This document shows, in pieces, positions 1 to 64,000 of a stretch of DNA of 64,000 nucleotides. This DNA is from Prochlorococcus sp. AG-402-M15 (lineage in GTDB: Bacteria > Cyanobacteriota > Cyanobacteriia > PCC-6307 > Cyanobiaceae). Made by a program: the position numbers and the translations under genes. The DNA is taken from positions 62,001 to 126,000 of the forward strand of contig QCIP01000003.1 in the NCBI GenBank assembly GCA_003216615.1. The letters are read 5' to 3'. Position 1 is the stretch's first letter. Each line of letters opens with the position of its first letter. The notes below the pieces were generated by a model, which saw only the letters and a program-made list of their open reading frames with translations, was not told where the DNA came from and did not search any database.

Positions 1-445
1 CTCTTTTACCCTCATCGTAACAAGCCCTTATTCCAAAAGTATTCACTGATCCTCTATAGTCTTCTGGTTGAGGATGTATTTCAGGATCTCCATAAACTTC
101 ACTTGTGCTCGCTATTAGGATTCTTGCTTTATTTTCTTTAGCTAAATTCAACATATTATATGTTCCTAAAAAACTAGTTTGAGTAGTTTTGATTGGATTA
201 AGTTGATAATGAACTGGAGATGCTGGGCAAGCCAAATGCCATATTCTATTAACTTCCAAGCAGATAGGCTGAATTACATCATGTTCAACAAACTTAAATA
301 AAGGATTTGAAAAATGCATTTCAATATTATTTTTACTTCCTGTAAAATAATTATCCAGACAGATAACTTCTTCTCCCGAACTTATAAGCTTCTCAATTAA
401 ATGGGACCCAAGAAAACCGGCACCTCCGGTTACAAGATTCTTCAA
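1..445 (-). CDS. NAD-dependent epimerase/dehydratase, UDP-glucuronate decarboxylase (UDP-xylose synthase)-like; 3' end cut by window edge
   Basis: Own translation of minus strand from TTG at 443-445: (M)[44 protein letters not shown]...[61 protein letters not shown]; Rossmann GGxGFxGS and UXS-type motifs. Confidence 0.85.
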
Positions 446-572
446 ATTTTATCTGACAATTGTATTAATAATACAATATTGGTAAGGTAAAAATTTTTTT
501 TTAATTAAAAATTTTATTTAAATTAAATTGAAAAAATTTAATAGATAAATTATAAAAATACTCATTTTAGAA

Positions 573-1931
573 TTATATTCTTAATGGATTAAGTTCTCTT
601 GGTACAATCCCTTTTAAATCATATATGATGCTATTTTTTTTACATAAAATTTCCCAATCTTTTCTTTTTAAATTTCTAAATTCATTGTGACTTACTGCAA
701 GAATAACAATATCAAATTTTATCTTTTTATCTAATGGCAACTTTTCAAGAATTTTATAATTAGAATTTTTTGAAATGTTTGGATTTTTTATAAATGGATC
801 ATATACGACTGGTATAACTTTCTTCTTATTGCAAAGCTTGATAATTTCAAAAACTTTAGAATTTCTTGTATCAGGAGTATTTTCTTTAAACGTTAATCCT
901 AAAATTAAAATCTTTGAATTTTTAAAGTTTAAATTACATTCTTTTGCATAAATTAAAAGTTGATCAAAAACCCACTTACTCATCCCATCATTAATGTCTC
1001 TTCCAGCTAGTACGACATTGGGCTTGAAGCCCTTTTTTTTTGCTATGTAAGTCAAGTAATAGGGGTCAACACTTATACAATGTCCTCCTACTAAACCAGG
1101 GCGAAATGGTAAAAAATTCCATTTGCTTTCGGCGGCACTTAGAACATCCAAGGTATCAATATTTAATGTCTTACAAATTTTCGCTACTTCATTAACTAAG
1201 GCTATATTCAAATCTCTTTGAGTATTTTCAATAACTTTTGCAGTTTCTGCAATTTTGATGCTTTCAGCTTTATAAGTGCCAGCTTTAATTATTGATCCAT
1301 AAAGTTGATCTATATAAAAAGAAGATGTTTCATTGCTCCCACTAGTAATTTTTACAATTGAGGTTAGACGATGATTCTGATCTCCAGGATTTATTCTCTC
1401 AGGACTATAGCCACAATAAAAATCTTCATTGAGAATTAGTTTAGATTTGTTTTGAATTAATGAAATACAAAAATCTTCAGTAGTGCCAGGATAAACTGTA
1501 CTTTCATAAATGATTATTGGTTTAAATTTTGAAATTCTTTTTTTAAGAATATGACCAACTGATTCAGACGCTTTTTTTAAATATGATAAATCAGGATCTT
1601 TTTGTTTATTTATAGGTGTGGGTACGGAAATGATAAATATATCAGCAGAAATAAGATTACTTATATCAGAAGTGAAATCTATATCTTTTAAGTTTTTTAA
1701 TTCACTTTCTTCAGTTTCTTTTGTTGAATCTATTCCATTTTTTAGTTCATTAATTCTGTTTGGATTTAAGTCAAAACCAATAACTTTTCTATTTATTGCC
1801 TCTTTAGTCCTTAAACACTTCCTTGTCTTTGCAAATTCAATAGATAGAGGTAAACCCACATAGCCAAGTCCAATAATTCCTATGGAACAAGAGTTTATTG
1901 GAGGAAGGTCTTCAAAATCTATATCATTCAT
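573..1931 (-). CDS. nucleotide sugar dehydrogenase (UDP-GlcNAc/UDP-ManNAc/UDP-GalNAc dehydrogenase, TviB/WbpA-like)
   Basis: ORF 452 aa; IGIIGLGYVGLPLSIEFAK NAD-binding motif, YSPERINPGD, GLVGGHCISVDPYYL motifs. Confidence 0.9.
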   Translation of the reverse strand: MNDIDFEDLPPINSCSIGIIGLGYVGLPLSIEFAKTRKCLRTKEAINRKVIGFDLNPNRINELKNGIDSTKETEESELKNLKDIDFTSDISNLISADIFIISVPTPINKQKDPDLSYLKKASESVGHILKKRISKFKPIIIYESTVYPGTTEDFCISLIQNKSKLILNEDFYCGYSPERINPGDQNHRLTSIVKITSGSNETSSFYIDQLYGSIIKAGTYKAESIKIAETAKVIENTQRDLNIALVNEVAKICKTLNIDTLDVLSAAESKWNFLPFRPGLVGGHCISVDPYYLTYIAKKKGFKPNVVLAGRDINDGMSKWVFDQLLIYAKECNLNFKNSKILILGLTFKENTPDTRNSKVFEIIKLCNKKKVIPVVYDPFIKNPNISKNSNYKILEKLPLDKKIKFDIVILAVSHNEFRNLKRKDWEILCKKNSIIYDLKGIVPRELNPLRI

Positions 1932-1934
1932 TAT

Positions 1935-2948
1935 TTAGTTTTTATAGTAATTTTTATACCATCCTATAAATTTTGCTATGCCTTCATTAACCGTTGTATT
2001 TGGTTTAAATCCAATCCAATCTTCTAAAGAAGATGTATCTGAAGATGTCATAGGAACATCACCTGGCTGCATTTCAATAAATTCTTTTCGCGCGTTAATT
2101 CCTAAATTTTCTTCAATAGCCTTTATAAAATCCATGAGTGGAGTCGGATTAGAATTACCTATATTGAAAATTCTATATGGTGCCCAACTCTTTGATGATA
2201 TTGGTTCTGTCTTTTTAAAATCTTTATCTGGTGTGGCTGGTTTTTTTATAAGTCTAATTAAACTCTCCACAATATCGTCAATATAAGTAAAGTCTCTAAT
2301 CATTTTACCATGATTAAAAACTTTAATCGGAGAATTTTCTAGTATAGATTTGGTAAAAAGGAAAAGTGCCATATCTGGACGACCCCATGGACCGTATACA
2401 GTAAAAAATCTAAGTCCAGTTGTTGGTATATTGTATAGATGACTATAGGTATGAGCCATTAGTTCATTTGCTTTCTTTGTTGCAGCATAAAGACTTACAG
2501 GGTGATCTACACTTTGATCTTCATTAAACGGATACTTTTTATTGCCTCCATATACTGAGCTACTACTAGCATAAATTAGATGGTTAATATTATTAGACCT
2601 ACAATTTTCCAATATATTCGCAAAACCTACCAGATTTGAACTTATATAAACAGAGGGATTTTCTATCGAATACCTTACACCCGCTTGTGCTGCAAGATGT
2701 AAAACAACGTCAATCTTAAAGTTATTGAATATGTTACTTAAAGAATCCTTATCTTCAATATTTTTTTTGAAGAAGTGAAAGCTGTTATTCGAAACTTTTG
2801 ATAATTCTTTTAATCTGGAATTTTTAAGATCTACATCATAATATGCATTTAAATTATCTATCCCGACAACTTTATGCCCTTCAATTAAAAGTCTTTCACA
2901 TAAATGAAACCCAATAAAACCTGCAGCACCTGTTACTAAAATTGCCAT
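1935..2948 (-). CDS. UDP-glucuronate 4-epimerase-like NAD-dependent epimerase
   Basis: ORF 337 aa; VTGAAGFIGFHL, SSSSVYGGNKKYPFNEDQSVDHPVSLYAATKKANELMAH (SYK-type YxxxK), FFTVYGPWGRPDMALFLFT. Confidence 0.9.
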   Translation of the reverse strand: MAILVTGAAGFIGFHLCERLLIEGHKVVGIDNLNAYYDVDLKNSRLKELSKVSNNSFHFFKKNIEDKDSLSNIFNNFKIDVVLHLAAQAGVRYSIENPSVYISSNLVGFANILENCRSNNINHLIYASSSSVYGGNKKYPFNEDQSVDHPVSLYAATKKANELMAHTYSHLYNIPTTGLRFFTVYGPWGRPDMALFLFTKSILENSPIKVFNHGKMIRDFTYIDDIVESLIRLIKKPATPDKDFKKTEPISSKSWAPYRIFNIGNSNPTPLMDFIKAIEENLGINARKEFIEMQPGDVPMTSSDTSSLEDWIGFKPNTTVNEGIAKFIGWYKNYYKN

Positions 2949-3178
2949 AAAATTATAAATATTTTTATAGGCAGAAAAATAAATTAATTCGTTTTGAAAC
3001 TTTTCTAATTATTTATTTTTATGCTTAATGAAACAAATTATACACCAAAACAAAGGACTAATTTATGGATGTTGTTTTTGAGCTGTTGATATACTTTATA
3101 GTTAAATAGACTTATATTTATTTTCTTCTGCGAATTAAACAAATTTTTTAAAACTACATGGTTTTTGATGAAAATATA

Positions 3179-3252
<74 letters not shown>

Positions 3253-3393
3253 ACCTAATTATTATATCTGACAGTTATAGACGTAACAACTAAGGAAATT
3301 TTATCATTATATTTCTTATGCTAATGAAAGTATTGATAAACTATATTTTTAATATTTAACCTTATACAATGATATTATAATCAATTTTTTATT

Positions 3394-4035
3394 TTGGCTA
3401 AAAGGCTAACAGAAAATGAAAAGAACCAAATTGTTAGTGACTTTACTAATGGTAAGAGTATAGATGAACTATCTTTAAATTTTAAATGTACAAAATTCAC
3501 AATTTCTAGAAATCTCAAAAAAAAACTTGGCGAAAAAAAATTTAAAGAGCTTTTTGAGAGTAATAAGTTATTAATTCAGAATGATAATCAAAAGATCTCT
3601 CATCCTAATACAAATGAATTTAATTTAAAAAATGATGAGGAAATTTTTGAAGAACAACATTTTCCCGTCTCAAAATTTACTGAGATAACACCTTTGAATT
3701 TTGAGTTTGATAATTCTTCTCAGAAAGATTTGTCATCAATACCTATTTCAGAAGTTGAATTCCCTAAAATTGTTTACATGGTTGTTGATAAAAAAATTGA
3801 ATTAGAAATAAAATATCTCAAAGATTTTCCAGAATGGCATTTCCTTTCACAGGATGAATTAAATAGAAAAACAATTCAAATACATTTAGATTTGAAAAGT
3901 GCAAAACGACTTTGTAATAAAGAACAAAAGGTTCTTAAGGTTCCTAATACTGAAGTATTTAAAATTGTTGCACCTCTTCTGCTCTCAAGAGGAATCTCAA
4001 GAATTGTTAGTCCAGAGAAATTGATAGCACTTTAA
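3394..4035 (+). CDS. helix-turn-helix domain conserved hypothetical protein
   Basis: 213 aa ORF, TTG start; N-terminal NQIVSDFTNGKSIDELSLNFKCTKFTISRNLKKKLG resembles a homeodomain-like HTH. Confidence 0.7.
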   Translation: MAKRLTENEKNQIVSDFTNGKSIDELSLNFKCTKFTISRNLKKKLGEKKFKELFESNKLLIQNDNQKISHPNTNEFNLKNDEEIFEEQHFPVSKFTEITPLNFEFDNSSQKDLSSIPISEVEFPKIVYMVVDKKIELEIKYLKDFPEWHFLSQDELNRKTIQIHLDLKSAKRLCNKEQKVLKVPNTEVFKIVAPLLLSRGISRIVSPEKLIAL

Positions 4036-4043
4036 AAATTGTT

Positions 4044-4265
4044 TTATTTTTCTCCTTTTAGATTTATATTTAAAAGACTTGCAGTAATTGAGCCAGTTAT
4101 AAAACTAACTCCAATTATGAAACTAATGGGCAAATCAACTGTTTCATTTATTATGAGATTAACTTTGCTCTTATTTGAGCTATTTTGTATTCCTATCATT
4201 AAAAGTACAAACAAAGATAAATTAAATAAACTTGAAAAAATACTTTTTTTAACAATAAAGCCCAT
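4044..4265 (-). CDS. small hypothetical membrane protein
   Basis: 73 aa ORF with two hydrophobic segments; competing + strand ORF 4039-4272 less plausible. Confidence 0.5.
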   Translation of the reverse strand: MGFIVKKSIFSSLFNLSLFVLLMIGIQNSSNKSKVNLIINETVDLPISFIIGVSFITGSITASLLNINLKGEK

Positions 4266-4289
4266 TTATTAACTGTATTTATATTGATT

Positions 4290-5156
4290 CTAATACAAAT
4301 TATAAATTAAGTTTTTTCTAAGATTATTTTTTTTTGCTAAGTATTTCGAGGCTCTTGATAAGCTTAAACCTTCACTAATTAATTCATTAAGTTCTTTCTT
4401 TAATTCATCTTTATTGAATTCATTATCTTGTTTTGCTTTGGTGACCCCTTTTATAACAACTGTAATTTCACCCAGGATTTCTTTGTCTTTAATATGATGT
4501 AAAACCTCATCTATATTATTACCTAGATGCTCCTCGTACCTTTTTGTTAATTCGCGAAAAACTTGAATTTCTCGCCCCCCACCACAATATTCTTTTAACT
4601 GAAATAATAACTTTTTAAGACGATTTGGAGATTCAAAAAAAATTGTGGTCTTATCATTTTTACTAACTTCTAAAAGAAGTTTTTCTCTTTCACTCTTTTT
4701 TTTAGGAGGAAAGCCTTCAAAAATAAATTTTGAACTTGGAAGACCACTTGAGACAAGAGCAGTCAAAGCTGCGCATGGTCCTGGAATACAAATTATATTT
4801 ATTCCATTTGACTTTACTTCTTTGACAAGGTCTTCGCCTGGATCGCAAATGCTTGGCATCCCGGCATCACTTACTAGAGCAATTGACTTCCCTGACTTGA
4901 GATCGTCAATTATTTTTGGCATTTTTTTTAGATAGTTATGTTGATTAAAACTTATAAGGTAATTTGTGAATTCAAATTTACTCAATATTTTTTTTGTTTG
5001 TCTAGTATCCTCGCAGGCAATATGAGAGACGTTTTTAAGAATATTTATGGCCCTAAAAGACATATCATTTAAGTTGCCTATTGGAGTACCAACAATATAT
5101 AAAAAACCGCTTTGAGGTTCTTTACTTTTATGAGAAGATAAAGATTTAGTATTCAT
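4290..5156 (-). CDS. rsmI: 16S rRNA (cytidine(1402)-2'-O)-methyltransferase
   Basis: GFLYIVGTPIGNLNDMSFRAINILKNVSHIACEDTRQTKKIL, ALVSDAGMPSICDPGEDLV. Confidence 0.95.
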   Translation of the reverse strand: MNTKSLSSHKSKEPQSGFLYIVGTPIGNLNDMSFRAINILKNVSHIACEDTRQTKKILSKFEFTNYLISFNQHNYLKKMPKIIDDLKSGKSIALVSDAGMPSICDPGEDLVKEVKSNGINIICIPGPCAALTALVSSGLPSSKFIFEGFPPKKKSEREKLLLEVSKNDKTTIFFESPNRLKKLLFQLKEYCGGGREIQVFRELTKRYEEHLGNNIDEVLHHIKDKEILGEITVVIKGVTKAKQDNEFNKDELKKELNELISEGLSLSRASKYLAKKNNLRKNLIYNLY

Positions 5157-5159
5157 TTA

Positions 5160-6059
5160 GTGATTAAATTACCTGAAGGAGTAGATATCGATATTCTCAT
5201 TGAGGATTTAAGAGACTTAAGTTGGGGAGCTTCTGAAATCTTAATTAAATACTCTCAAATACTAAAAGATTCGAAAGATAAAAGCAATATTGTGAAAACT
5301 GATAAAAACCAAGACCCCGTAACAGTAGCTGATTTGGAAGTAAATGAATTTGTTATTAGAAAAATTAATGAAAAATATAGTTTAATTAATTGGGAAATCC
5401 TGAGCGAAGAAAATTCAAAAATAGCTTTAAATGTTTATCCAAGTACAGATTGGGTATGGGTTCTTGATCCTCTTGATGGTACTAAGGACTTTATTCAAGG
5501 ATCAAGTAATTATGCTATGCATTTAGCTTTAAATTATAAGCAAAGTCCATATTTAGGAATTGTTTTGATTCCTGAAAAGGATGAATTATGGATTGCTAAT
5601 GGTAAAAATATTTGGTGCGAGAGAAAAGATAGATCCAGAATTTTCCCTGGTAATTCTAGTATGAAAAGCCTCAAGGATATGGTTTTAGTTACAAGTAAAA
5701 ATCATAGGAACCCTGAATTAGAAAGTCTGATAGATAAAATTGATTTTAAGAATGTAATAGTTATGGGAAGTATCGGTTGCAAGTTGGCCTCTATTTTGAG
5801 AGGTGAAAGCGATATATATATTTGTTTAAGTTTGCCTGGGAATAGCTCACCTAAGGATTGGGACTTATCTGCTCCTGAAGTTATATTGAAAGCTGCTGGA
5901 GGTGCAATAACAAATATAGAAAATGAAGAATTATTGTATGGCAAGTCAGATTTCGAACAACGCGGAATAATCGTTGCCTCAAATAATAGACTAAATCATG
6001 GAAAGATTTGCTCCCAGATAAAAGAAATAATTAAAAAATACGATTTGTATCCTCTTTAA
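5160..6059 (+). CDS. cysQ: 3'(2'),5'-bisphosphate nucleotidase (inositol monophosphatase family)
   Basis: WVLDPLDGTKDFIQGSSNYAMHLAL and DWDLSAPEVILKAAGG motifs. Confidence 0.9.
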   Translation: MIKLPEGVDIDILIEDLRDLSWGASEILIKYSQILKDSKDKSNIVKTDKNQDPVTVADLEVNEFVIRKINEKYSLINWEILSEENSKIALNVYPSTDWVWVLDPLDGTKDFIQGSSNYAMHLALNYKQSPYLGIVLIPEKDELWIANGKNIWCERKDRSRIFPGNSSMKSLKDMVLVTSKNHRNPELESLIDKIDFKNVIVMGSIGCKLASILRGESDIYICLSLPGNSSPKDWDLSAPEVILKAAGGAITNIENEELLYGKSDFEQRGIIVASNNRLNHGKICSQIKEIIKKYDLYPL

Positions 6060-6061
6060 TT

Positions 6062-8224
6062 TTAATTAAGAGGAGCTACAGGAGTGGGAGTAGGTTCTGG
6101 ATAAGACAATCCTCCATTTTGTGCAACTCCTCTTAATGTTAAGTTAATTCTTCCCCTACTATCTATCTCTCGAACCCTGACAGTCACTTCATCACCCTGT
6201 CTAACAACATCTTCAACCCTTTCAACTCTTGCTTCCGATAACTGAGAGATATGAACCATACCCTCTTTCCCAGGAAGTATTTCTACAAAAGCACCAATTG
6301 GTATTATTCTAGTTACTACACCTGAAAATATTTCACCTTCGTGAACTTTTCTCGTTAGTCCCTCTATTATTTTTTGAGCTTCTTCAGCAGCAGCTCCGTC
6401 ATGAGAGGCAATAGTGACAATCCCTCCATCTTCTATATCGATTTTAGTATTGGTTCTTTCAGTTATTCCTTTGATAGTTCTTCCTCCTGGTCCTATAACA
6501 GTTCCAATTAGCTCAGGATCAATCCTAAAGCTTAAAAGTCTTGGGGCATGGGGCGATAAAGTTTCTTCTGGTTTATCTATTGCTTCTTTCATTTTCTCTA
6601 GGATATGCAATCTTGCTGGACGGGCTTTTTTTATCGCATCAGAAATAACAGAAACTGGTAATCCTGTTATTTTCATGTCCATTTGCAAAGCTGTAATTCC
6701 TTTTTCAGTTCCAGCGACTTTGAAATCCATATCACCAAGAAAATCTTCAATCCCTTGAATATCAGTAAGAATTCGAATTTCTTTACCTTCTTTAATTAAA
6801 CCCATAGCGGTCCCGCTAACAAGTGCTTTTAAAGGTACCCCCGCATCTAATAATGAAAGTGTACTTCCGCAAACAGATCCCATTGAAGTTGAGCCATTTG
6901 AACTAAGTACTTCACTAACAACTCTTAGCACATAAGGAAAAGTTTCTTTACCAGGAAGAACTGGAATGAGCGCTCTTTCTGCCAAAGCTCCATGTCCAAT
7001 TTCCCTTCTGCCTGGAGTTCTCATTGGTCTAGTCTCTCCCACAGAAAAAGGAGGAAAATTGTAGTGGTGCAAGTATGTTTTCTCAGTACTTGGATTCAAA
7101 TCATCCATTTCTTGCGCATCACTTGGAGTCCCTAGTGTTGTTGTAGATAAAACTTGAGTTAAACCTCTTTGAAACAATGCAGATCCATGAACTCTTTTAG
7201 GTAGTATTCCTGCAGAGGCGGATATCTTTCTGACTTCATCAAGATCTCTCCCATCAACTCTTTTGCCATCATTAATAATTTGAGACCTCATTAATTTCTT
7301 TGTAAGTTTTTTAAAGTCAGAATTTAATAACTTATCATTCTCCGATAGAAGAACCTTTAACTCATTATCATCTTTCAAAGATTCAATTTTACCTTGAGTC
7401 TCAACTTTTATTTTTTCGAGTTCAAGATCTCTTTCTTCTTTCGAATGATCAAATTTCTTTAAAACTAGGTCGATTGGCTTAGTGCAGTTTTTCTCTAGAT
7501 ATGAGGGTAATGTTTTATCTTCATCAGGCTCAGATGGCTTAATTTGTTTTATGCCTAAATCTTTGAGTAAATCTTCTTGAGACTTTATCAGTTCTGTAAC
7601 CGCCTCATAACCAAAATCTATAGCTTCGATAGTATCTTGCTCTGATAATTGGTTAGCACCTGCTTCAATCATTACTATTCCTTCAGGTGATCCCGCTACA
7701 ACGATGTCTAAATCTCCTTTTTCAATCTCTCTATAGCTTGGATTTAATATAAAATCATCCCCTATGAGACCAACTCTAACTGCAGCCATTGGCCCATAAA
7801 ATGGTATCTCTCCAAGTAATGTTGCTATTGAAGCCCCAGTAACAGCTAAAACATCTGCTGGAACTCTTTCATCTAATGATAGACAAGTGGCAACTATTTG
7901 AATCTCATCTCTCATCCACGAGGGGAAAAGTGGCCTCATTGGCCTATCTATCAATCTTGAAATTAATGTCGCTCTTTCCGGAGGGCGACCCTCTCTCCTC
8001 ATAAAACCACCCGGAATTCTCCCTGCAGCGTATAGTTTCTCTTCATAGTCACATATCAGAGGGAGAAAGTCCGAGTCTTTTTTGGTAGTTTTAGTTGCTG
8101 TAACTAATAAAGAGGTGTCTCCACACTCAATCATTACTGATCCACTTGCTTGAGGAGCATATAGTCCTGTAGTTAGTCGTATCTCTCGTCCGTCAAACGT
8201 GATCGACTTATTTTGTCCTTCCAC
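6062..8224 (-). CDS. pnp: polyribonucleotide nucleotidyltransferase
   Basis: 720 aa; RNase PH repeats, KH ([15 protein letters not shown]) and S1 ([20 protein letters not shown]) domains. Confidence 0.98.
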
Positions 8225-8408
8225 TTTTTAAATTATAATTCTATACAAGGTTTATTCTTACATTTTATAGGGACATATTGAGTAAATTATTTAAATAAAC
8301 TGTAAATATTATAAAAAAAAAAGAGTAAAAAATTAATTGTAATTCTTCAATAGATAATTTTTTATAAGAAATTTGTAAAAAGTTGTGGTTTCTATGAGGG
8401 AAAAAATC

Positions 8409-8711
8409 TTACCAACTCGATTTTACGACTCCAGGAAGTTCACCATTATGAGCTCTTTGTCTTAATTGATTTCTACATAAACCAAAATCTCTATATACTC
8501 CTCTAGGTTTACCAGTAGCCCAACATCTATTTCTAACTCGGTTTGGAGCAGAGTTTCTTGGAAGCCCTTGAATCTTTCTATGTATTTCTAATCTTTCCAT
8601 TGGATCTTTTGCTGCATTGAATTCCTTTAATAATGATTTTCTTTTTGCAGCATATTTTTTGACAAGCTTTTTGCGTTTGACTTCTCTCGCAATCATGGAC
8701 TTTTTAGCCAT
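8409..8711 (-). CDS. rpsN: 30S ribosomal protein S14
   Basis: [24 protein letters not shown]...[50 protein letters not shown]. Confidence 0.98.
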
Positions 8712-8772
8712 TTAATAAAATTTAAAAAATATCCTCTACAATAACATCTCAGCTAACAATTATAAAATTTAT

Positions 8773-9852
8773 TTATTGGTTTAATAATCTTTGAACGATT
8801 AAAAGTTGACTAGTATCTCTAATAATGAGCAGCACACTAAGTCCAACTAAAAGGAAAAAACTGGATTGTGTAACGGCCATTTGTAATTTAACTGGTACAG
8901 GTTTCCCTCTCAACCCCTCAATTAATGTAAAAACAAGTTGACCTCCATCTAATAGTGGTAGAGGTAATGAATTAAGAACTGCTAAATTAATAGAAATTAA
9001 AGCAGCGAATAACAATATTCCTGTTCCTCCTTGTTCTGAGAGTTGAGCACCAATCTCAACAATTTTGACTGGTCCACTTAATTGTTGTGCTGTTGAGGAG
9101 AAATTTGTTATTAAACCTTTATAACCTTGAATTGTTTTTACTAAAAGCGATAGGAACTCATTGTTAGAGTATTTAAAAAGCTCGAAAATATTTTTTGTTT
9201 TTTTAGTTTCTTTCCTAATATTGGGTTGTAATTGAGCACCTATAGTGCCTTTCCCATCAACATTTTTGGGTATCAAAGTAATATCTATAAGAACCCCATC
9301 TCTATCGATTTTTATTGATATTGGTTTTTCTGATGATGTTTGAATCTTTTTTACTAAAGTTGAAACAGCATGATCTCCAGCACCTAGAGGACTGTTTTCA
9401 ATTTTTATAATTTTATCTCCTGCATCTAGGCCTGCGAGATCAGCAGCCTTTTCGGGCTGTGTTGCCAAAACTAATATCCCTGGTTCAGGATCAAAAGGAA
9501 TTCCAACTGTAGTTACATTTAGAATTAAAATAGTATATGCAAGAATTAAATTAGCAAATACTCCTGCAGAGATGACAATAACTCTTTGAAATATTGGCCT
9601 ATTTTTTAAAAGGTTTGGATCTTTAGGATTGATTTTATTAAGTTCTTCATCTGGGAAAGAAACAAATCCTCCTAAAGGGAAGGCTCTAAATGAATACGTG
9701 ATATTTTTATATTTTTTCTGAATTATTGAAGGCCCAAAACCTATTGAAAAACCATCCACATAAATACCTTGCAAAATTGCCGCGAGAAAATGTCCCATCT
9801 CATGAAAAAAAATGAGAAATCCAAGAACTGTTATTGAGGTTAAAACATTCAT
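8773..9852 (-). CDS. rseP: site-2 intramembrane zinc protease (RseP/M50 family)
   Basis: FLIFFHEMGHFLAA (HExxH), PDZ region, NSLPLPLLDGGQLVF. Confidence 0.93.
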   Translation of the reverse strand: MNVLTSITVLGFLIFFHEMGHFLAAILQGIYVDGFSIGFGPSIIQKKYKNITYSFRAFPLGGFVSFPDEELNKINPKDPNLLKNRPIFQRVIVISAGVFANLILAYTILILNVTTVGIPFDPEPGILVLATQPEKAADLAGLDAGDKIIKIENSPLGAGDHAVSTLVKKIQTSSEKPISIKIDRDGVLIDITLIPKNVDGKGTIGAQLQPNIRKETKKTKNIFELFKYSNNEFLSLLVKTIQGYKGLITNFSSTAQQLSGPVKIVEIGAQLSEQGGTGILLFAALISINLAVLNSLPLPLLDGGQLVFTLIEGLRGKPVPVKLQMAVTQSSFFLLVGLSVLLIIRDTSQLLIVQRLLNQ

Positions 9853-9861
9853 TCTTTTATA

Positions 9862-11139
9862 CTAAGAAGTTTTTATGAAATCTGACCCAAAATATGGAAC
9901 TAAAGCATCTGGAATTTTAACGCTCCCATCTGCTTGTTGACCATTTTCAATAATTGCAGCCATTGTTCTTCCTATCGCTAAACCACTCCCGTTTAGGGTG
10001 TGTAAATATTTATTTTTTTTATCAATTTTTGTTCTTATTGATGATCTGCGTGCCTGAAAGTCTAAACAATTGCTGCAGCTTGAAATTTCTCTATAACTTT
10101 TACTACTAGGTAGCCAGACTTCAAGATCAAAAGTTCTGCTAGAAGAGAATCCTAAATCTCCGGTACAAATATCTACTAACCTATAAGGAAGGTTGAGCTT
10201 TTTTAGAATGCTTTCTGCATCAGCAGTAATATTTTTATGTGCTTCTAAGGACTTATTTGGATCACTAAACCAATAAAGCTCTACTTTATTAAATTGATGA
10301 AGTCTTATTAAACCTTTAGTGTCTCTTCCATAACTTCCAGCTTCTCTTCTAAAACATGGGCTATATGCAACATACTTAATAGGTAATAGCTCAAAATCAA
10401 TTATCTGATTTCTATGAAAAGCAGTTAGTGGAACTTCAGCTGTTGGGGAAAGCCATAAATCATCATTGGAACACTTAAAACTTTCATTAGAAAATTTAGG
10501 CAATTGACCAGATCCTTGAAGGCTCTCAGAATTAACTAGAGCTGGAGGAATTAACTCCAAATAACCATTTTTTGTATGTACGTCGAGCATAAAATTAATC
10601 AAGGCTCTTTCTAATCTGGCTCCATTTCCAATAAGGGTAATAAAACGACTTTTTGATATTTTTGTTGATTTTAAAGAGTCAAAAAGATTGAGACTTTCTC
10701 CTAATTCCCAATGAGATTTAAGATTATCTTTTTTTACAGGATCTCCCCAAGTTTTGATTTGCACATTATCATTTTCGTCTTTCCCTATAGGCGTATCTTT
10801 ACTAGGGGGATTAGGGAGACTTGATATCTCATTATGTATTTGGTTATCTAATGTTCTTTTTTTCTCTTCAAATTCAGAAATTTGAGTTCTATATTTGTTA
10901 CCTTTATTCTTTAATTCATTTAGTTCTACAGACTTATGGTTTTGAGATTTGTTAATTTCTTGACCAATTAATTTACTTAATTTTTTACTTTCAGATTGGA
11001 GGCTTGATATTTTTATATCAATATCTTTTTTCTCAATAGTTAATTTATGAATAGGATCAATATTAAAAACTTTTCCTCTCAGGGATAAACTTTTTTCAAC
11101 GGATGTTGGATTTTCTCTTATTAATTTTTGATCTAACAC
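9862..11139 (-). CDS. serS: seryl-tRNA synthetase
   Basis: [11 protein letters not shown], class II motifs [61 protein letters not shown]. Confidence 0.98.
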
Positions 11140-11265
11140 TCTTTTTTTTTTAAATACTTTAATAAGATAGTTAATCTTAATTAATTATTTAGGTTTTTTT
11201 GATGAAAAATTAATTTAATTAATGATTCCTAACTATTGAAACCATTTTAATTTCTTGAATAATAA

Positions 11266-12732
11266 TTAGGATGCAGAGCGAGCTCTACCTGTAGATGACC
11301 ATTCTTTTAATAAATCAATTTGCTCTTTAGCCGTTCTTGATAGAGGTACTAATTCAGAAACAGCCTTAATTAAATCTTTCTCCATCAATTCTCTATTTTC
11401 AGAGAATGAGATATGCATTCCTTCTATTACAGCTTGTTCCAGTTCTGCGCCAGAGAATCCATCTGTTCTGTCAATTATGGTGGAAAGAGGGAAATTGAAG
11501 TTAGGTCTTCTTTTTTTTAGGTGCAAATCAAGAATGCTTAATCTTTCATTAGAATTAGGCAAATCAAGAAAAAATATCTCATCAAATCTGCCTTTCCTTA
11601 ATAATTCTGGAGGAAGCTTATCTATTGCGTTAGCGGTGGCAATTACAAATACGGCGGATTCTTTTTCAGCCATCCAAGTAAGCAAACTTGCTAAAACCCT
11701 TTGACTAGTGCCTCCATCACTTCTAGCATCGCCCCCAAAGCCTTTATCAATTTCATCTATCCAAAGAATACAAGGTGACATTGCCTCAGCTCTCGATATT
11801 GTTTCTCTTGTTCTTGCCTCACTTGAACCAACAAGGCTAGAAAATAGTCTTCCCACATCTAATCTAAGAAGCGGCATCGACCAACTTTTAGAAATTGATT
11901 TTGCAGTAAGTGATTTCCCTGTTCCTTGAGCACCTACAAGTAAGACTCCTTTTGGGATAGGTAGTCCGTAGTCTCTAGCTTTTTTTGAGAATGCTCTATA
12001 TCTTTGATTAAGCCAAACTTTTAAAACATTTAAACCTCCAATATCATCTTGACTTGATTTAGTTTCAAAAAATTCTAATATTTCACTTCTAGCGATTACT
12101 TGTTTTTTCTCTTTAATAATATCTTTAATATCTTCTTTACTTATTCTCCCTCTTTGAGCAAGTGCTTTTGCAGTAACTTGCTTTACTTTTATTTCACTTA
12201 ATCCACTTGAAGCAATAGAAAGTTCATTTAAGTCTTTTTCATCAAGATTTGAATTAGTGTTAATAGAAATTTTTTTTATTAGATTTTTTAATTCTTTTTG
12301 ATCAGGCAAAGGTAAGTTTAATATTGCCATTAATTCATCAAGCTCTTCAGATGAAGGAAATAGATGAGAACTAATAATTAAATTATGACTAGTTTCCTTA
12401 AGAGCAGATGATAGTTCTTTAATAGTTCTATTAATTGATGGATCATCATAAAATTTATGAAAATCTTTAACTAATAATATTGTCGACGCCTCAGAACTTT
12501 GTTCTTTAAGCCAATTAAGTACTCCTAAGGGGTTGTTAGAAAATTTTCCATTTTCATTCACTAATCCTTTAATACCTGATACACAATCCCAGCAAACATA
12601 TCTTTTAGTATTTAATCTTTCACATGTAATTTTAAGTATTTTTTCTAATCTTTCCTCTTCTTTAGTCCTGATCCAAATTAATGTAGTTCTTGATTTAATA
12701 AGTAATTCTAAATTTTTACACCAAGAATTCAT
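11266..12732 (-). CDS. AAA family ATPase (Ycf46-like)
   Basis: Walker A GAQGTGKSLTAKSI, Walker B CILWIDEIDKGFGG, ATANAIDKLPPELLRKGRFDEIFFLDLP. Confidence 0.9.
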   Translation of the reverse strand: MNSWCKNLELLIKSRTTLIWIRTKEEERLEKILKITCERLNTKRYVCWDCVSGIKGLVNENGKFSNNPLGVLNWLKEQSSEASTILLVKDFHKFYDDPSINRTIKELSSALKETSHNLIISSHLFPSSEELDELMAILNLPLPDQKELKNLIKKISINTNSNLDEKDLNELSIASSGLSEIKVKQVTAKALAQRGRISKEDIKDIIKEKKQVIARSEILEFFETKSSQDDIGGLNVLKVWLNQRYRAFSKKARDYGLPIPKGVLLVGAQGTGKSLTAKSISKSWSMPLLRLDVGRLFSSLVGSSEARTRETISRAEAMSPCILWIDEIDKGFGGDARSDGGTSQRVLASLLTWMAEKESAVFVIATANAIDKLPPELLRKGRFDEIFFLDLPNSNERLSILDLHLKKRRPNFNFPLSTIIDRTDGFSGAELEQAVIEGMHISFSENRELMEKDLIKAVSELVPLSRTAKEQIDLLKEWSSTGRARSAS

Positions 12733-12747
12733 TCTTTTTAATAAGGG

Positions 12748-13890
12748 TTATTTTTTACTATTTGGTTCAAAAGGTAATCTTTTATCTGAAATCGTTGTAG
12801 CAGAGGTTGTAATTACTTCATTTTTGTCCAATAATTGTTGATCCAAAATTTTCTGCAGATTCTCAGGAAGTGCTTCTTTGTTAAGAAGAAAAGTCTGAAA
12901 TGCCTGGAATATATTGGCAACCACCATGTAAAGTAAGACTCCTGCTGGTAGTGGGAAAAACAAAAACATACCAGTTATCATGACTGGTGTAATTTTGTTA
13001 GCTGTTGATTGCTGTGGATTTGCAGGCATCCCCTGGCTAGACAAAACTTGAGAGAGAAGTAAGGTTAATCCGAAGGCACCAACTAGTGCAGCAATATCCC
13101 AATTAATAGCCCCATCTACATAAAAACCAACTTGACCAAGAGCTTTAATAAAAAGAAAACCACTTTTAGCAGCTAAACCAGGTATTTTTGCTTCAATTGT
13201 TGCATCCCCTGGTTTAATTGCAGTTACTGTACCGTCTTGGGAAACTTTTAGATTTTCGCCCCCTTTTGAAACAGACCAAGTAGGAAGAAATTTGGATCCA
13301 TTATCATATTTTGATAAAACTTCAGAATAGCTATTGCCATTTGTTGTTTGCAAATTTATTTTGATTGATTCTTCTGTTCCTAATTTTGTTCCATTTGGGA
13401 TGGTAGCAATTACAGGAAAATGTGATTTTTCTGTAATGAATATGGAATGTCTTGGCGATTTAAAAGGTTTTGGATCAATAGCTGCAATTTGATCTTGGGG
13501 TACGACCTTGAGATTTATATTATAAGGAACATCAGCAAATGGAGAACCTCTTAAGGTTGCAAATAATGCAAATAAAACGGGCATTTGTACAATCAATGGA
13601 AGGCAACCAGCGAGAGGACTGCCAAATTCATTCATTAATTTTCCTAATTCTTCTTGCTGTTTCTTTGGATCGCCAGAAAACTTAGATTTTATTTCTGCTT
13701 GCCTTTTTTGCATTACTGGTTGGGCAATCTTCATCCTTCTTGCACTTCTAATAGAACCGGCGCTTAATGGGAAAAGCGCAATTCTAATCACCACCGTTAA
13801 TGCAACAATTGCTAAACCATAACTAGGTACCAAACCGTAGAAAAAATCTAGAATCGGGATAAGTAGTTTTTCAGAAATGAACCCTATCAC
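12748..13890 (-). CDS. yidC: YidC/Oxa1 membrane protein insertase
   Basis: [60 protein letters not shown]. Confidence 0.95.
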
Positions 13891-13962
13891 GATATTAAAA
13901 AGAGTGAGATTTTACTAGACATTTTATTTTACAGGAAAAAAAGGTTTTTGTAATTAATTTAT

Positions 13963-14376
13963 TTAGGATTTAGTAGCAAATCCTTTTACTTCGTTCAAAT
14001 CTGGAATTTGTGATCTTTTATTTATATTTTCTTCTATAAATTTTTGTTTTTCTCTGAAAAGAGGTAATGATTTCATTTCAACCTTTGATCCGTCATTAAG
14101 AATAAGAACCATGTCACCATATGATCCAAATCCTCTTGGAATAGATCTAATTTCTTCAATATTATTCAATGAAACTTGTGTTTTATTTTTGCCAAACCAA
14201 CCACCATCTATTGTGATTTTTTTGTTTGAGATTTTATATCTCAACCACAAAGCTCTTACTACGGCGGCAAAGGTAAATGGCAAACCAAGAATTGTTATGC
14301 CTGCTATTAGATTTATTATTAAATCACTTTTTGCAGGACCACCTTCGTAAAAGATTTCTTCATTCATGTTAATCAT
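13963..14376 (-). CDS. PH-domain (YdbS-like) membrane protein
   Basis: Two TM segments followed by YKISNKKITIDGGWFGKNKTQVSLNNIEEIRSI bPH signature; sits between yidC and rnpA. Confidence 0.75.
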   Translation of the reverse strand: MINMNEEIFYEGGPAKSDLIINLIAGITILGLPFTFAAVVRALWLRYKISNKKITIDGGWFGKNKTQVSLNNIEEIRSIPRGFGSYGDMVLILNDGSKVEMKSLPLFREKQKFIEENINKRSQIPDLNEVKGFATKS

Positions 14377-14759
14377 TTAATTAAACTAGATTTAGACATT
14401 AAGTTTTGAAATTCCTCCAAAAGTCCTTTTTTATCATTGCAGAAATTCCCAATTCTAAGGTTAACAAGTAACCAATAAGGTTTGTGGCTATTAATTTTTT
14501 GAATGTTTGTTAATAACCACTCTTGCAGAATTCTTCTTATTTTATTTCTTTCTACAGCTTTCTTTGAGACTTTTTTGCTAATTGAAATTGCAACCCTAAA
14601 ATTGTCTGAAGTATTTGAGAGTTTATGGGATAGAAGAAGTTCTGGATTTGACCTTGCAACCTTTAAAGTCATTAGATTGCCATGATACTTTACAGAATTT
14701 TTATGAATATATTCAAAAGTTCTATGACCTTGTAAACGCATATTTTTTGGTAAGGCCAT
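14373..14759 (-). CDS. rnpA: ribonuclease P protein component
   Basis: ALPKNMRLQGHRTFEYIHKN...VAISISKKVSKKAVERNKIRRILQEWL. Confidence 0.95.
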   Translation of the reverse strand: MALPKNMRLQGHRTFEYIHKNSVKYHGNLMTLKVARSNPELLLSHKLSNTSDNFRVAISISKKVSKKAVERNKIRRILQEWLLTNIQKINSHKPYWLLVNLRIGNFCNDKKGLLEEFQNLMSKSSLIK

Positions 14760-14772
14760 TTTAAATTTTGCG

Positions 14773-14910
14773 TTATACAGCTATTCTCTCTCTACCTTTT
14801 TGTCTTCTGCTTTTAATAACCCTTCTACCAGTATGAGAACGCATTCTCACTCTAAAACCAGATACACGTTTTCTTTTTCTGGAAGTTCCGCCAAAAGTTC
14901 TTTTAGTCAT
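14773..14910 (-). CDS. rpmH: 50S ribosomal protein L34 (missing from the ORF track)
   Basis: Own translation: [45 protein letters not shown]; adjacent to rnpA. Confidence 0.98.
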
Positions 14911-14940
14911 TTTTTTAATTACCCATAGTTAATTTATCAT

Positions 14941-15519
14941 TTAATCGATCACAATAGTCCAGCTTCCTAAATAACTTGAAACTGATTTCCCTTTAGGTTG
15001 CCCATATGAATGGAATTGATATAGCCCTGATCTATTTGGGTTATTGACTTTTAAGACAATTGCATAACTCTCTTTATTTGTGGGAATGGGGCTATAGGGG
15101 TATATGTTTAAAGAACGCAAGGATGATTCATCGGTCTTAATTTCAATATCAGCTGGAATATCCTCTAGACATTTAGTTCGAGTTTGAAAACCGCCAATTT
15201 TTACCTTACAAAAACTTATTTTTTCATTATTTAGAGTTGATTTAAAGCTTTTAGGGATGGCAAGTTTTATTTTTAAGAGTTCAGAATTTCTATCAGCAGG
15301 TCTTAAGAATAAATAAATTTTATTTCTAAATCTTCTCTTATTTTCTTTCTGAAACCACTTTAATCTTCTGAAACCAGAATTTTGATCCCATTGAAATTCT
15401 AATCCTGCTTTAACATCTTGGAAATTATTAATAAATGGAGTTGAAACTAAAATCGTTGGGATGAGAAATAATCTTAAAATTTTAAAATTAAAAGCAAGTT
15501 TCTTTGTTGTTTTTAACAT
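14941..15519 (-). CDS. DUF2808-type exported protein
   Basis: N-terminal signal-like segment, GLEFQWDQNSGFRRLKWFQ..., typical of cyanobacterial DUF2808 proteins. Confidence 0.7.
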   Translation of the reverse strand: MLKTTKKLAFNFKILRLFLIPTILVSTPFINNFQDVKAGLEFQWDQNSGFRRLKWFQKENKRRFRNKIYLFLRPADRNSELLKIKLAIPKSFKSTLNNEKISFCKVKIGGFQTRTKCLEDIPADIEIKTDESSLRSLNIYPYSPIPTNKESYAIVLKVNNPNRSGLYQFHSYGQPKGKSVSSYLGSWTIVID

Positions 15520-15590
15520 AGAGGAAATAAATTTTTAAAGAATTAATTCGGGCGATTCAAATTTAAAGTAAAAAATTGTTTTTTTTAAGA

Positions 15591-15962
15591 TTAACATCTA
15601 TCTGTCCTTAATTTTGCAGCGCCTCTTAAATAAGGATGCCTTATGGGATTATTGGGCGATAATAAAACTTGAGCCATTATTCTTATACAAAAATTAACAT
15701 CATTAGATACATGCATTTGTTGGCAGTCTAAAAATGCTACTGAATCAAGTCCATTACATTTTCTCGCAATTGAAGCAGGGAAACATGCATCCAAATCTTT
15801 TGTTGTGGTAAATGTAATGGACAGTAAGTTCGTCTTATTAAGATTATTGCGTGAAATTAATTCATCAATTAACTCTACTACCGCATCTTCTATTTCCTCA
15901 ACAGAATTTCCAGATGCTGTTGTAGCTCCTCGAATAAATTTAATTTTATAATCATCTTTCAT
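15591..15962 (-). CDS. aroH: chorismate mutase (AroH class)
   Basis: KIKFIRGATTASGNSVEEIEDAVVELIDELISRN...SITFTTTKDLDACFPASIAR. Confidence 0.93.
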   Translation of the reverse strand: MKDDYKIKFIRGATTASGNSVEEIEDAVVELIDELISRNNLNKTNLLSITFTTTKDLDACFPASIARKCNGLDSVAFLDCQQMHVSNDVNFCIRIMAQVLLSPNNPIRHPYLRGAAKLRTDRC

Positions 15963-15979
15963 TTTTTTTATCTAATTTT

Positions 15980-16789
15980 TTAGGGCTTATATAACCAAAG
16001 TATTTTATTAGATGAATCAATCTCAAAAAAGATATTATTCATAACTCTTTCAATTATTTTACTTCCTGGAATTAGTCCAAGTATTTTCTTTTTTTTCTTC
16101 CCAAATGTTAAGGGTTGAACTTTAGGATCAATGTTAACCATTTCTGCGGCAAGTTGCCTTGCTACAAATTCATCACCAACTTCATCAACAAGTCCTAATT
16201 CTTTTGCTTGACTTCCAGTGAAAATTCTTCCATCGGCAAATTTTCTTACTTCTTCAACAGGTAAATTTCTTCCTTCAGCAACTGCTTCAGTAAATTGTTT
16301 ATAGCTTTCATCTATAAGTCCTTGAAGTAGTTGTCTCCCTTCATCACTTAAAGGTTTATCAGGAGAAAGAATATCTTTAAATATGCCGCTTTTGACAGTT
16401 TCGAATTTTATTCCAATTTTATCTAACAATTCAGATAAATTATTTCCCCTTATAATTACACCAATGGATCCTGTAATTGTGCCTGGATTCGCAACTATTT
16501 TGTCAGATGCAACACCAATGTAAACACCTCCAGATGCTGATATATTCCCAAAACTAGCAATGACTTTACATCCACTATCTTTTAGTCTTTTAATAGCAGA
16601 GAATATTTCTTGGCTGTCTCCAACGGTACCTCCTGGCGAATCAATTCTCACGATTAAAGCAGGAAATTCTCTATCCTCAATTTGTTTAAGAGCTTTAAGA
16701 ACTGAAACTCTTGTTGAACTTGTAATTGGCTCATCAATTACGATACGAGCCATTCTTTTTTTTGACTTTCGTCTAAAAGGCCAAATCAT
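15980..16789 (-). CDS. sppA: signal peptide peptidase SppA-like serine protease
   Basis: VRIDSPGGTVGDSQEI, SASGGVYIGVASDKIVANPGTITGSIGVI; start reset to ATG at 16787-16789 (MIWPFRRKSKK...) because the longest ORF overlaps the divergent gene at 16842. Confidence 0.92.
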   Translation of the reverse strand: MIWPFRRKSKKRMARIVIDEPITSSTRVSVLKALKQIEDREFPALIVRIDSPGGTVGDSQEIFSAIKRLKDSGCKVIASFGNISASGGVYIGVASDKIVANPGTITGSIGVIIRGNNLSELLDKIGIKFETVKSGIFKDILSPDKPLSDEGRQLLQGLIDESYKQFTEAVAEGRNLPVEEVRKFADGRIFTGSQAKELGLVDEVGDEFVARQLAAEMVNIDPKVQPLTFGKKKKKILGLIPGSKIIERVMNNIFFEIDSSNKILWLYKP

Positions 16790-16841
16790 TCTTTTAAGGT
16801 AAATACATAAAACTACTTTAAAAAGATTATCAGCAGACCTA

Positions 16842-17783
16842 ATGAATTCAATCCTAAATTGGTTTTTAATGATACTCCCTTTTGCACTTTGGGGAACTTC
16901 AATGGCAGCCATGACTCCCTTAGTAACTAGTGCTGGACCAGAGTTTGTGGCATCTCTAAGGTTACTCCCTGCAGGAATTCTTGTTCTAATTACAACATAT
17001 TTATTTAAAAGAGATCTGAAAATTTATAGGTGCGATCTGAAGTGGTTTTTGGCTTTTACACTTATAGACGCAACTTTTTTTCAGTTGTTTTTAACTTATG
17101 GCATTGAAAAAACTGGAGCAGGTCTAGGCTCTGTATTGATTGATTCTCAGCCTCTTTTGGTGGCTATTTTAGCAAGGGCAATTTTTGGAAATTTAATTAA
17201 TCCAATAGGATGGTTAGGGTTGCTTTTTGGCTTAGGAGGAATAGTATTCTTAGGTGTTCCCCAAGAATTTCTGGGAAATTGGTGGTTAATGTCTGATAAG
17301 GCAATAAATGATGTATCTTTTAACTTTGGAGAGCTCTGGATGCTTGCAGCTTCGCTAGCTATGGCACTAGGAACAATTTTAATTAGATTCACCTGTACTA
17401 AAAGTGATCCAGTTGCAGTAACGGGATGGCATATGGTATTGGGAAGTATACCCTTGATTACTAAGCACTGCTTACAATCAAATTTTCGAATAATCCCAGA
17501 TTGGTCAATATTGGATTGGGGACTAATGTCATTTGCAAGTATTTTCGGAGGAGCTATAGCTTATGGATTGTTTTTCTACTTTGCCAATAATAAAGAAATA
17601 ACTGGATTTAGTACTCTTGCATTTCTAACTCCGGTATTTGCTCTTCTCAGTGGAGGTGTTTGGTTAGATGAAAGACTTACTATTGTTCAATGGATAGGGG
17701 TAGTTTTTGTTCTTATTTCGGTATTTTTTGTTAGCCAGAGGAGGTCTCTATGGGAAGATAAATTTACTGATAATACTATTTAG
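16842..17783 (+). CDS. DMT-superfamily (EamA) transporter
   Basis: ~10 TM segments; LPFALWGTSMAAMTPLV, FLTPVFALLSGGVWLDERLTIVQWIGVVFVLISV. Confidence 0.9.
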   Translation: MNSILNWFLMILPFALWGTSMAAMTPLVTSAGPEFVASLRLLPAGILVLITTYLFKRDLKIYRCDLKWFLAFTLIDATFFQLFLTYGIEKTGAGLGSVLIDSQPLLVAILARAIFGNLINPIGWLGLLFGLGGIVFLGVPQEFLGNWWLMSDKAINDVSFNFGELWMLAASLAMALGTILIRFTCTKSDPVAVTGWHMVLGSIPLITKHCLQSNFRIIPDWSILDWGLMSFASIFGGAIAYGLFFYFANNKEITGFSTLAFLTPVFALLSGGVWLDERLTIVQWIGVVFVLISVFFVSQRRSLWEDKFTDNTI

Positions 17784-17812
17784 TTAGTTTCTTAGTGCAA
17801 AAAGTCTAAATA

Positions 17813-18898
17813 ATGCGAATAGTTTTGATTAGTACTCCAATTGGTTTCCTTGGGAGCGGCAAAGGTGGAGGAGTTGAATTAACTTTAAACTCCTTAGTTT
17901 CGGGATTGCTTTCTTTAGGACACTCTGTTGAGGTAATAGCTCCTAAAAATTCTAAATTATATGATAGTAATGAAAAAGTAAAATTACATTTTGTAGAAGG
18001 TGAAGATCAAATTAGTTGGCAGCATCAAAATTACAATTCTCCAGTAAGTATCCCAGATAATTCCCTTATAGCAGGGATGCTAGAAAAGGGATTAGAGATG
18101 GCTAAAAATGGAGATGTATTATTAAACATGTCTTATGATTGGTTGCCTATTTGGATGACAATAAATGTAGAGATACCTATTGCGCATATTATTAGCATGG
18201 GCTCTGAGAGTTCAATAATTAGTAATTTAATCTCAAAGGTATATAGTAAATATCCATATAATTTTGCTTTTCATTCAAAAATACAAGCTGATGATTATCC
18301 ATTTATAGAAAAACCAATAATTATTGGTAATGGTTTTAAATTAGATAATTATACTTTTCAAGATTCAGTAAAGGGACCCTTGGCGTGGGTTGGGAGAGTG
18401 GCACCGGAGAAAGGTTTAGAGGATGCTGTTTATGTCGCAAATGAACTTGGCGAAAAACTAAAAGTCTGGGGAGTTAAAGAGGATGAGAAATATGCCTCAG
18501 AGGTAGAACAGTCTTTCCCTCAAGGAACTATAGATTGGATGGGTTTTTTCTCAACCCATGAATTACAAAAAGAACTTGGTAAATGTAGGGTGTTGCTAAA
18601 TACACCGAAATGGAATGAGGCATATGGGAATGTAGTTGTTGAAGCTTTAGCCTGTGGTGTTCCAGTCATTGCTTATAAAAGGGGAGGACCTGGTGAAATT
18701 ATTCAGCATGGGCAAACGGGATATCTTGTTGATCCCGATGATAAAAAAAATATGCTTTACTATGTAGAAATAATTGAAAAAATAAATCGTAAGAAATGTA
18801 GAGAATGGGTAGAAAAAAATGCCTCCACAGATATATTTGCTAACAAGGTAGTGAACTGGCTTAATGAGCTAATGAACGAATATAAACAAAATAATTAA
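17813..18898 (+). CDS. glycosyltransferase, GT4-like
   Basis: GSGKGGGVELTLNSLVSGLLSLGHSVEVIAP; AWVGRVAPEKGLEDA; NVVVEALACGVPVIAYKRGGPGEII. Confidence 0.9.
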   Translation: MRIVLISTPIGFLGSGKGGGVELTLNSLVSGLLSLGHSVEVIAPKNSKLYDSNEKVKLHFVEGEDQISWQHQNYNSPVSIPDNSLIAGMLEKGLEMAKNGDVLLNMSYDWLPIWMTINVEIPIAHIISMGSESSIISNLISKVYSKYPYNFAFHSKIQADDYPFIEKPIIIGNGFKLDNYTFQDSVKGPLAWVGRVAPEKGLEDAVYVANELGEKLKVWGVKEDEKYASEVEQSFPQGTIDWMGFFSTHELQKELGKCRVLLNTPKWNEAYGNVVVEALACGVPVIAYKRGGPGEIIQHGQTGYLVDPDDKKNMLYYVEIIEKINRKKCREWVEKNASTDIFANKVVNWLNELMNEYKQNN

Positions 18899-18904
18899 TA
18901 TTAA

Positions 18905-20710
18905 ATGATTCTTCTTAAATCAAAAAAAAGGCTTATAACCTTACTGATAGTTTTAGTTTGTGGGATCATAATATTTTTTATAGGTTTGGGAAGTTCAGGT
19001 CTGGTGGATGAAACTCCCCCTTTATTTGCTGCTTCTGCGCGGGCAATGAGTGAATCTGGTGATTGGTTAACTCCAAAAGTCAATGGAATTTTTCGTTTTG
19101 ATAAGCCTCCACTTATATATTGGCTAATGGGTTTTTTTTACTCATTACCGAAAAACGAGATTTGGGATAGTTTCGGTTCACTCTCGGCAAGGCTCCCTTC
19201 AGCTTTGGGATCATTATTTTTAATGTTGATGATTGGCGATACGTTGTTCTGTTGGCCACATAAGGGTGATAGGCAATTTCTCGTTCCAATAGTTGCATCA
19301 TTGGGCTTTGCTCTTTCTCCATTAATAATTATCTGGAGTAGAACTGCTGTGAGTGATGCTCTTTTAACTGCAACCTTAGGAATTAGCCTGTTGTTGTTTT
19401 GGAGAAGAATGGCAAGTCAAAATAATGATCAATGCATTTCAGCGTGGTTATTTTTAGGGCTTGCAATTTTAACTAAGGGACCTGTTGCACTTGTTTTGGC
19501 AACATTGACTATTACATCTTTCTTATTTATTCAGAGGGATTGGAAAACATTACTCTACAAGATAAACCCTAAGAAAGGTTTTTTAATAACAATATTAATT
19601 AGTGTTCCATGGTACATCTTAGAACTCATAAAAGAGGGAAAGGCTTTTTGGGACAATTTTTTTGGTTATCATAATTTTCAAAGATTTACCTCAGTTGTAA
19701 ATAATCATGCAGAACCATCCTGGTTTTTTCTTTACATAATGATATTGGCTTCATTACCATTCACTCCTTTTTTGTATCACGGTATATTTAAAGCCTTTGA
19801 GGATTTCTTGAAAAGTTCAAAAGAAGATTGCAATGTCACTGAAACCCTCTATACATATTCTCTATGTTGGTTAACATCAGTTTTAATATTCTTTAGTATT
19901 TCTTCTACGAAACTAGCAAGTTATTGGTTGCCAGCAATTCCAGCAGCCGCAATCCTCACAAGTTATAGCTTCATAAACTTAAAAAATTCAAATAAAAGTT
20001 ATTTATATTTATGGATTTTTAATATTTTAATTTTGTTTGGTTTCTCAATAGCATTCTTTTTTTCAAATATTTGGTTAAGTTCAATAAATGATCCTGAAAT
20101 GCCCAATCTTGTATCTGAACTAATAAGTTCTGGAATAATTTTTAAGGCAAAATTATTCTTCTCTTCATTTACGCTGCTTGCAATATTTTTATTTTCTCTG
20201 AAATCTAAAAATATCTTTCTTTATCTTCAAATTTTACTTTTAATAGGGCAATCTTTTTTGATGTCGCCAATTAGAAAATTAGCAGATACTGCTAGGCAAT
20301 TACCTTTGAGGAATATCTCAAAATTAATTTTAGATATTCGTGAGGGGAATGAAACTTTAGCAATGATTGGGATAAGAAAACCCTCTTTACATTATTATTC
20401 GAGACAAATAGTTTTTTATGAACCAAATACTAAAGAAGGATTAATTAATCTTTCAGAAAGGCTAGATAATGATAGGAGAGAGAATTATGAGGATCAACCT
20501 GATTATGAATACAAATCCTTCTTGGTTGTAATAGATAAATACTCTTCGCGCGAACAGCACTGGTCAAATATTTATTATCAAAAATTGGGCGAATATGGGA
20601 TTTATAATTTATGGCGAATTCAGAAAAGTGATTTGATTAAGTATTCCGAATCTTTAGTTAATAGCGGTTATAAATCTGACTGGAAAAATAGAAAAGTTGA
20701 AAAATTTTAA
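18905..20710 (+). CDS. ArnT/GT39-like membrane glycosyltransferase
   Basis: 601 aa multi-TM; GLVDETPPLFAASARAMSESGDWLTPKVNGIFRFDKPPLIYWLMG. Confidence 0.88.
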   Translation: MILLKSKKRLITLLIVLVCGIIIFFIGLGSSGLVDETPPLFAASARAMSESGDWLTPKVNGIFRFDKPPLIYWLMGFFYSLPKNEIWDSFGSLSARLPSALGSLFLMLMIGDTLFCWPHKGDRQFLVPIVASLGFALSPLIIIWSRTAVSDALLTATLGISLLLFWRRMASQNNDQCISAWLFLGLAILTKGPVALVLATLTITSFLFIQRDWKTLLYKINPKKGFLITILISVPWYILELIKEGKAFWDNFFGYHNFQRFTSVVNNHAEPSWFFLYIMILASLPFTPFLYHGIFKAFEDFLKSSKEDCNVTETLYTYSLCWLTSVLIFFSISSTKLASYWLPAIPAAAILTSYSFINLKNSNKSYLYLWIFNILILFGFSIAFFFSNIWLSSINDPEMPNLVSELISSGIIFKAKLFFSSFTLLAIFLFSLKSKNIFLYLQILLLIGQSFLMSPIRKLADTARQLPLRNISKLILDIREGNETLAMIGIRKPSLHYYSRQIVFYEPNTKEGLINLSERLDNDRRENYEDQPDYEYKSFLVVIDKYSSREQHWSNIYYQKLGEYGIYNLWRIQKSDLIKYSESLVNSGYKSDWKNRKVEKF

Positions 20711-20958
20711 CAAAGCTTTTTCCTAAGAAAAGCGTTTTTAAGATCATCAAAGCTGCACTTATTGGGGATTTCAATTTCATTTATTTCTTCTAGTAATTCT
20801 AGATCCACAACAGAATCTTCTGCTAAAAAACTAAAAACTTCATTAATGCTTATTCCCATATCTTGAGCCATCTCTGAGATAAGCCTTAGAGTGTCTCTCC
20901 TCACAGAAATCCTGAGATCTAAAGGAATATATTCATTTTCAGGGCTTGCTGACTTCAT
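20707..20958 (-). CDS. small hypothetical protein (CopG-like architecture possible)
   Basis: 83 aa; IPLDLRISVRRDTLRLISEMAQDMGISINEVFSFLAEDSV. Confidence 0.65.
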   Translation of the reverse strand: MKSASPENEYIPLDLRISVRRDTLRLISEMAQDMGISINEVFSFLAEDSVVDLELLEEINEIEIPNKCSFDDLKNAFLRKKLC

Positions 20959-21057
20959 AACCTAAATCTTAAGACATTATTTAGTTATCCGGATATTATC
21001 TTTACAATATTCATTAATCATGCTTTTAGTAGGTTCTCAAATGTTCTTTAGTTCCGA

Positions 21058-21993
21058 TTAATTAAATGAATTCATAAAATTTGCTAAGAGCGGAATTGTC
21101 CCTATTGAAATTAAAGTTGTTGTAAAAAGAATCTTTGAAGCAATCTTTTGTTTTACTCCATAAGCTTCTGCCATCAAAATTGTGGATATTGCCGTTGGTG
21201 TCCCTGCCTGAAGAATTACTGCTGATGACTGATAGAAGTCAAAATTTAACAATTTACTTATTAAAAAAATAATTAATGGAAGAATAAATAATTTTAATAT
21301 AATTGAGAACTTAATTTCTTCATTCAAGTCAAAAAATTTACCATTTTGATTTGTTATTAATCCAAGTCTTGTCCCTACAATTATTATTGCCAAAGAAATA
21401 ACTATATTTGTAGGTATTAAAAGATAATTTCCTAATATCCTATCTATTTGAAATAGGTATGCTAAAAGTACACCTATGATTCCTCTTGATGCTGGGCTAT
21501 TTATTAATGCATTTAATAAACCTTTAATATTTGGGATGTGCTTGACTGTGGGTTTTTCTTGAAGAAAAAAAGGTCCAAATATCCAAGCAAATAGTGTTGT
21601 TCCTAAATCAAAACCGATAGTAAAGTTTATAGTCTCTGCATCTGGGAAAAGAGCTTTTGCAATTGGTATCCCAAGAAATGATGTATTACCTATTAGGCCT
21701 GCTAACTGCAAGGTGTAATTTGGAAGCCTACTTTTAAACTTTGGTACAACATTTATTAGAACTATTAAAAATCCAATTATAGAAAATGCCAATAATGCAC
21801 TTTTAATTAAATTTATATCTATACCTTCTTTCAATAAAAGACCCATTACACTTAATGGAATACCAAATCTTATTAGAGGTCTTGCTATATATTCAGATAT
21901 CTTTGGCTTCTTTTTTCCAAGAAAAAAGCCAAAAATTAAGAAAGGGATAATATTTATAAAAAGAGAGTAGATGGTATTTATTAAATATTCAAT
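21058..21993 (-). CDS. AEC family (auxin efflux carrier-like) permease; likely starts at a non-canonical ATT
   Basis: Multi-TM permease; the track ORF starts at an internal ATG (21846), but the open frame runs upstream: (ATT)EYLINTIYSLFINIIPFLIFGFFLGKKKPKISEYIARPLIRFGIPLSVMGLLLKEG. Confidence 0.75.
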   Translation of the reverse strand: MEYLINTIYSLFINIIPFLIFGFFLGKKKPKISEYIARPLIRFGIPLSVMGLLLKEGIDINLIKSALLAFSIIGFLIVLINVVPKFKSRLPNYTLQLAGLIGNTSFLGIPIAKALFPDAETINFTIGFDLGTTLFAWIFGPFFLQEKPTVKHIPNIKGLLNALINSPASRGIIGVLLAYLFQIDRILGNYLLIPTNIVISLAIIIVGTRLGLITNQNGKFFDLNEEIKFSIILKLFILPLIIFLISKLLNFDFYQSSAVILQAGTPTAISTILMAEAYGVKQKIASKILFTTTLISIGTIPLLANFMNSFN

Positions 21994-22047
21994 AAAGCAA
22001 TATTAACTTGCACTAGAGCAGTCCAAAAGTTTTTATGTAAGGAAAAT

Positions 22048-22281
22048 TTAAAGTATTTTCCATATTGCCTTATCAGGAATTAGGGGAGATTTATAAAAAT
22101 CTTCTGGTTCTTTTGTTAAAACTCTCCAAGTTGGGACTCTGCAAGTTACGTAAGCAGGACTTTCTATTAAGACTCCTGGTTTCTCATCAAAAGTACAAGT
22201 AAATCCTTCTTTCCAAAATCCACCATTATTAAGGCTACCTTTAAACCAAACCCAGCATTTTGAAGTTTTCAAGATTAGCAA
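22048..22281 (-). CDS. hypothetical protein
   Basis: 77 aa ORF; ordered composition, Trp/Pro-rich. Confidence 0.55.
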   Translation of the reverse strand: MLILKTSKCWVWFKGSLNNGGFWKEGFTCTFDEKPGVLIESPAYVTCRVPTWRVLTKEPEDFYKSPLIPDKAIWKIL

Positions 22282-22345
22282 TAATTTAGCTCCATGATAA
22301 ATAAAATTTAAATAATATCTCTATAATTTGATACAAATGAGATAA

Positions 22346-22618
22346 TTATCGCTGAATTAAGGTTTTTGAAAAATATATTTTTGAGATTAATATCAATAGA
22401 TTTAAAATTAAGGTAATCGAATTAGCAATCAATATTGGTGTAGAAGAAATTTTATAACCGTAAATAATCCAAGACAAGACTCCAATAATAAACATTATTA
22501 AAGTTGTCAAAGAAACATCATCGGCCCTCTTTGTTTTTAGAGTCTTTATCAATTGAGGTAGAAATGCAGCTGTTGTTAAGATCGCGGCAAAATATCCAAA
22601 TATGTCTGCATTATTCAT
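22346..22618 (-). CDS. SemiSWEET / PQ-loop transporter
   Basis: 90 aa, 3 TM; FGYFAAILTTAAFLPQLIKTLKTKRADDVSLTTLIMFIIGVLSWIIYGY. Confidence 0.9.
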   Translation of the reverse strand: MNNADIFGYFAAILTTAAFLPQLIKTLKTKRADDVSLTTLIMFIIGVLSWIIYGYKISSTPILIANSITLILNLLILISKIYFSKTLIQR

Positions 22619-22632
22619 AAAAGTTTTAAAAA

Positions 22633-23367
22633 CTATTCTTTAATTAAATCAGATAGAAATCCTAAAGGATCTCTCATATTTGATGAATATCCAAGAACAT
22701 CACTTGAAAAAAATTTATAAATAACTTGATTTTTATCATTTAATAAAAAGGAGGCTCCTCTTTGAGGAAGATATTTTTCATCAAGAATATAATCATTCCA
22801 ATTTTGGATTATTTCACTCATATTATTTAATCTAAATGTTGCCAGCTCAAATGGTCTCAGATAACCATCCCCGAAAACCTGTCTAAAAGAATTACCTGAA
22901 AATTTTAGAAATTTTAAAGCGTCAATTTTGTCAAATTCTGAATATATTTGTTTTGCTTTACGGTCACCAGTATATCCTCTGATTACTTCTCTAATTGTTT
23001 TTAAAGAATTTATCCCAGATAGCATCAAAAGCATATTGATCCAACCCCCTAAACCTATATCTAACCCTCTTGAGACTTTAAGATTATTATGGATTTGATT
23101 ATCAGAAACAACTATTAAATTTTCTTCACGAAAGCCAGTAAATTTACAGAATTTTTGTTTCCCATTTTGGTTGCCAATAGCAATGGCAAAAATATCAAAA
23201 AATTTATCTTTGTTACTATCAACAAAATTTTTTAAATTTATTGCATATTCAAAGCTGTCAAAATCTCCCAACAAACCAAATAAAACAATTAATTTAAATT
23301 TTTTCTCTCCTTTAAAGTTAAGTTCTTCTACAAGATAATTAATATCATTTTGAAATTTGTCAGTCAC
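22633..23367 (-). CDS. AhpC/TSA-like (thioredoxin-fold) cyanobacterial protein
   Basis: LGDFDSFEYAINLKNFV...KFCKFTGF...LGGWINMLLMLSGINSLKTIREVIRGYTGDRKA...RPFELATFRLNNMSEI. Confidence 0.7.
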   Translation of the reverse strand: MTDKFQNDINYLVEELNFKGEKKFKLIVLFGLLGDFDSFEYAINLKNFVDSNKDKFFDIFAIAIGNQNGKQKFCKFTGFREENLIVVSDNQIHNNLKVSRGLDIGLGGWINMLLMLSGINSLKTIREVIRGYTGDRKAKQIYSEFDKIDALKFLKFSGNSFRQVFGDGYLRPFELATFRLNNMSEIIQNWNDYILDEKYLPQRGASFLLNDKNQVIYKFFSSDVLGYSSNMRDPLGFLSDLIKE

Positions 23368-23509
23368 GATGGTTTGAATATTTTTTATAAATTATTCTTA
23401 AAAAATTTTTCTTACTTTAATTAGTATAAAATTTTACATGAAAAAGTTTTTAAAGAAATTAATTTAATGTTTTTAGATTTTATTATTTTAAGGTAAACAT
23501 TTTGAAGTT

Positions 23510-24034
23510 ATGACTGTAGGAATTTATTACGCAACTACAACTGGAAAAACTGAGGACGTAGCGGATCGTCTTCACAACTTTATTTCTTCAGCAGAAGCCC
23601 CTAAAGATGTATCTGATGTAGATGATCTTTCGGAATTCGAAGGGCTTGATGGAATTATCTGCGGGATACCTACATGGAATACCGGAGCAGATGAAGAAAG
23701 ATCAGGAACTGCCTGGGATTCAATCTTAGAGGATATTGGTGAACTAAGCTTATCAGGAAAAAAGGTTGCAATTTTTGGTTTAGGAGATTCTTCTACCTAC
23801 ACAGAGAACTATTGTGATGCCATGGAAGAACTTCATAGCTACTTCTCAAAAGCAGGGGCCGAAATGGTCGGCTATGTAGATAAATCTTCTTATACATTTG
23901 ATGAGTCTAAAAGTGTCATTGGAGAAAGTTTTTGTGGGTTACCCCTTGATGAGGATAGTGAATCTGATTTGACTGATTCACGTCTTGAAACATGGGCTTC
24001 TCAGCTAAAAGGCGAAATCCCCTCATTGGCGTAA
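23510..24034 (+). CDS. isiB: flavodoxin
   Basis: GIYYATTTGKTEDVADRLH FMN loop, GIPTWNTGADEERSGTAWDSIL, FGLGDSSTYTENYCDAMEEL. Confidence 0.96.
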   Translation: MTVGIYYATTTGKTEDVADRLHNFISSAEAPKDVSDVDDLSEFEGLDGIICGIPTWNTGADEERSGTAWDSILEDIGELSLSGKKVAIFGLGDSSTYTENYCDAMEELHSYFSKAGAEMVGYVDKSSYTFDESKSVIGESFCGLPLDEDSESDLTDSRLETWASQLKGEIPSLA

Positions 24035-24178
24035 GCTTTCAAAGATATTACTTTCCCAATTTGTAACATTTGTTCTTTCAAAATATGTTTTTTTTACATA
24101 AATAATTAAATCTGTAAAGAACATGTAAAAAACAATACTGATTAGCAATATGCTCAACTTGCTGTTTATTTAAATCAA

Positions 24179-25237
24179 GTGTTACAAACTTACGGAAAAT
24201 CTGATGTCACCTATGACTGGTACGCAGGGAATTCTGGTGTTGTTGGCCGTTCAGGTAAATTCATAGCAGCTCATGCTGCCCATGCAGGCTTAATGATGTT
24301 TTGGGCAGGAGCTTTTGGATTATTCGAATTAGCTCGTTACGACGCCAGTATTCCAATGGGTGCACAGAAAGCAATTGTTTTGCCTCACCTAGCGGGTATT
24401 GGAATTGGTGGCGTTGAAAATGGTGTAATTACAGAACCATATGGAATTGTTGTAATTTGCACATTACATCTAATTTTCTCTGCAGTATTAGGTGCTGGGG
24501 GATTATTACACTCAAATAAATTTGCAGGTGATCTTGGAGACTATCCAGAAAATAGTAAGCCACAAAAATTTGATTTTGAATGGGATGATCCAGATAAATT
24601 AACTTTTATTCTTGGTCATCATCTAATTTTTCTAGGGCTTGGAGCAATAATGTTCGTCGAATGGGCTCGTATTCATGGAATTTACGACCCAGCGATAGGA
24701 TCTACAAGACAAGTTGTCTACAATTTAGATATTGCCGCTATCTGGAATCATCAATTTGATTTTCTAAAAATAGATAGTCTTGAAGATGTTATGGGAGGAC
24801 ATGCTTTCCTAGCTTTTCTCGAAATAGTTGGCGGAGTTTTCCATATTTGTACTAAACAATTTGGAGAATATACAGAATTTAAAGGAAAAGGATTACTTGG
24901 CGCTGAGGCTATTTTGTCATATTCAGTTGTTGGTGTTTCTTATATGGCTTTTGTTGCAGCTTTTTGGTGTGCTTCAAATACAACCATATATCCAGTTGAT
25001 CTATATGGAGAGCCTTTAAAGCTCCAATTTGAATTCGCCCCTTATTTTACTGATACAGTGGATTTAGGATCAGGTGCATATAGCTCAAGAGCTTGGCTTG
25101 CAAATACTCATTTCTATTTGGGTTTCTTTTTCTTACAAGGTCATCTTTGGCATGCACTAAGAGCAATGGGGTTTGACTTTAAGAAAATTGGTCAAGCTTT
25201 TGACAACATTGAAAATACAAAAATTACTCAAAACTAG
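24179..25237 (+). CDS. Pcb/IsiA-type chlorophyll-binding antenna protein (GTG start)
   Basis: MLQTYGKSDVTYDWYAGNSGVVGRSGKFIAAHAAHAGLMMFWAGAFGLFELARYD...ILGHHLIFLGLGAIMFVEWARIHGIYDP...FYLGFFFLQGHLWHALRAMGFDFKKIGQAFD. Confidence 0.95.
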   Translation: MLQTYGKSDVTYDWYAGNSGVVGRSGKFIAAHAAHAGLMMFWAGAFGLFELARYDASIPMGAQKAIVLPHLAGIGIGGVENGVITEPYGIVVICTLHLIFSAVLGAGGLLHSNKFAGDLGDYPENSKPQKFDFEWDDPDKLTFILGHHLIFLGLGAIMFVEWARIHGIYDPAIGSTRQVVYNLDIAAIWNHQFDFLKIDSLEDVMGGHAFLAFLEIVGGVFHICTKQFGEYTEFKGKGLLGAEAILSYSVVGVSYMAFVAAFWCASNTTIYPVDLYGEPLKLQFEFAPYFTDTVDLGSGAYSSRAWLANTHFYLGFFFLQGHLWHALRAMGFDFKKIGQAFDNIENTKITQN

Positions 25238-25248
25238 TTTAGACTATT

Positions 25249-25281
25249 AAAAACCCTCCTCTAGTAGGGGGGTTTTTTTTT
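25249..25281 (+). terminator. Rho-independent terminator downstream of pcb
   Basis: aaaaccctcctctagtaggggggttttttttt hairpin plus T-run. Confidence 0.85.
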
Positions 25282-25311
25282 GTAGAATTATCTCAAATAT
25301 TCAATAAATTA

Positions 25312-25968
25312 ATGGAGAATTTAAGAGAAATTAATTGTAAGGAGATTTTCAGAAAGGCTTATGAAAATAGGTATACATGGAATAATGATTTTAATGGTTA
25401 CCAAGGTAAATGTATTTTTTTGATTAATAATAAACATTTTCATAAAGGTAACTTCGTATTAGGTAAAGACTTTAAACCAAATATTCAAAAAATAGAAGAT
25501 GAGAAAATCGTTAAAAGTATTGCCTCACAGTTATTTGAAGTATGTATACATAGGGTAAAGAGAAAATTCGAATCTGTTCATTCAGAAAATATTTTTAATT
25601 TACTCAAAAATTGTGAAAGTGGTGTTGAAATGATTGTTTCAGGTAAGAATCAAGGTGATAAATATAGAGTTAAGAATGACTGTATTAATATGGTCTACAG
25701 AAAAATTCATGGAACTATAATTGAGATTTTTGTTGAAGAATTCTTAGATACTCGAATAGGTACCCTTAGTAAAAAATACAGTAGTCAACAATTTGATCCA
25801 AATACACTTGAGGCAAATTCTCAAAAATTAGAATATGAAGATGAATTTGTAAATATAGGTAAAGAGGATTGTTGGATATTAAATTCGAGGACAATAAAAT
25901 ACTTAAACCAAAATCAAGAAGAAGAAACGCAAAAGTTTGTTTTCGAGGATCTAAGTTTATTAAATTAG
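25312..25968 (+). CDS. hypothetical protein
   Basis: 218 aa open frame MENLREINCKEIFRKAYENRYTWNNDF...; no family recognised. Confidence 0.65.
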   Translation: MENLREINCKEIFRKAYENRYTWNNDFNGYQGKCIFLINNKHFHKGNFVLGKDFKPNIQKIEDEKIVKSIASQLFEVCIHRVKRKFESVHSENIFNLLKNCESGVEMIVSGKNQGDKYRVKNDCINMVYRKIHGTIIEIFVEEFLDTRIGTLSKKYSSQQFDPNTLEANSQKLEYEDEFVNIGKEDCWILNSRTIKYLNQNQEEETQKFVFEDLSLLN

Positions 25969-25971
25969 GTT

Positions 25972-26217
25972 TTATTCAACTAGTCTAAACCCTTTATCAA
26001 GTAGTTTCTGATAAAGGAGCCTTGCTCTAAAAGCTAAGATTTGTTCTTCATTTTCATTGCTAATTACATGAAAATAATTATTATCTAATTTATTTTTGCT
26101 AAAACATACATTTGCTTCTCCTAATCTTAAAGTCCAGTTCTCTTCTTTGGCTAAATGTTGATTAGGTCCGAGATCCCAAGGACATTTTTCAGGATATTTT
26201 TCTCTTTTAGAACCCAT
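25972..26217 (-). CDS. hypothetical protein
   Basis: 81 aa; MGSKREKYPEKCPWDLGPNQHLAKEENWTLRLGEANVCFSKNKL. Confidence 0.65.
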   Translation of the reverse strand: MGSKREKYPEKCPWDLGPNQHLAKEENWTLRLGEANVCFSKNKLDNNYFHVISNENEEQILAFRARLLYQKLLDKGFRLVE

Positions 26218-26328
26218 ATGATTAATTTTATCTATCCAATATTAGTAAAAATTTAAAAGTATGGCTATGAATTATAGTTGGTAATTTTTTAATAGATTTC
26301 ATGTTTAGTGTAATATTTGTAATCATTT

Positions 26329-27018
26329 TTACTCTTTAGTCCCGATTAAACAATAAAATGGGTCTTTATTAAAGAAGTTAAAGATATTAAGCGCTGGTTC
26401 ATTAAACTTTTTTATAATTTTAGGCTCATTAAATCCATTTGAAATTAATACTTTTCTTACATATTTTACTCTCTCTTCTTCTGTAGATGAAGTCCAAATG
26501 TTTGGAGCTTTATGCCAAAATGCTCTGTTTGAAAAAGCAATAATAAATTTGCCCTGACTACTCAAAATTCTTGCAATTTCTTTGGTTAAATTTTCTGGAT
26601 ATTGTAAATATTGCCATGCGGCAACCATTAAGCAATAATCAACACTTCCTTTTTCTAGTTGAATTTCTTGATTTAGATTGAAATTTTGTATCCAATAAGA
26701 ATCAAAAATCTTGTTTTTTTCAAGTTCTTGTTTGTTTAATCCATGCCCAATAACTTTTTTATATTTTTTCCCTTTAGGTAAATAACTATCCCAACTAGAC
26801 ATTAAATCAAGGATGGTTGAATTATTATCAATTTCACTCTCATAAAGATTTGATAGATTTTGCCTGAAGTTCGCATCTAGATGATAGACAAATTTTGGAT
26901 CAGAATAAAATTCTTCATCATTACTTTCATCGAGTTTTTTTCTTTGATAATTATTTAAAACTTCCAAAACAAGATAATTTAGTATTTGTATATCAAATTT
27001 AGTAAATAGAAATTCCAA
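26329..27018 (-). CDS. SAM-dependent methyltransferase
   Basis: NSTILDLMSSWDSYLP, YKKVIGHGLNKQELEKN, DYCLMVAAWQYLQYPENLTKEIARILSSQGKFIIAFSNRAFW. Confidence 0.8.
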   Translation of the reverse strand: MEFLFTKFDIQILNYLVLEVLNNYQRKKLDESNDEEFYSDPKFVYHLDANFRQNLSNLYESEIDNNSTILDLMSSWDSYLPKGKKYKKVIGHGLNKQELEKNKIFDSYWIQNFNLNQEIQLEKGSVDYCLMVAAWQYLQYPENLTKEIARILSSQGKFIIAFSNRAFWHKAPNIWTSSTEEERVKYVRKVLISNGFNEPKIIKKFNEPALNIFNFFNKDPFYCLIGTKE

Positions 27019-27122
27019 GTGTGTTTTAGAAATTTGTTTTTATTTAATAAATTAAAAATTCTCAAAAAAACTAGACATCTATTCAAAAAAAGTTAAATTA
27101 TTAATTAATTGTTAGATTTATA

Positions 27123-27293
27123 ATGATTGAATTTAAAAGGAGCAAAAAAAACAGGTCTAAAAATACACTTTTCAATCCCTATAAAAATGGAATAAGTTCA
27201 TACGATATGGCATATCTTTCATCAAAAAGAAGTTTAAAAAATAAAACTATTTATCTAAAAAGTGATTATGAAAAAGATTATTTCGTTGCATAG
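27123..27293 (+). CDS. small hypothetical protein
   Basis: Own translation: MIEFKRSKKNRSKNTLFNPYKNGISSYDMAYLSSKRSLKNKTIYLKSDYEKDYFVA*. Confidence 0.5.
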   Translation: MIEFKRSKKNRSKNTLFNPYKNGISSYDMAYLSSKRSLKNKTIYLKSDYEKDYFVA

Positions 27294-27295
27294 AG

Positions 27296-27628
27296 ATGCC
27301 TTATATTAATGTTTCGACTTCATCAAAAGTAGATGATAAGAAAAAATTTCTCGAGGAAATTTCAATTCTAATTTCATCTTTAACTAATAAATCCAAACGC
27401 TTTGTTATGGCTAAATTAGATGATAATTGCCAAATGTATTTTGATGATTGCGGCCCTTCTTGCTTTTTAGAAATTAAGTCAATAGGTTCTTTAAATCCTT
27501 CAGAAATGGTAAAGCCTATATCCGATTTTGTATGTAAGAAAATGGGAATTCCAATTGATAAGATTTATATTTCTTTTGAGGATGTGCCTGCTTCATTGTG
27601 GGCTTGGAATGGAAGAACATTTGGTTAA
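27296..27628 (+). CDS. phenylpyruvate tautomerase / MIF-related protein
   Basis: MPYINVSTSSKVDDKK...RFVMAKLDDNCQMYFDD...GPSCFLEIKSIG; Pro-2, C-terminal AWNGRTFG. Confidence 0.88.
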   Translation: MPYINVSTSSKVDDKKKFLEEISILISSLTNKSKRFVMAKLDDNCQMYFDDCGPSCFLEIKSIGSLNPSEMVKPISDFVCKKMGIPIDKIYISFEDVPASLWAWNGRTFG

Positions 27629-27654
27629 GAATTATTTTTTTAGGAATAAATCTA

Positions 27655-28041
27655 ATGGAAATAAATAAATTAGTCGATTTAAATAATCTTAGAACTGCTC
27701 CTGAATTAAGTAATATACAAGTAAAAAAACTATTACAAGAACTAGAAGTAAATATTTTAAATACCGATTGGATAACTATAGGAATAATGGCACCTAGTGA
27801 TAGTAGGGCTATTGAAGCATTAAAATCAATTTCTAAGAAATATTCTTCAATTAAATTTGAGAATTTAAATTCTATTAATGCTGATGGAAGTGTTTTTTTA
27901 AAAGGTAATCAAAAAACTGGTAATGTTTTTATTAGATCTGAAAATGGTCTTGGAGAAGGAATTCTAATAACATGTCAGTACTACAAAGATTCTAAAGAAT
28001 CTAATACTTTTGGACCATTGCCATTAGATTTTTTCGCATAA
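27655..28041 (+). CDS. DUF1824 family protein
   Basis: MEINKLVDLNNLRTAPELSNIQVKKLLQELEVNILNTDWITIGIMAPSDSRAIEALKSI; start reset to ATG 27655. Confidence 0.75.
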   Translation: MEINKLVDLNNLRTAPELSNIQVKKLLQELEVNILNTDWITIGIMAPSDSRAIEALKSISKKYSSIKFENLNSINADGSVFLKGNQKTGNVFIRSENGLGEGILITCQYYKDSKESNTFGPLPLDFFA

Positions 28042-28199
28042 TTAATTCCTAAGCTATTTATTTATCCTAAATCTAATTTAATTAATGCTTTTGAACAAAT
28101 GAAATTTTTCAAAACTTGGAGTTAAAAATTTTTTTTATTTTTAAGCTTTGTTATTATGTTTAATGGTATTTATCTAAATTTTACTACTATTTTAATTTG

Positions 28200-29069
28200 A
28201 TGTTTTTTCAGGATATAATTCAAAATTTAAATAATTTTTGGTCAGAAGAAGGTTGTTTGATAATGCAGCCATATGATACTGAGAAGGGTGCTGGGACAAT
28301 GAATCCGCATACTTTTTTAAGAGCTATTGGCCCAGAGCCGTGGAGTGTTGCATATTCAGAGCCATGTAGAAGACCAACAGATGGAAGATTTGGTGATAAT
28401 CCTAATAGAGCTCAACATTACTTTCAATATCAAGTAATAATTAAACCTTCTCCAGAGGGAATACAGGAAAAATATTTAACATCTTTAGAATCCCTAGGAA
28501 TTAATCCTAGAAATCATGACATAAGATTTGTAGAAGATAATTGGGAGTCCCCTACTCTTGGAGCTTGGGGAGTTGGTTGGGAAGTTTGGCTGGACGGAAT
28601 GGAAGTTACTCAGTTTACCTATTTCCAACAATGCGGGGGGATAGATTGTAATCCAATACCTATTGAAATTACCTATGGATTAGAGAGGATTGCAATGTTT
28701 TTGCAGGATAAAGAAAGTATTTGGAACTTAAATTGGAATAAAAATCTGAAATATAGTGATATTTGGCTTCAATTTGAAAAAAGTCAATGCACATATAATT
28801 TTACTGAATCTAATCCTGATAATCTCAGAAAACTATTTGAAATTTATCAAGTTGAGGCAAATACTCTTGTTGAGAAAAAAATAACTTACCCTGCTCTTGA
28901 TTTTGTCCTAAAGTGTAGTCATACTTTTAATTTGCTTGATGCGAGGGGCGTGATATCAGTAACAGATCGTGCTCAATATATTGAAAAGATTCGTAAATTA
29001 GCAAGAGAAGTTGCATCATCTTGGATTGAGGAAAGAGAATCTTTAAAATTTCCTCTATTAAATAATTAA
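28200..29069 (+). CDS. glyQ: glycyl-tRNA synthetase alpha subunit
   Basis: [80 protein letters not shown]. Confidence 0.98.
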
Positions 29070-29100
29070 AAAACAGAGATAATTTCCAATTAAAAATGGA

Positions 29101-29193
29101 TGTAACAAAAGATACAAGGTCTTGAAGCTTTTCTTTCTTCCTTTTTTTGTTACAGCCGATACAGTATAGTTACCCATTTTTGTGGGTTTTTTC
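29101..29193 (+). promoter_or_regulatory. structured leader upstream of porin: 10-bp inverted repeat plus terminator-like hairpin
   Basis: TGTAACAAAA (29101-29110) and TTTTGTTACA (29145-29154) are perfect inverted repeats; ACCCATTTTTGTGGGTTTTTTCC (29172-29193) resembles an intrinsic terminator just before the ATG at 29207. Confidence 0.45.
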
Positions 29194-29206
29194 CGTGTGA
29201 GGTAAA

Positions 29207-30508
29207 ATGAAACTCTTCCAAAAGTTGTTGGTTGCAGGAACTGCTTTGAGCTTATTAGCTCCAGTTGCTTCTCAAGCTTCCGACACAGTCAATCTAGAGG
29301 AGATGAATAGCTATGTTCGTAGCGTAAAATCATCTTCAAGATTAGATAGCAAAACCTTCATTAATGATATTAAAGATGGTCTTGCAAATATTAATAACCG
29401 TGTAGACGTATTAGAATCTAGGCAGAACAACTTTGAAGCTGGTGGATTCTCTGACACAACAACATTAGACGGTAAAGCAGTTTTTACTGTTGGTGCTCTT
29501 GATGCTCCTGATGGTGTAGCTACTCTTACTGACTCGACTTTGTTCCAGTACATGTACGTCATGAACTTGAATACAAGTTTTACTGGTGATGACAATCTTT
29601 ATGTAAGGATTAAATCTGGAAACAATTACACTTCAAAAGATGCCAATGGTGATAAGGTAAAACATACTTTTGGCGAAACTAATTACGGTACATATCTTTC
29701 CTCCACTAACCAAAATGGAGATGTGCTAAAGGTTGATAAGATGTGGTACACAATGCCATTAGGTGACAATTTAACGTTTACTGCTGGACCTAAGATTGAA
29801 AACTACTACATGCATGGTACAACGCCTTCAATCTATAAACCTGTTTTAAAACAGTTTACTCTTGGTGGTAATGCTTCAGCTTATGGTGCAAGTACTAGCC
29901 CTGGTGCTGGTTTGACATGGACTTCAGATAATGGAATAGCAATTAGCACAAACTTCACTACTAAATCAGGTAATTCTACAGGTTTATTAACTAACGAAGG
30001 AGCAACTAGTTGGGCTACTCAAGTTGGTTATACACAACCACGCTATTCAGTTTCAGCAATTCTTAATCAAAAGTATAATGATTGGGAGGATAGTTACTTC
30101 TCTACCGCTAATGGTAAGCAAAGAACTTACAACGATGCAAGTAGTACTAACATTGGTCTAAGAGCTTGGTGGAGACCAGAAGAGACAGGAACTGCAGTAC
30201 CTTCAATTTCTGTAGGTTATGACACTTCTGAAACAGATGCGAACGCAAACAGTAGTACAGATATGTACTTTGTTGGTCTTCAATGGCAAGATATGTTCTC
30301 AGCAGAAGATCGTATAGGACTAGCTTTCGGTCAGCCACAAAAGCGTGAAGATGAGACAACTGATCCTTTTGCTTGGGAAGTATATTATCAATTCCAAGTT
30401 AATGATTCAGTTTCTGTAACTCCAGCTGTATTCGGTGGTTCCGATAGAAACGGAACAGCTGGTGCAGATTTAACTGGTGTAGTTGTCGAAACAACATTCA
30501 AATTCTAG
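29207..30508 (+). CDS. som: SOM-type outer-membrane porin
   Basis: Signal peptide MKLFQKLLVAGTALSLLAPVASQASDTVNLEEMNSYVRS; coiled-coil INNRVDVLESRQ; C-terminal barrel ending TGVVVETTFKF. Confidence 0.88.
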   Translation: MKLFQKLLVAGTALSLLAPVASQASDTVNLEEMNSYVRSVKSSSRLDSKTFINDIKDGLANINNRVDVLESRQNNFEAGGFSDTTTLDGKAVFTVGALDAPDGVATLTDSTLFQYMYVMNLNTSFTGDDNLYVRIKSGNNYTSKDANGDKVKHTFGETNYGTYLSSTNQNGDVLKVDKMWYTMPLGDNLTFTAGPKIENYYMHGTTPSIYKPVLKQFTLGGNASAYGASTSPGAGLTWTSDNGIAISTNFTTKSGNSTGLLTNEGATSWATQVGYTQPRYSVSAILNQKYNDWEDSYFSTANGKQRTYNDASSTNIGLRAWWRPEETGTAVPSISVGYDTSETDANANSSTDMYFVGLQWQDMFSAEDRIGLAFGQPQKREDETTDPFAWEVYYQFQVNDSVSVTPAVFGGSDRNGTAGADLTGVVVETTFKF

Positions 30509-30524
30509 TAATAGAAGTTGAAAT

Positions 30525-30559
30525 TAAAAAAAGCGCCCTATTAAGGGCGTTTTTTTTTG
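30525..30559 (+). terminator. Rho-independent terminator of porin gene
   Basis: aaaaaagcgccctattaagggcgttttttttt. Confidence 0.9.
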
Positions 30560-30599
30560 TTTAAAGGCTTAATTTGATTTTTATCTTTGGAGGTTTACT

Positions 30600-30839
30600 T
30601 TACCAGCAGTTTTCACCTTCTCCAATGGGAATACACATACTTGACTTAGCTGCTTCATCTGCAATCTTTTGAGCTTCTGCATCTAATACAAAGTCAGCAT
30701 CTAAAGGCATATCAGTATTCCATTCTTTTAATCCGCCTAGATCATTTTCACTAGCATTCAAAGTATTTGTTTCTGTTGTTGCAATTGTTAGTGCACTAGT
30801 TGCAGCTAAAAAAATTGCGATAGAACTTTTTTTAGGCAT
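30600..30839 (-). CDS. small exported hypothetical protein
   Basis: 79 aa; N-terminal signal-like MPKKSSIAIFLAATSALTIATTETNTLNASEN; C-terminal CIPIGEGENCW. Confidence 0.65.
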   Translation of the reverse strand: MPKKSSIAIFLAATSALTIATTETNTLNASENDLGGLKEWNTDMPLDADFVLDAEAQKIADEAAKSSMCIPIGEGENCW

Positions 30840-30911
30840 TTTATTTTTGTTGTTCTTTTATTTTAATAAATTTTATTTTTATATTCTATTCAATGTATAA
30901 AATGTTTCTTA

Positions 30912-31577
30912 TCAATCTCCTAATGTACGAAGCAGGTTTGAATACGATTTGAAGATTAGATCAAGTTCATCAGATCTACCATGCTTAGCAAGCAAAGTCC
31001 TTGCTCCTGCATCTAGATCAAATAAATATTCTCTTTCCTCTATACTTTTTATATAACTTTCTATCCATCCAACAACAACTATTCTTTCACCACTAATTAC
31101 TTCTTGAACTGAATGTAAATATGTACTGGGATATATAATTATTTCTCCAGAATCAAGCTTAAATTTATCTTCTGAATTAAGACCTTCAATTAATAATTCA
31201 CCTCCTGAATATTTATCTTTTTCAGTAAGAAAAAGTGTAAATGATAAATCTGCTCTGCCTGTAGACATAAAGGCATTATCTATATGTCTTCCATATTTCA
31301 TTCCTTGCAATGATTTGGTAAACATTGTTCCATGAATTCTTTTAGGTAGGGCAAAGCTTTTTATTAGAATATTGCTGAGAATTTTTTTTTCAATCAATTC
31401 AGTATATTTTTTTGAAATATTAGAACTTCTATCGAGCTGAAGATTATCTTTAACTTTTGATGCGTGATTACCTGCAGTTTTTTTGCCATTTTCCCATGGT
31501 AAATCTTTAAGAAATAAATCTTTTAAAGAAGAATTTATTTCTTTAGGATTTAGTAATTGATGAGTTAAATAATTCAT
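30912..31577 (-). CDS. piuC: PKHD-type Fe(II)/2-oxoglutarate hydroxylase (PiuC-like)
   Basis: MKYGRHIDNAFMSTG...DLSFTLFLTEKDKYSGGELLIE...LDSGEIIIYPSTYLHSVQEVISGERIVVVGWIESYI. Confidence 0.92.
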   Translation of the reverse strand: MNYLTHQLLNPKEINSSLKDLFLKDLPWENGKKTAGNHASKVKDNLQLDRSSNISKKYTELIEKKILSNILIKSFALPKRIHGTMFTKSLQGMKYGRHIDNAFMSTGRADLSFTLFLTEKDKYSGGELLIEGLNSEDKFKLDSGEIIIYPSTYLHSVQEVISGERIVVVGWIESYIKSIEEREYLFDLDAGARTLLAKHGRSDELDLIFKSYSNLLRTLGD

Positions 31578-31679
31578 TGCTTATATTAAAAATGATACAA
31601 AGTGAGGTATAGAAAATGTCTTTTAGAACCCTTCATAGGTAGTTGGAGATAAAGTAACCATAGATACTAATTTGAAAAA

Positions 31680-32702
31680 ATGCAAAAGTTTAAAAAACTA
31701 TTTTATTCAGCCTTAGCGTCTTCATTTCTTTTTAATGTAAGTCTTCCTACTTATTCTACAGAGAGAGAAGTAAAAGTTTATTCTGGCAGACATTACAATA
31801 CTGATAGAGATATTTATAAGAAATTTGCAGAAGAAACTGGCATAAAAGTTAGACTAATTGAAGCAGCTGGTATTTCTTTAATTGAGAGACTGAAAAGAGA
31901 AGGAAATAATTCTCAAGCAGATTTAATTTTGCTAGTTGATGCGGCAAGAATAACAAATGCTGCAAAATTAGGTTTACTTCAAAAAATTGAATCAACAAAT
32001 CTTGAAAAAGATGTGCCCGTTGGTCTGAAAGACCCAAATAAGGAATGGTATGCTTTAACAAGAAGAGTAAGAGTAATGGTTGCCAATCCTAAGGTTGTAG
32101 ATATAAATAAAATAAATGATTATACAGATTTAGCTGACCCATCATTAAAAGGCAAGGTTTGTTTGAGGAATAGAAAAAGTCCTTATAACCAATCTTTGGT
32201 AGCTAATCAGATTGTAAATAAGGGCCCAGAAGCTACCAAAACTTGGCTAAATGGGATGATTTCAAATGTTTCCCAGCCTTTTTTCCCAGGTGATATTTCT
32301 ATCGTTCGTGCTGTATCAAAGAGAAAATGTGGAGTAGGAATTGTAAATCATTACTATGTGGCTAGGATGCTGGCTGGAGTTAACGGAAGAAGAGATTCTT
32401 TATACGCGAAGAAAACAGTTGTTTTAATTCCTGATCCAGCTCATGTGAATATCAGTGCTGGTGGATTAGCTAAGTATGCCAAAAATAAATCAGAAGCTAT
32501 TCAGCTTCTCGAATTTTTAGCTTCTCCAAGAGGTAGTGAAGGATTGGCAGCCCCTACTTTTGAACACCCTTTAAAAGAAGTAAATCAAAATCAGATTGTT
32601 AAAAACTTTGGGGAATTTACTCCTGATAAAGTGACAGTAGATCAACTTGGCGAGAATAATTCAATGGCTATTAAAATGATGAAAGAAGCTGGTTGGGATT
32701 AA
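31680..32702 (+). CDS. idiA: Fe(III) ABC transporter substrate-binding protein (IdiA/FutA)
   Basis: Signal peptide; EVKVYSGRHYNTDRDIYKKFAEETGIKVRLIEAAG...CGVGIVNHYYVARMLAG. Confidence 0.93.
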   Translation: MQKFKKLFYSALASSFLFNVSLPTYSTEREVKVYSGRHYNTDRDIYKKFAEETGIKVRLIEAAGISLIERLKREGNNSQADLILLVDAARITNAAKLGLLQKIESTNLEKDVPVGLKDPNKEWYALTRRVRVMVANPKVVDINKINDYTDLADPSLKGKVCLRNRKSPYNQSLVANQIVNKGPEATKTWLNGMISNVSQPFFPGDISIVRAVSKRKCGVGIVNHYYVARMLAGVNGRRDSLYAKKTVVLIPDPAHVNISAGGLAKYAKNKSEAIQLLEFLASPRGSEGLAAPTFEHPLKEVNQNQIVKNFGEFTPDKVTVDQLGENNSMAIKMMKEAGWD

Positions 32703-32753
32703 AAATTTAATTTCAATTCATAAATTAATTTCTCCCATTATTATTTTTATTAG

Positions 32754-32838
32754 GGAGAGGTGGCTGAGTGGTCGAAAGCGAACGACTCGAAATCGTTTAA
32801 CGGGAAACTGTTCGTGGGTTCGAATCCCACCCTCTCCG
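32754..32838 (+). tRNA. tRNA-Ser(CGA)
   Basis: GGAGAGGTGGCTGAGTGGTCGAAAGCGAACGACTCGAAATCGTTTAACGGGAAACTGTTCGTGGGTTCGAATCCCACCCTCTCCG; class II long variable arm; anticodon loop CTCGAAA. Confidence 0.96.
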
Positions 32839-32851
32839 TTTTTATTGGTTA

Positions 32852-33010
32852 TTAAGCACAGGAATTTACATGTTTAATCTTTATAGGCAATATATTCCCA
32901 CCTTCTAGATAAGTGCTTGCTTTAACAATTAAAGGAATGGAAATGATACTTAATGCCAATAAAGTCGTAGCGACAGGTTGTGCGAGACGGATGAGTGTTT
33001 TTTTGTCCAT
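32852..33010 (-). CDS. small exported/membrane hypothetical protein
   Basis: Own translation: MDKKTLIRLAQPVATTLLALSIISIPLIVKASTYLEGGNILPIKIKHVNSCA*. Confidence 0.55.
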   Translation of the reverse strand: MDKKTLIRLAQPVATTLLALSIISIPLIVKASTYLEGGNILPIKIKHVNSCA

Positions 33011-33282
33011 TAGAATTAAATGATTTCCCAATAGATAGCACTAAGAATTTTCTTTGAGAAGAAATTAAACACGTATAAAAACACGTATAAAAAACTAGAG
33101 AAGTATTGGAGAAAATAATCTATTTAATTCTTTTCTGAACGAAAAATATTTCCATAAAGTTTTTGGTTCTGTCAAATGAATAAATATATGTGAAGCCATA
33201 AGATATAAAAGAATTTTGGATAGAAACAAATATTTTTAAAAAACTTGCATGTATTCTGTATTAAACTAAACAATTAAATCAT

Positions 33283-33453
33283 CTATTCACCTTTGCCTTT
33301 TAATCCATCAATAAAACCACTACTTATACCTTTTATAGTTTTGCCTACAACATTCCCTGCTTCATTTGCATTATTTTCAATTTCAGCTTTTGTACAACTT
33401 GAAATAGAAATTCCCAGTACTAAAATTGAAAATATGATTAAAAAATTCTTCAT
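33283..33453 (-). CDS. small putative lipoprotein
   Basis: Own translation: MKNFLIIFSILVLGISISSCTKAEIENNANEAGNVVGKTIKGISSGFIDGLKGKGE*; lipobox-like ISSC. Confidence 0.6.
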   Translation of the reverse strand: MKNFLIIFSILVLGISISSCTKAEIENNANEAGNVVGKTIKGISSGFIDGLKGKGE

Positions 33454-34131
33454 CCGTTTCTTTTACTGAAAATTGCAAATTATAATAGCATATCAACTAA
33501 GTTTATATTAATAATTGCATAGCTTGATTCATACTGTCTTTTAGTTTTGAATAAGAAAATTAATGAACTATGAATTGTGAGAAGTTGGTAAAAATACAAA
33601 AAAATATTTTTGTTGCAGGATTTATTGGGGACTTATCAACTATGAATTGATTTATCCTTCCCATAAATGAACATTGGTCTTTAATTCAATATCTGGACTC
33701 TAGGTATGCTTTTAAGTAGTTACATTTAAAGGAAGAAAAATTTTTAAAAATTCCCCGAAGATAATAGCTATAAGTCAAATTAGGATCTATTTAAATTAAA
33801 ATATTTTTGCAGTTTACTCATAAAGGATAAACCAGAGAGTTCCGTTTCTAAATATTTGACGATAGATTAAAGAGCAACAAAATTTCAAAATTAATTTGAA
33901 CTATTTAAATTCTTTCTTATTAGTACTTTTAGTTCTGGCTAATTACTCTAATCTTTACCTTACTCATTTTAAAAAAAGAAGAAAATAATATTTAATTTAC
34001 AGTTTTTTAAATACCAAATTATGATTTACCTTGGCTTTATATAAACTATTATCTTAATAAAAACTAAGATTGATCTATGAAGTTTTTTTGGAGTAAGATT
34101 TAGAAAACAAAAAAGTCTTAGAAGTAAAATT

Positions 34132-36063
34132 ATGAGATTGATTGCATATATTTTTTTTTCTATTCAAATATTAAATTATCTAGGCGTTTTTGCAGAAAAA
34201 TTAAAAGATGAATCGTCTGAATTAAATATAATTAATTTTGAAAATAAAGACGAAAACAAATCTGAACCTTTGAATAAGGTTATCTGGAAATCTTACAAGA
34301 ATGACGAAAACGAATCTGAACCTTTGAATAAGGTTATCTGGAAATCTTACAAGAATGACGAAAACGAATCTGAACCTTTGAATAAGGTTATCTGGAAATC
34401 TTACAAGAATGACGAAATTTATTTTGAAAATAAAAAAGATCAAGGTTCGATTACCAATAGGATCAACTCATCAAGTGAACAAAGAATATATAAATCCACA
34501 AAAAACTCAGTTTTTTCTATTACTGAAATTGAACCTTTTTTACCACTCAATAATTTCCTTGACTATGGCAATTTTCAAACCTCTGTTAGGTGGAAATCAT
34601 CTTTTGACGGAGGTTTATCGGGTGGAACAGGGCAACAAAACCCTTCATTTGTTTTGGATTATGGAATCTCAGATTTCTCCCTTCTTTCTATTTATATTAC
34701 TGGAGCTGATGATGAACTTTATAACTTAGTAGGTGGTCAGAAAATTAACTATTATTGGCAAAGTTACGCACTTTCATTTAAGAAAAGATTAATAGACGAG
34801 AAAGATTTTGATTTTGGATTGTCATGGGTATCCACTGTTGAATATTGGAGGCATGCTAGTGGATCTGAAACGGCAAAAAGCATCTATAATCAAAAAGATA
34901 GTTCATTTGGTAAAGACAAATTTGAACAATTAGTTGGGGCTTTATCTTTTCCAATATCAAAAAATTTAAATGAAAATTTTACTGCTTTAATTGTCCCCGG
35001 CATTACATTTTTACCTGAGAAATTAGGATCTAAAGGTATTGGTAAAAATGCATATGGGAATAATTTTTATATTGGAAGTGGCCTTGTCTATGATGTGACT
35101 GATGATTTTAATCTTCTTTTCTCATATACCACCCCTTTAGGCCCAGGTAATAATTATTTTGACAGTGATTTAAATTACTCTAGAAAGTCTATATATAGTT
35201 TTGGTTTGGGATGGGATGTTAATCCTAAGATTGGAATTGAAGGAAAAATAACCAACTCATATGGGGCTTCGCCCTCTACGGGATTGCTTACTATCCCTTC
35301 AGATAATCTGCCACTTTATTCAGCCAGCATAACTTATAGACCCTACGGAGAGGATACATACCTTAATCCTCTAAATGAAAGAGACAAATTGATCAGTAAT
35401 GGTGGAATTACTGTAAATAATGCCTTAATACCAAGAGCTGGAACTTCTCAATTTAACTTCAACTATGATAGTAGAGGAAATTTGTTCGGTTCTTATGGTT
35501 ATTCTTTATCAAATATATTCCAATTAGAGCTTCTAAATATTGGTAGTTTTAATGATTTAAACCTTAGTGGAAGTACAAATTCGAATTTATATTCAACCTA
35601 CTTAGGTGAAAATAATCTTAATTTTAGGTTAGGCGGGAAACTTTTAATATTTAGTCCCCAAAAAGATGACCTTTATTGGGCTACATTAAGATCATCGGTT
35701 GGTAGAAATGATAATACTAATCAAGGGTATTTATTCTCAGAATTTATTAATACTTTTAGATTAAACAATTGGTTAACCTTTAATATTAGTCCTAAATATT
35801 TTTTTAGTGGAGTGGAAAGTTTTGGTGGGATCGGCTTTTCAAGTTATATAAGTTTATCAGATAGTTTAATGCTTATTCCAGAAATAAATACTTCAATTAA
35901 AAACGATTCGGATTTTAATACTACTATTGCATTGAGATATTCTCTTTCATCTGAAAAGTCATTAGATTTATATTTTTCTAATGCTGCAGGGGTTCAAGAC
36001 ATTGGACAAATTCTTAAAGATAAAGAATATAGATTAGGAATTAATTTGAATTTTTTATATTAA
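34132..36063 (+). CDS. large exported outer-membrane beta-barrel protein (YjbH-like)
   Basis: 643 aa; signal segment, EPFLPLNNFLDYGNFQTSVRWKSSFDGGLSGGTGQQNPSFVLDYGISDF..., alternating amphipathic strands, C-terminal aromatic GINLNFLY. Confidence 0.7.
   Translation: MRLIAYIFFSIQILNYLGVFAEKLKDESSELNIINFENKDENKSEPLNKVIWKSYKNDENESEPLNKVIWKSYKNDENESEPLNKVIWKSYKNDEIYFENKKDQGSITNRINSSSEQRIYKSTKNSVFSITEIEPFLPLNNFLDYGNFQTSVRWKSSFDGGLSGGTGQQNPSFVLDYGISDFSLLSIYITGADDELYNLVGGQKINYYWQSYALSFKKRLIDEKDFDFGLSWVSTVEYWRHASGSETAKSIYNQKDSSFGKDKFEQLVGALSFPISKNLNENFTALIVPGITFLPEKLGSKGIGKNAYGNNFYIGSGLVYDVTDDFNLLFSYTTPLGPGNNYFDSDLNYSRKSIYSFGLGWDVNPKIGIEGKITNSYGASPSTGLLTIPSDNLPLYSASITYRPYGEDTYLNPLNERDKLISNGGITVNNALIPRAGTSQFNFNYDSRGNLFGSYGYSLSNIFQLELLNIGSFNDLNLSGSTNSNLYSTYLGENNLNFRLGGKLLIFSPQKDDLYWATLRSSVGRNDNTNQGYLFSEFINTFRLNNWLTFNISPKYFFSGVESFGGIGFSSYISLSDSLMLIPEINTSIKNDSDFNTTIALRYSLSSEKSLDLYFSNAAGVQDIGQILKDKEYRLGINLNFLY
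34249..34410 (+). repeat. 3 x 54-bp in-frame tandem repeat encoding DEN(K/E)SEPLNKVIWKSYKN
   Basis: Copies at 34249-34302, 34303-34356, 34357-34410; nearly identical nucleotide sequence gacgaaaac(a/g)aatctgaacctttgaataaggttatctggaaatcttacaagaat. Confidence 0.97.
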
Positions 36064-36068
36064 AAAAT

Positions 36069-36320
36069 TTAGTTTTCCCAAAAAGGATCCGTAGTTAATG
36101 AAACTTTTAAAAAGCCTTTTTTATTAGTTTTAATATCACTTATACAAGCTCTTATGGTTTCACCATTTACATCTATTTCACATGCACCGCAACTCCCTGT
36201 AAGACAGCCAGTTGGTATTTCTAAACCAGCTTTTTCTGCAGATGAGAACCAATTATCTCCCTCTGAAGCATAGGTCTCATTATTATTTGGCCATCGAATT
36301 TTAATTTTTGAGTTTTTCAA
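36069..36320 (-). CDS. plant-type [2Fe-2S] ferredoxin
   Basis: 83 aa; LEIPTGCLTGSCGACEIDVNGETIRACIS cluster motif. Confidence 0.92.
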   Translation of the reverse strand: MKNSKIKIRWPNNNETYASEGDNWFSSAEKAGLEIPTGCLTGSCGACEIDVNGETIRACISDIKTNKKGFLKVSLTTDPFWEN

Positions 36321-37846
36321 TTTAATACTGATGAGAGATTTAAATGCTTTTCAAATTCATTTGCTAGATTTTCAATTATTGATTCTCTCTTAACTTTATA
36401 AGATCTTGTTTTTTTCTTTAATGGCGGCAATTTTTTTCTCTGTCTTATCAAATTTATATATTGATCTCTCCACTTATCGTTTTCAAAGATCCCATGAATA
36501 TATGTACCGACAATAGTTCCACCTTCTTTATTTTCTCTATACCAACCAAGATCTAAGTCTTTGAAAATATTTTTAATCTTTAAAGAGCCTTTTAGTGTAT
36601 CTAATTCAGTTTGGCCATTATGAATTTCAAATCCATTAATTTTTGATTGGCATGGCCATAAGGATTCAGAGTTTATTTGACGTGTTAATTTTTTATTAAA
36701 GAAAGTCGTTTTTAATGGTAGTAATCCAATGCCTTTAATTTTTTGTTCAGAATAATTTTCGGAACCTTCTTTAAGGTAAGGATCTTCAAGTGTTGTGCCT
36801 AACATTTGTAATCCTCCACAAATCCCAATAATATTTCCTTGATTTTTTGAATATTCCCTTAAGTCCTCTGACAAACCAGTCTTTTCAAGAAATATTTGAT
36901 CTTTAATAGTTTGTTTACTACCAGGAAGAATAATAAAGTCATACTTCCTTAAGTTCTGGGATTCTTTAATCCATTCAATTAATATTGAATCTTCGTTTTC
37001 CAATGGATCAAAATCTGAGAAGTTGCTTATAGATGGCAATTTTATGATTGCAACTTTAATATCAGGGTTTGTAAAACGAGATTTTTTTTCTAATAAATCT
37101 AGAGAATCTTCTGGAGGAAATGATTCATTTAACCATGGAATTACTCCGATTACAGGAATTTGAGTTTTATCCTCTATCCATTTTTTCCCTTCTTCAAATA
37201 ATGAAAGGTCTCCTCTGAATCTATTTATAATGATTCCTTTAATAAGTTTCTTCTCTTCGGGTTTCATTAATTCAAGTGTCCCGATTATTTGCGCAAAAAC
37301 ACCTCCCCTTTCAATATCAGTAACTAAAATGCAATTTGCGTTTAAATACTTTGCAATTTTTAAATTAGTAAGGTCTCTATGAATCAAGTTCATTTCTACT
37401 GGACTGCCAGCCCCTTCGATAATTAAACGACAATTTGGATCCCTTTTATAAATAGACTTTAAACTTTTTTTAATTACTTCCCAACCTGGTGCAAACCAAT
37501 CTTTGTAGTAATTTTTGGCAGTTGTGATTCCTATACTTTTACCAAGATGAATGACCTCACTTGTTGAATTGCCTTGAGGTTTTAATAATATGGGATTCAT
37601 TTCTGAAGAAGGATTAATACCACAAGCGAAAGCTTGAAGAGCTTGTGAATATGCCATCTCTCCCCCTTCCCAATCAACCCAAGCGTTATTACTCATATTT
37701 TGTCCTTTAAATGGTATTGGTTCTTCCCCTAAATTTTTTAGAATCCTGCAAATTGCTGTAACTGTTAATGATTTTCCTGCACCACTAGAAGTACCTAAAA
37801 CCATTATTGGTTTCTTTTTTGCATTTAATTTGGCTTCTAACTTCAT
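36317..37846 (-). CDS. cobQ: cobyric acid synthase
   Basis: KKPIMVLGTSSGAGKSLTVTAICRIL, PFKGQNMSNNAWV, GICGGLQMLG amidotransferase motif, GTYIHGIFEND. Confidence 0.96.
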   Translation of the reverse strand: MKLEAKLNAKKKPIMVLGTSSGAGKSLTVTAICRILKNLGEEPIPFKGQNMSNNAWVDWEGGEMAYSQALQAFACGINPSSEMNPILLKPQGNSTSEVIHLGKSIGITTAKNYYKDWFAPGWEVIKKSLKSIYKRDPNCRLIIEGAGSPVEMNLIHRDLTNLKIAKYLNANCILVTDIERGGVFAQIIGTLELMKPEEKKLIKGIIINRFRGDLSLFEEGKKWIEDKTQIPVIGVIPWLNESFPPEDSLDLLEKKSRFTNPDIKVAIIKLPSISNFSDFDPLENEDSILIEWIKESQNLRKYDFIILPGSKQTIKDQIFLEKTGLSEDLREYSKNQGNIIGICGGLQMLGTTLEDPYLKEGSENYSEQKIKGIGLLPLKTTFFNKKLTRQINSESLWPCQSKINGFEIHNGQTELDTLKGSLKIKNIFKDLDLGWYRENKEGGTIVGTYIHGIFENDKWRDQYINLIRQRKKLPPLKKKTRSYKVKRESIIENLANEFEKHLNLSSVLN

Positions 37847-37912
37847 ACGTGATTTATATTAATTTTGAAATTAATTAATTAGTAAATTGAATTATAATTT
37901 GAAAAAAAATTT

Positions 37913-38524
37913 GTGTTAATTCTAGCCTCTGCTTCTCAATCTCGAAAGAAATTACTTGAAAACTCTCAAATTGAATTTATTCAAATATCAAGTAACTTCG
38001 ATGAAACTTCAATAAAAGAAACAAATATATTTAATTTAGCGTTGGAATTGTCTTTTCAAAAGGCTAATAGTTTATCTGAAAATTTTCAAAAAATATATTT
38101 GCCCGATGAATTTAATTATGGTCCTTTGGAAATACTTGGGTGTGATTCAATTTTTGAATTTAAAGGACAACCTTATGGAAAACCATCTAATAGAGATGAG
38201 GCATTTATAAGATGGAAAAAAATGTCTGGAGAATTTGGATTTTTACATACTGGTCATACTCTAATAATTGGAAATTTTGATGCAACTTCAAATAGGTTTG
38301 AGATCTCTGAAACAATTAAAAAAACAGTAAGTTCAACTGTTTATTTTTCTAAGTTGGAAGATTGGGAAATCAATAGTTATGTTGATACAAATGAACCTTT
38401 ATATTGTGCGGGAGGATTTGCTTTAGAAGGTATAGGCGGTAAATATATAGAAAAAATAGAGGGTTGTTTCAGTAATGTGATGGGGTTGAGTTTGCCATGG
38501 CTCAGAAAAAATTTAAATAAATAA
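37913..38524 (+). CDS. maf: Maf-like nucleotide pyrophosphatase (TTG/GTG start)
   Basis: [68 protein letters not shown]. Confidence 0.95.
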
Positions 38525-38535
38525 GAAAAATTGAG

Positions 38536-38571
38536 TAAAAAAAAACCCTATCAAGAGATAGGGCTTTTTTA
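38536..38571. terminator. bidirectional terminator between convergent maf and psbC
   Basis: aaaaaaaaaccctatcaagagatagggcttttttaa; A-run before and T-run after a ccctatc/gataggg stem. Confidence 0.85.
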
Positions 38572-38585
38572 ATATGAAATAGAAA

Positions 38586-39968
38586 TTAATCTAAATCTGG
38601 CATTTCTAGAGCTGGTTCACTCTTTCTGTCAATTCCTTTTTCGAAACCAGCAGCAGCTGCCCTAGCACGTCCAGCATGCCAAAGGTGACCGATGAATGTA
38701 AACCATCCTAGGAAGAATTGAGCTGCAGCTAACCATTGTCTTAAGTTAACAAAGTTAACAGCATTAGGCTCTGTAATGATTCCACCAACGGAGTTGATAG
38801 AAGCGTTAGGAGCATGTGTCATATATTCAGCAGCTCTTCTTACTTGCCAAGGCTGAATATCATTTTGGATTTTTTCAAGGCTCAATCCGTTAGGCCCTCT
38901 TAAAGGCTCTAACCATGGACCTCTGAAATCCCAAAATCTCATTGTTTCACCACCAAATATAATTTCACCTGTAGGAGATCTCATGAGATACTTACCTAGA
39001 CCAGTTGGTCCCATTGTTGAACCTACGTTAGCTCCAATTCTTTGATCTCTCACAAGGAAAGTAAAGCTTTGAGCCTGTGAAGCTTCAGCGTTTGTAGGGC
39101 CATAAAACTCAGATGGGTAAGCAGTGTTGTTGAACCAGATGAATGTTGAAGCAATAAAACTTGCTACACAAATTCCACCAAGAGCATAACTTAAGAGTCC
39201 CTCACCGTTCCAGATGAATGCTCTTCTAGCCCATCCAAATGGTTTAGTAAAGATATGGAATATTCCTCCAATGATTGCAGTAATACCCACATAGACATGT
39301 CCACCAACGATATCTTCGATAGAGTTTACACCGATTATTGAACCAGCTCCTCCCCATGGAGATCTAAATAGATAACCAAGAATTACTCTTGGATCTAAAG
39401 TTGGATTAACAAGTCTAACTTCACCACCACCAGGTGCCCATGTGTCATAAGCTCCTCCAATAAAACACCAGTTTACTGACCATGCCAATGCACCTACACC
39501 TAGAACAATCAAATGATATCCAAGGATGTTTGTCATTTGATTCTTATCTCTCCAATCAGTAGAGAAAAATGGGAAATCTTCTTCAAGCTTTTCTGGACCT
39601 GCTAATGAATGATAAATACCACCAAAGCCAAGTACGGCAGAAGCTATTAAGTGAACCACACCTGCTTGGAAGAAAGGCATGATATCAGTGACTTCACCAC
39701 CAGGGCCTATCCCATAACCAAACATTGCTACGTGTGGCATACAGATTAAACCTTGCTCCCACATCGGCTTATCAAAAGTAAAATGATTAACCTCAAAGAG
39801 CATCATTGCTCCCGCCCAAAAGACTATAAGTCCAGAGTGAGCAATGTGAGCTCCTAATAAACGTCCAGATAAATTGATTAGTCTAGCGTTACCTACATAC
39901 CAGGCATAGCCAGTTTCTTCAATACTTTGGTTTGGAGCTCTTAATAAATTATTAAAGGGCGTTTCCAC
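38586..39968 (-). CDS. psbC: photosystem II CP43 protein
   Basis: (GTG)[54 protein letters not shown]...; GTG start at 39966-39968 preferred over the 39995 call. Confidence 0.97.
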
Positions 39969-41028
39969 GTGGAAGAACCTCCTCAGGGAATACAAAGTTT
40001 TCGTGTGGTTGATCCACAGAAGACATCCATGCTCGCATACCTTCGTTCAAAAGTATATTTTTTGTATAGAAAGTTTCAAATTCTGGATCTTCTGCTGCAC
40101 GGATTTCTTGGCTAACGAAATCATAAGCTCTTAAGTTTAGTGCTAAGCCTACAATACCAATTGAAGATGTCCACATACCCATAACAGGTACAAAAAGCAT
40201 CAAAAAGTGTAAGAAACGCTTGTTTGAGAAAGCAATACCGAAGATTTGACTCCAGAATCTATTCGCTGTGATCATTGAATAGGTTTCTTCTTCTTGTGTT
40301 GGGTCAAAAGCTCTAAATGTTGAACTTTGTACCTTACCTTCTGTATAGATACTTGTATCTTCATACAAAGTGTTTTGTACTGTAGCTCCATGAATAGCAC
40401 AGAGTAGAGCACCACCAAGGATTCCAGCTACTCCCATCATGTGGAATGGATTTAGAGTTATATTGTGGAAACCTTGAATGAATAGGATATAACGGAAGAT
40501 TGCTGCTACACCAAATGAAGGTGCAAAGAACCAACTATGCTGTCCTAAAGGATAAATAAGGAAGATACTTGTGAAAACTGCAATTACTGCTGAGAAAGCC
40601 AATGCGTTGTATGGTCTAATTCCAACAAGGCCAGCAATTTCAAACTGACGAAGCATAAAACCAATGAGGCCAAACACTCCATGTAATGCAACGAAGTTCC
40701 AAAGACCACCAAGTTGTAGCCATCTTACGAAACTACCTTGGGCTTCAGGACCCCATAAAAATAGAAGACTGTGTCCCATGGCATCGCCAGGGGTACTTAC
40801 AGCTGCTGTTAAAAAGTTACAACCTTCGAGGTATGAGCTTGCAACTCCATGTGTGTACCAAGAGGTAACAAATGTTGTTCCTACGAACCAACCACCTATA
40901 GCAAGATATGCACAAGGAAGTAAAAGTAATCCGGACCAACCAATAAATACAAAGCGGTCGCGCTTCAGCCAATCATCGAGGATATCAAACCATCCTCTTT
41001 GTGGGGCGCTACCAACTGCGATCGTCAT
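39952..41028 (-). CDS. psbD: photosystem II D2 protein
   Basis: [61 protein letters not shown]. Confidence 0.99.
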
Positions 41029-41211
41029 GAGAAATCGTTTTTTAGCTTCGGGATACGCAGTGACTGTAACAAAGATTGAGAGTAATGTGGGGAAATATAT
41101 GTATATCTGAAATGCCTTGTAAAGCTTTCCTGACTTTTTTATTAAAAAATAGGTAAGAATACTCCCTTAATTTGTTAAATTATCTGAACTAGGTTCTAAA
41201 AAAAGATAAAA

Positions 41212-41769
41212 ATGGATTCAGACCTCACGTCTTTCGATAAAATCGAACAAAAAATTGGTGGATCAAGAAAAATTTCAAACTACATTATTGGTGGGATGCT
41301 GACGATTGGGGGTATTGGTTTTCTTTTGGCATCTATATCTAGCTATACAGGAAGGGATTTATTACCTCTGGGGAATCCCTCAACTTTATTATTTATACCT
41401 CAAGGAATAATAATGGGAGCATATGGAGTAATAGCCAATTTATTAAATTTTTATTTATGGTATTTGGTTTATATTAACTTTGGTTCAGGAAGTAATTATT
41501 TTGATAAGTCATCAAAATCTGTTGAAATAAAAAGGAAAGGGTTATTCAAAGATATTGAAGTTAAATTGAACTTTGAAGAAATAAAATCAGTTAAGCTGGA
41601 TATAAGTGAGGGATTTAATCCTAGAAGAAGAATTGCTTTAGTTCTCAAAGGTAGAAAAAAGCCTCTGCCTCTCAGCGGGGCAGGTGAACTTAAACCACTC
41701 TTGCAAGTTGAAGAAGAGGGAGCTCGTTTGGCTAAATTTTTGAATGTTAATTTGGAGGGCTTAAAATAA
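41212..41769 (+). CDS. ycf4: photosystem I assembly protein Ycf4
   Basis: IGGSRKISNYIIGGMLTIGGIGFLLASISSYTGRDLLPLGNPSTLLFIPQGIIMGAYGV. Confidence 0.95.
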   Translation: MDSDLTSFDKIEQKIGGSRKISNYIIGGMLTIGGIGFLLASISSYTGRDLLPLGNPSTLLFIPQGIIMGAYGVIANLLNFYLWYLVYINFGSGSNYFDKSSKSVEIKRKGLFKDIEVKLNFEEIKSVKLDISEGFNPRRRIALVLKGRKKPLPLSGAGELKPLLQVEEEGARLAKFLNVNLEGLK

Positions 41770-41816
41770 AAAAAAATTTTTTAAAAATATTATCTTTCAT
41801 TCAGGTTTTATTTTTT

Positions 41817-42419
41817 GTGCAAGCTTGTAGTTTCAAAAATGAGATAGATTCAAATTATTACTGTCAAAAACTTAAATTCAGTTGTATCAAGGAGAATAAA
41901 ATAGCTCTTTTTAAAACTTCAAAAGGTGATTTTGAGGTTGAATTATTTGGTGAGGATAACCCAGTAACAGTATCAAACTTTATAGAAAACATAAACAATA
42001 ATATTTATGAGAATCAAAAATTTTATAAAATAATGAATTATTCTCAACTAAAATTTGTACACGCAGGTGTTAATCCAGAAAATTCATTTTTTATTGAACG
42101 AAATCAAACCTTAAATAAAACAAGTCCTTTAATTCCTTTAGAAATAAAATTCCAAAAAGAAATCAAACCAAGATACAAATCTCCAATAAAAAATCCTTCT
42201 GAAACTAAGAATTTAGTTAATATTTTTGAGAGTGGTTCAATCGCTATGGTTAAAAGTGGTAAGAACAACTCTTCCTCTACTGAATTTTTTTTTGTAACTA
42301 ATAAGATTCCAGAACTAGATGGAAGATATTCAATTTTTGGAAAAATTATTAAAGGATTAGATGTACTAAAAAAAATTAATAAACAAGACTTTATTAAGGA
42401 AGTAAAGATATCTAATTAA
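41817..42419 (+). CDS. cyclophilin-type peptidyl-prolyl isomerase, possible lipoprotein
   Basis: [27 protein letters not shown]...[49 protein letters not shown]. Confidence 0.88.
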
Positions 42420-42940
42420 ATTTCTAAAGAATATTTGTTGATTTTCAACATTTCTGTATTAACTCCTGAAGAGCGTTTTAGTGCCACTTTGCCAGTTCTT
42501 GCTATCTCAAGAATGCCATAAGGCTCTAGTAATTTCTCTAAAGCAACTAACTTGCCAGGGTCTCCAACTACTTCGAGTGTTAAGGCTATATCTGAAACGT
42601 CAACAACTTTTGCACGGAATATTTGTACTATATCTAAAATATTACTCCTAGTATCTTCTTTTGATGAAACTTTTAGTAACATCAATTCCCTCTCAACAGC
42701 AGCTAGATTAGTAAAATCTACAACTCCAAGAACATTAAATAACTTATTAAGTTGCTTAGTCATTTGTTGAAGAGTTTCATCGTCACCTTCTACTACCATT
42801 GTTAACCTTGAAATCCCTTTGGATTCTGCAGGGCCCACTGCGAGGCTATCTATGTTGAATCCCCTTCTAGCAAAAAGACCTGAGATTCTACTCAAAGCTC
42901 CAGATTCGTCTTCAACAAGAACTGATAATGTATGTTTCAT
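42416..42940 (-). CDS. ilvH: acetolactate synthase small subunit
   Basis: [54 protein letters not shown]. Confidence 0.97.
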
Positions 42941-42943
42941 ATT

Positions 42944-43888
42944 TTAAAAGGTGTTTAAATCTCTAATCCATTCATAAGAGATCCTATTAAATACTGAGGG
43001 ATCTTCATCATGGATACAATGACCTGAATTGGATACTATTTTTAATTTTACCCATCTATGGAAATTTGCAATCTTTTTACCAATAAACAAAGGTATGAAA
43101 TTATCTTTCTCTCCCCAAATTAATAAAAAAGGAACTTTTTTTGAGGCGCTTAGTTTGCTTAAAAGGTAGGAAGATTGAAATTTATCATCTCTTGAAGACA
43201 TTCCAATACACATTGCTCTTAATGATCTAGCTGAAGTTCTCCTTAAAACTGGTTTTGTTACCAAATCTATTAGTTCGCGATCAATATTATCTTTTTTAAA
43301 ATAGGCAGAATTTAGTCCCAGTTTTATAACCCCTAATTTGGTTATTAAAAATAAAATAATCTCCAAAGGGAAAAATATAAAAAATATTCTTATGAATCTA
43401 TCTTGAAATTTTTTAAATGATGATTTTTTTTTTATCGACTTTTTATTTTCTTGAATTTGATCTGGCAGAGGAGATGCAATAACTGTTGCAATCTGATCCT
43501 CTAATAAAACAGCACATGTTAAAGCGACTAATGATCCTAGGGAATTGCCAATAAGAATTACTTTCCCAGAATTCTTTGGTCTTATAACCTGTGCAATAAA
43601 GTCTTTCACTTGATTACACCAAATCTCATTATTTAATTTTCCAATTTGTCTTATCCCAGGTTGATCAGAATCTCCAAATCCTATCAAATCTAAAGAATAT
43701 GAGGCGCAATTCCTTTTCGCAAAATATTCTAGATTGTTTCTCCAATGTTTTCGACTGGCGCCAAATCCATGTAGAAAGATAATTGGAATTTCATTGTCTT
43801 CGCCTGAAACACTCCAACAAACTTTAATACCGTTCCAATTCCAATAATTAGGAAAATTAATATTTTTTTCTTTAAAATTATTATTCAT
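42944..43888 (-). CDS. alpha/beta hydrolase
   Basis: PIIFLHGFGASRKHWRNNL, SLDLIGFGDSDQP, VILIGNSLGSLVAL, LLIWGEKDNFIP, SNSGHCIHDEDP. Confidence 0.9.
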   Translation of the reverse strand: MNNNFKEKNINFPNYWNWNGIKVCWSVSGEDNEIPIIFLHGFGASRKHWRNNLEYFAKRNCASYSLDLIGFGDSDQPGIRQIGKLNNEIWCNQVKDFIAQVIRPKNSGKVILIGNSLGSLVALTCAVLLEDQIATVIASPLPDQIQENKKSIKKKSSFKKFQDRFIRIFFIFFPLEIILFLITKLGVIKLGLNSAYFKKDNIDRELIDLVTKPVLRRTSARSLRAMCIGMSSRDDKFQSSYLLSKLSASKKVPFLLIWGEKDNFIPLFIGKKIANFHRWVKLKIVSNSGHCIHDEDPSVFNRISYEWIRDLNTF

Positions 43889-43980
43889 ATATTCAAAATT
43901 TTCAAGATATTTGCATTATCTACTTTTTTAACAAATAAATGTATATTGAATGTAAATTATAGTAATGATTAAATTTTACT

Positions 43981-44079
43981 ATGGCTAAAGAAATTTTTAG
44001 TATTGCGGCAGTTTTTTGGGTACTGATACCAATAGGATTGGTTGGTGGTGCATTATTATTAAAGTTTCAGGGAGATTGA
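43981..44079 (+). CDS. petM: cytochrome b6f complex subunit VII (missing from the ORF track)
   Basis: Own translation: [32 protein letters not shown]. Confidence 0.93.
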
Positions 44080-44136
44080 TTCTCACGAAAACATAACAAA
44101 TTTAGTTATTGTCTACAAATTAAGTAAATCTTAAAT

Positions 44137-45099
44137 ATGAAGATTCTTTTAGTAGGAGCTACGGGGACACTTGGGAGGCAAATAGCTAAGCAAGCTATAG
44201 AAGATGGATATGAAGTTAGATGCTTTGTAAGAAACCCAAGAAAAGCTTCTTTTCTACAAGAGTGGGGTTGTGAATTGACAAAAGGTAACTTGTTGAATTC
44301 TTCTGATATTGAATATGCATTACAAGATATTGAAGTTGTTATTGATGCTGCTACTAGTAAACCAGATGATCCTAGAAGTATTTATGAAATAGATTGGGAT
44401 GGAAAACTCAACTTATTTAATGCTTGTGAATCTTTAAATGTTAAAAGAGTGATATTCCTTTCAATCCTTTTAACAGAGAAATTTAGAAATGTTCCATTAA
44501 TGGACATTAAATATTGTACTGAAAAACTTCTTGAGAAATCTGGTCTAGATTATACAATCTTCAAATGTGCAGCTTTTATGCAAGGAGTTATTGGTCAATT
44601 TGCTATTCCAATTTTAGATAGTCAAGCAGTATGGATGAGTGGAACTCCAACTAAGATCGCATACATGAATACTCAAGACATGGCAAAAGTTATTGTCGCA
44701 GCAGTTAATAATTCAAAAACTCATAGAACATCATTGCCATTGGTTGGCCCCAAAGCATGGGATTCAAACGAAGTCATTTCACTATGTGAAAAATTTAGCG
44801 AAAAGAAGGCTAAAATTTTTAGAGTTTCCCCCTTCCTAATTAGTGTCACTCAAAAAGTAGTTTCCTTTTTCCAAGATTCTTTAAATGTTGCTGAAAGATT
44901 GGCTTTTGCTGAAGTAACTAGTAGTGGAGAATCATTAGATGCTGACATGAGCAAAACTTACGAAATATTGGAACTTAAAAAAGAAGATATGACATCACTA
45001 GAAAGTTATATAAAGGATTACTACCAACAAATTCTTAAGAGATTAAGGGAAATGGAAGCAGATCTAAATATTGAAGAAAAAAAGAGATTACCTTTTTAA
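44137..45099 (+). CDS. ycf39: NAD(P)-binding NmrA-like / Ycf39 protein
   Basis: MKILLVGATGTLGRQIAKQAIEDGYEVRCFVRNPRKASFLQEWGCELTKGNL. Confidence 0.9.
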   Translation: MKILLVGATGTLGRQIAKQAIEDGYEVRCFVRNPRKASFLQEWGCELTKGNLLNSSDIEYALQDIEVVIDAATSKPDDPRSIYEIDWDGKLNLFNACESLNVKRVIFLSILLTEKFRNVPLMDIKYCTEKLLEKSGLDYTIFKCAAFMQGVIGQFAIPILDSQAVWMSGTPTKIAYMNTQDMAKVIVAAVNNSKTHRTSLPLVGPKAWDSNEVISLCEKFSEKKAKIFRVSPFLISVTQKVVSFFQDSLNVAERLAFAEVTSSGESLDADMSKTYEILELKKEDMTSLESYIKDYYQQILKRLREMEADLNIEEKKRLPF

Positions 45100-45154
45100 T
45101 ATTGCAATTTTAAATTTAGATAGTATATTTGTACTATATAAATATTATTGACCT

Positions 45155-45367
45155 ATGTCTGTTTCTAAATCTAAAAATCTTGAACGAAAACTAGATAATT
45201 TTGCAAAAGAAGCAAAAAATGAATTGAATAATGTTTGCGGATCTTCATTATGGGAAAGCCTTGGCTTTGTTTTTTTTGATCAATTAGAAGATTCTGAAAA
45301 AATTGCGAAAGCAAATTTTTACTATGGTCAACTTCAAATAATTAATGAAATTAAATTTTCAATTTGA
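45155..45367 (+). CDS. hypothetical protein
   Basis: 70 aa ORF MSVSKSKNLERKLDNFAKEAKNELNNVCGSSLWESLGFVFFDQLED. Confidence 0.65.
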   Translation: MSVSKSKNLERKLDNFAKEAKNELNNVCGSSLWESLGFVFFDQLEDSEKIAKANFYYGQLQIINEIKFSI

Positions 45368-45458
45368 ATTCAATTTCATATTTTTCGTATGTAATTTTTC
45401 TTAAATCAATTTTGGCTAATCTTTTTCTGATAATATGAACTTAGTAAAAGATTAATTA

Positions 45459-45725
45459 ATGATTGAAACTTCAGGTGTAATAGAAAAAGAGCAGGGAAAT
45501 GGATTTTATTTGGTTACCCTAGAACAACCTGAAGGACATCAATGTTTATGTAGAGCTGCAGGTAAATTGACTAAATTTAGAATTAAATTATTAGCTGGAG
45601 ACAAAGTGTTAGTTGAGATAAGTCCTTATGACCTTTCTAGAGGAAGGATAACTTATAGAGAAAGAAATATAGGGGGTGCTAAACCTTCAACTAATAAAAA
45701 TAACCCTAAGAGGAATAATAAGTAA
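45459..45725 (+). CDS. infA: translation initiation factor IF-1
   Basis: MIETSGVIEKEQGNGFYLVTLEQPEGHQCLCRAAGKLTKFRIKLLAGDKVLVEISPYDLSRGRITYRER. Confidence 0.93.
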   Translation: MIETSGVIEKEQGNGFYLVTLEQPEGHQCLCRAAGKLTKFRIKLLAGDKVLVEISPYDLSRGRITYRERNIGGAKPSTNKNNPKRNNK

Positions 45726-45734
45726 AAAGTTATT

Positions 45735-47111
45735 TTAGATAATATTTTTTATCGCTTCTTTAAACTCACTTCTTTGTTTAACACCTTGCCATTGTTTTTT
45801 TAATAATTTTTCTTTAAAAAGTTGAACTGTTGGTGTGCCGTTAATACCAGCTTGTTTTGCAATATCTTGATCTTTATCAATATCTATTTCAACGCCAAGC
45901 ACTGCACCATCAAGTTCTTTGATTACCCTTTTTAACTGAGGTTTTAAAACATGACATGGGCCGCAGCTTGGGGAACTAAAAATTACTAAGATAGGTTTTT
46001 TACTCTCGTGATAAAGTTTCCTTAATGCATAACTGCCTTTTTGCCATTCAGAATTTGAATCGAAAGTATCTTCATTAACTTCTTCCTCATTAAAATCTGA
46101 TGAATTAAGTTTTTTTTCTGGTTCGGGTGTTTCTCGGACTATAGTTTTTGCTAAGTTTTTCTCGGCAAGCCATCTTTCGGTAGCTAATGCTGCCATGCAT
46201 CCAGTTCCTGCAGCGGTAACTCCTTGTCTCCACTCAGAATCAACAACATCACCTGCTGCAAAAATGCCTTCAATAGATGTTTCTGGCCTTCCTGATTTGC
46301 AAGCAATATATCCTTTATTATCTAAATCAATTTTGTTGCTTAAGAACTTCGTATTTGGTGTATGCCCTATCGCGTAAAAAAGACCCTTTATATTAATTTC
46401 CCCTTTACCTTGTTGAGAGTGAATAGTTTCTATTCTCTCAAGCCATTTAGAACCATCAGCTTTATCAACTTTTGTGTTCCAATGGATTTCTATCTTTGGA
46501 TTAGCTTTTACTCTATCAACCATTGCTGCGCTAGCCCTTAATTTTTCTGATCTAACAATCAAATGCACTTTGCTGCCATACTTTGTGAGGTATGCTGCTT
46601 CTTCACATGCAGAGTCGCCGCCTCCAATAACAGCTAATTCTTCATCTCTGAATTGTGGAGTTGCTCCATCACAAATTGCACAAGCACTTATTCCTTTACT
46701 CCAGAATTTATCTTCATTTATAACGCCTAATCTATTTGCACTTGCTCCAGTTGCAATAATAATTGAGTTAGCTTTTATAGTTCCTTCTAAAGTTTTTAAT
46801 TCAAAGGGATGTGAATCAGTATTTATTGAAACAACATCACTTTCGTATAAATTAGTACCCCATCTTTCCGCTTGAGCTTTCATTAGATCCATCAATTCAG
46901 GACCTAGTACTCCATCTGGGAAACCTGGAAAATTTTCAACAAATGTTGTAGTCATTAATTGCCCACCAGGAATTCCACCAGAATTAAATCCTGTTACGAG
47001 CAAAGGTTGAAGATTTGCTCTTGCTGCATATATTGCAGCTGTATAACCTGCAGGTCCAGAGCCTATAATTACAACATTTTCTACGTTTGAAGTCTTCTCT
47101 TTATTTTCCAT
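45735..47111 (-). CDS. ntrC/trxB: NADPH-thioredoxin reductase with C-terminal thioredoxin domain (NTRC type)
   Basis: TrxB domain VVIIGSGPAGYTAAIYAARANLQPLLVTG, CAICDG redox site; C-terminal FSSPSCGPCHVLKPQL thioredoxin site. Confidence 0.94.
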   Translation of the reverse strand: MENKEKTSNVENVVIIGSGPAGYTAAIYAARANLQPLLVTGFNSGGIPGGQLMTTTFVENFPGFPDGVLGPELMDLMKAQAERWGTNLYESDVVSINTDSHPFELKTLEGTIKANSIIIATGASANRLGVINEDKFWSKGISACAICDGATPQFRDEELAVIGGGDSACEEAAYLTKYGSKVHLIVRSEKLRASAAMVDRVKANPKIEIHWNTKVDKADGSKWLERIETIHSQQGKGEINIKGLFYAIGHTPNTKFLSNKIDLDNKGYIACKSGRPETSIEGIFAAGDVVDSEWRQGVTAAGTGCMAALATERWLAEKNLAKTIVRETPEPEKKLNSSDFNEEEVNEDTFDSNSEWQKGSYALRKLYHESKKPILVIFSSPSCGPCHVLKPQLKRVIKELDGAVLGVEIDIDKDQDIAKQAGINGTPTVQLFKEKLLKKQWQGVKQRSEFKEAIKNII

Positions 47112-47191
47112 TTATTTGCTAATTTCACTACTAATAATAATAAACAAACCCAAATAGTGTAGGGCGGATTTCACTGGATAGACTTATTATT

Positions 47192-47416
47192 TTAATCGTT
47201 GACTTTTTGATCTAATAATTTTTTTAATTCATTTGGGAAATTCAAAACAGAATCTTTTAAATTTTCATTTTTTTCTCCAATATGTAATATCCACTCTCTA
47301 AATTCTTCTGCGATAGCATAACTGTCTTCATATTTTTCTAGAGTATCCATTGCAGAAATTCTGTTGGTAGCCCAACAGGTCGCAATGTCGATCCTTTTTC
47401 TAATGAAATTGTCCAT
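47192..47416 (-). CDS. hypothetical protein
   Basis: 74 aa ORF MDNFIRKRIDIATCWATNRISAMDTLEKYEDSYAIAEEF. Confidence 0.65.
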   Translation of the reverse strand: MDNFIRKRIDIATCWATNRISAMDTLEKYEDSYAIAEEFREWILHIGEKNENLKDSVLNFPNELKKLLDQKVND

Positions 47417-47570
47417 TGAAACTTAAAGGTTGTATATACATAAACACAAAAGAAGGTATATGTATTGTCTAATAAGTTACAACTTTGTACTTCCAAACAA
47501 TAATTTAATCTTTAATTTATATTTGACCCAATTTTTGAATAAATTATAAAGAAAATATAAAGAAATAGGG

Positions 47571-48149
47571 TCAAACTGCCTCGCTATGATTTGCAAGTAG
47601 CCTTTCAACTTCCTCAAAACCCTCTTTAGCTGAATTTATTGCAAGTTCCTCGCTAACTTTTTCTTCTGATATTAATTTTGCGGATATTTTCTTTAAAAGA
47701 GTTTCTTTTTTTTCTCTAAGTGAACTAACAATTTCTTCTTCAATGATAGATTTTATTGCTTTAGAAATTATTTTCTTGTCATTTGCTTCCTCAAATGTGC
47801 CCTGGACTAATTCCTGAATAAATAATCGATGCACCTCACTGCTCCTTAGAAAGCTTTCTGTGGCATTAATAATTCCTTCAACAAGAGCTTCATCAGGTTC
47901 AGAATCATTTTCTGCCAGCTTAAATTCCCAATCTAAATGTCTTCTTTGCCAACCTGCCGAGTGGAGACTAGGCATGACAGTCTGTGAATAAGTATCAACT
48001 GACATTTCATAAATTCTCTCTGCTAATTTCTCGCACCAGTCTTTACCATGCTTTTCTAGATTTTTCTGCATAGCTTGCCTTGGAACAGCATGACCACCAT
48101 GATGACTGTGACATACTCCATCAGGACATTCGATTGCTTTTATACTCAT
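47571..48149 (-). CDS. conserved cyanobacterial hypothetical protein with Cys/His-rich N-terminus
   Basis: 192 aa; MSIKAIECPDGVCHSHHGGHAVPRQAMQKNLEKHGKDWCEKLAERIYEMSVDTYSQTVMPSLHSAGWQRRHLDWEF. Confidence 0.75.
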   Translation of the reverse strand: MSIKAIECPDGVCHSHHGGHAVPRQAMQKNLEKHGKDWCEKLAERIYEMSVDTYSQTVMPSLHSAGWQRRHLDWEFKLAENDSEPDEALVEGIINATESFLRSSEVHRLFIQELVQGTFEEANDKKIISKAIKSIIEEEIVSSLREKKETLLKKISAKLISEEKVSEELAINSAKEGFEEVERLLANHSEAV

Positions 48150-48276
48150 TGGATTATTAAGTGCCTATATATTTTTAATAGCTATTTTTTGTAGAAAAGA
48201 AAATATATTTTTAACAAAAATCCAAGACTTTTGACTTTCTTCAATTTATATTTAGTATGTTAAAAAAATAAATAAA

Positions 48277-49407
48277 TTGACAAAGATACTTATTCCTTCC
48301 GAAACAAGCTCTGGCGAAAGGAGAGTTTCAGCTACACCAGAAGCGGTAAAGAAATTAAAAAGCCTTGATTGTGATGTTTATATTGAAAGTTCAGCAGGAA
48401 AATTATCAGGATTCAGTGACTTATCATATGAAGAATCGGGCGGAAAAATAATAAGTAAATTAGATCAAAAAATTTGGAGTGAAGCTGACCTAATATTTTG
48501 CGTTCAAACTCCATCAGAGGATAATTTAATTAAATTAAAGAAAGGCGCTGTTCTTCTTGGTCTTCTTAACCCATATGGTAATAAGGAGCTTCTCAGGATC
48601 ATAAATAGTAATAAGATTTCAGCTTTATCACTAGAATTGCTTCCTAGGATTAGTAGAGCTCAATCTTCTGATGTTCTTTCTTCACAGGCTAATATCGCTG
48701 GATATAAAGCAGTTCTTTTAGCTGCAAGTGAGTTAGATAGATATTTCCCAATGCTTATGACTGCAGCAGGCACAGTTCAACCTGCCAAAGTAGTCGTCCT
48801 TGGTGGAGGCGTTGCAGGATTGCAGGCAGTTGCGACAGCAAAAAGACTTGGAGCAATAGTATTTGTATCTGATATTAGACCTGCTGTTAAAGAACAAGTA
48901 GAGTCCCTTGGAGCAAGATTTATAGAACTTCCTGAAGTGGACGAAAAACCAGGAGAAGATGGAGGTTATGCAAAAGCTGTAACACCCGAATTCCTTTCAA
49001 AACAGAAGGCTACTTTAACTAAATATCTATCTGAAGCTGATGTTGCTATATGTACTGCGCAAGTTCTAGGTAAAAAAGCTCCTGTTTTAATAGACTCTCC
49101 CATGATTGAAAAAATGAGATCTGGTGCAGTAGTTATTGATTTAGCAGTTTCTCAGGGAGGGAACTGCGAAGGAACAAAATCAAATGAAACTATTATCAAA
49201 GATGGAGTAAAACTTATAGGAGCTGGCGAATTACCCTCATCAGTTCCTTATGATGCAAGTTCACTTTATGCTAAGAACTTAACATCTTTGATTACACCAT
49301 TTATAAAAGATGGTGTAATTAAATTAGATAAAGAGGATGAACTCATTTCTGGATGTTTATTAAGCGATGAAGGAGTTGTTCTTCAAAATAAAGTTTTTGA
49401 AAATTGA
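48277..49407 (+). CDS. pntAA: NAD(P) transhydrogenase subunit alpha, part 1
   Basis: KILIPSETSSGERRVSATPEAVKKL; VVVLGGGVAGLQAVATAKRLGAIVFVSDIRPAVKEQVESLGARF. Confidence 0.96.
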   Translation: MTKILIPSETSSGERRVSATPEAVKKLKSLDCDVYIESSAGKLSGFSDLSYEESGGKIISKLDQKIWSEADLIFCVQTPSEDNLIKLKKGAVLLGLLNPYGNKELLRIINSNKISALSLELLPRISRAQSSDVLSSQANIAGYKAVLLAASELDRYFPMLMTAAGTVQPAKVVVLGGGVAGLQAVATAKRLGAIVFVSDIRPAVKEQVESLGARFIELPEVDEKPGEDGGYAKAVTPEFLSKQKATLTKYLSEADVAICTAQVLGKKAPVLIDSPMIEKMRSGAVVIDLAVSQGGNCEGTKSNETIIKDGVKLIGAGELPSSVPYDASSLYAKNLTSLITPFIKDGVIKLDKEDELISGCLLSDEGVVLQNKVFEN

Positions 49408-49419
49408 GGTTTTAAAATT

Positions 49420-49713
49420 ATGTCTTTTATAAGTCTTCTTTGGGTTCTTTTACTTGGTAGTTTATTAGGCCTCGAGTTAATTGGGAAAGTTCCACCTACT
49501 CTTCACACACCTCTAATGAGTGGAGCAAATGCAATTTCAGGAATAACAATGCTGGCAGCATTGACTTTAATTGTAAAAGCAGGAGAAAATCTGACACTTT
49601 TAATTATTGGTTCAGTTTCTCTTGGATTTGCTCTTTTCAACGTTGTAGGTGGTTTCTTTGTAACTGATCGAATGCTCGCGATGTTTAGCCGTAAACCATC
49701 AAATAAGAAGTAA
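49420..49713 (+). CDS. pntAB: NAD(P) transhydrogenase subunit alpha, part 2
   Basis: GLELIGKVPPTLHTPLMSGANAISGITMLAAL...NVVGGFFVTDRMLAMF. Confidence 0.96.
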   Translation: MSFISLLWVLLLGSLLGLELIGKVPPTLHTPLMSGANAISGITMLAALTLIVKAGENLTLLIIGSVSLGFALFNVVGGFFVTDRMLAMFSRKPSNKK

Positions 49714-49721
49714 TTTTCAAC

Positions 49722-51161
49722 ATGAATCTACCTGAAATCATTAATTTCGTTATTGACCTCCTAGCTGTACTTTTACTAGCTTTGGGAATAAAAGGATTGT
49801 CAAAAGTAAAATCAGCAAGGGATGCTAATAGATTAGCTGCATTTGCAATGTTGCTATCAGTATTAGGATTACTTTCTTATTATTTGGGTACATCTGGAAT
49901 TGCTATTCAGTCTTGGATTTGGATAATAATTGGATCAATCATAGGTAGTTGTTTCGGGGCAATACTTGCAAAAAAAGTACCTATGACCGCCATGCCTGAG
50001 ACAGTCGCATTGTTCAATGGTTGTGGAGGAATGTCATCACTTTTAGTGGCCTTGGGAGTAGCTATTTTCCCTATATCTAGTAGCTTAGAAAATCTTGATT
50101 TTTTTAAGTCACTGATTAACGATGTCTCTATATCTGTTTCTATATTTGTAGGTGCCATAACTTTCACAGGTTCAATTGTAGCAATGGCAAAGTTACAGGG
50201 TTGGTTGTCAACTCCAGGATGGACTCAGAGCAAAGTTAGACATTTTGTAAATATTGTTTTTGCAGTTGCTTCCTTGATAGCCTTTTTTGATTTGATAAAC
50301 GGCAATACAAGTTCAATTTGGCTTTTAGTTATAGTTTCCTCTTTATTGGGCATCGGAGTTACTTTGCCAATTGGTGGCGCCGATATGCCAGTTGTTATAT
50401 CTTTATTAAATAGCTATTCAGGGATTGCAGCAGCAGCAGCAGGTTTCGTTGTTGATAGTCAGCTTTTGATAGTGGCAGGCGCAATGGTTGGAGCGGCAGG
50501 TCTAATTCTTACTCAAGTAATGTGTAAGGGTATGAATAGATCATTGGTTTCAGTTCTTTTTGGAGGATCTTTATCTGCACAAAGTACAGCCTCTTCTGGT
50601 TCAGGAGAGTATACAAATATAACTTCTTGCAGTGTTGAAGAATGTGCATTGACTTTAGAGGCGGCTAATAAGGTAATAATTGTTCCTGGTTATGGTCTAG
50701 CAGTAGCTCAAGCCCAACATACTTTAAGGGAAGTGACAAAAAAACTAGAGCAAAATGGTATTGAAGTTGTTTATGCAATACATCCTGTAGCAGGGAGGAT
50801 GCCTGGGCATATGAATGTACTTTTAGCAGAAGCAGATGTTCCTTACGAACAACTTAAAGAGATGGACCTTGTAAATCCTGATTTTCCAGCAACGGATGTT
50901 GTTTTAGTTTTAGGAGCAAATGATGTGGTTAATCCTCAAGCTAAAAATGATACCTCTTCTCCTTTATATGGCATGCCAGTTCTTGATGTGCAGGAAGCAA
51001 GAACGGTATTTGTAATTAAACGAGGTATGAGTGCTGGTTATTCTGGAATAAAAAATGATTTATTTGATATGCCAAATACCTCTATGGTCTTTGGTGATGC
51101 AAAAAAGGTATTGAATGATTTGATTGGAGAATTAAAGGATCTTGGAGTTGGGGAGAAATAA
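49722..51161 (+). CDS. pntB: NAD(P) transhydrogenase subunit beta
   Basis: VPMTAMPETVALFNGCGGMSSLLVALG; VVISLLNSYSGIAAAAAGFV; PVAGRMPGHMNVLLAEADVPYEQLKEMD. Confidence 0.97.
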   Translation: MNLPEIINFVIDLLAVLLLALGIKGLSKVKSARDANRLAAFAMLLSVLGLLSYYLGTSGIAIQSWIWIIIGSIIGSCFGAILAKKVPMTAMPETVALFNGCGGMSSLLVALGVAIFPISSSLENLDFFKSLINDVSISVSIFVGAITFTGSIVAMAKLQGWLSTPGWTQSKVRHFVNIVFAVASLIAFFDLINGNTSSIWLLVIVSSLLGIGVTLPIGGADMPVVISLLNSYSGIAAAAAGFVVDSQLLIVAGAMVGAAGLILTQVMCKGMNRSLVSVLFGGSLSAQSTASSGSGEYTNITSCSVEECALTLEAANKVIIVPGYGLAVAQAQHTLREVTKKLEQNGIEVVYAIHPVAGRMPGHMNVLLAEADVPYEQLKEMDLVNPDFPATDVVLVLGANDVVNPQAKNDTSSPLYGMPVLDVQEARTVFVIKRGMSAGYSGIKNDLFDMPNTSMVFGDAKKVLNDLIGELKDLGVGEK

Positions 51162-52230
51162 TAGTATATCTTCTTGTTTTTCAGATTACTTAAAAAATAA
51201 GCCATTTCGAGAAGTCTTACCTTGGATAGGTGGCGACTTACAAACTTTGAGAGATACTTTTGTTATTGATTTTGGTAAATCAAAAAAAAATAAAAAAATA
51301 TTCTTTCCGATTAATAAAATTCTTTCTGAAAAATTTGAACATGATTATCTTCTGGGATTTTTAGAATTACCTGAAAAATTGAGCTCCCTTAATGGTTTTG
51401 TTATCGTTACACATGGGTTAGGGGGCTCAACTAAAAGGTTTGGTTTAAGAAGAATCTCCAGGAAATTAGCAAACAATGGTTTAGGAGTTCTTAAATTAAA
51501 TCTAAGAGGATCTGGGTCTGCAAGATATTTGGCTAAAGGAAATTATTGTGCTAGATGCTCCAGTGATGTTATTTCAGCAATTAAATATTTTAAAAAATTA
51601 ATTAATTTAGAGTTCAAAGATCTTTTGAAAAGGAATAATAATCTTCCAATTTACGGAGTTGGATTATCTTTAGGTGGAACAATCCTTTTAAATGCTTGCT
51701 TAGATTACGATGAAAAAAATGGAGAAAAACTTTTAGATGGCCTAGCCTGCGTGAGTAGCCCTTTAGATTTATCATCATGCAGTTTCTGTATCGAAAAACC
51801 CAGAAATTATATTTACCAAAAATGGTTACTTCACCGTCTAAAAAATCAGTTATGGGAGGGATTTAATGATGAAGGTGAAATTCTTAATAACAAGAAATTA
51901 AGAAAAAAAATTAGAAATCTAAAAAGTATAAGGGAATTTGATCAAAAATTTACAGCTCCTAGTTGGGGATTTAATTCTTTAGAAGACTATTATGTTAAAG
52001 CCTCTCCAATATTTAGAATCCAGAAATCAATAAAAAAATTACCACCAATGCTTTTTATTCATGCCAAGGATGATCCTTGGGTTCCATATAAGACTACTTT
52101 GAATTTAAGAAAAGAATCTATTGATAAATTTACTTTTTTAATAACTAAAAAAGGAGGGCATAATGGTTTTCACTCTATTAATGGCTGCTGGTCAGACGAA
52201 GTTGTAAAGAATTGGTTTATCAGTATCTAG
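51142..52230 (+). CDS. YheT-family alpha/beta hydrolase
   Basis: FVIVTHGLGGSTKRFGLRRISRKLANNGLGVLKLNLRGSGSA; IYGVGLSLGGTILLNACLDY; PPMLFIHAKDDPWVP. Confidence 0.9.
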   Translation: MELGRNNSISSCFSDYLKNKPFREVLPWIGGDLQTLRDTFVIDFGKSKKNKKIFFPINKILSEKFEHDYLLGFLELPEKLSSLNGFVIVTHGLGGSTKRFGLRRISRKLANNGLGVLKLNLRGSGSARYLAKGNYCARCSSDVISAIKYFKKLINLEFKDLLKRNNNLPIYGVGLSLGGTILLNACLDYDEKNGEKLLDGLACVSSPLDLSSCSFCIEKPRNYIYQKWLLHRLKNQLWEGFNDEGEILNNKKLRKKIRNLKSIREFDQKFTAPSWGFNSLEDYYVKASPIFRIQKSIKKLPPMLFIHAKDDPWVPYKTTLNLRKESIDKFTFLITKKGGHNGFHSINGCWSDEVVKNWFISI

Positions 52231-52561
52231 GACTATTAAAAAATGGTGTTTTTTTAAAAATCCATTTTTCTATCGGCTTACCATTAATAATATGTGAGGT
52301 AAAAATTTCTGAAATTTTTTCTGGAGAAACTTTTTCGTACCAAATACCATCAGGCCAAACAAGAAGAATTGGGCCGTTCTTACATACCCTTAAACAGTCA
52401 GCTTTTGATCTTAAAATATATACGTTTTTTGTGGAGGGATTATTCTCAAATCTTTTTAAAGTCTTTTTCAAACATTCCCATGTTTTTTGCCCTTCATTGC
52501 CTTTAAAGCATTTCTGTTTAGTGGGTGTTGCGCATAGTAGAAGGTGCTTTTTAATATTCAC
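52220..52561 (-). CDS. thioredoxin-like [2Fe-2S] ferredoxin domain protein
   Basis: HLLLCATPTKQKCFKGNEGQKTWECLKKTLKRF...RSKADCLRVCKNGPILLVWPDGIWYEKVSPEKISEIF. Confidence 0.88.
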   Translation of the reverse strand: MNIKKHLLLCATPTKQKCFKGNEGQKTWECLKKTLKRFENNPSTKNVYILRSKADCLRVCKNGPILLVWPDGIWYEKVSPEKISEIFTSHIINGKPIEKWIFKKTPFFNSPRY

Positions 52562-52563
52562 TT

Positions 52564-53793
52564 TTATCTAATACTTACGTATTTTTTCCCTTTTTTAATT
52601 TCTTGCTTAACAAAAAGTCTGGCCCAATTATCCACTTCAAGAATATCCTCCAATGCAGGACTCAAATTCAAATTTTCCATATGTGATTCACAAGCTTTAC
52701 TTATAAATATTGGAATTTCTTGAAAAGAAATTTTTTCTTTAAGGAATTGTTCAACAGCCATTTCATTGGCTGCGTTTAAGACTGCAGGCATAGTTCCAGA
52801 AGATTTTCCTGCGGCATATGCTAATCCCATGCATGGATATTTAAACTTGTCTGGCTCTTTAAAGGTTAATTGTCCAATTTCACTTAGGTTTAATCTTTTC
52901 CAATTTGTTTTAAATCTTTCAGGCCAACTCATCGCATACAAAATAGGTAGCTTCATATCTGGCCAACCTAATTGAGCTAATACTGAAGAATCTTCCATCT
53001 CAATCATTGAATGAATAATACTTTGAGGATGGATAACTATTTCAATATTTTCGTAGGACGTCCCAAATAAATAATGAGCTTCTATAACTTCTAATCCTTT
53101 ATTCATAAGAGTTGCAGAATCTACAGTTATTTTTTTCCCCATATCCCAATTAGGATGTGAAGTAGCATCTTCTACTGTGACATGCTTTAAATCCTCAACG
53201 GCCCAATCTCTGAAAGCACCACCAGAAGCTGTTAAATGTATGGCTTTTAAACCCTTAGGCATCTCTCCTGTTGAAAAATCTGCATTTTCATAATTAGGTA
53301 ATCCTTGTAAACATTGAAAGATAGCAGAGTGTTCTGAATCAGCAGGTAAAAGCCTACTATTATTTTTCTTTAATGCAGGAATAACAATTGGCCCTGCCGC
53401 AATTAAGGTTTCTTTATTAGCAAGTGCAATATTTTTCCCCGCATTAATTGCTGACATCGTTGGAATTAAGCCTGCACAGCCAACTATCCCTGTTACCACA
53501 GTATCAGCCTTATCCCAAGCTGCAACTGCGTTAATCCCTTCCTTCCCACCCAAAATCAAGGGAGCACTATCCAAATTTAAGTTATTAATATTATCTTTTA
53601 AATCTTCTATGAGATTTTCATCCTCAATTGCAACAACTTCTGGTTTATGTGTTTTAACTTGTTCAGTTAATAAATTAATATTTCTTCCAGCAGAGAGAGC
53701 TACGGCTTTAAATTGTTCTGGAAGCTCACTAGCTATTTCGAGAGTTTGAGTCCCTATTGAACCAGTAGAACCGAGCAAAGTAATGTATTTCAA
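52564..53793 (-). CDS. dxr: 1-deoxy-D-xylulose-5-phosphate reductoisomerase
   Basis: [66 protein letters not shown]. Confidence 0.98.
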
Positions 53794-53875
53794 TTTTCTC
53801 TGATATTTCTAATATCTTCCCATTTAAAGGTGTATTTAAAAAACAAAAATTTCAAATTGGTTTTTTTCTTAAAAT

Positions 53876-55345
53876 TTAGACTCTAATCCATGTTGTTATT
53901 TCCTTTGATTGATCAATAAGTTCAATACCTTTTTCTTTTAACAAATTCCTAATTTCATCTGCTTTTGCATAATTCTTTCCTTTTTTTGCTTTCAATCTTT
54001 CATTAATAAGTAATGATATTTCTTCTTCTCTTATTTTGTTATCTTTTACTGAATCCTCTTTTTTAAGACCAAGTACCTCAGTCAACTTTTCAAGAGTTTT
54101 AAAATTCTCAAGTAGAAAAAATTTTTTATTTAGATCTATTTCAAAACCTTCAACCCTTTGAAACTGGTTTAAAAAGTTTTTTAATGGTTTCGCTAAATCA
54201 TAAATAATTGCTATAGCACCTGCCGTATTAAGGTCATTACCCAGAGCATCAGAAAATTTAAGCTTTTTTTGAGATAATTCAAAACTTATTTTCTCTTTAT
54301 ATTCTTCTTCGATAGATTCATTTTTATCAATAGATCTAAAAGTACCTTTTGTGAGGTCCATGAAAGAGAGGGCTATATTAATGTTTTTCCATGCTTCTGA
54401 AGCACTCCTTAAAGCTTCTTCAGTAAAATCAAGTGGTTTTCTATAATTCACAGTCATAACAAAATATCGCAAAGTCATAGGGCTTATGCCTGACTTTATT
54501 AGCTCTCTGATAGTTTTGAAATTTTTCAGGGATTTACTCATCTTCTGTCCATTTACATTTACCATCCCATTGTGTAACCAATAATTTGCTAGCTTTTTGC
54601 CATTGGCTGCTTCTGATTGGGCGATTTCATTTTCATGATGTGGAAAAATTAAATCAGAACCACCTAAATGGATATCAATAGTATCTCCTAATTCATCTTT
54701 AACCATCGCCGAACATTCAATATGCCATCCTGGCCTACCTTTACCCCATGGCGAATCAAAATATGGTTCATCATCTTTGGCTTTTTTCCATAGTGCAAAA
54801 TCTTGAGGATTAAGTTTTTTATTATTTTCCTCATTATCCATTCTTCCTTGCTGATTTATATTTTGATCTTCAATATTTTGATTACTTAGCTTTCCATAAT
54901 TTTCATTTTTAGAAACAGAATAATATACATCTCCATCATTAGAGTATGCATAACCTTTATCCTCAAGGATTGTTATGAACGAGCAGATATTGCATATATG
55001 ATTCGTTGCTCTTGGCATACTATCCGGACGCATTATCCCTAAAGAATCCATATCTTTATGAAATTCAATAATATTCTTTTCAGATACTTCATTCATTGAA
55101 CTTCTTTCTTCTTTCGCCCTTTTTAAGATCTTGTCATCAATATCTGTAAAATTTTGAACATACTTTACTTTGAAATCACTGTAAATTAAAAATCTTCTCA
55201 AGATATCCCAAGCTATATAACTTCTGGCATGACCAAGATGACATAAATCATAAACAGTTACTCCACAACAATAAATTTTTACTACATCATCTATAGGCTT
55301 AAAAACCTCAACTCTTTTGCTTAAAGTATTAAAAAGTTTGATCAT
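53876..55345 (-). CDS. cysS: cysteinyl-tRNA synthetase
   Basis: MIKLFNTLSKRVEVFKP, YCCGVTVYDLCHLGHARSYIAWDILRR, GWHIECSAM, KMSKSLKNF. Confidence 0.98.
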   Translation of the reverse strand: MIKLFNTLSKRVEVFKPIDDVVKIYCCGVTVYDLCHLGHARSYIAWDILRRFLIYSDFKVKYVQNFTDIDDKILKRAKEERSSMNEVSEKNIIEFHKDMDSLGIMRPDSMPRATNHICNICSFITILEDKGYAYSNDGDVYYSVSKNENYGKLSNQNIEDQNINQQGRMDNEENNKKLNPQDFALWKKAKDDEPYFDSPWGKGRPGWHIECSAMVKDELGDTIDIHLGGSDLIFPHHENEIAQSEAANGKKLANYWLHNGMVNVNGQKMSKSLKNFKTIRELIKSGISPMTLRYFVMTVNYRKPLDFTEEALRSASEAWKNINIALSFMDLTKGTFRSIDKNESIEEEYKEKISFELSQKKLKFSDALGNDLNTAGAIAIIYDLAKPLKNFLNQFQRVEGFEIDLNKKFFLLENFKTLEKLTEVLGLKKEDSVKDNKIREEEISLLINERLKAKKGKNYAKADEIRNLLKEKGIELIDQSKEITTWIRV

Positions 55346-55369
55346 CTTACAAAAAGTATTTCATAAGGT

Positions 55370-58300
55370 TTATTTTGTCTCCATCCAATTGTCTCCAATT
55401 CCAATATCAACTAAAAGAGGCACACTCAATTTTACACAACCTTCCATTGTTTCTTTTATTAATTTGGTTGTTTCTTCTAAAGAATTTGGTTCAGCTTCAA
55501 ATAATAATTCATCATGTACTTGTAATAGCATTTTTGCTGGGACGTTCATTTCTACAAATTTTCTATTAAGTTGAACCATGGCTACTTTAATAATGTCTGC
55601 ACTTGAACCTTGAATAGGTGCATTTGCGGCAGCTAATAATGATAAGGCTTCCATTCCAGCTTTCCTAGCACTTTGTAAATCAATTTCATATGGATCCTTC
55701 CCTAATAATCTACCTAATCCATTTTTATCAAATTTGAATTCTCTTTTCCTACCAAAAATAGTTTCTACATAACCTTTGGAAAGAGAAAGACGCTGTTGAA
55801 GTTCTAAAAATGTAAAAACTTTTGAGTATCTTTTTTTATATTTTATTAGGAAATCTTTTGCTTCTTCCGTACTTACTCCTGTTGAACGAGCAAGTTTTCT
55901 AGGCCCCATTCCATAAATAATTCCGAAATTTATTGTTTTACCAACTCTCCTCTCGTCAGGGGATATTTCTTCTTTCTCAAAAATTAATCTTGCAGTTAAA
56001 GAATGAATATCATCATTTTGTTGAAATGCATTAATTAATATATCTTCATTTGCTAAGTGAGCAAGTATTCTTAATTCTATTTGAGAATAATCAGCTGATA
56101 ATAGTTTCCAGCCTTTTTCAGGCAAGAAGGCTTTCCTTATCCTCCTACTAAACTCAGTTCTGACTGGGATATTTTGAAGATTAGGATTGCTACTGCTTAG
56201 TCTTCCAGTAGCAGTAGCTGCCTGATTAAAGTTTGTATGAACTCTTCCCGTCTTTTCATTAATAAGATTTGGAAGTGCATCAATATAGGTACTAAGTAAT
56301 TTGCTAAGAGTTCTATGTTTTATTAAATGTTGGATTATTTCGTGTTCGTCGACTAATTTTTCAAGAACGACCGCATCTGTACTCCATCCCGTCTTTGTTT
56401 TTCTTGATTTCCTTTTGTCTAGACATAACTTCTCAAATAAAATTTCACCAAGTTGTTTTGGTGACGACAAATTAAAATTTTCTTCTGCCAGTGCATAAAC
56501 TTTAGCTTCAATATTTTCTAATGTGCTTTTCAACTCTTTTGAAAGTTCCTCTAAATAAGAGACATCAATTATGATCCCATTCATCTCCATTCGGGACAAT
56601 ACCGGCTCTAAAGGTAGCTCGATTTCTTCGAACAATTTGATTAATTTATCTTTTTCCGTTGAAAATCTTTCTTTGAGAATTTTGACAATCTTAAAAGTTA
56701 GGAATACATCATAACCGCAGTAAATACTTGCTTCATCAATATCAACAAATGAAAAGTCTTTATTTTTTCCAACTGTTTCCTTAAATGAAGGGGGCTTAAA
56801 TCCAAATAATCTAAAACTAATTTCACTTAACCCATGCTTCTCCTGATTATTTAGAAGGTAGTCTGCTAGAAGGGTATCAAAGGTTACGCCTTTAAGATCA
56901 AGTCCATGATTTAAAAATATTTGCCTGTCAAATTTAGAATTCTGGAGTGCCTTTTCTTTTTTTGGATCTTCTATCCAAGTTCTTAGTTTTGAGAATACAT
57001 CTTCAATTGATAACTGATTAGGAGTCTCTTTTTTTGTTTGATGACCAAGAGGTATATAAAATAAATCATCAGTTTCTTCTCCAAGACATAATCCTATCCC
57101 AACAAGTTCCGCATCGATTGGATTTAAACTATTGGTCTCTGTATCTAAAGAAACTATCCCATACGTCTTGTCTAGTCTTTGAACTAATTTATCAAGTAAT
57201 TTATGATCATTAATAATATTTACTTTGATTTTAGGGATTTTATTTTCAATATTTTCTAATTCTATTTGTTTTGAGATTTTTGATTCTTTTTCCTTTTCTT
57301 TACTTTGATCATTTTTTTGAAAACCACCTTCACTAAAGGTTGAATTGAATATATCAATTTGTTTTACAAGAGAATTAAGTTCTAATTCCTTAAGTTTTGC
57401 TAACAAATTATTGGAATCTACTTTAGATAAAAAATAATTATCATTTTCTATTTGCAAGTTAGTTTTGATAGTCGCTAGTAACTGAGATTTATAGGCAGAA
57501 TCTCTACCATTCTCCAATTTCTTTAAGACTGAACCTTTTATGTAACCATTATAATTAGTTTTTATACCTGAATTTATTTCATCTAGAGTTTCAAATATAC
57601 ACTCCAAATCATTATTTTCACTTAATAAATTAATGGCTGTTTTTGGACCAATTCCCTTAACTCCTGGAATATTATCTGAACTATCTCCCATTAATGCTTT
57701 TAGATCAACTACTTTCTCAGGTACAACTCCTAATTTATCTAAAACACCGTCTTCATTCATAAGAATTGGCTCAGAACTTTTTGCAAATGGACCACCACTT
57801 CCCATGTATAAGACATAAATATCTTTTTTTGAATTAACCAATTGAAATAGATCTTTATCTCCTGAAAGAATTTTGATGTACCAGTCATCTTTTGATGCTT
57901 TTTGAGATATTGTTCCAAGAATATCATCAGCTTCAAAACCTGGAAGTTTAAATATAGGCAGGTTTAATTGACTTTTAAGAATATTTTCTAATCTCTTTAT
58001 ATCCTCTAAAAAAATACTTGGAGGTGCTCCCCTATTTGCTTTATATGATGGGTCAAGCTCCTGTCTGAATGTAAGTTCTTTAGTATCAAATGCTATACAA
58101 ACACCTTGAGGAGAATGTTTTTTGCAATTCTCTAAAAGGCTTTTCAGGAACCCGTATGTAATATTTGTAGGGATCCCAGAATCGGTGGTTAATCTATTGG
58201 CAGGAACAAGTTCAGCATAAAATTCAAAATTATTATTTGGTAAATCTAACCTTATAGTTATTGCTTTTCTTAATTCCTTTTCATCATCTTTTGATAAGGA

Positions 58301-58615
58301 GGGTGAAAACTTAAGGGTAAATTGAAAGAATTTATCTTGCTCACTTGAATTTTCTGGATAGAAATAACTTATATCTTCATAATTTAAAACTCTTGAGTAT
58401 ATTTTATTTATTTGAACATTGAATTTCTTTTCATCCGGATTCTCAATTATTAATTCTCCCACAAGAGCTTCCTGGATTTCACTTTTTAATTTTAAATTCG
58501 CTGTCACAAGAATTTCAAAACTTCTACTATATGCGTAATAACTTCTAAAAGCTAGAGAGTGACCATCGACTAAAAGTAAAATTGGTTTCTTAGAGTTTTC
58601 TGATTGTAAACTCAT
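55370..58615 (-). CDS. polA: DNA polymerase I, with extra ~110-aa segment near the N-terminus
   Basis: LLLVDGHSLAFRSYYA exonuclease start; GIPTNITYGFLKSLLENC; ADYSQIELRILAHL, RRVGKTINFGIIYGMG, LLQVHDELLFE polymerase motifs A, B, C. Confidence 0.97.
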   Translation of the reverse strand: MSLQSENSKKPILLLVDGHSLAFRSYYAYSRSFEILVTANLKLKSEIQEALVGELIIENPDEKKFNVQINKIYSRVLNYEDISYFYPENSSEQDKFFQFTLKFSPSLSKDDEKELRKAITIRLDLPNNNFEFYAELVPANRLTTDSGIPTNITYGFLKSLLENCKKHSPQGVCIAFDTKELTFRQELDPSYKANRGAPPSIFLEDIKRLENILKSQLNLPIFKLPGFEADDILGTISQKASKDDWYIKILSGDKDLFQLVNSKKDIYVLYMGSGGPFAKSSEPILMNEDGVLDKLGVVPEKVVDLKALMGDSSDNIPGVKGIGPKTAINLLSENNDLECIFETLDEINSGIKTNYNGYIKGSVLKKLENGRDSAYKSQLLATIKTNLQIENDNYFLSKVDSNNLLAKLKELELNSLVKQIDIFNSTFSEGGFQKNDQSKEKEKESKISKQIELENIENKIPKIKVNIINDHKLLDKLVQRLDKTYGIVSLDTETNSLNPIDAELVGIGLCLGEETDDLFYIPLGHQTKKETPNQLSIEDVFSKLRTWIEDPKKEKALQNSKFDRQIFLNHGLDLKGVTFDTLLADYLLNNQEKHGLSEISFRLFGFKPPSFKETVGKNKDFSFVDIDEASIYCGYDVFLTFKIVKILKERFSTEKDKLIKLFEEIELPLEPVLSRMEMNGIIIDVSYLEELSKELKSTLENIEAKVYALAEENFNLSSPKQLGEILFEKLCLDKRKSRKTKTGWSTDAVVLEKLVDEHEIIQHLIKHRTLSKLLSTYIDALPNLINEKTGRVHTNFNQAATATGRLSSSNPNLQNIPVRTEFSRRIRKAFLPEKGWKLLSADYSQIELRILAHLANEDILINAFQQNDDIHSLTARLIFEKEEISPDERRVGKTINFGIIYGMGPRKLARSTGVSTEEAKDFLIKYKKRYSKVFTFLELQQRLSLSKGYVETIFGRKREFKFDKNGLGRLLGKDPYEIDLQSARKAGMEALSLLAAANAPIQGSSADIIKVAMVQLNRKFVEMNVPAKMLLQVHDELLFEAEPNSLEETTKLIKETMEGCVKLSVPLLVDIGIGDNWMETK

Positions 58616-59673
58616 TTTCTCTTCTTAGCCCAAGGAGGAATATCAATAAAGATTTGCTCTCCAGGTTCTAATCCATCAATTACAGAAGTTTTATTTCCAC
58701 TACTAATACCAATTTCGATTTTTTCAAATTTGGGAGAATTGTTTTTATCAACTTTCAAGATTCCCTTTTCACCCTTTTCAGTGACAATAGAAACTGTTGG
58801 TACTAAGATTTTTTCTTCATTACCTTCAACTCTAAATTCAAGATCAGCAGTCATTCCAATTTTAATTTCTTCAGAAATTTCTTTAAAATTTAAAGTTACT
58901 TCAAATGAAGTTACATTATTATCTTTTACAGCTCTTGTAGCTATTTTTTTAACTATGGCACTATATTTTTTTGATGGATAAGCCTCAATTCTTATAGAAG
59001 CTTCTTGACCTATTTTTATTCTACCAATGTCACTCTCAGGAACTTTGGCAACAATTTCGAGACCCTCTGACAGTTCAAAAATAAAGTTTTTGGTTTTAGG
59101 GTCTGAACTTAAATTTGTACTTGGGGTGACATAAGATCCTATCTCCGCATATTTCGCAGTTATCTTTCCTCCATAAGGAGCTTTAATTAAATAGAAACTT
59201 TTTTCAGCTTTTGCATCATTAAGTTTGGCGCTACTAATGTTGTAGTTATTTTTATAACTTTCATAATCTTCTTTGCTTACTGCACCTTCTTGATATAAAT
59301 ATTCCCTTCTTAAAAATTCAGATTTTTGTTTTTCTAAATTTAATTCAAGTTCTTCAATTTTATAGATTAAGTCTTCATCATCAAGAGAAGCTAAAACCTG
59401 ATCTTTTTTCACAAGATCACCCTCCTCTACTTTGATTTCTTTTATTACACCTTGCTTTCTAGGTCCAATATTGCTTGTTCTGATGGCTTTTACTTCACCA
59501 CTTGTATTAATTGAATCAGATAGAATTCCTCTTTCAACTTGAACTACAAAATCAGAAATATCTTTTGACTTATTTTTCTTGAAGGAATTGGTTATAAAAA
59601 CGAAAAATATAGCTAGAGAAAGCAATATAATTCCACTCCTTAGATTTATATTTTTTTTTATTAAATCAAGCAT
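58612..59673 (-). CDS. RND/ABC efflux periplasmic adaptor subunit (HlyD/MFP family)
   Basis: KAIRTSNIGPRKQGVIKEIKVEEGDLVKKDQVLASLDDEDL; FYLIKAPYGGKITAKYAEIGSYVTPST. Confidence 0.9.
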   Translation of the reverse strand: MLDLIKKNINLRSGIILLSLAIFFVFITNSFKKNKSKDISDFVVQVERGILSDSINTSGEVKAIRTSNIGPRKQGVIKEIKVEEGDLVKKDQVLASLDDEDLIYKIEELELNLEKQKSEFLRREYLYQEGAVSKEDYESYKNNYNISSAKLNDAKAEKSFYLIKAPYGGKITAKYAEIGSYVTPSTNLSSDPKTKNFIFELSEGLEIVAKVPESDIGRIKIGQEASIRIEAYPSKKYSAIVKKIATRAVKDNNVTSFEVTLNFKEISEEIKIGMTADLEFRVEGNEEKILVPTVSIVTEKGEKGILKVDKNNSPKFEKIEIGISSGNKTSVIDGLEPGEQIFIDIPPWAKKRK

Positions 59674-59812
59674 TTCTTTTGAAAAACAGCAGTAGATAAT
59701 ATTTAGGAACTAAATAATCAAAACGATTATAATTAACTTATCCAAGATTGGTTAAGTAAATACTATATTACTAGAAGATGTTTTCTTGATAATTTCCCAT
59801 AAATTTTTTCAA

Positions 59813-60904
59813 ATGTTAAAAGCAGGTATTATTGGATTACCAAATGTTGGAAAATCAACTTTATTTAATGCACTTGTAGAAAATGCTAAAGCACAAGCGG
59901 CTAATTTTCCCTTTTGTACTATAGAACCTAATAAAGGTATAGTTTCAGTCCCAGATCAAAGGTTGCAAGAGTTAGGTGATTTAAGTTCTAGCCAAAATAT
60001 TATCCCAACAAAAATTGAATTTGTAGATATCGCAGGACTAGTAAAAGGAGCAAGTAAAGGCGAAGGTTTGGGAAATAAATTTTTATCAAATATTAGGGAG
60101 GTTGATGCAATAGTTCATGTTGTAAGGTGCTTTGAAGATAGTGATGTAATTCATGTTTCCGGAAAGGTAGATCCCTTGGATGACATTGAGATAATTAATC
60201 TGGAATTGAATTTAGCTGATTTATCCCAACTCCAAAAAAGAAGAGAAAGAATTAAGAAACAGGTTAGAACTAGTAAAGAGGCAGCAAAAGAAAATACCTT
60301 ACTAGAAAAAATTGAAGAAGAGCTACAGAAAGGATTTTCAGTTAGATCAATATCTTTGAGTGAAGAAGAAAATTTAATGATTAAGCAATTAGGCTTCCTT
60401 ACCGCAAAACCAATTATTTACGCAACAAATTTGAATGAAAATGATTTAGCTGCAGGTAACGATTTCTCATCGAAAGTGCAGAGTTTTGCAAGCAGTGAAA
60501 ATACAGAATGTATAAAAATATCAGCACAAGTTGAATCTGAATTAATAGAGTTAGAACCAGAAGATAAAAAAGACTACCTTATGGGTTTAGGAGTAGAGGA
60601 AGGGGGATTAAGTTCTTTAATTAGATCAACATATAAATTATTGGGATTAAAAACTTATTTCACTACCGGAGAAAAGGAGACAAAAGCATGGACTATAAAA
60701 GATGGTATGACTGCGCCACAAGCAGCAGGCGTCATTCATACTGATTTTGAAAAAGGATTTATTAGAGCTCAAACCATTTCATATCAAAACTTAATAGATT
60801 CAGGTTCAATTGCAAATGCAAAAACTAAAGGTTTACTAAGAAGTGAAGGTAAGGAATATGTAGTAAAAGAAGGAGATGTAATGGAGTTTTTGTTTAATGT
60901 TTAG
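59813..60904 (+). CDS. ychF: redox-regulated ATPase / Obg-like GTPase YchF
   Basis: MLKAGIIGLPNVGKSTLFNALVENAKAQAANFPFCTIEPNKGIVSVPDQRL; FVDIAGLVKGASKGEGLGNKFL; start reset to 59813. Confidence 0.97.
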   Translation: MLKAGIIGLPNVGKSTLFNALVENAKAQAANFPFCTIEPNKGIVSVPDQRLQELGDLSSSQNIIPTKIEFVDIAGLVKGASKGEGLGNKFLSNIREVDAIVHVVRCFEDSDVIHVSGKVDPLDDIEIINLELNLADLSQLQKRRERIKKQVRTSKEAAKENTLLEKIEEELQKGFSVRSISLSEEENLMIKQLGFLTAKPIIYATNLNENDLAAGNDFSSKVQSFASSENTECIKISAQVESELIELEPEDKKDYLMGLGVEEGGLSSLIRSTYKLLGLKTYFTTGEKETKAWTIKDGMTAPQAAGVIHTDFEKGFIRAQTISYQNLIDSGSIANAKTKGLLRSEGKEYVVKEGDVMEFLFNV

Positions 60905-60912
60905 ATTGCCTA

Positions 60913-61071
60913 TTAAGGCTTACTATTTTGTTTTTTGAATTTAAATTCAAAAAATGAAATTAATAAAATTAAGATACATCCTAAGCAACTTCCTATTAAC
61001 CCAAAAACAATGGTTGTGTAGCCATTATCGTAGCCATATTGTAATTGTGGTAAGTGAGGGGGAATATGCAT
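60913..61071 (-). CDS. small single-TM hypothetical protein
   Basis: Own translation: MHIPPHLPQLQYGYDNGYTTIVFGLIGSCLGCILILLISFFEFKFKKQNSKP*. Confidence 0.6.
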   Translation of the reverse strand: MHIPPHLPQLQYGYDNGYTTIVFGLIGSCLGCILILLISFFEFKFKKQNSKP

Positions 61072-61073
61072 TA

Positions 61074-61217
61074 TTATTTTTCAACAGAATTTTCAATATC
61101 TTCCAGTAAATGTTTAGTTGATCTACTAAAACCGTTAGTTTTTAAATAGTTTTGAGCTTCTCTAAATTTTTCAGCTACTCTTTTTGCATAAGGAGTATTC
61201 ATGGAATTTTGAGTCAT
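61074..61217 (-). CDS. small hypothetical protein
   Basis: Own translation: MTQNSMNTPYAKRVAEKFREAQNYLKTNGFSRSTKHLLEDIENSVEK*. Confidence 0.55.
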   Translation of the reverse strand: MTQNSMNTPYAKRVAEKFREAQNYLKTNGFSRSTKHLLEDIENSVEK

Positions 61218-61373
61218 GTTGAAAATGCGACTGAATTTATAATCTGATTTAAGTAGACCCTTGATAAGTATTCAAAAATACAAGAATATAAAAATAGGAT
61301 TTTTTACTTACTAAAAAATTTATTGTGAAAAGTTCTTGATTATCCAAAATAAAGTTTTTTCAAATTAGAAAAA

Positions 61374-61679
61374 GTGACAATGACAAATACGTTATTAATT
61401 CTTTTATTGCTGATTGTTATTTTTGCACTTTTATTTCTATTATTTTTTTATTCAAAACGAAATAAAAGGTTAGCCAAAAAAACAACAATTAGTCCAACTT
61501 ATGTATCTTTTCTAAAAGAACAAGAATTTAATCCTGATATAAGTACAGATAATTGGGATTTACACAAACTTAGATTAGATATATTTAGAAGATCACAATA
61601 TAAGGGATTAACGTTCTTTGTAAGTTCAGAAAATAGAATTTACTATCTTTCTGAAGAAGGGGATAAAGTTTATTGCTAA
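61374..61679 (+). CDS. membrane-anchored hypothetical protein
   Basis: 101 aa; N-terminal TM then soluble domain SFLKEQEFNPDISTDNWDLHKLRLDIFRRSQYKGLTFFVSSENRIYYLSEEGDKVYC. Confidence 0.6.
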   Translation: MTMTNTLLILLLLIVIFALLFLLFFYSKRNKRLAKKTTISPTYVSFLKEQEFNPDISTDNWDLHKLRLDIFRRSQYKGLTFFVSSENRIYYLSEEGDKVYC

Positions 61680-61732
61680 AAGGAGAAATTAATTTTATAA
61701 ATAGGAAAAACCGATAGAAATTAAGAATATTA

Positions 61733-61984
61733 ATGAAGTATTTTTTTTTATTATCAGAAAAGTTCTACAGGTTTATAGAATGGGAGTGGAATACCTTAAA
61801 AAATCTAAGAAGAACAAAAAGAAAGAATTTATTTCTAAGAGGATCATTTGCTTTATTTAGTTTATTCTCTATTCTTTTTTTAATATTTTCGCCTCCTATT
61901 GCTTTTGGAATGTTATTTGGAGAGGGATTAAAATTTAGTATTTTTTTTATTTGGATATGGATTTTAAATTTAAAGTTTTTTTGA
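61733..61984 (+). CDS. small hypothetical membrane protein
   Basis: 83 aa; basic segment then two TM segments. Confidence 0.5.
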   Translation: MKYFFLLSEKFYRFIEWEWNTLKNLRRTKRKNLFLRGSFALFSLFSILFLIFSPPIAFGMLFGEGLKFSIFFIWIWILNLKFF

Positions 61985-62042
61985 AAATGTATAATTAATT
62001 TCCCAAGATTATTTAAAATTAAGAATATCAAAAAATTACCTT

Positions 62043-62258
62043 ATGCCAAAAATATTCAAACAAAATAAGTTCGCTTTGTTGGGAGCAAATATTTTAATAA
62101 TTTTACTCTGGTTAACTATATCTTCTTTTTTGATGAATGTATCTCAAACTGAAAATGCTCCATTTTTTATATATATAATTTCTTTTTTAATCAGATTTCT
62201 CCCTCCTATGTGGGTTACATGGTTCTTATGGATAAAAAGAAGTGGTTTAAAAAGATAA
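62043..62258 (+). CDS. small hypothetical membrane protein
   Basis: 71 aa; two hydrophobic segments, MPKIFKQNKFALLGANILIILLWLTISSF. Confidence 0.55.
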   Translation: MPKIFKQNKFALLGANILIILLWLTISSFLMNVSQTENAPFFIYIISFLIRFLPPMWVTWFLWIKRSGLKR

Positions 62259-62351
62259 ATAAAAAAGTATTTTTGCGTATTTACTATAAAAATAAATCAG
62301 TTAAAATCTGTGAGCTTACTTGAAATTTTCATGTAAGAATTAGGTAGTTAA

Positions 62352-62389
62352 GAGATTGTTTTTAGCTAAGAAACAATCTCTTTTTTTTA
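62352..62389 (+). terminator. intrinsic terminator
   Basis: GAGATTGTTTTTAGCTAAGAAACAATCTCTTTTTTTT; 10-bp stem and T-run. Confidence 0.85.
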
Positions 62390-62465
62390 CAAATATTTTT
62401 TCTAATAAAAAAGCGTTTGTTAGTATCCCTATTGACCAACACTCATGACGATCAATTTTTTCAAG

Positions 62466-62645
62466 TTAAACAGGTAATCTATTATCAATTTCAACCACGC
62501 CAGAATCCATAAGACGGCCGATTTTAATAACTAAAGCCATATCTAGTCTTGAAAATTCAGATTGATGGTTAGTTATCCAATCAAGTTCAGAAAGAGTTAT
62601 AACTCCTAAAGTATTTACCTTAAGAAAAAGTAAGCCTAAATTCAT
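62466..62645 (-). CDS. small hypothetical protein, last gene of hli cluster
   Basis: Own translation: MNLGLLFLKVNTLGVITLSELDWITNHQSEFSRLDMALVIKIGRLMDSGVVEIDNRLPV*. Confidence 0.65.
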   Translation of the reverse strand: MNLGLLFLKVNTLGVITLSELDWITNHQSEFSRLDMALVIKIGRLMDSGVVEIDNRLPV

Positions 62646-62646
62646 T

Positions 62647-62775
62647 TTAAAAAATTCCAGGGATTATCCAGCCAAATAAGCCATAATTTACAACTAATGC
62701 GAATAAGCCCATCATTGCCATTCTTCCATTAGTTCTCTCGGCGTTTTGCCAATAAGTTGGTTTTGAGTTTTCCAT
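62647..62775 (-). CDS. hli: high-light-inducible protein (Hlip)
   Basis: Own translation: MENSKPTYWQNAERTNGRMAMMGLFALVVNYGLFGWIIPGIF* (NGRxAMxG chlorophyll-binding motif). Confidence 0.92.
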   Translation of the reverse strand: MENSKPTYWQNAERTNGRMAMMGLFALVVNYGLFGWIIPGIF

Positions 62776-62808
62776 TTTGTTGGGTTGAAATTAATTAGTT
62801 AGTATGTT

Positions 62809-63069
62809 TTAAACGAAACCAGGAATTATTTGACCTGTAGTTAGATATGCTCCAACAGCTGCAATTAATCCAAGCATTGCAAATCTGCCGTTAAGAGTTT
62901 CTGCAACGACTTTTTCTTTTTCGATTGTTTTAACTTTTGCTTTTGTGTTTTTCATTTGATTTGAAGATAAATAGTTTGAGTTTTCGTTCTGAAATTGCTT
63001 GGTTAGATAAGCAACGAGGACGACTGTAAGTAATACAATTAAGGCTAAAAAACCTGAAAGAGGACTCAT
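62809..63069 (-). CDS. hli: high-light-inducible protein (Hlip), long N-terminal extension with TM
   Basis: MSPLSGFLALIVLLTVVLVAYLTKQFQNENSNYLSSNQMKNTKAKVKTIEKEKVVAETLNGRFAMLGLIAAVGAYLTTGQIIPGFV; start reset to 63069. Confidence 0.9.
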   Translation of the reverse strand: MSPLSGFLALIVLLTVVLVAYLTKQFQNENSNYLSSNQMKNTKAKVKTIEKEKVVAETLNGRFAMLGLIAAVGAYLTTGQIIPGFV

Positions 63070-63275
63070 TAAAAAATGCCAGGAATAATTTGTCCAGTTG
63101 AAACGTAAGCACCGACTAAAGCAACAAGCCCGATCATTGCCCAACGACCATTAACTTTTTCTGCATTTTGTGGATAGCTTTCGTATGAAACAGACTCATC
63201 TATGTAAGGACGTGTCTCAGTGGGAAACATATTCTGTCTACCACCTGATTCAGTAGTAACGTTTGAATTAGCCAT
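63069..63275 (-). CDS. hli: high-light-inducible protein (Hlip)
   Basis: MANSNVTTESGGRQNMFPTETRPYIDESVSYESYPQNAEKVNGRWAMIGLVALVGAYVSTGQIIPGIF. Confidence 0.95.
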   Translation of the reverse strand: MANSNVTTESGGRQNMFPTETRPYIDESVSYESYPQNAEKVNGRWAMIGLVALVGAYVSTGQIIPGIF

Positions 63276-63436
63276 TTAAATTATGTAATTGTTAATTAAT
63301 GTAACACTAATATTAACAAATGTAAAGTAATAGGCCAAAATTAACTTAAATTCAAGATATCTATTACATATATGTAGCATTACTGTTTCATTGAAGCTAA
63401 ATAGCTAAAGTTACGAGCATTTTTTGTTAAGAATCC

Positions 63437-63727
63437 TTATCCGTAAGCGTGAGAGACTTCTGTCCAACCTTTTTGGTTTAGTTGGTTCCACTTTTCCCAA
63501 GCAGAATCAATATTTAATTTTTCAGTGGATTTATACCCTGCAGGTTCTCCAAGGTGATTCGTATAGAAGAGATGAGTATGAATTTTAAAATTATTTTTAG
63601 TAGAATTTTTGCATTCTTCGAAAAAGATCAGTCTGCTGCCTTCAGGGTTAAGAAGGCAGCCAATTGGCATGTATGTACTGCATCCAAAAGAATAGTTACC
63701 TTTCATTCTATGACTTTCTAAGCTCAT
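63437..63727 (-). CDS. DUF1651-like protein
   Basis: 96 aa; CLLNPEGSRLIFFEECKNS...GEPAGYKSTEKLNIDSAWEKWNQLNQKGWTEVSHAYG. Confidence 0.7.
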   Translation of the reverse strand: MSLESHRMKGNYSFGCSTYMPIGCLLNPEGSRLIFFEECKNSTKNNFKIHTHLFYTNHLGEPAGYKSTEKLNIDSAWEKWNQLNQKGWTEVSHAYG

Positions 63728-63902
63728 TTATTAAGAGTACAATTGTACTAAAAATATATTCTTATCTTTTTGCTGTCAATCCTTTTAATATAAATACTTA
63801 TTTACTAATAATTATTTTGTTTTTAATAAAAATAATAATTTCGTTAAGCTTATGAATTAAAAGGAATATTTAGATATCTAACTACAAAAAGTAACACTTG
63901 CA

Positions 63903-64000
63903 ATGAAGGAGCTCCTAGAGGATATCTATAAAACTGATCATGAGAAGCAAAGAGTAATTTGCAAACTTATTGAATTTAAAGAAGCAATTATTTCACAAGG
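63903..64000 (+). CDS. hypothetical protein, truncated by window edge
   Basis: Open frame MKELLEDIYKTDHEKQRVICKLIEFKEAIISQ... to end of window. Confidence 0.5.
   Translation, partial: MKELLEDIYKTDHEKQRVICKLIEFKEAIISQ

Follow-up and report, generated by a model that had tools for sequence, protein, structure and literature searches.

Why does an envelope gene in a streamlined Prochlorococcus genome carry three almost identical copies of one 54-bp segment, side by side and just behind the sequence that encodes its signal peptide, and what could the additional copies mean for the protein that bears them? The gene lies in a window of 64,000 nucleotides, the whole stretch of DNA analysed here and the reference for all positions given without a locus of their own, which was taken from contig 3 of a 1.6-Mb Prochlorococcus genome that is assembled in 26 contigs and is 99.7% complete. 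A search of the literature found no description of the 643-aa protein or of its repeat.

Results

An in-frame array at the start of an envelope gene

Across the 64-kb window, TRF reports a tandem array at 34249-34417, with a period of 54, 3.1 copies, a 99% match and a score of 331, which is by far the strongest in the window, where only a handful of weak ones occur elsewhere. The open reading frame in which it lies is intact from the ATG at 34132 to the stop codon ending at 36063, and the units are in frame. The initial annotation had described three near-identical in-frame 54-bp units at these positions, which TRF and the intact frame confirm, and had located them in a barrel-like protein of the outer membrane, directly behind its signal peptide, for which there is also support (see below). 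The units share the consensus peptide DEN(K/E)SEPLNKVIWKSYKN and differ pairwise by 1, 1 and 0 of 54 bases, a single base (AAA or GAA) setting unit 1 apart from units 2 and 3 (Table 1). Tandem, in-frame units of such high identity are what a VNTR is made of, and the copy number also differs between lineages as that of a VNTR does, being three here and one in each other species examined. No second copy of the unit was found elsewhere in the genome, where the sole other DNA match is of 21 bases and falls outside the units. A mobile element or phage origin was considered and rejected, as there is no match in phage records or PHROGs and the junction pattern of the array is absent from viral contigs.

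Table 1. Positions of the array, its gene and the borders of the locus in the window.
Feature	Position	Strand	Remarks
tRNA-Ser(CGA)	32754..32838	+	Edge of the variable interval
Type-A outer-membrane barrel-like protein bearing the array, 643 aa	34132..36063	+	From the ORF and ortholog comparison
Signal peptide MRLIAYIFFSIQILNYLGVFA (aa 1-21)	34132..34194	+	From sequence; start of the conserved N-terminal head; conserved across orthologs and barrel types
Degenerate Trp motif 1 (IINFENK)	34228..34248	+	Holds the upstream TTTTGAAAATAAA at 34236-34248; relatives have I-x-W-E-K-V
54-bp unit 1, DENKSEPLNKVIWKSYKN	34249..34302	+	Trp52; unit position 4 is Lys, as in most relatives
54-bp unit 2, DENESEPLNKVIWKSYKN	34303..34356	+	Trp70; AAA to GAA relative to unit 1
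54-bp unit 3, DENESEPLNKVIWKSYKN	34357..34410	+	Trp88; same as unit 2
Junction sequence, AAGAATGACGAAAACGAATCTGAACC	in the array	+	
Partial fourth copy, GACGAAA	34411..34417	+	Short direct repeat bracketing the unit
Downstream TTTTGAAAATAAA copy (YFENK)	34422..34434	+	Ancestral in orthologs
First barrel-like half, aa 131-404	34522..35343	+	In full-length type A, missing in 316-322-aa forms; boundaries approximate
Second barrel-like half, aa 405-643	35344..36060	+	Ends in beta-signal-like GINLNFLY; stands alone behind the head in A-short proteins
Ferredoxin-like gene and cobQ	36069..37846	-	Conserved right border of the locus

One unit in relatives, three in the window

Orthologs or partial relatives were found in 87 of 200 genomes of the genus, while a search at the DNA level covered all 266, and N-termini were compared over about 86 genes, one per species. 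The aligned orthologs have exactly one unit, relative to which the window protein contains a 36-aa insertion that amounts to two extra units, and no second case of the 54-bp repeat was found among the roughly 86 N-termini. Because the unit is single-copy in all other species examined, the triplication is lineage-specific; and because the unit of the nearest ortholog is 8 of 54 bases away, as against 0-1 of 54 among the window units, the duplication took place after the divergence from all species sampled, barring homogenisation of the copies. The comparison of repeat number among orthologs, which had been proposed as a check, thus returns one unit in each other species examined and three here, and the recency that had been claimed for the triplication is borne out in the form of lineage specificity. 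The event itself is of an ordinary kind, probably an in-frame slippage duplication. A weak second DNA match in one relative (G142:C5) carried no homolog of the proteins of the locus.

A shared head with two tryptophan motifs

The array stands in a conserved N-terminal head, composed of the signal peptide and two Phi-x-W motifs 15-17 residues apart, that is common to type A proteins of 607 aa and their A2 variant, to type B proteins of about 560 aa (WRNRTLRFSFEEI...), and to shortened versions, 316-322 aa long in type A and 223-227 aa long in type B. Across these types, the only invariant residues of the head are the two Trp (alignment A3); the window head has the signal peptide and the spaced motifs and matches profile A3, its first Trp being Phe, and that profile matches only the array-bearing gene in this genome. 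Median dN/dS of the head is 0.32 among type A genes, 0.25 among type B genes and 0.29 from A to B; its dS from A to B, 0.77, is only slightly higher than the 0.62 found within A. Since dN/dS is thus about 0.3 and the dS from A to B is near that within A, the heads are truly homologous, constrained as protein, and recombined with different C-termini. Between the C-terminal parts of A and B no homology was detectable (hhalign probability <1%), and the linker just downstream of the head is poorly conserved, with small indels. Judged on sequence, the head behaves as a portable module placed before two apparently unrelated barrel-like domains.

The type A, A2 and B proteins of other Prochlorococcus resemble the window protein in their signal peptide and two Phi-x-W motifs, and the type A, A2 and some of the B genes also occupy the same locus. 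Most of them differ in having a single copy of each motif, while two (L096 and L197) have duplicated motif 1 in place of the motif 2 that is duplicated in the window. When TRF was run over the roughly 86 head genes (145 kb), only three arrays scored above 100, and all three lie in the head. In addition to that of the window, these are tandem, in-frame duplications of Trp motif 1 with a unit of 45 bp, of 2.2 copies at 98% in a type A gene (L096:4601-6466, genome G205) and of 2.1 copies at 96% in a type B gene (L197:1-2801, genome G185). Their unit, EKVxEDSSxxNSIxW, runs from the EKV after the signal peptide to the EKV after the Trp, and the units differ by 11-12 of 45 bases between the two genes as against 1-2 of 45 within each, so the two duplications are independent. 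All three arrays are in frame with one Phi-x-W motif per unit, and the outcome in each protein is three such motifs where there are otherwise two, the window protein having gained two and lost one. The same head has therefore been duplicated motif by motif at least three times.

Possible seeds for slippage and a probably copied flank

In single-copy relatives such as L012 and L004, GATGAA is found at both ends of the unit, 54 bp apart, once as the D-E of DENK and once as the D-E of NDE; this bracketing repeat reads GAYGAA in relatives and GACGAAA at both places in the window, although this seed at the 54-bp distance is short and, at 6 nt or more, is present in only 5 of 79 single-copy genes. 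For the 45-bp cases the EKV pair provides the bracketing repeat, and in 47 genes EKx codons recur at a distance of exactly 45 nt, at least 8 of 9 nt being identical in 20 of the 47, as compared with 1.6% at other codon positions. The short direct repeats at both unit ends in single-copy relatives make the earlier proposal of slippage or recombination likely, and it is on these junctions that slippage as the cause would rest. Replication slippage or microhomology recombination between the repeats bracketing an ancestral single unit would have given a tandem duplication, one base of the second copy would then have changed from AAA to GAA, and the changed copy would have been duplicated again to yield three units. 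This order of duplication, mutation and second duplication is the simplest, since the Lys of most relatives is still present in unit 1 and the derived Glu is common to units 2 and 3.

The 13-mer TTTTGAAAATAAA occurs exactly twice in the window, once on either side of the array, and occurred twice in none of 100 shuffles. Its downstream copy begins 4 nt past the end of the array and does not abut it. The upstream flank in relatives is TTGG(G)AAAAGGT(A), which encodes the conserved Trp, and the ancestral TTTTGAAAATAAA is the downstream copy only. About five clustered substitutions separate the WEKV of the relatives from the FENK of the window and produce an exact 13-nt copy of the downstream sequence; when extended, the match between the two flanks is 17 of 18 nt, with conserved bases on both sides of the changed cluster, and the array-bearing protein thereby has Phe where the first Trp is otherwise conserved. 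We read the upstream TTTTGAAAATAAA as probably copied from the downstream one, by local conversion or a template switch. The initial annotation had the unit flanked by this sequence on both sides, and the sequence is indeed there in both places, but one copy is set off from the array and the other is not ancestral.

The barrel-like domains

The 643-aa protein has no match in Pfam, NCBIfam, PDB or PHROG, and no profile of a named porin family (SomB NF033921 and the Pfam porins) matches it above cut-off; in a short relative, Pfam OMP_b-brl appears with an E of 0.0085, below cut-off. Models by AlphaFold2 on a shallow alignment had pLDDT values of 30 and 46, the one for the second half (pLDDT 46) being weak and having 12 strands. 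From the signal peptide, the strand-rich prediction and the C-terminal GINLNFLY, which fits a beta-signal, we infer that the protein probably forms a barrel, with the caveat that the confidence of AlphaFold2 is poor.

Short proteins of 316-322 aa (L051, L186, L224, L228, L230, L233 and L234) have the head joined directly to the C-terminal part of A, and others of 223-227 aa (L198 and L199) have it joined directly to the C-terminal part of B, which suggests two-domain, possibly double, barrels that may have lost their first domain. The C-terminal part of type B (L052:695-2140) has no Pfam family and is internally repeated, its first part aligning with its second by hhalign at 96% (E 1.9e-9).

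A SomB-type iron uptake porin is encoded at 29207-30508 (+), two genes upstream of the gene for a futA-like iron-binding protein, and scores 94 bits against the cut-off of 100 for NF033921. It is a cyanobacterial outer-membrane barrel, as the window protein also seems to be, and the two share an iron-related neighbourhood, but the window protein differs in having no match to the porin family.

A variable interval between tRNA-Ser(CGA) and cobQ

The array gene is located between tRNA-Ser(CGA) on one side and the ferredoxin-like gene, cobQ, maf and psbC on the other. From the tRNA to the ferredoxin-like gene and cobQ (32839-36068 in the window; cobQ loci L089-L181 in other genomes), the interval is a small variable island with differing barrel types, truncated barrels or none, and in L089 it also contains methyltransferase-like, membrane and rhomboid-like ORFs. 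Within the window, a gene-poor 1.3-kb stretch from the tRNA to the barrel gene holds a small-lipoprotein-like ORF of 56 aa (MKNFLIIFSILVLGISISSCTKAE...) at 33283-33453 (-).

The cobQ loci of 112 distinct genomes, a sample biased towards A, which had served as the query for fetching many of the loci, divide into A in 28, A2 in 6, B in 8, a truncated form in 2 and none in 68. One locus (L127) retains only a C-terminal stub of 169 aa, and some type B genes are located elsewhere in the genome, as in G120. On the cobQ tree, the presence of a barrel changes 30 times (27-41 in shuffles, mean 34.7) and its type 14 times (11-15, mean 14.1), counts that are indicative only since the tree is poorly resolved, with 58 of its 109 inner branches weak. 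Presence and type are, on this indication, nearly as scattered as by chance; barrels have been gained, lost, truncated or swapped at the locus.

Two matches to the Rfam family IsrR, the antisense of isiA, were also recorded, at 39371-39554 (+) and 24581-24752 (-). The one at 39371-39554 lies opposite psbC and may reflect the sequence homology of CP43 and IsiA, not a real antisense RNA.

Discussion

The segment between the signal peptide and the barrel of an outer-membrane protein normally faces the periplasm, and we take the head of these proteins to be, most likely, a periplasmic tail without fixed structure that would link or dock the barrel to a shared envelope component. Most likely, too, this tail tolerates one more Trp motif or occasionally profits from it, any advantage of three motifs being our own supposition. 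Taken as a whole, we think it reasonably probable that slippage triplicated one Trp-motif unit of a portable head whose role is that of such a docking or linking tail. Constraint on two Trp across apparently unrelated barrels suggests that the head docks to an envelope partner common to them or has a generic part in assembly, which we regard as about as likely as a tolerant linker whose duplications are neutral. A fuller version, in which the portable head docks several unrelated barrels to one envelope partner, the barrels being swapped at the tRNA-Ser locus and the number of motifs adjusted by slippage from two to three on three independent occasions, is at present tentative and rather doubtful.

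How much of this requires function at all is a fair question, and it is quite possible, though somewhat short of an even chance, that the tail is simply a tolerant, disordered spacer into which slippage at chance microhomologies inserts units to no functional effect, each unit carrying one Trp for no other reason than that the Trp motifs happen to lie between the seeds. Arrays are indeed few, with 3 in about 86 genes and three units at most, the linker just behind is poorly conserved and has small indels, and the array-bearing protein has itself exchanged the conserved first Trp for Phe. What speaks for constraint is that both Trp are invariant in alignment A3 and omega of the head is about 0.3, and that the three strong arrays all fall on Trp motifs and not in the more variable linker. 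The manner of growth can be debated in the same way: the clustered WEKV to FENK substitutions, which recreate the downstream 13-mer, could mean that gene conversion or template switching made the whole arrangement, flank included, in one complex event. We consider this unlikely, since stepwise growth fits the one-base difference between unit 1 and the other two, and the flank could have been copied separately. A further explanation is that assembly or amplification erred and that only one or two units are really there: the array, at 169 bp, is longer than a typical short read of 150 nt, units 2 and 3 are identical, and the assembly has 26 contigs. The distinguishing base in unit 1, however, implies at least two distinct copies, the flanks are unique, and the similar array of L197 (2 of 45 bases between units) is found in a genome of 4 contigs that is given as 100% complete, all of which makes an artefact very improbable.

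Repeats of this sort invite comparison with the intragenic variable tandem repeats of bacterial surface proteins reviewed in PMC3899988 and with the mobile coding repeat exemplified in PMC2996958. The window array is alike in its in-frame, near-identical units, its envelope protein and its recent expansion, but differs in having only 3 units, in one lineage and in a presumably periplasmic tail, and in repeating, as do its 45-bp counterparts, a whole motif of 15 or 18 aa where those have many short repeats. The initial annotation had likened VIWKSYKND to the first strand region of the barrel (VRWKSSFDGG), had suggested that the repeats may mimic or extend a surface or plug segment, had held copy-number variation to be probable, and had supposed that an N-terminus of variable length could matter to phages or grazers. 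Diversifying selection on a variable repeat that alters such a segment would suit an array made unstable by near-identical units at a locus so variable in barrel presence and type; we nevertheless hold it to be improbable. In the A2 orthologs IIWKSY is preserved, but SSNFVSAFSGG or STNWVSSFNGG takes the place of the strand, so that the resemblance is not conserved. It is hard to see the head as a copy of the window barrel or as a plug fitted to it, because the same head precedes C-terminal domains without detectable similarity to that barrel. Each other species examined, at one genome per species, has a single unit, and for a tail that presumably faces the periplasm a part in phage or grazer encounters is unsupported.

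Since tandem repeats appear to be scarce in such streamlined genomes, an in-frame array as unstable as this one, in a gene for an envelope protein, can serve as a marker and as a natural experiment on a small scale. Beyond the array itself, a constant head before apparently unrelated barrels points to a shared candidate partner in the envelope and to outer-membrane proteins being exchanged as modules, at one fixed locus, in one of the most abundant photosynthetic organisms.
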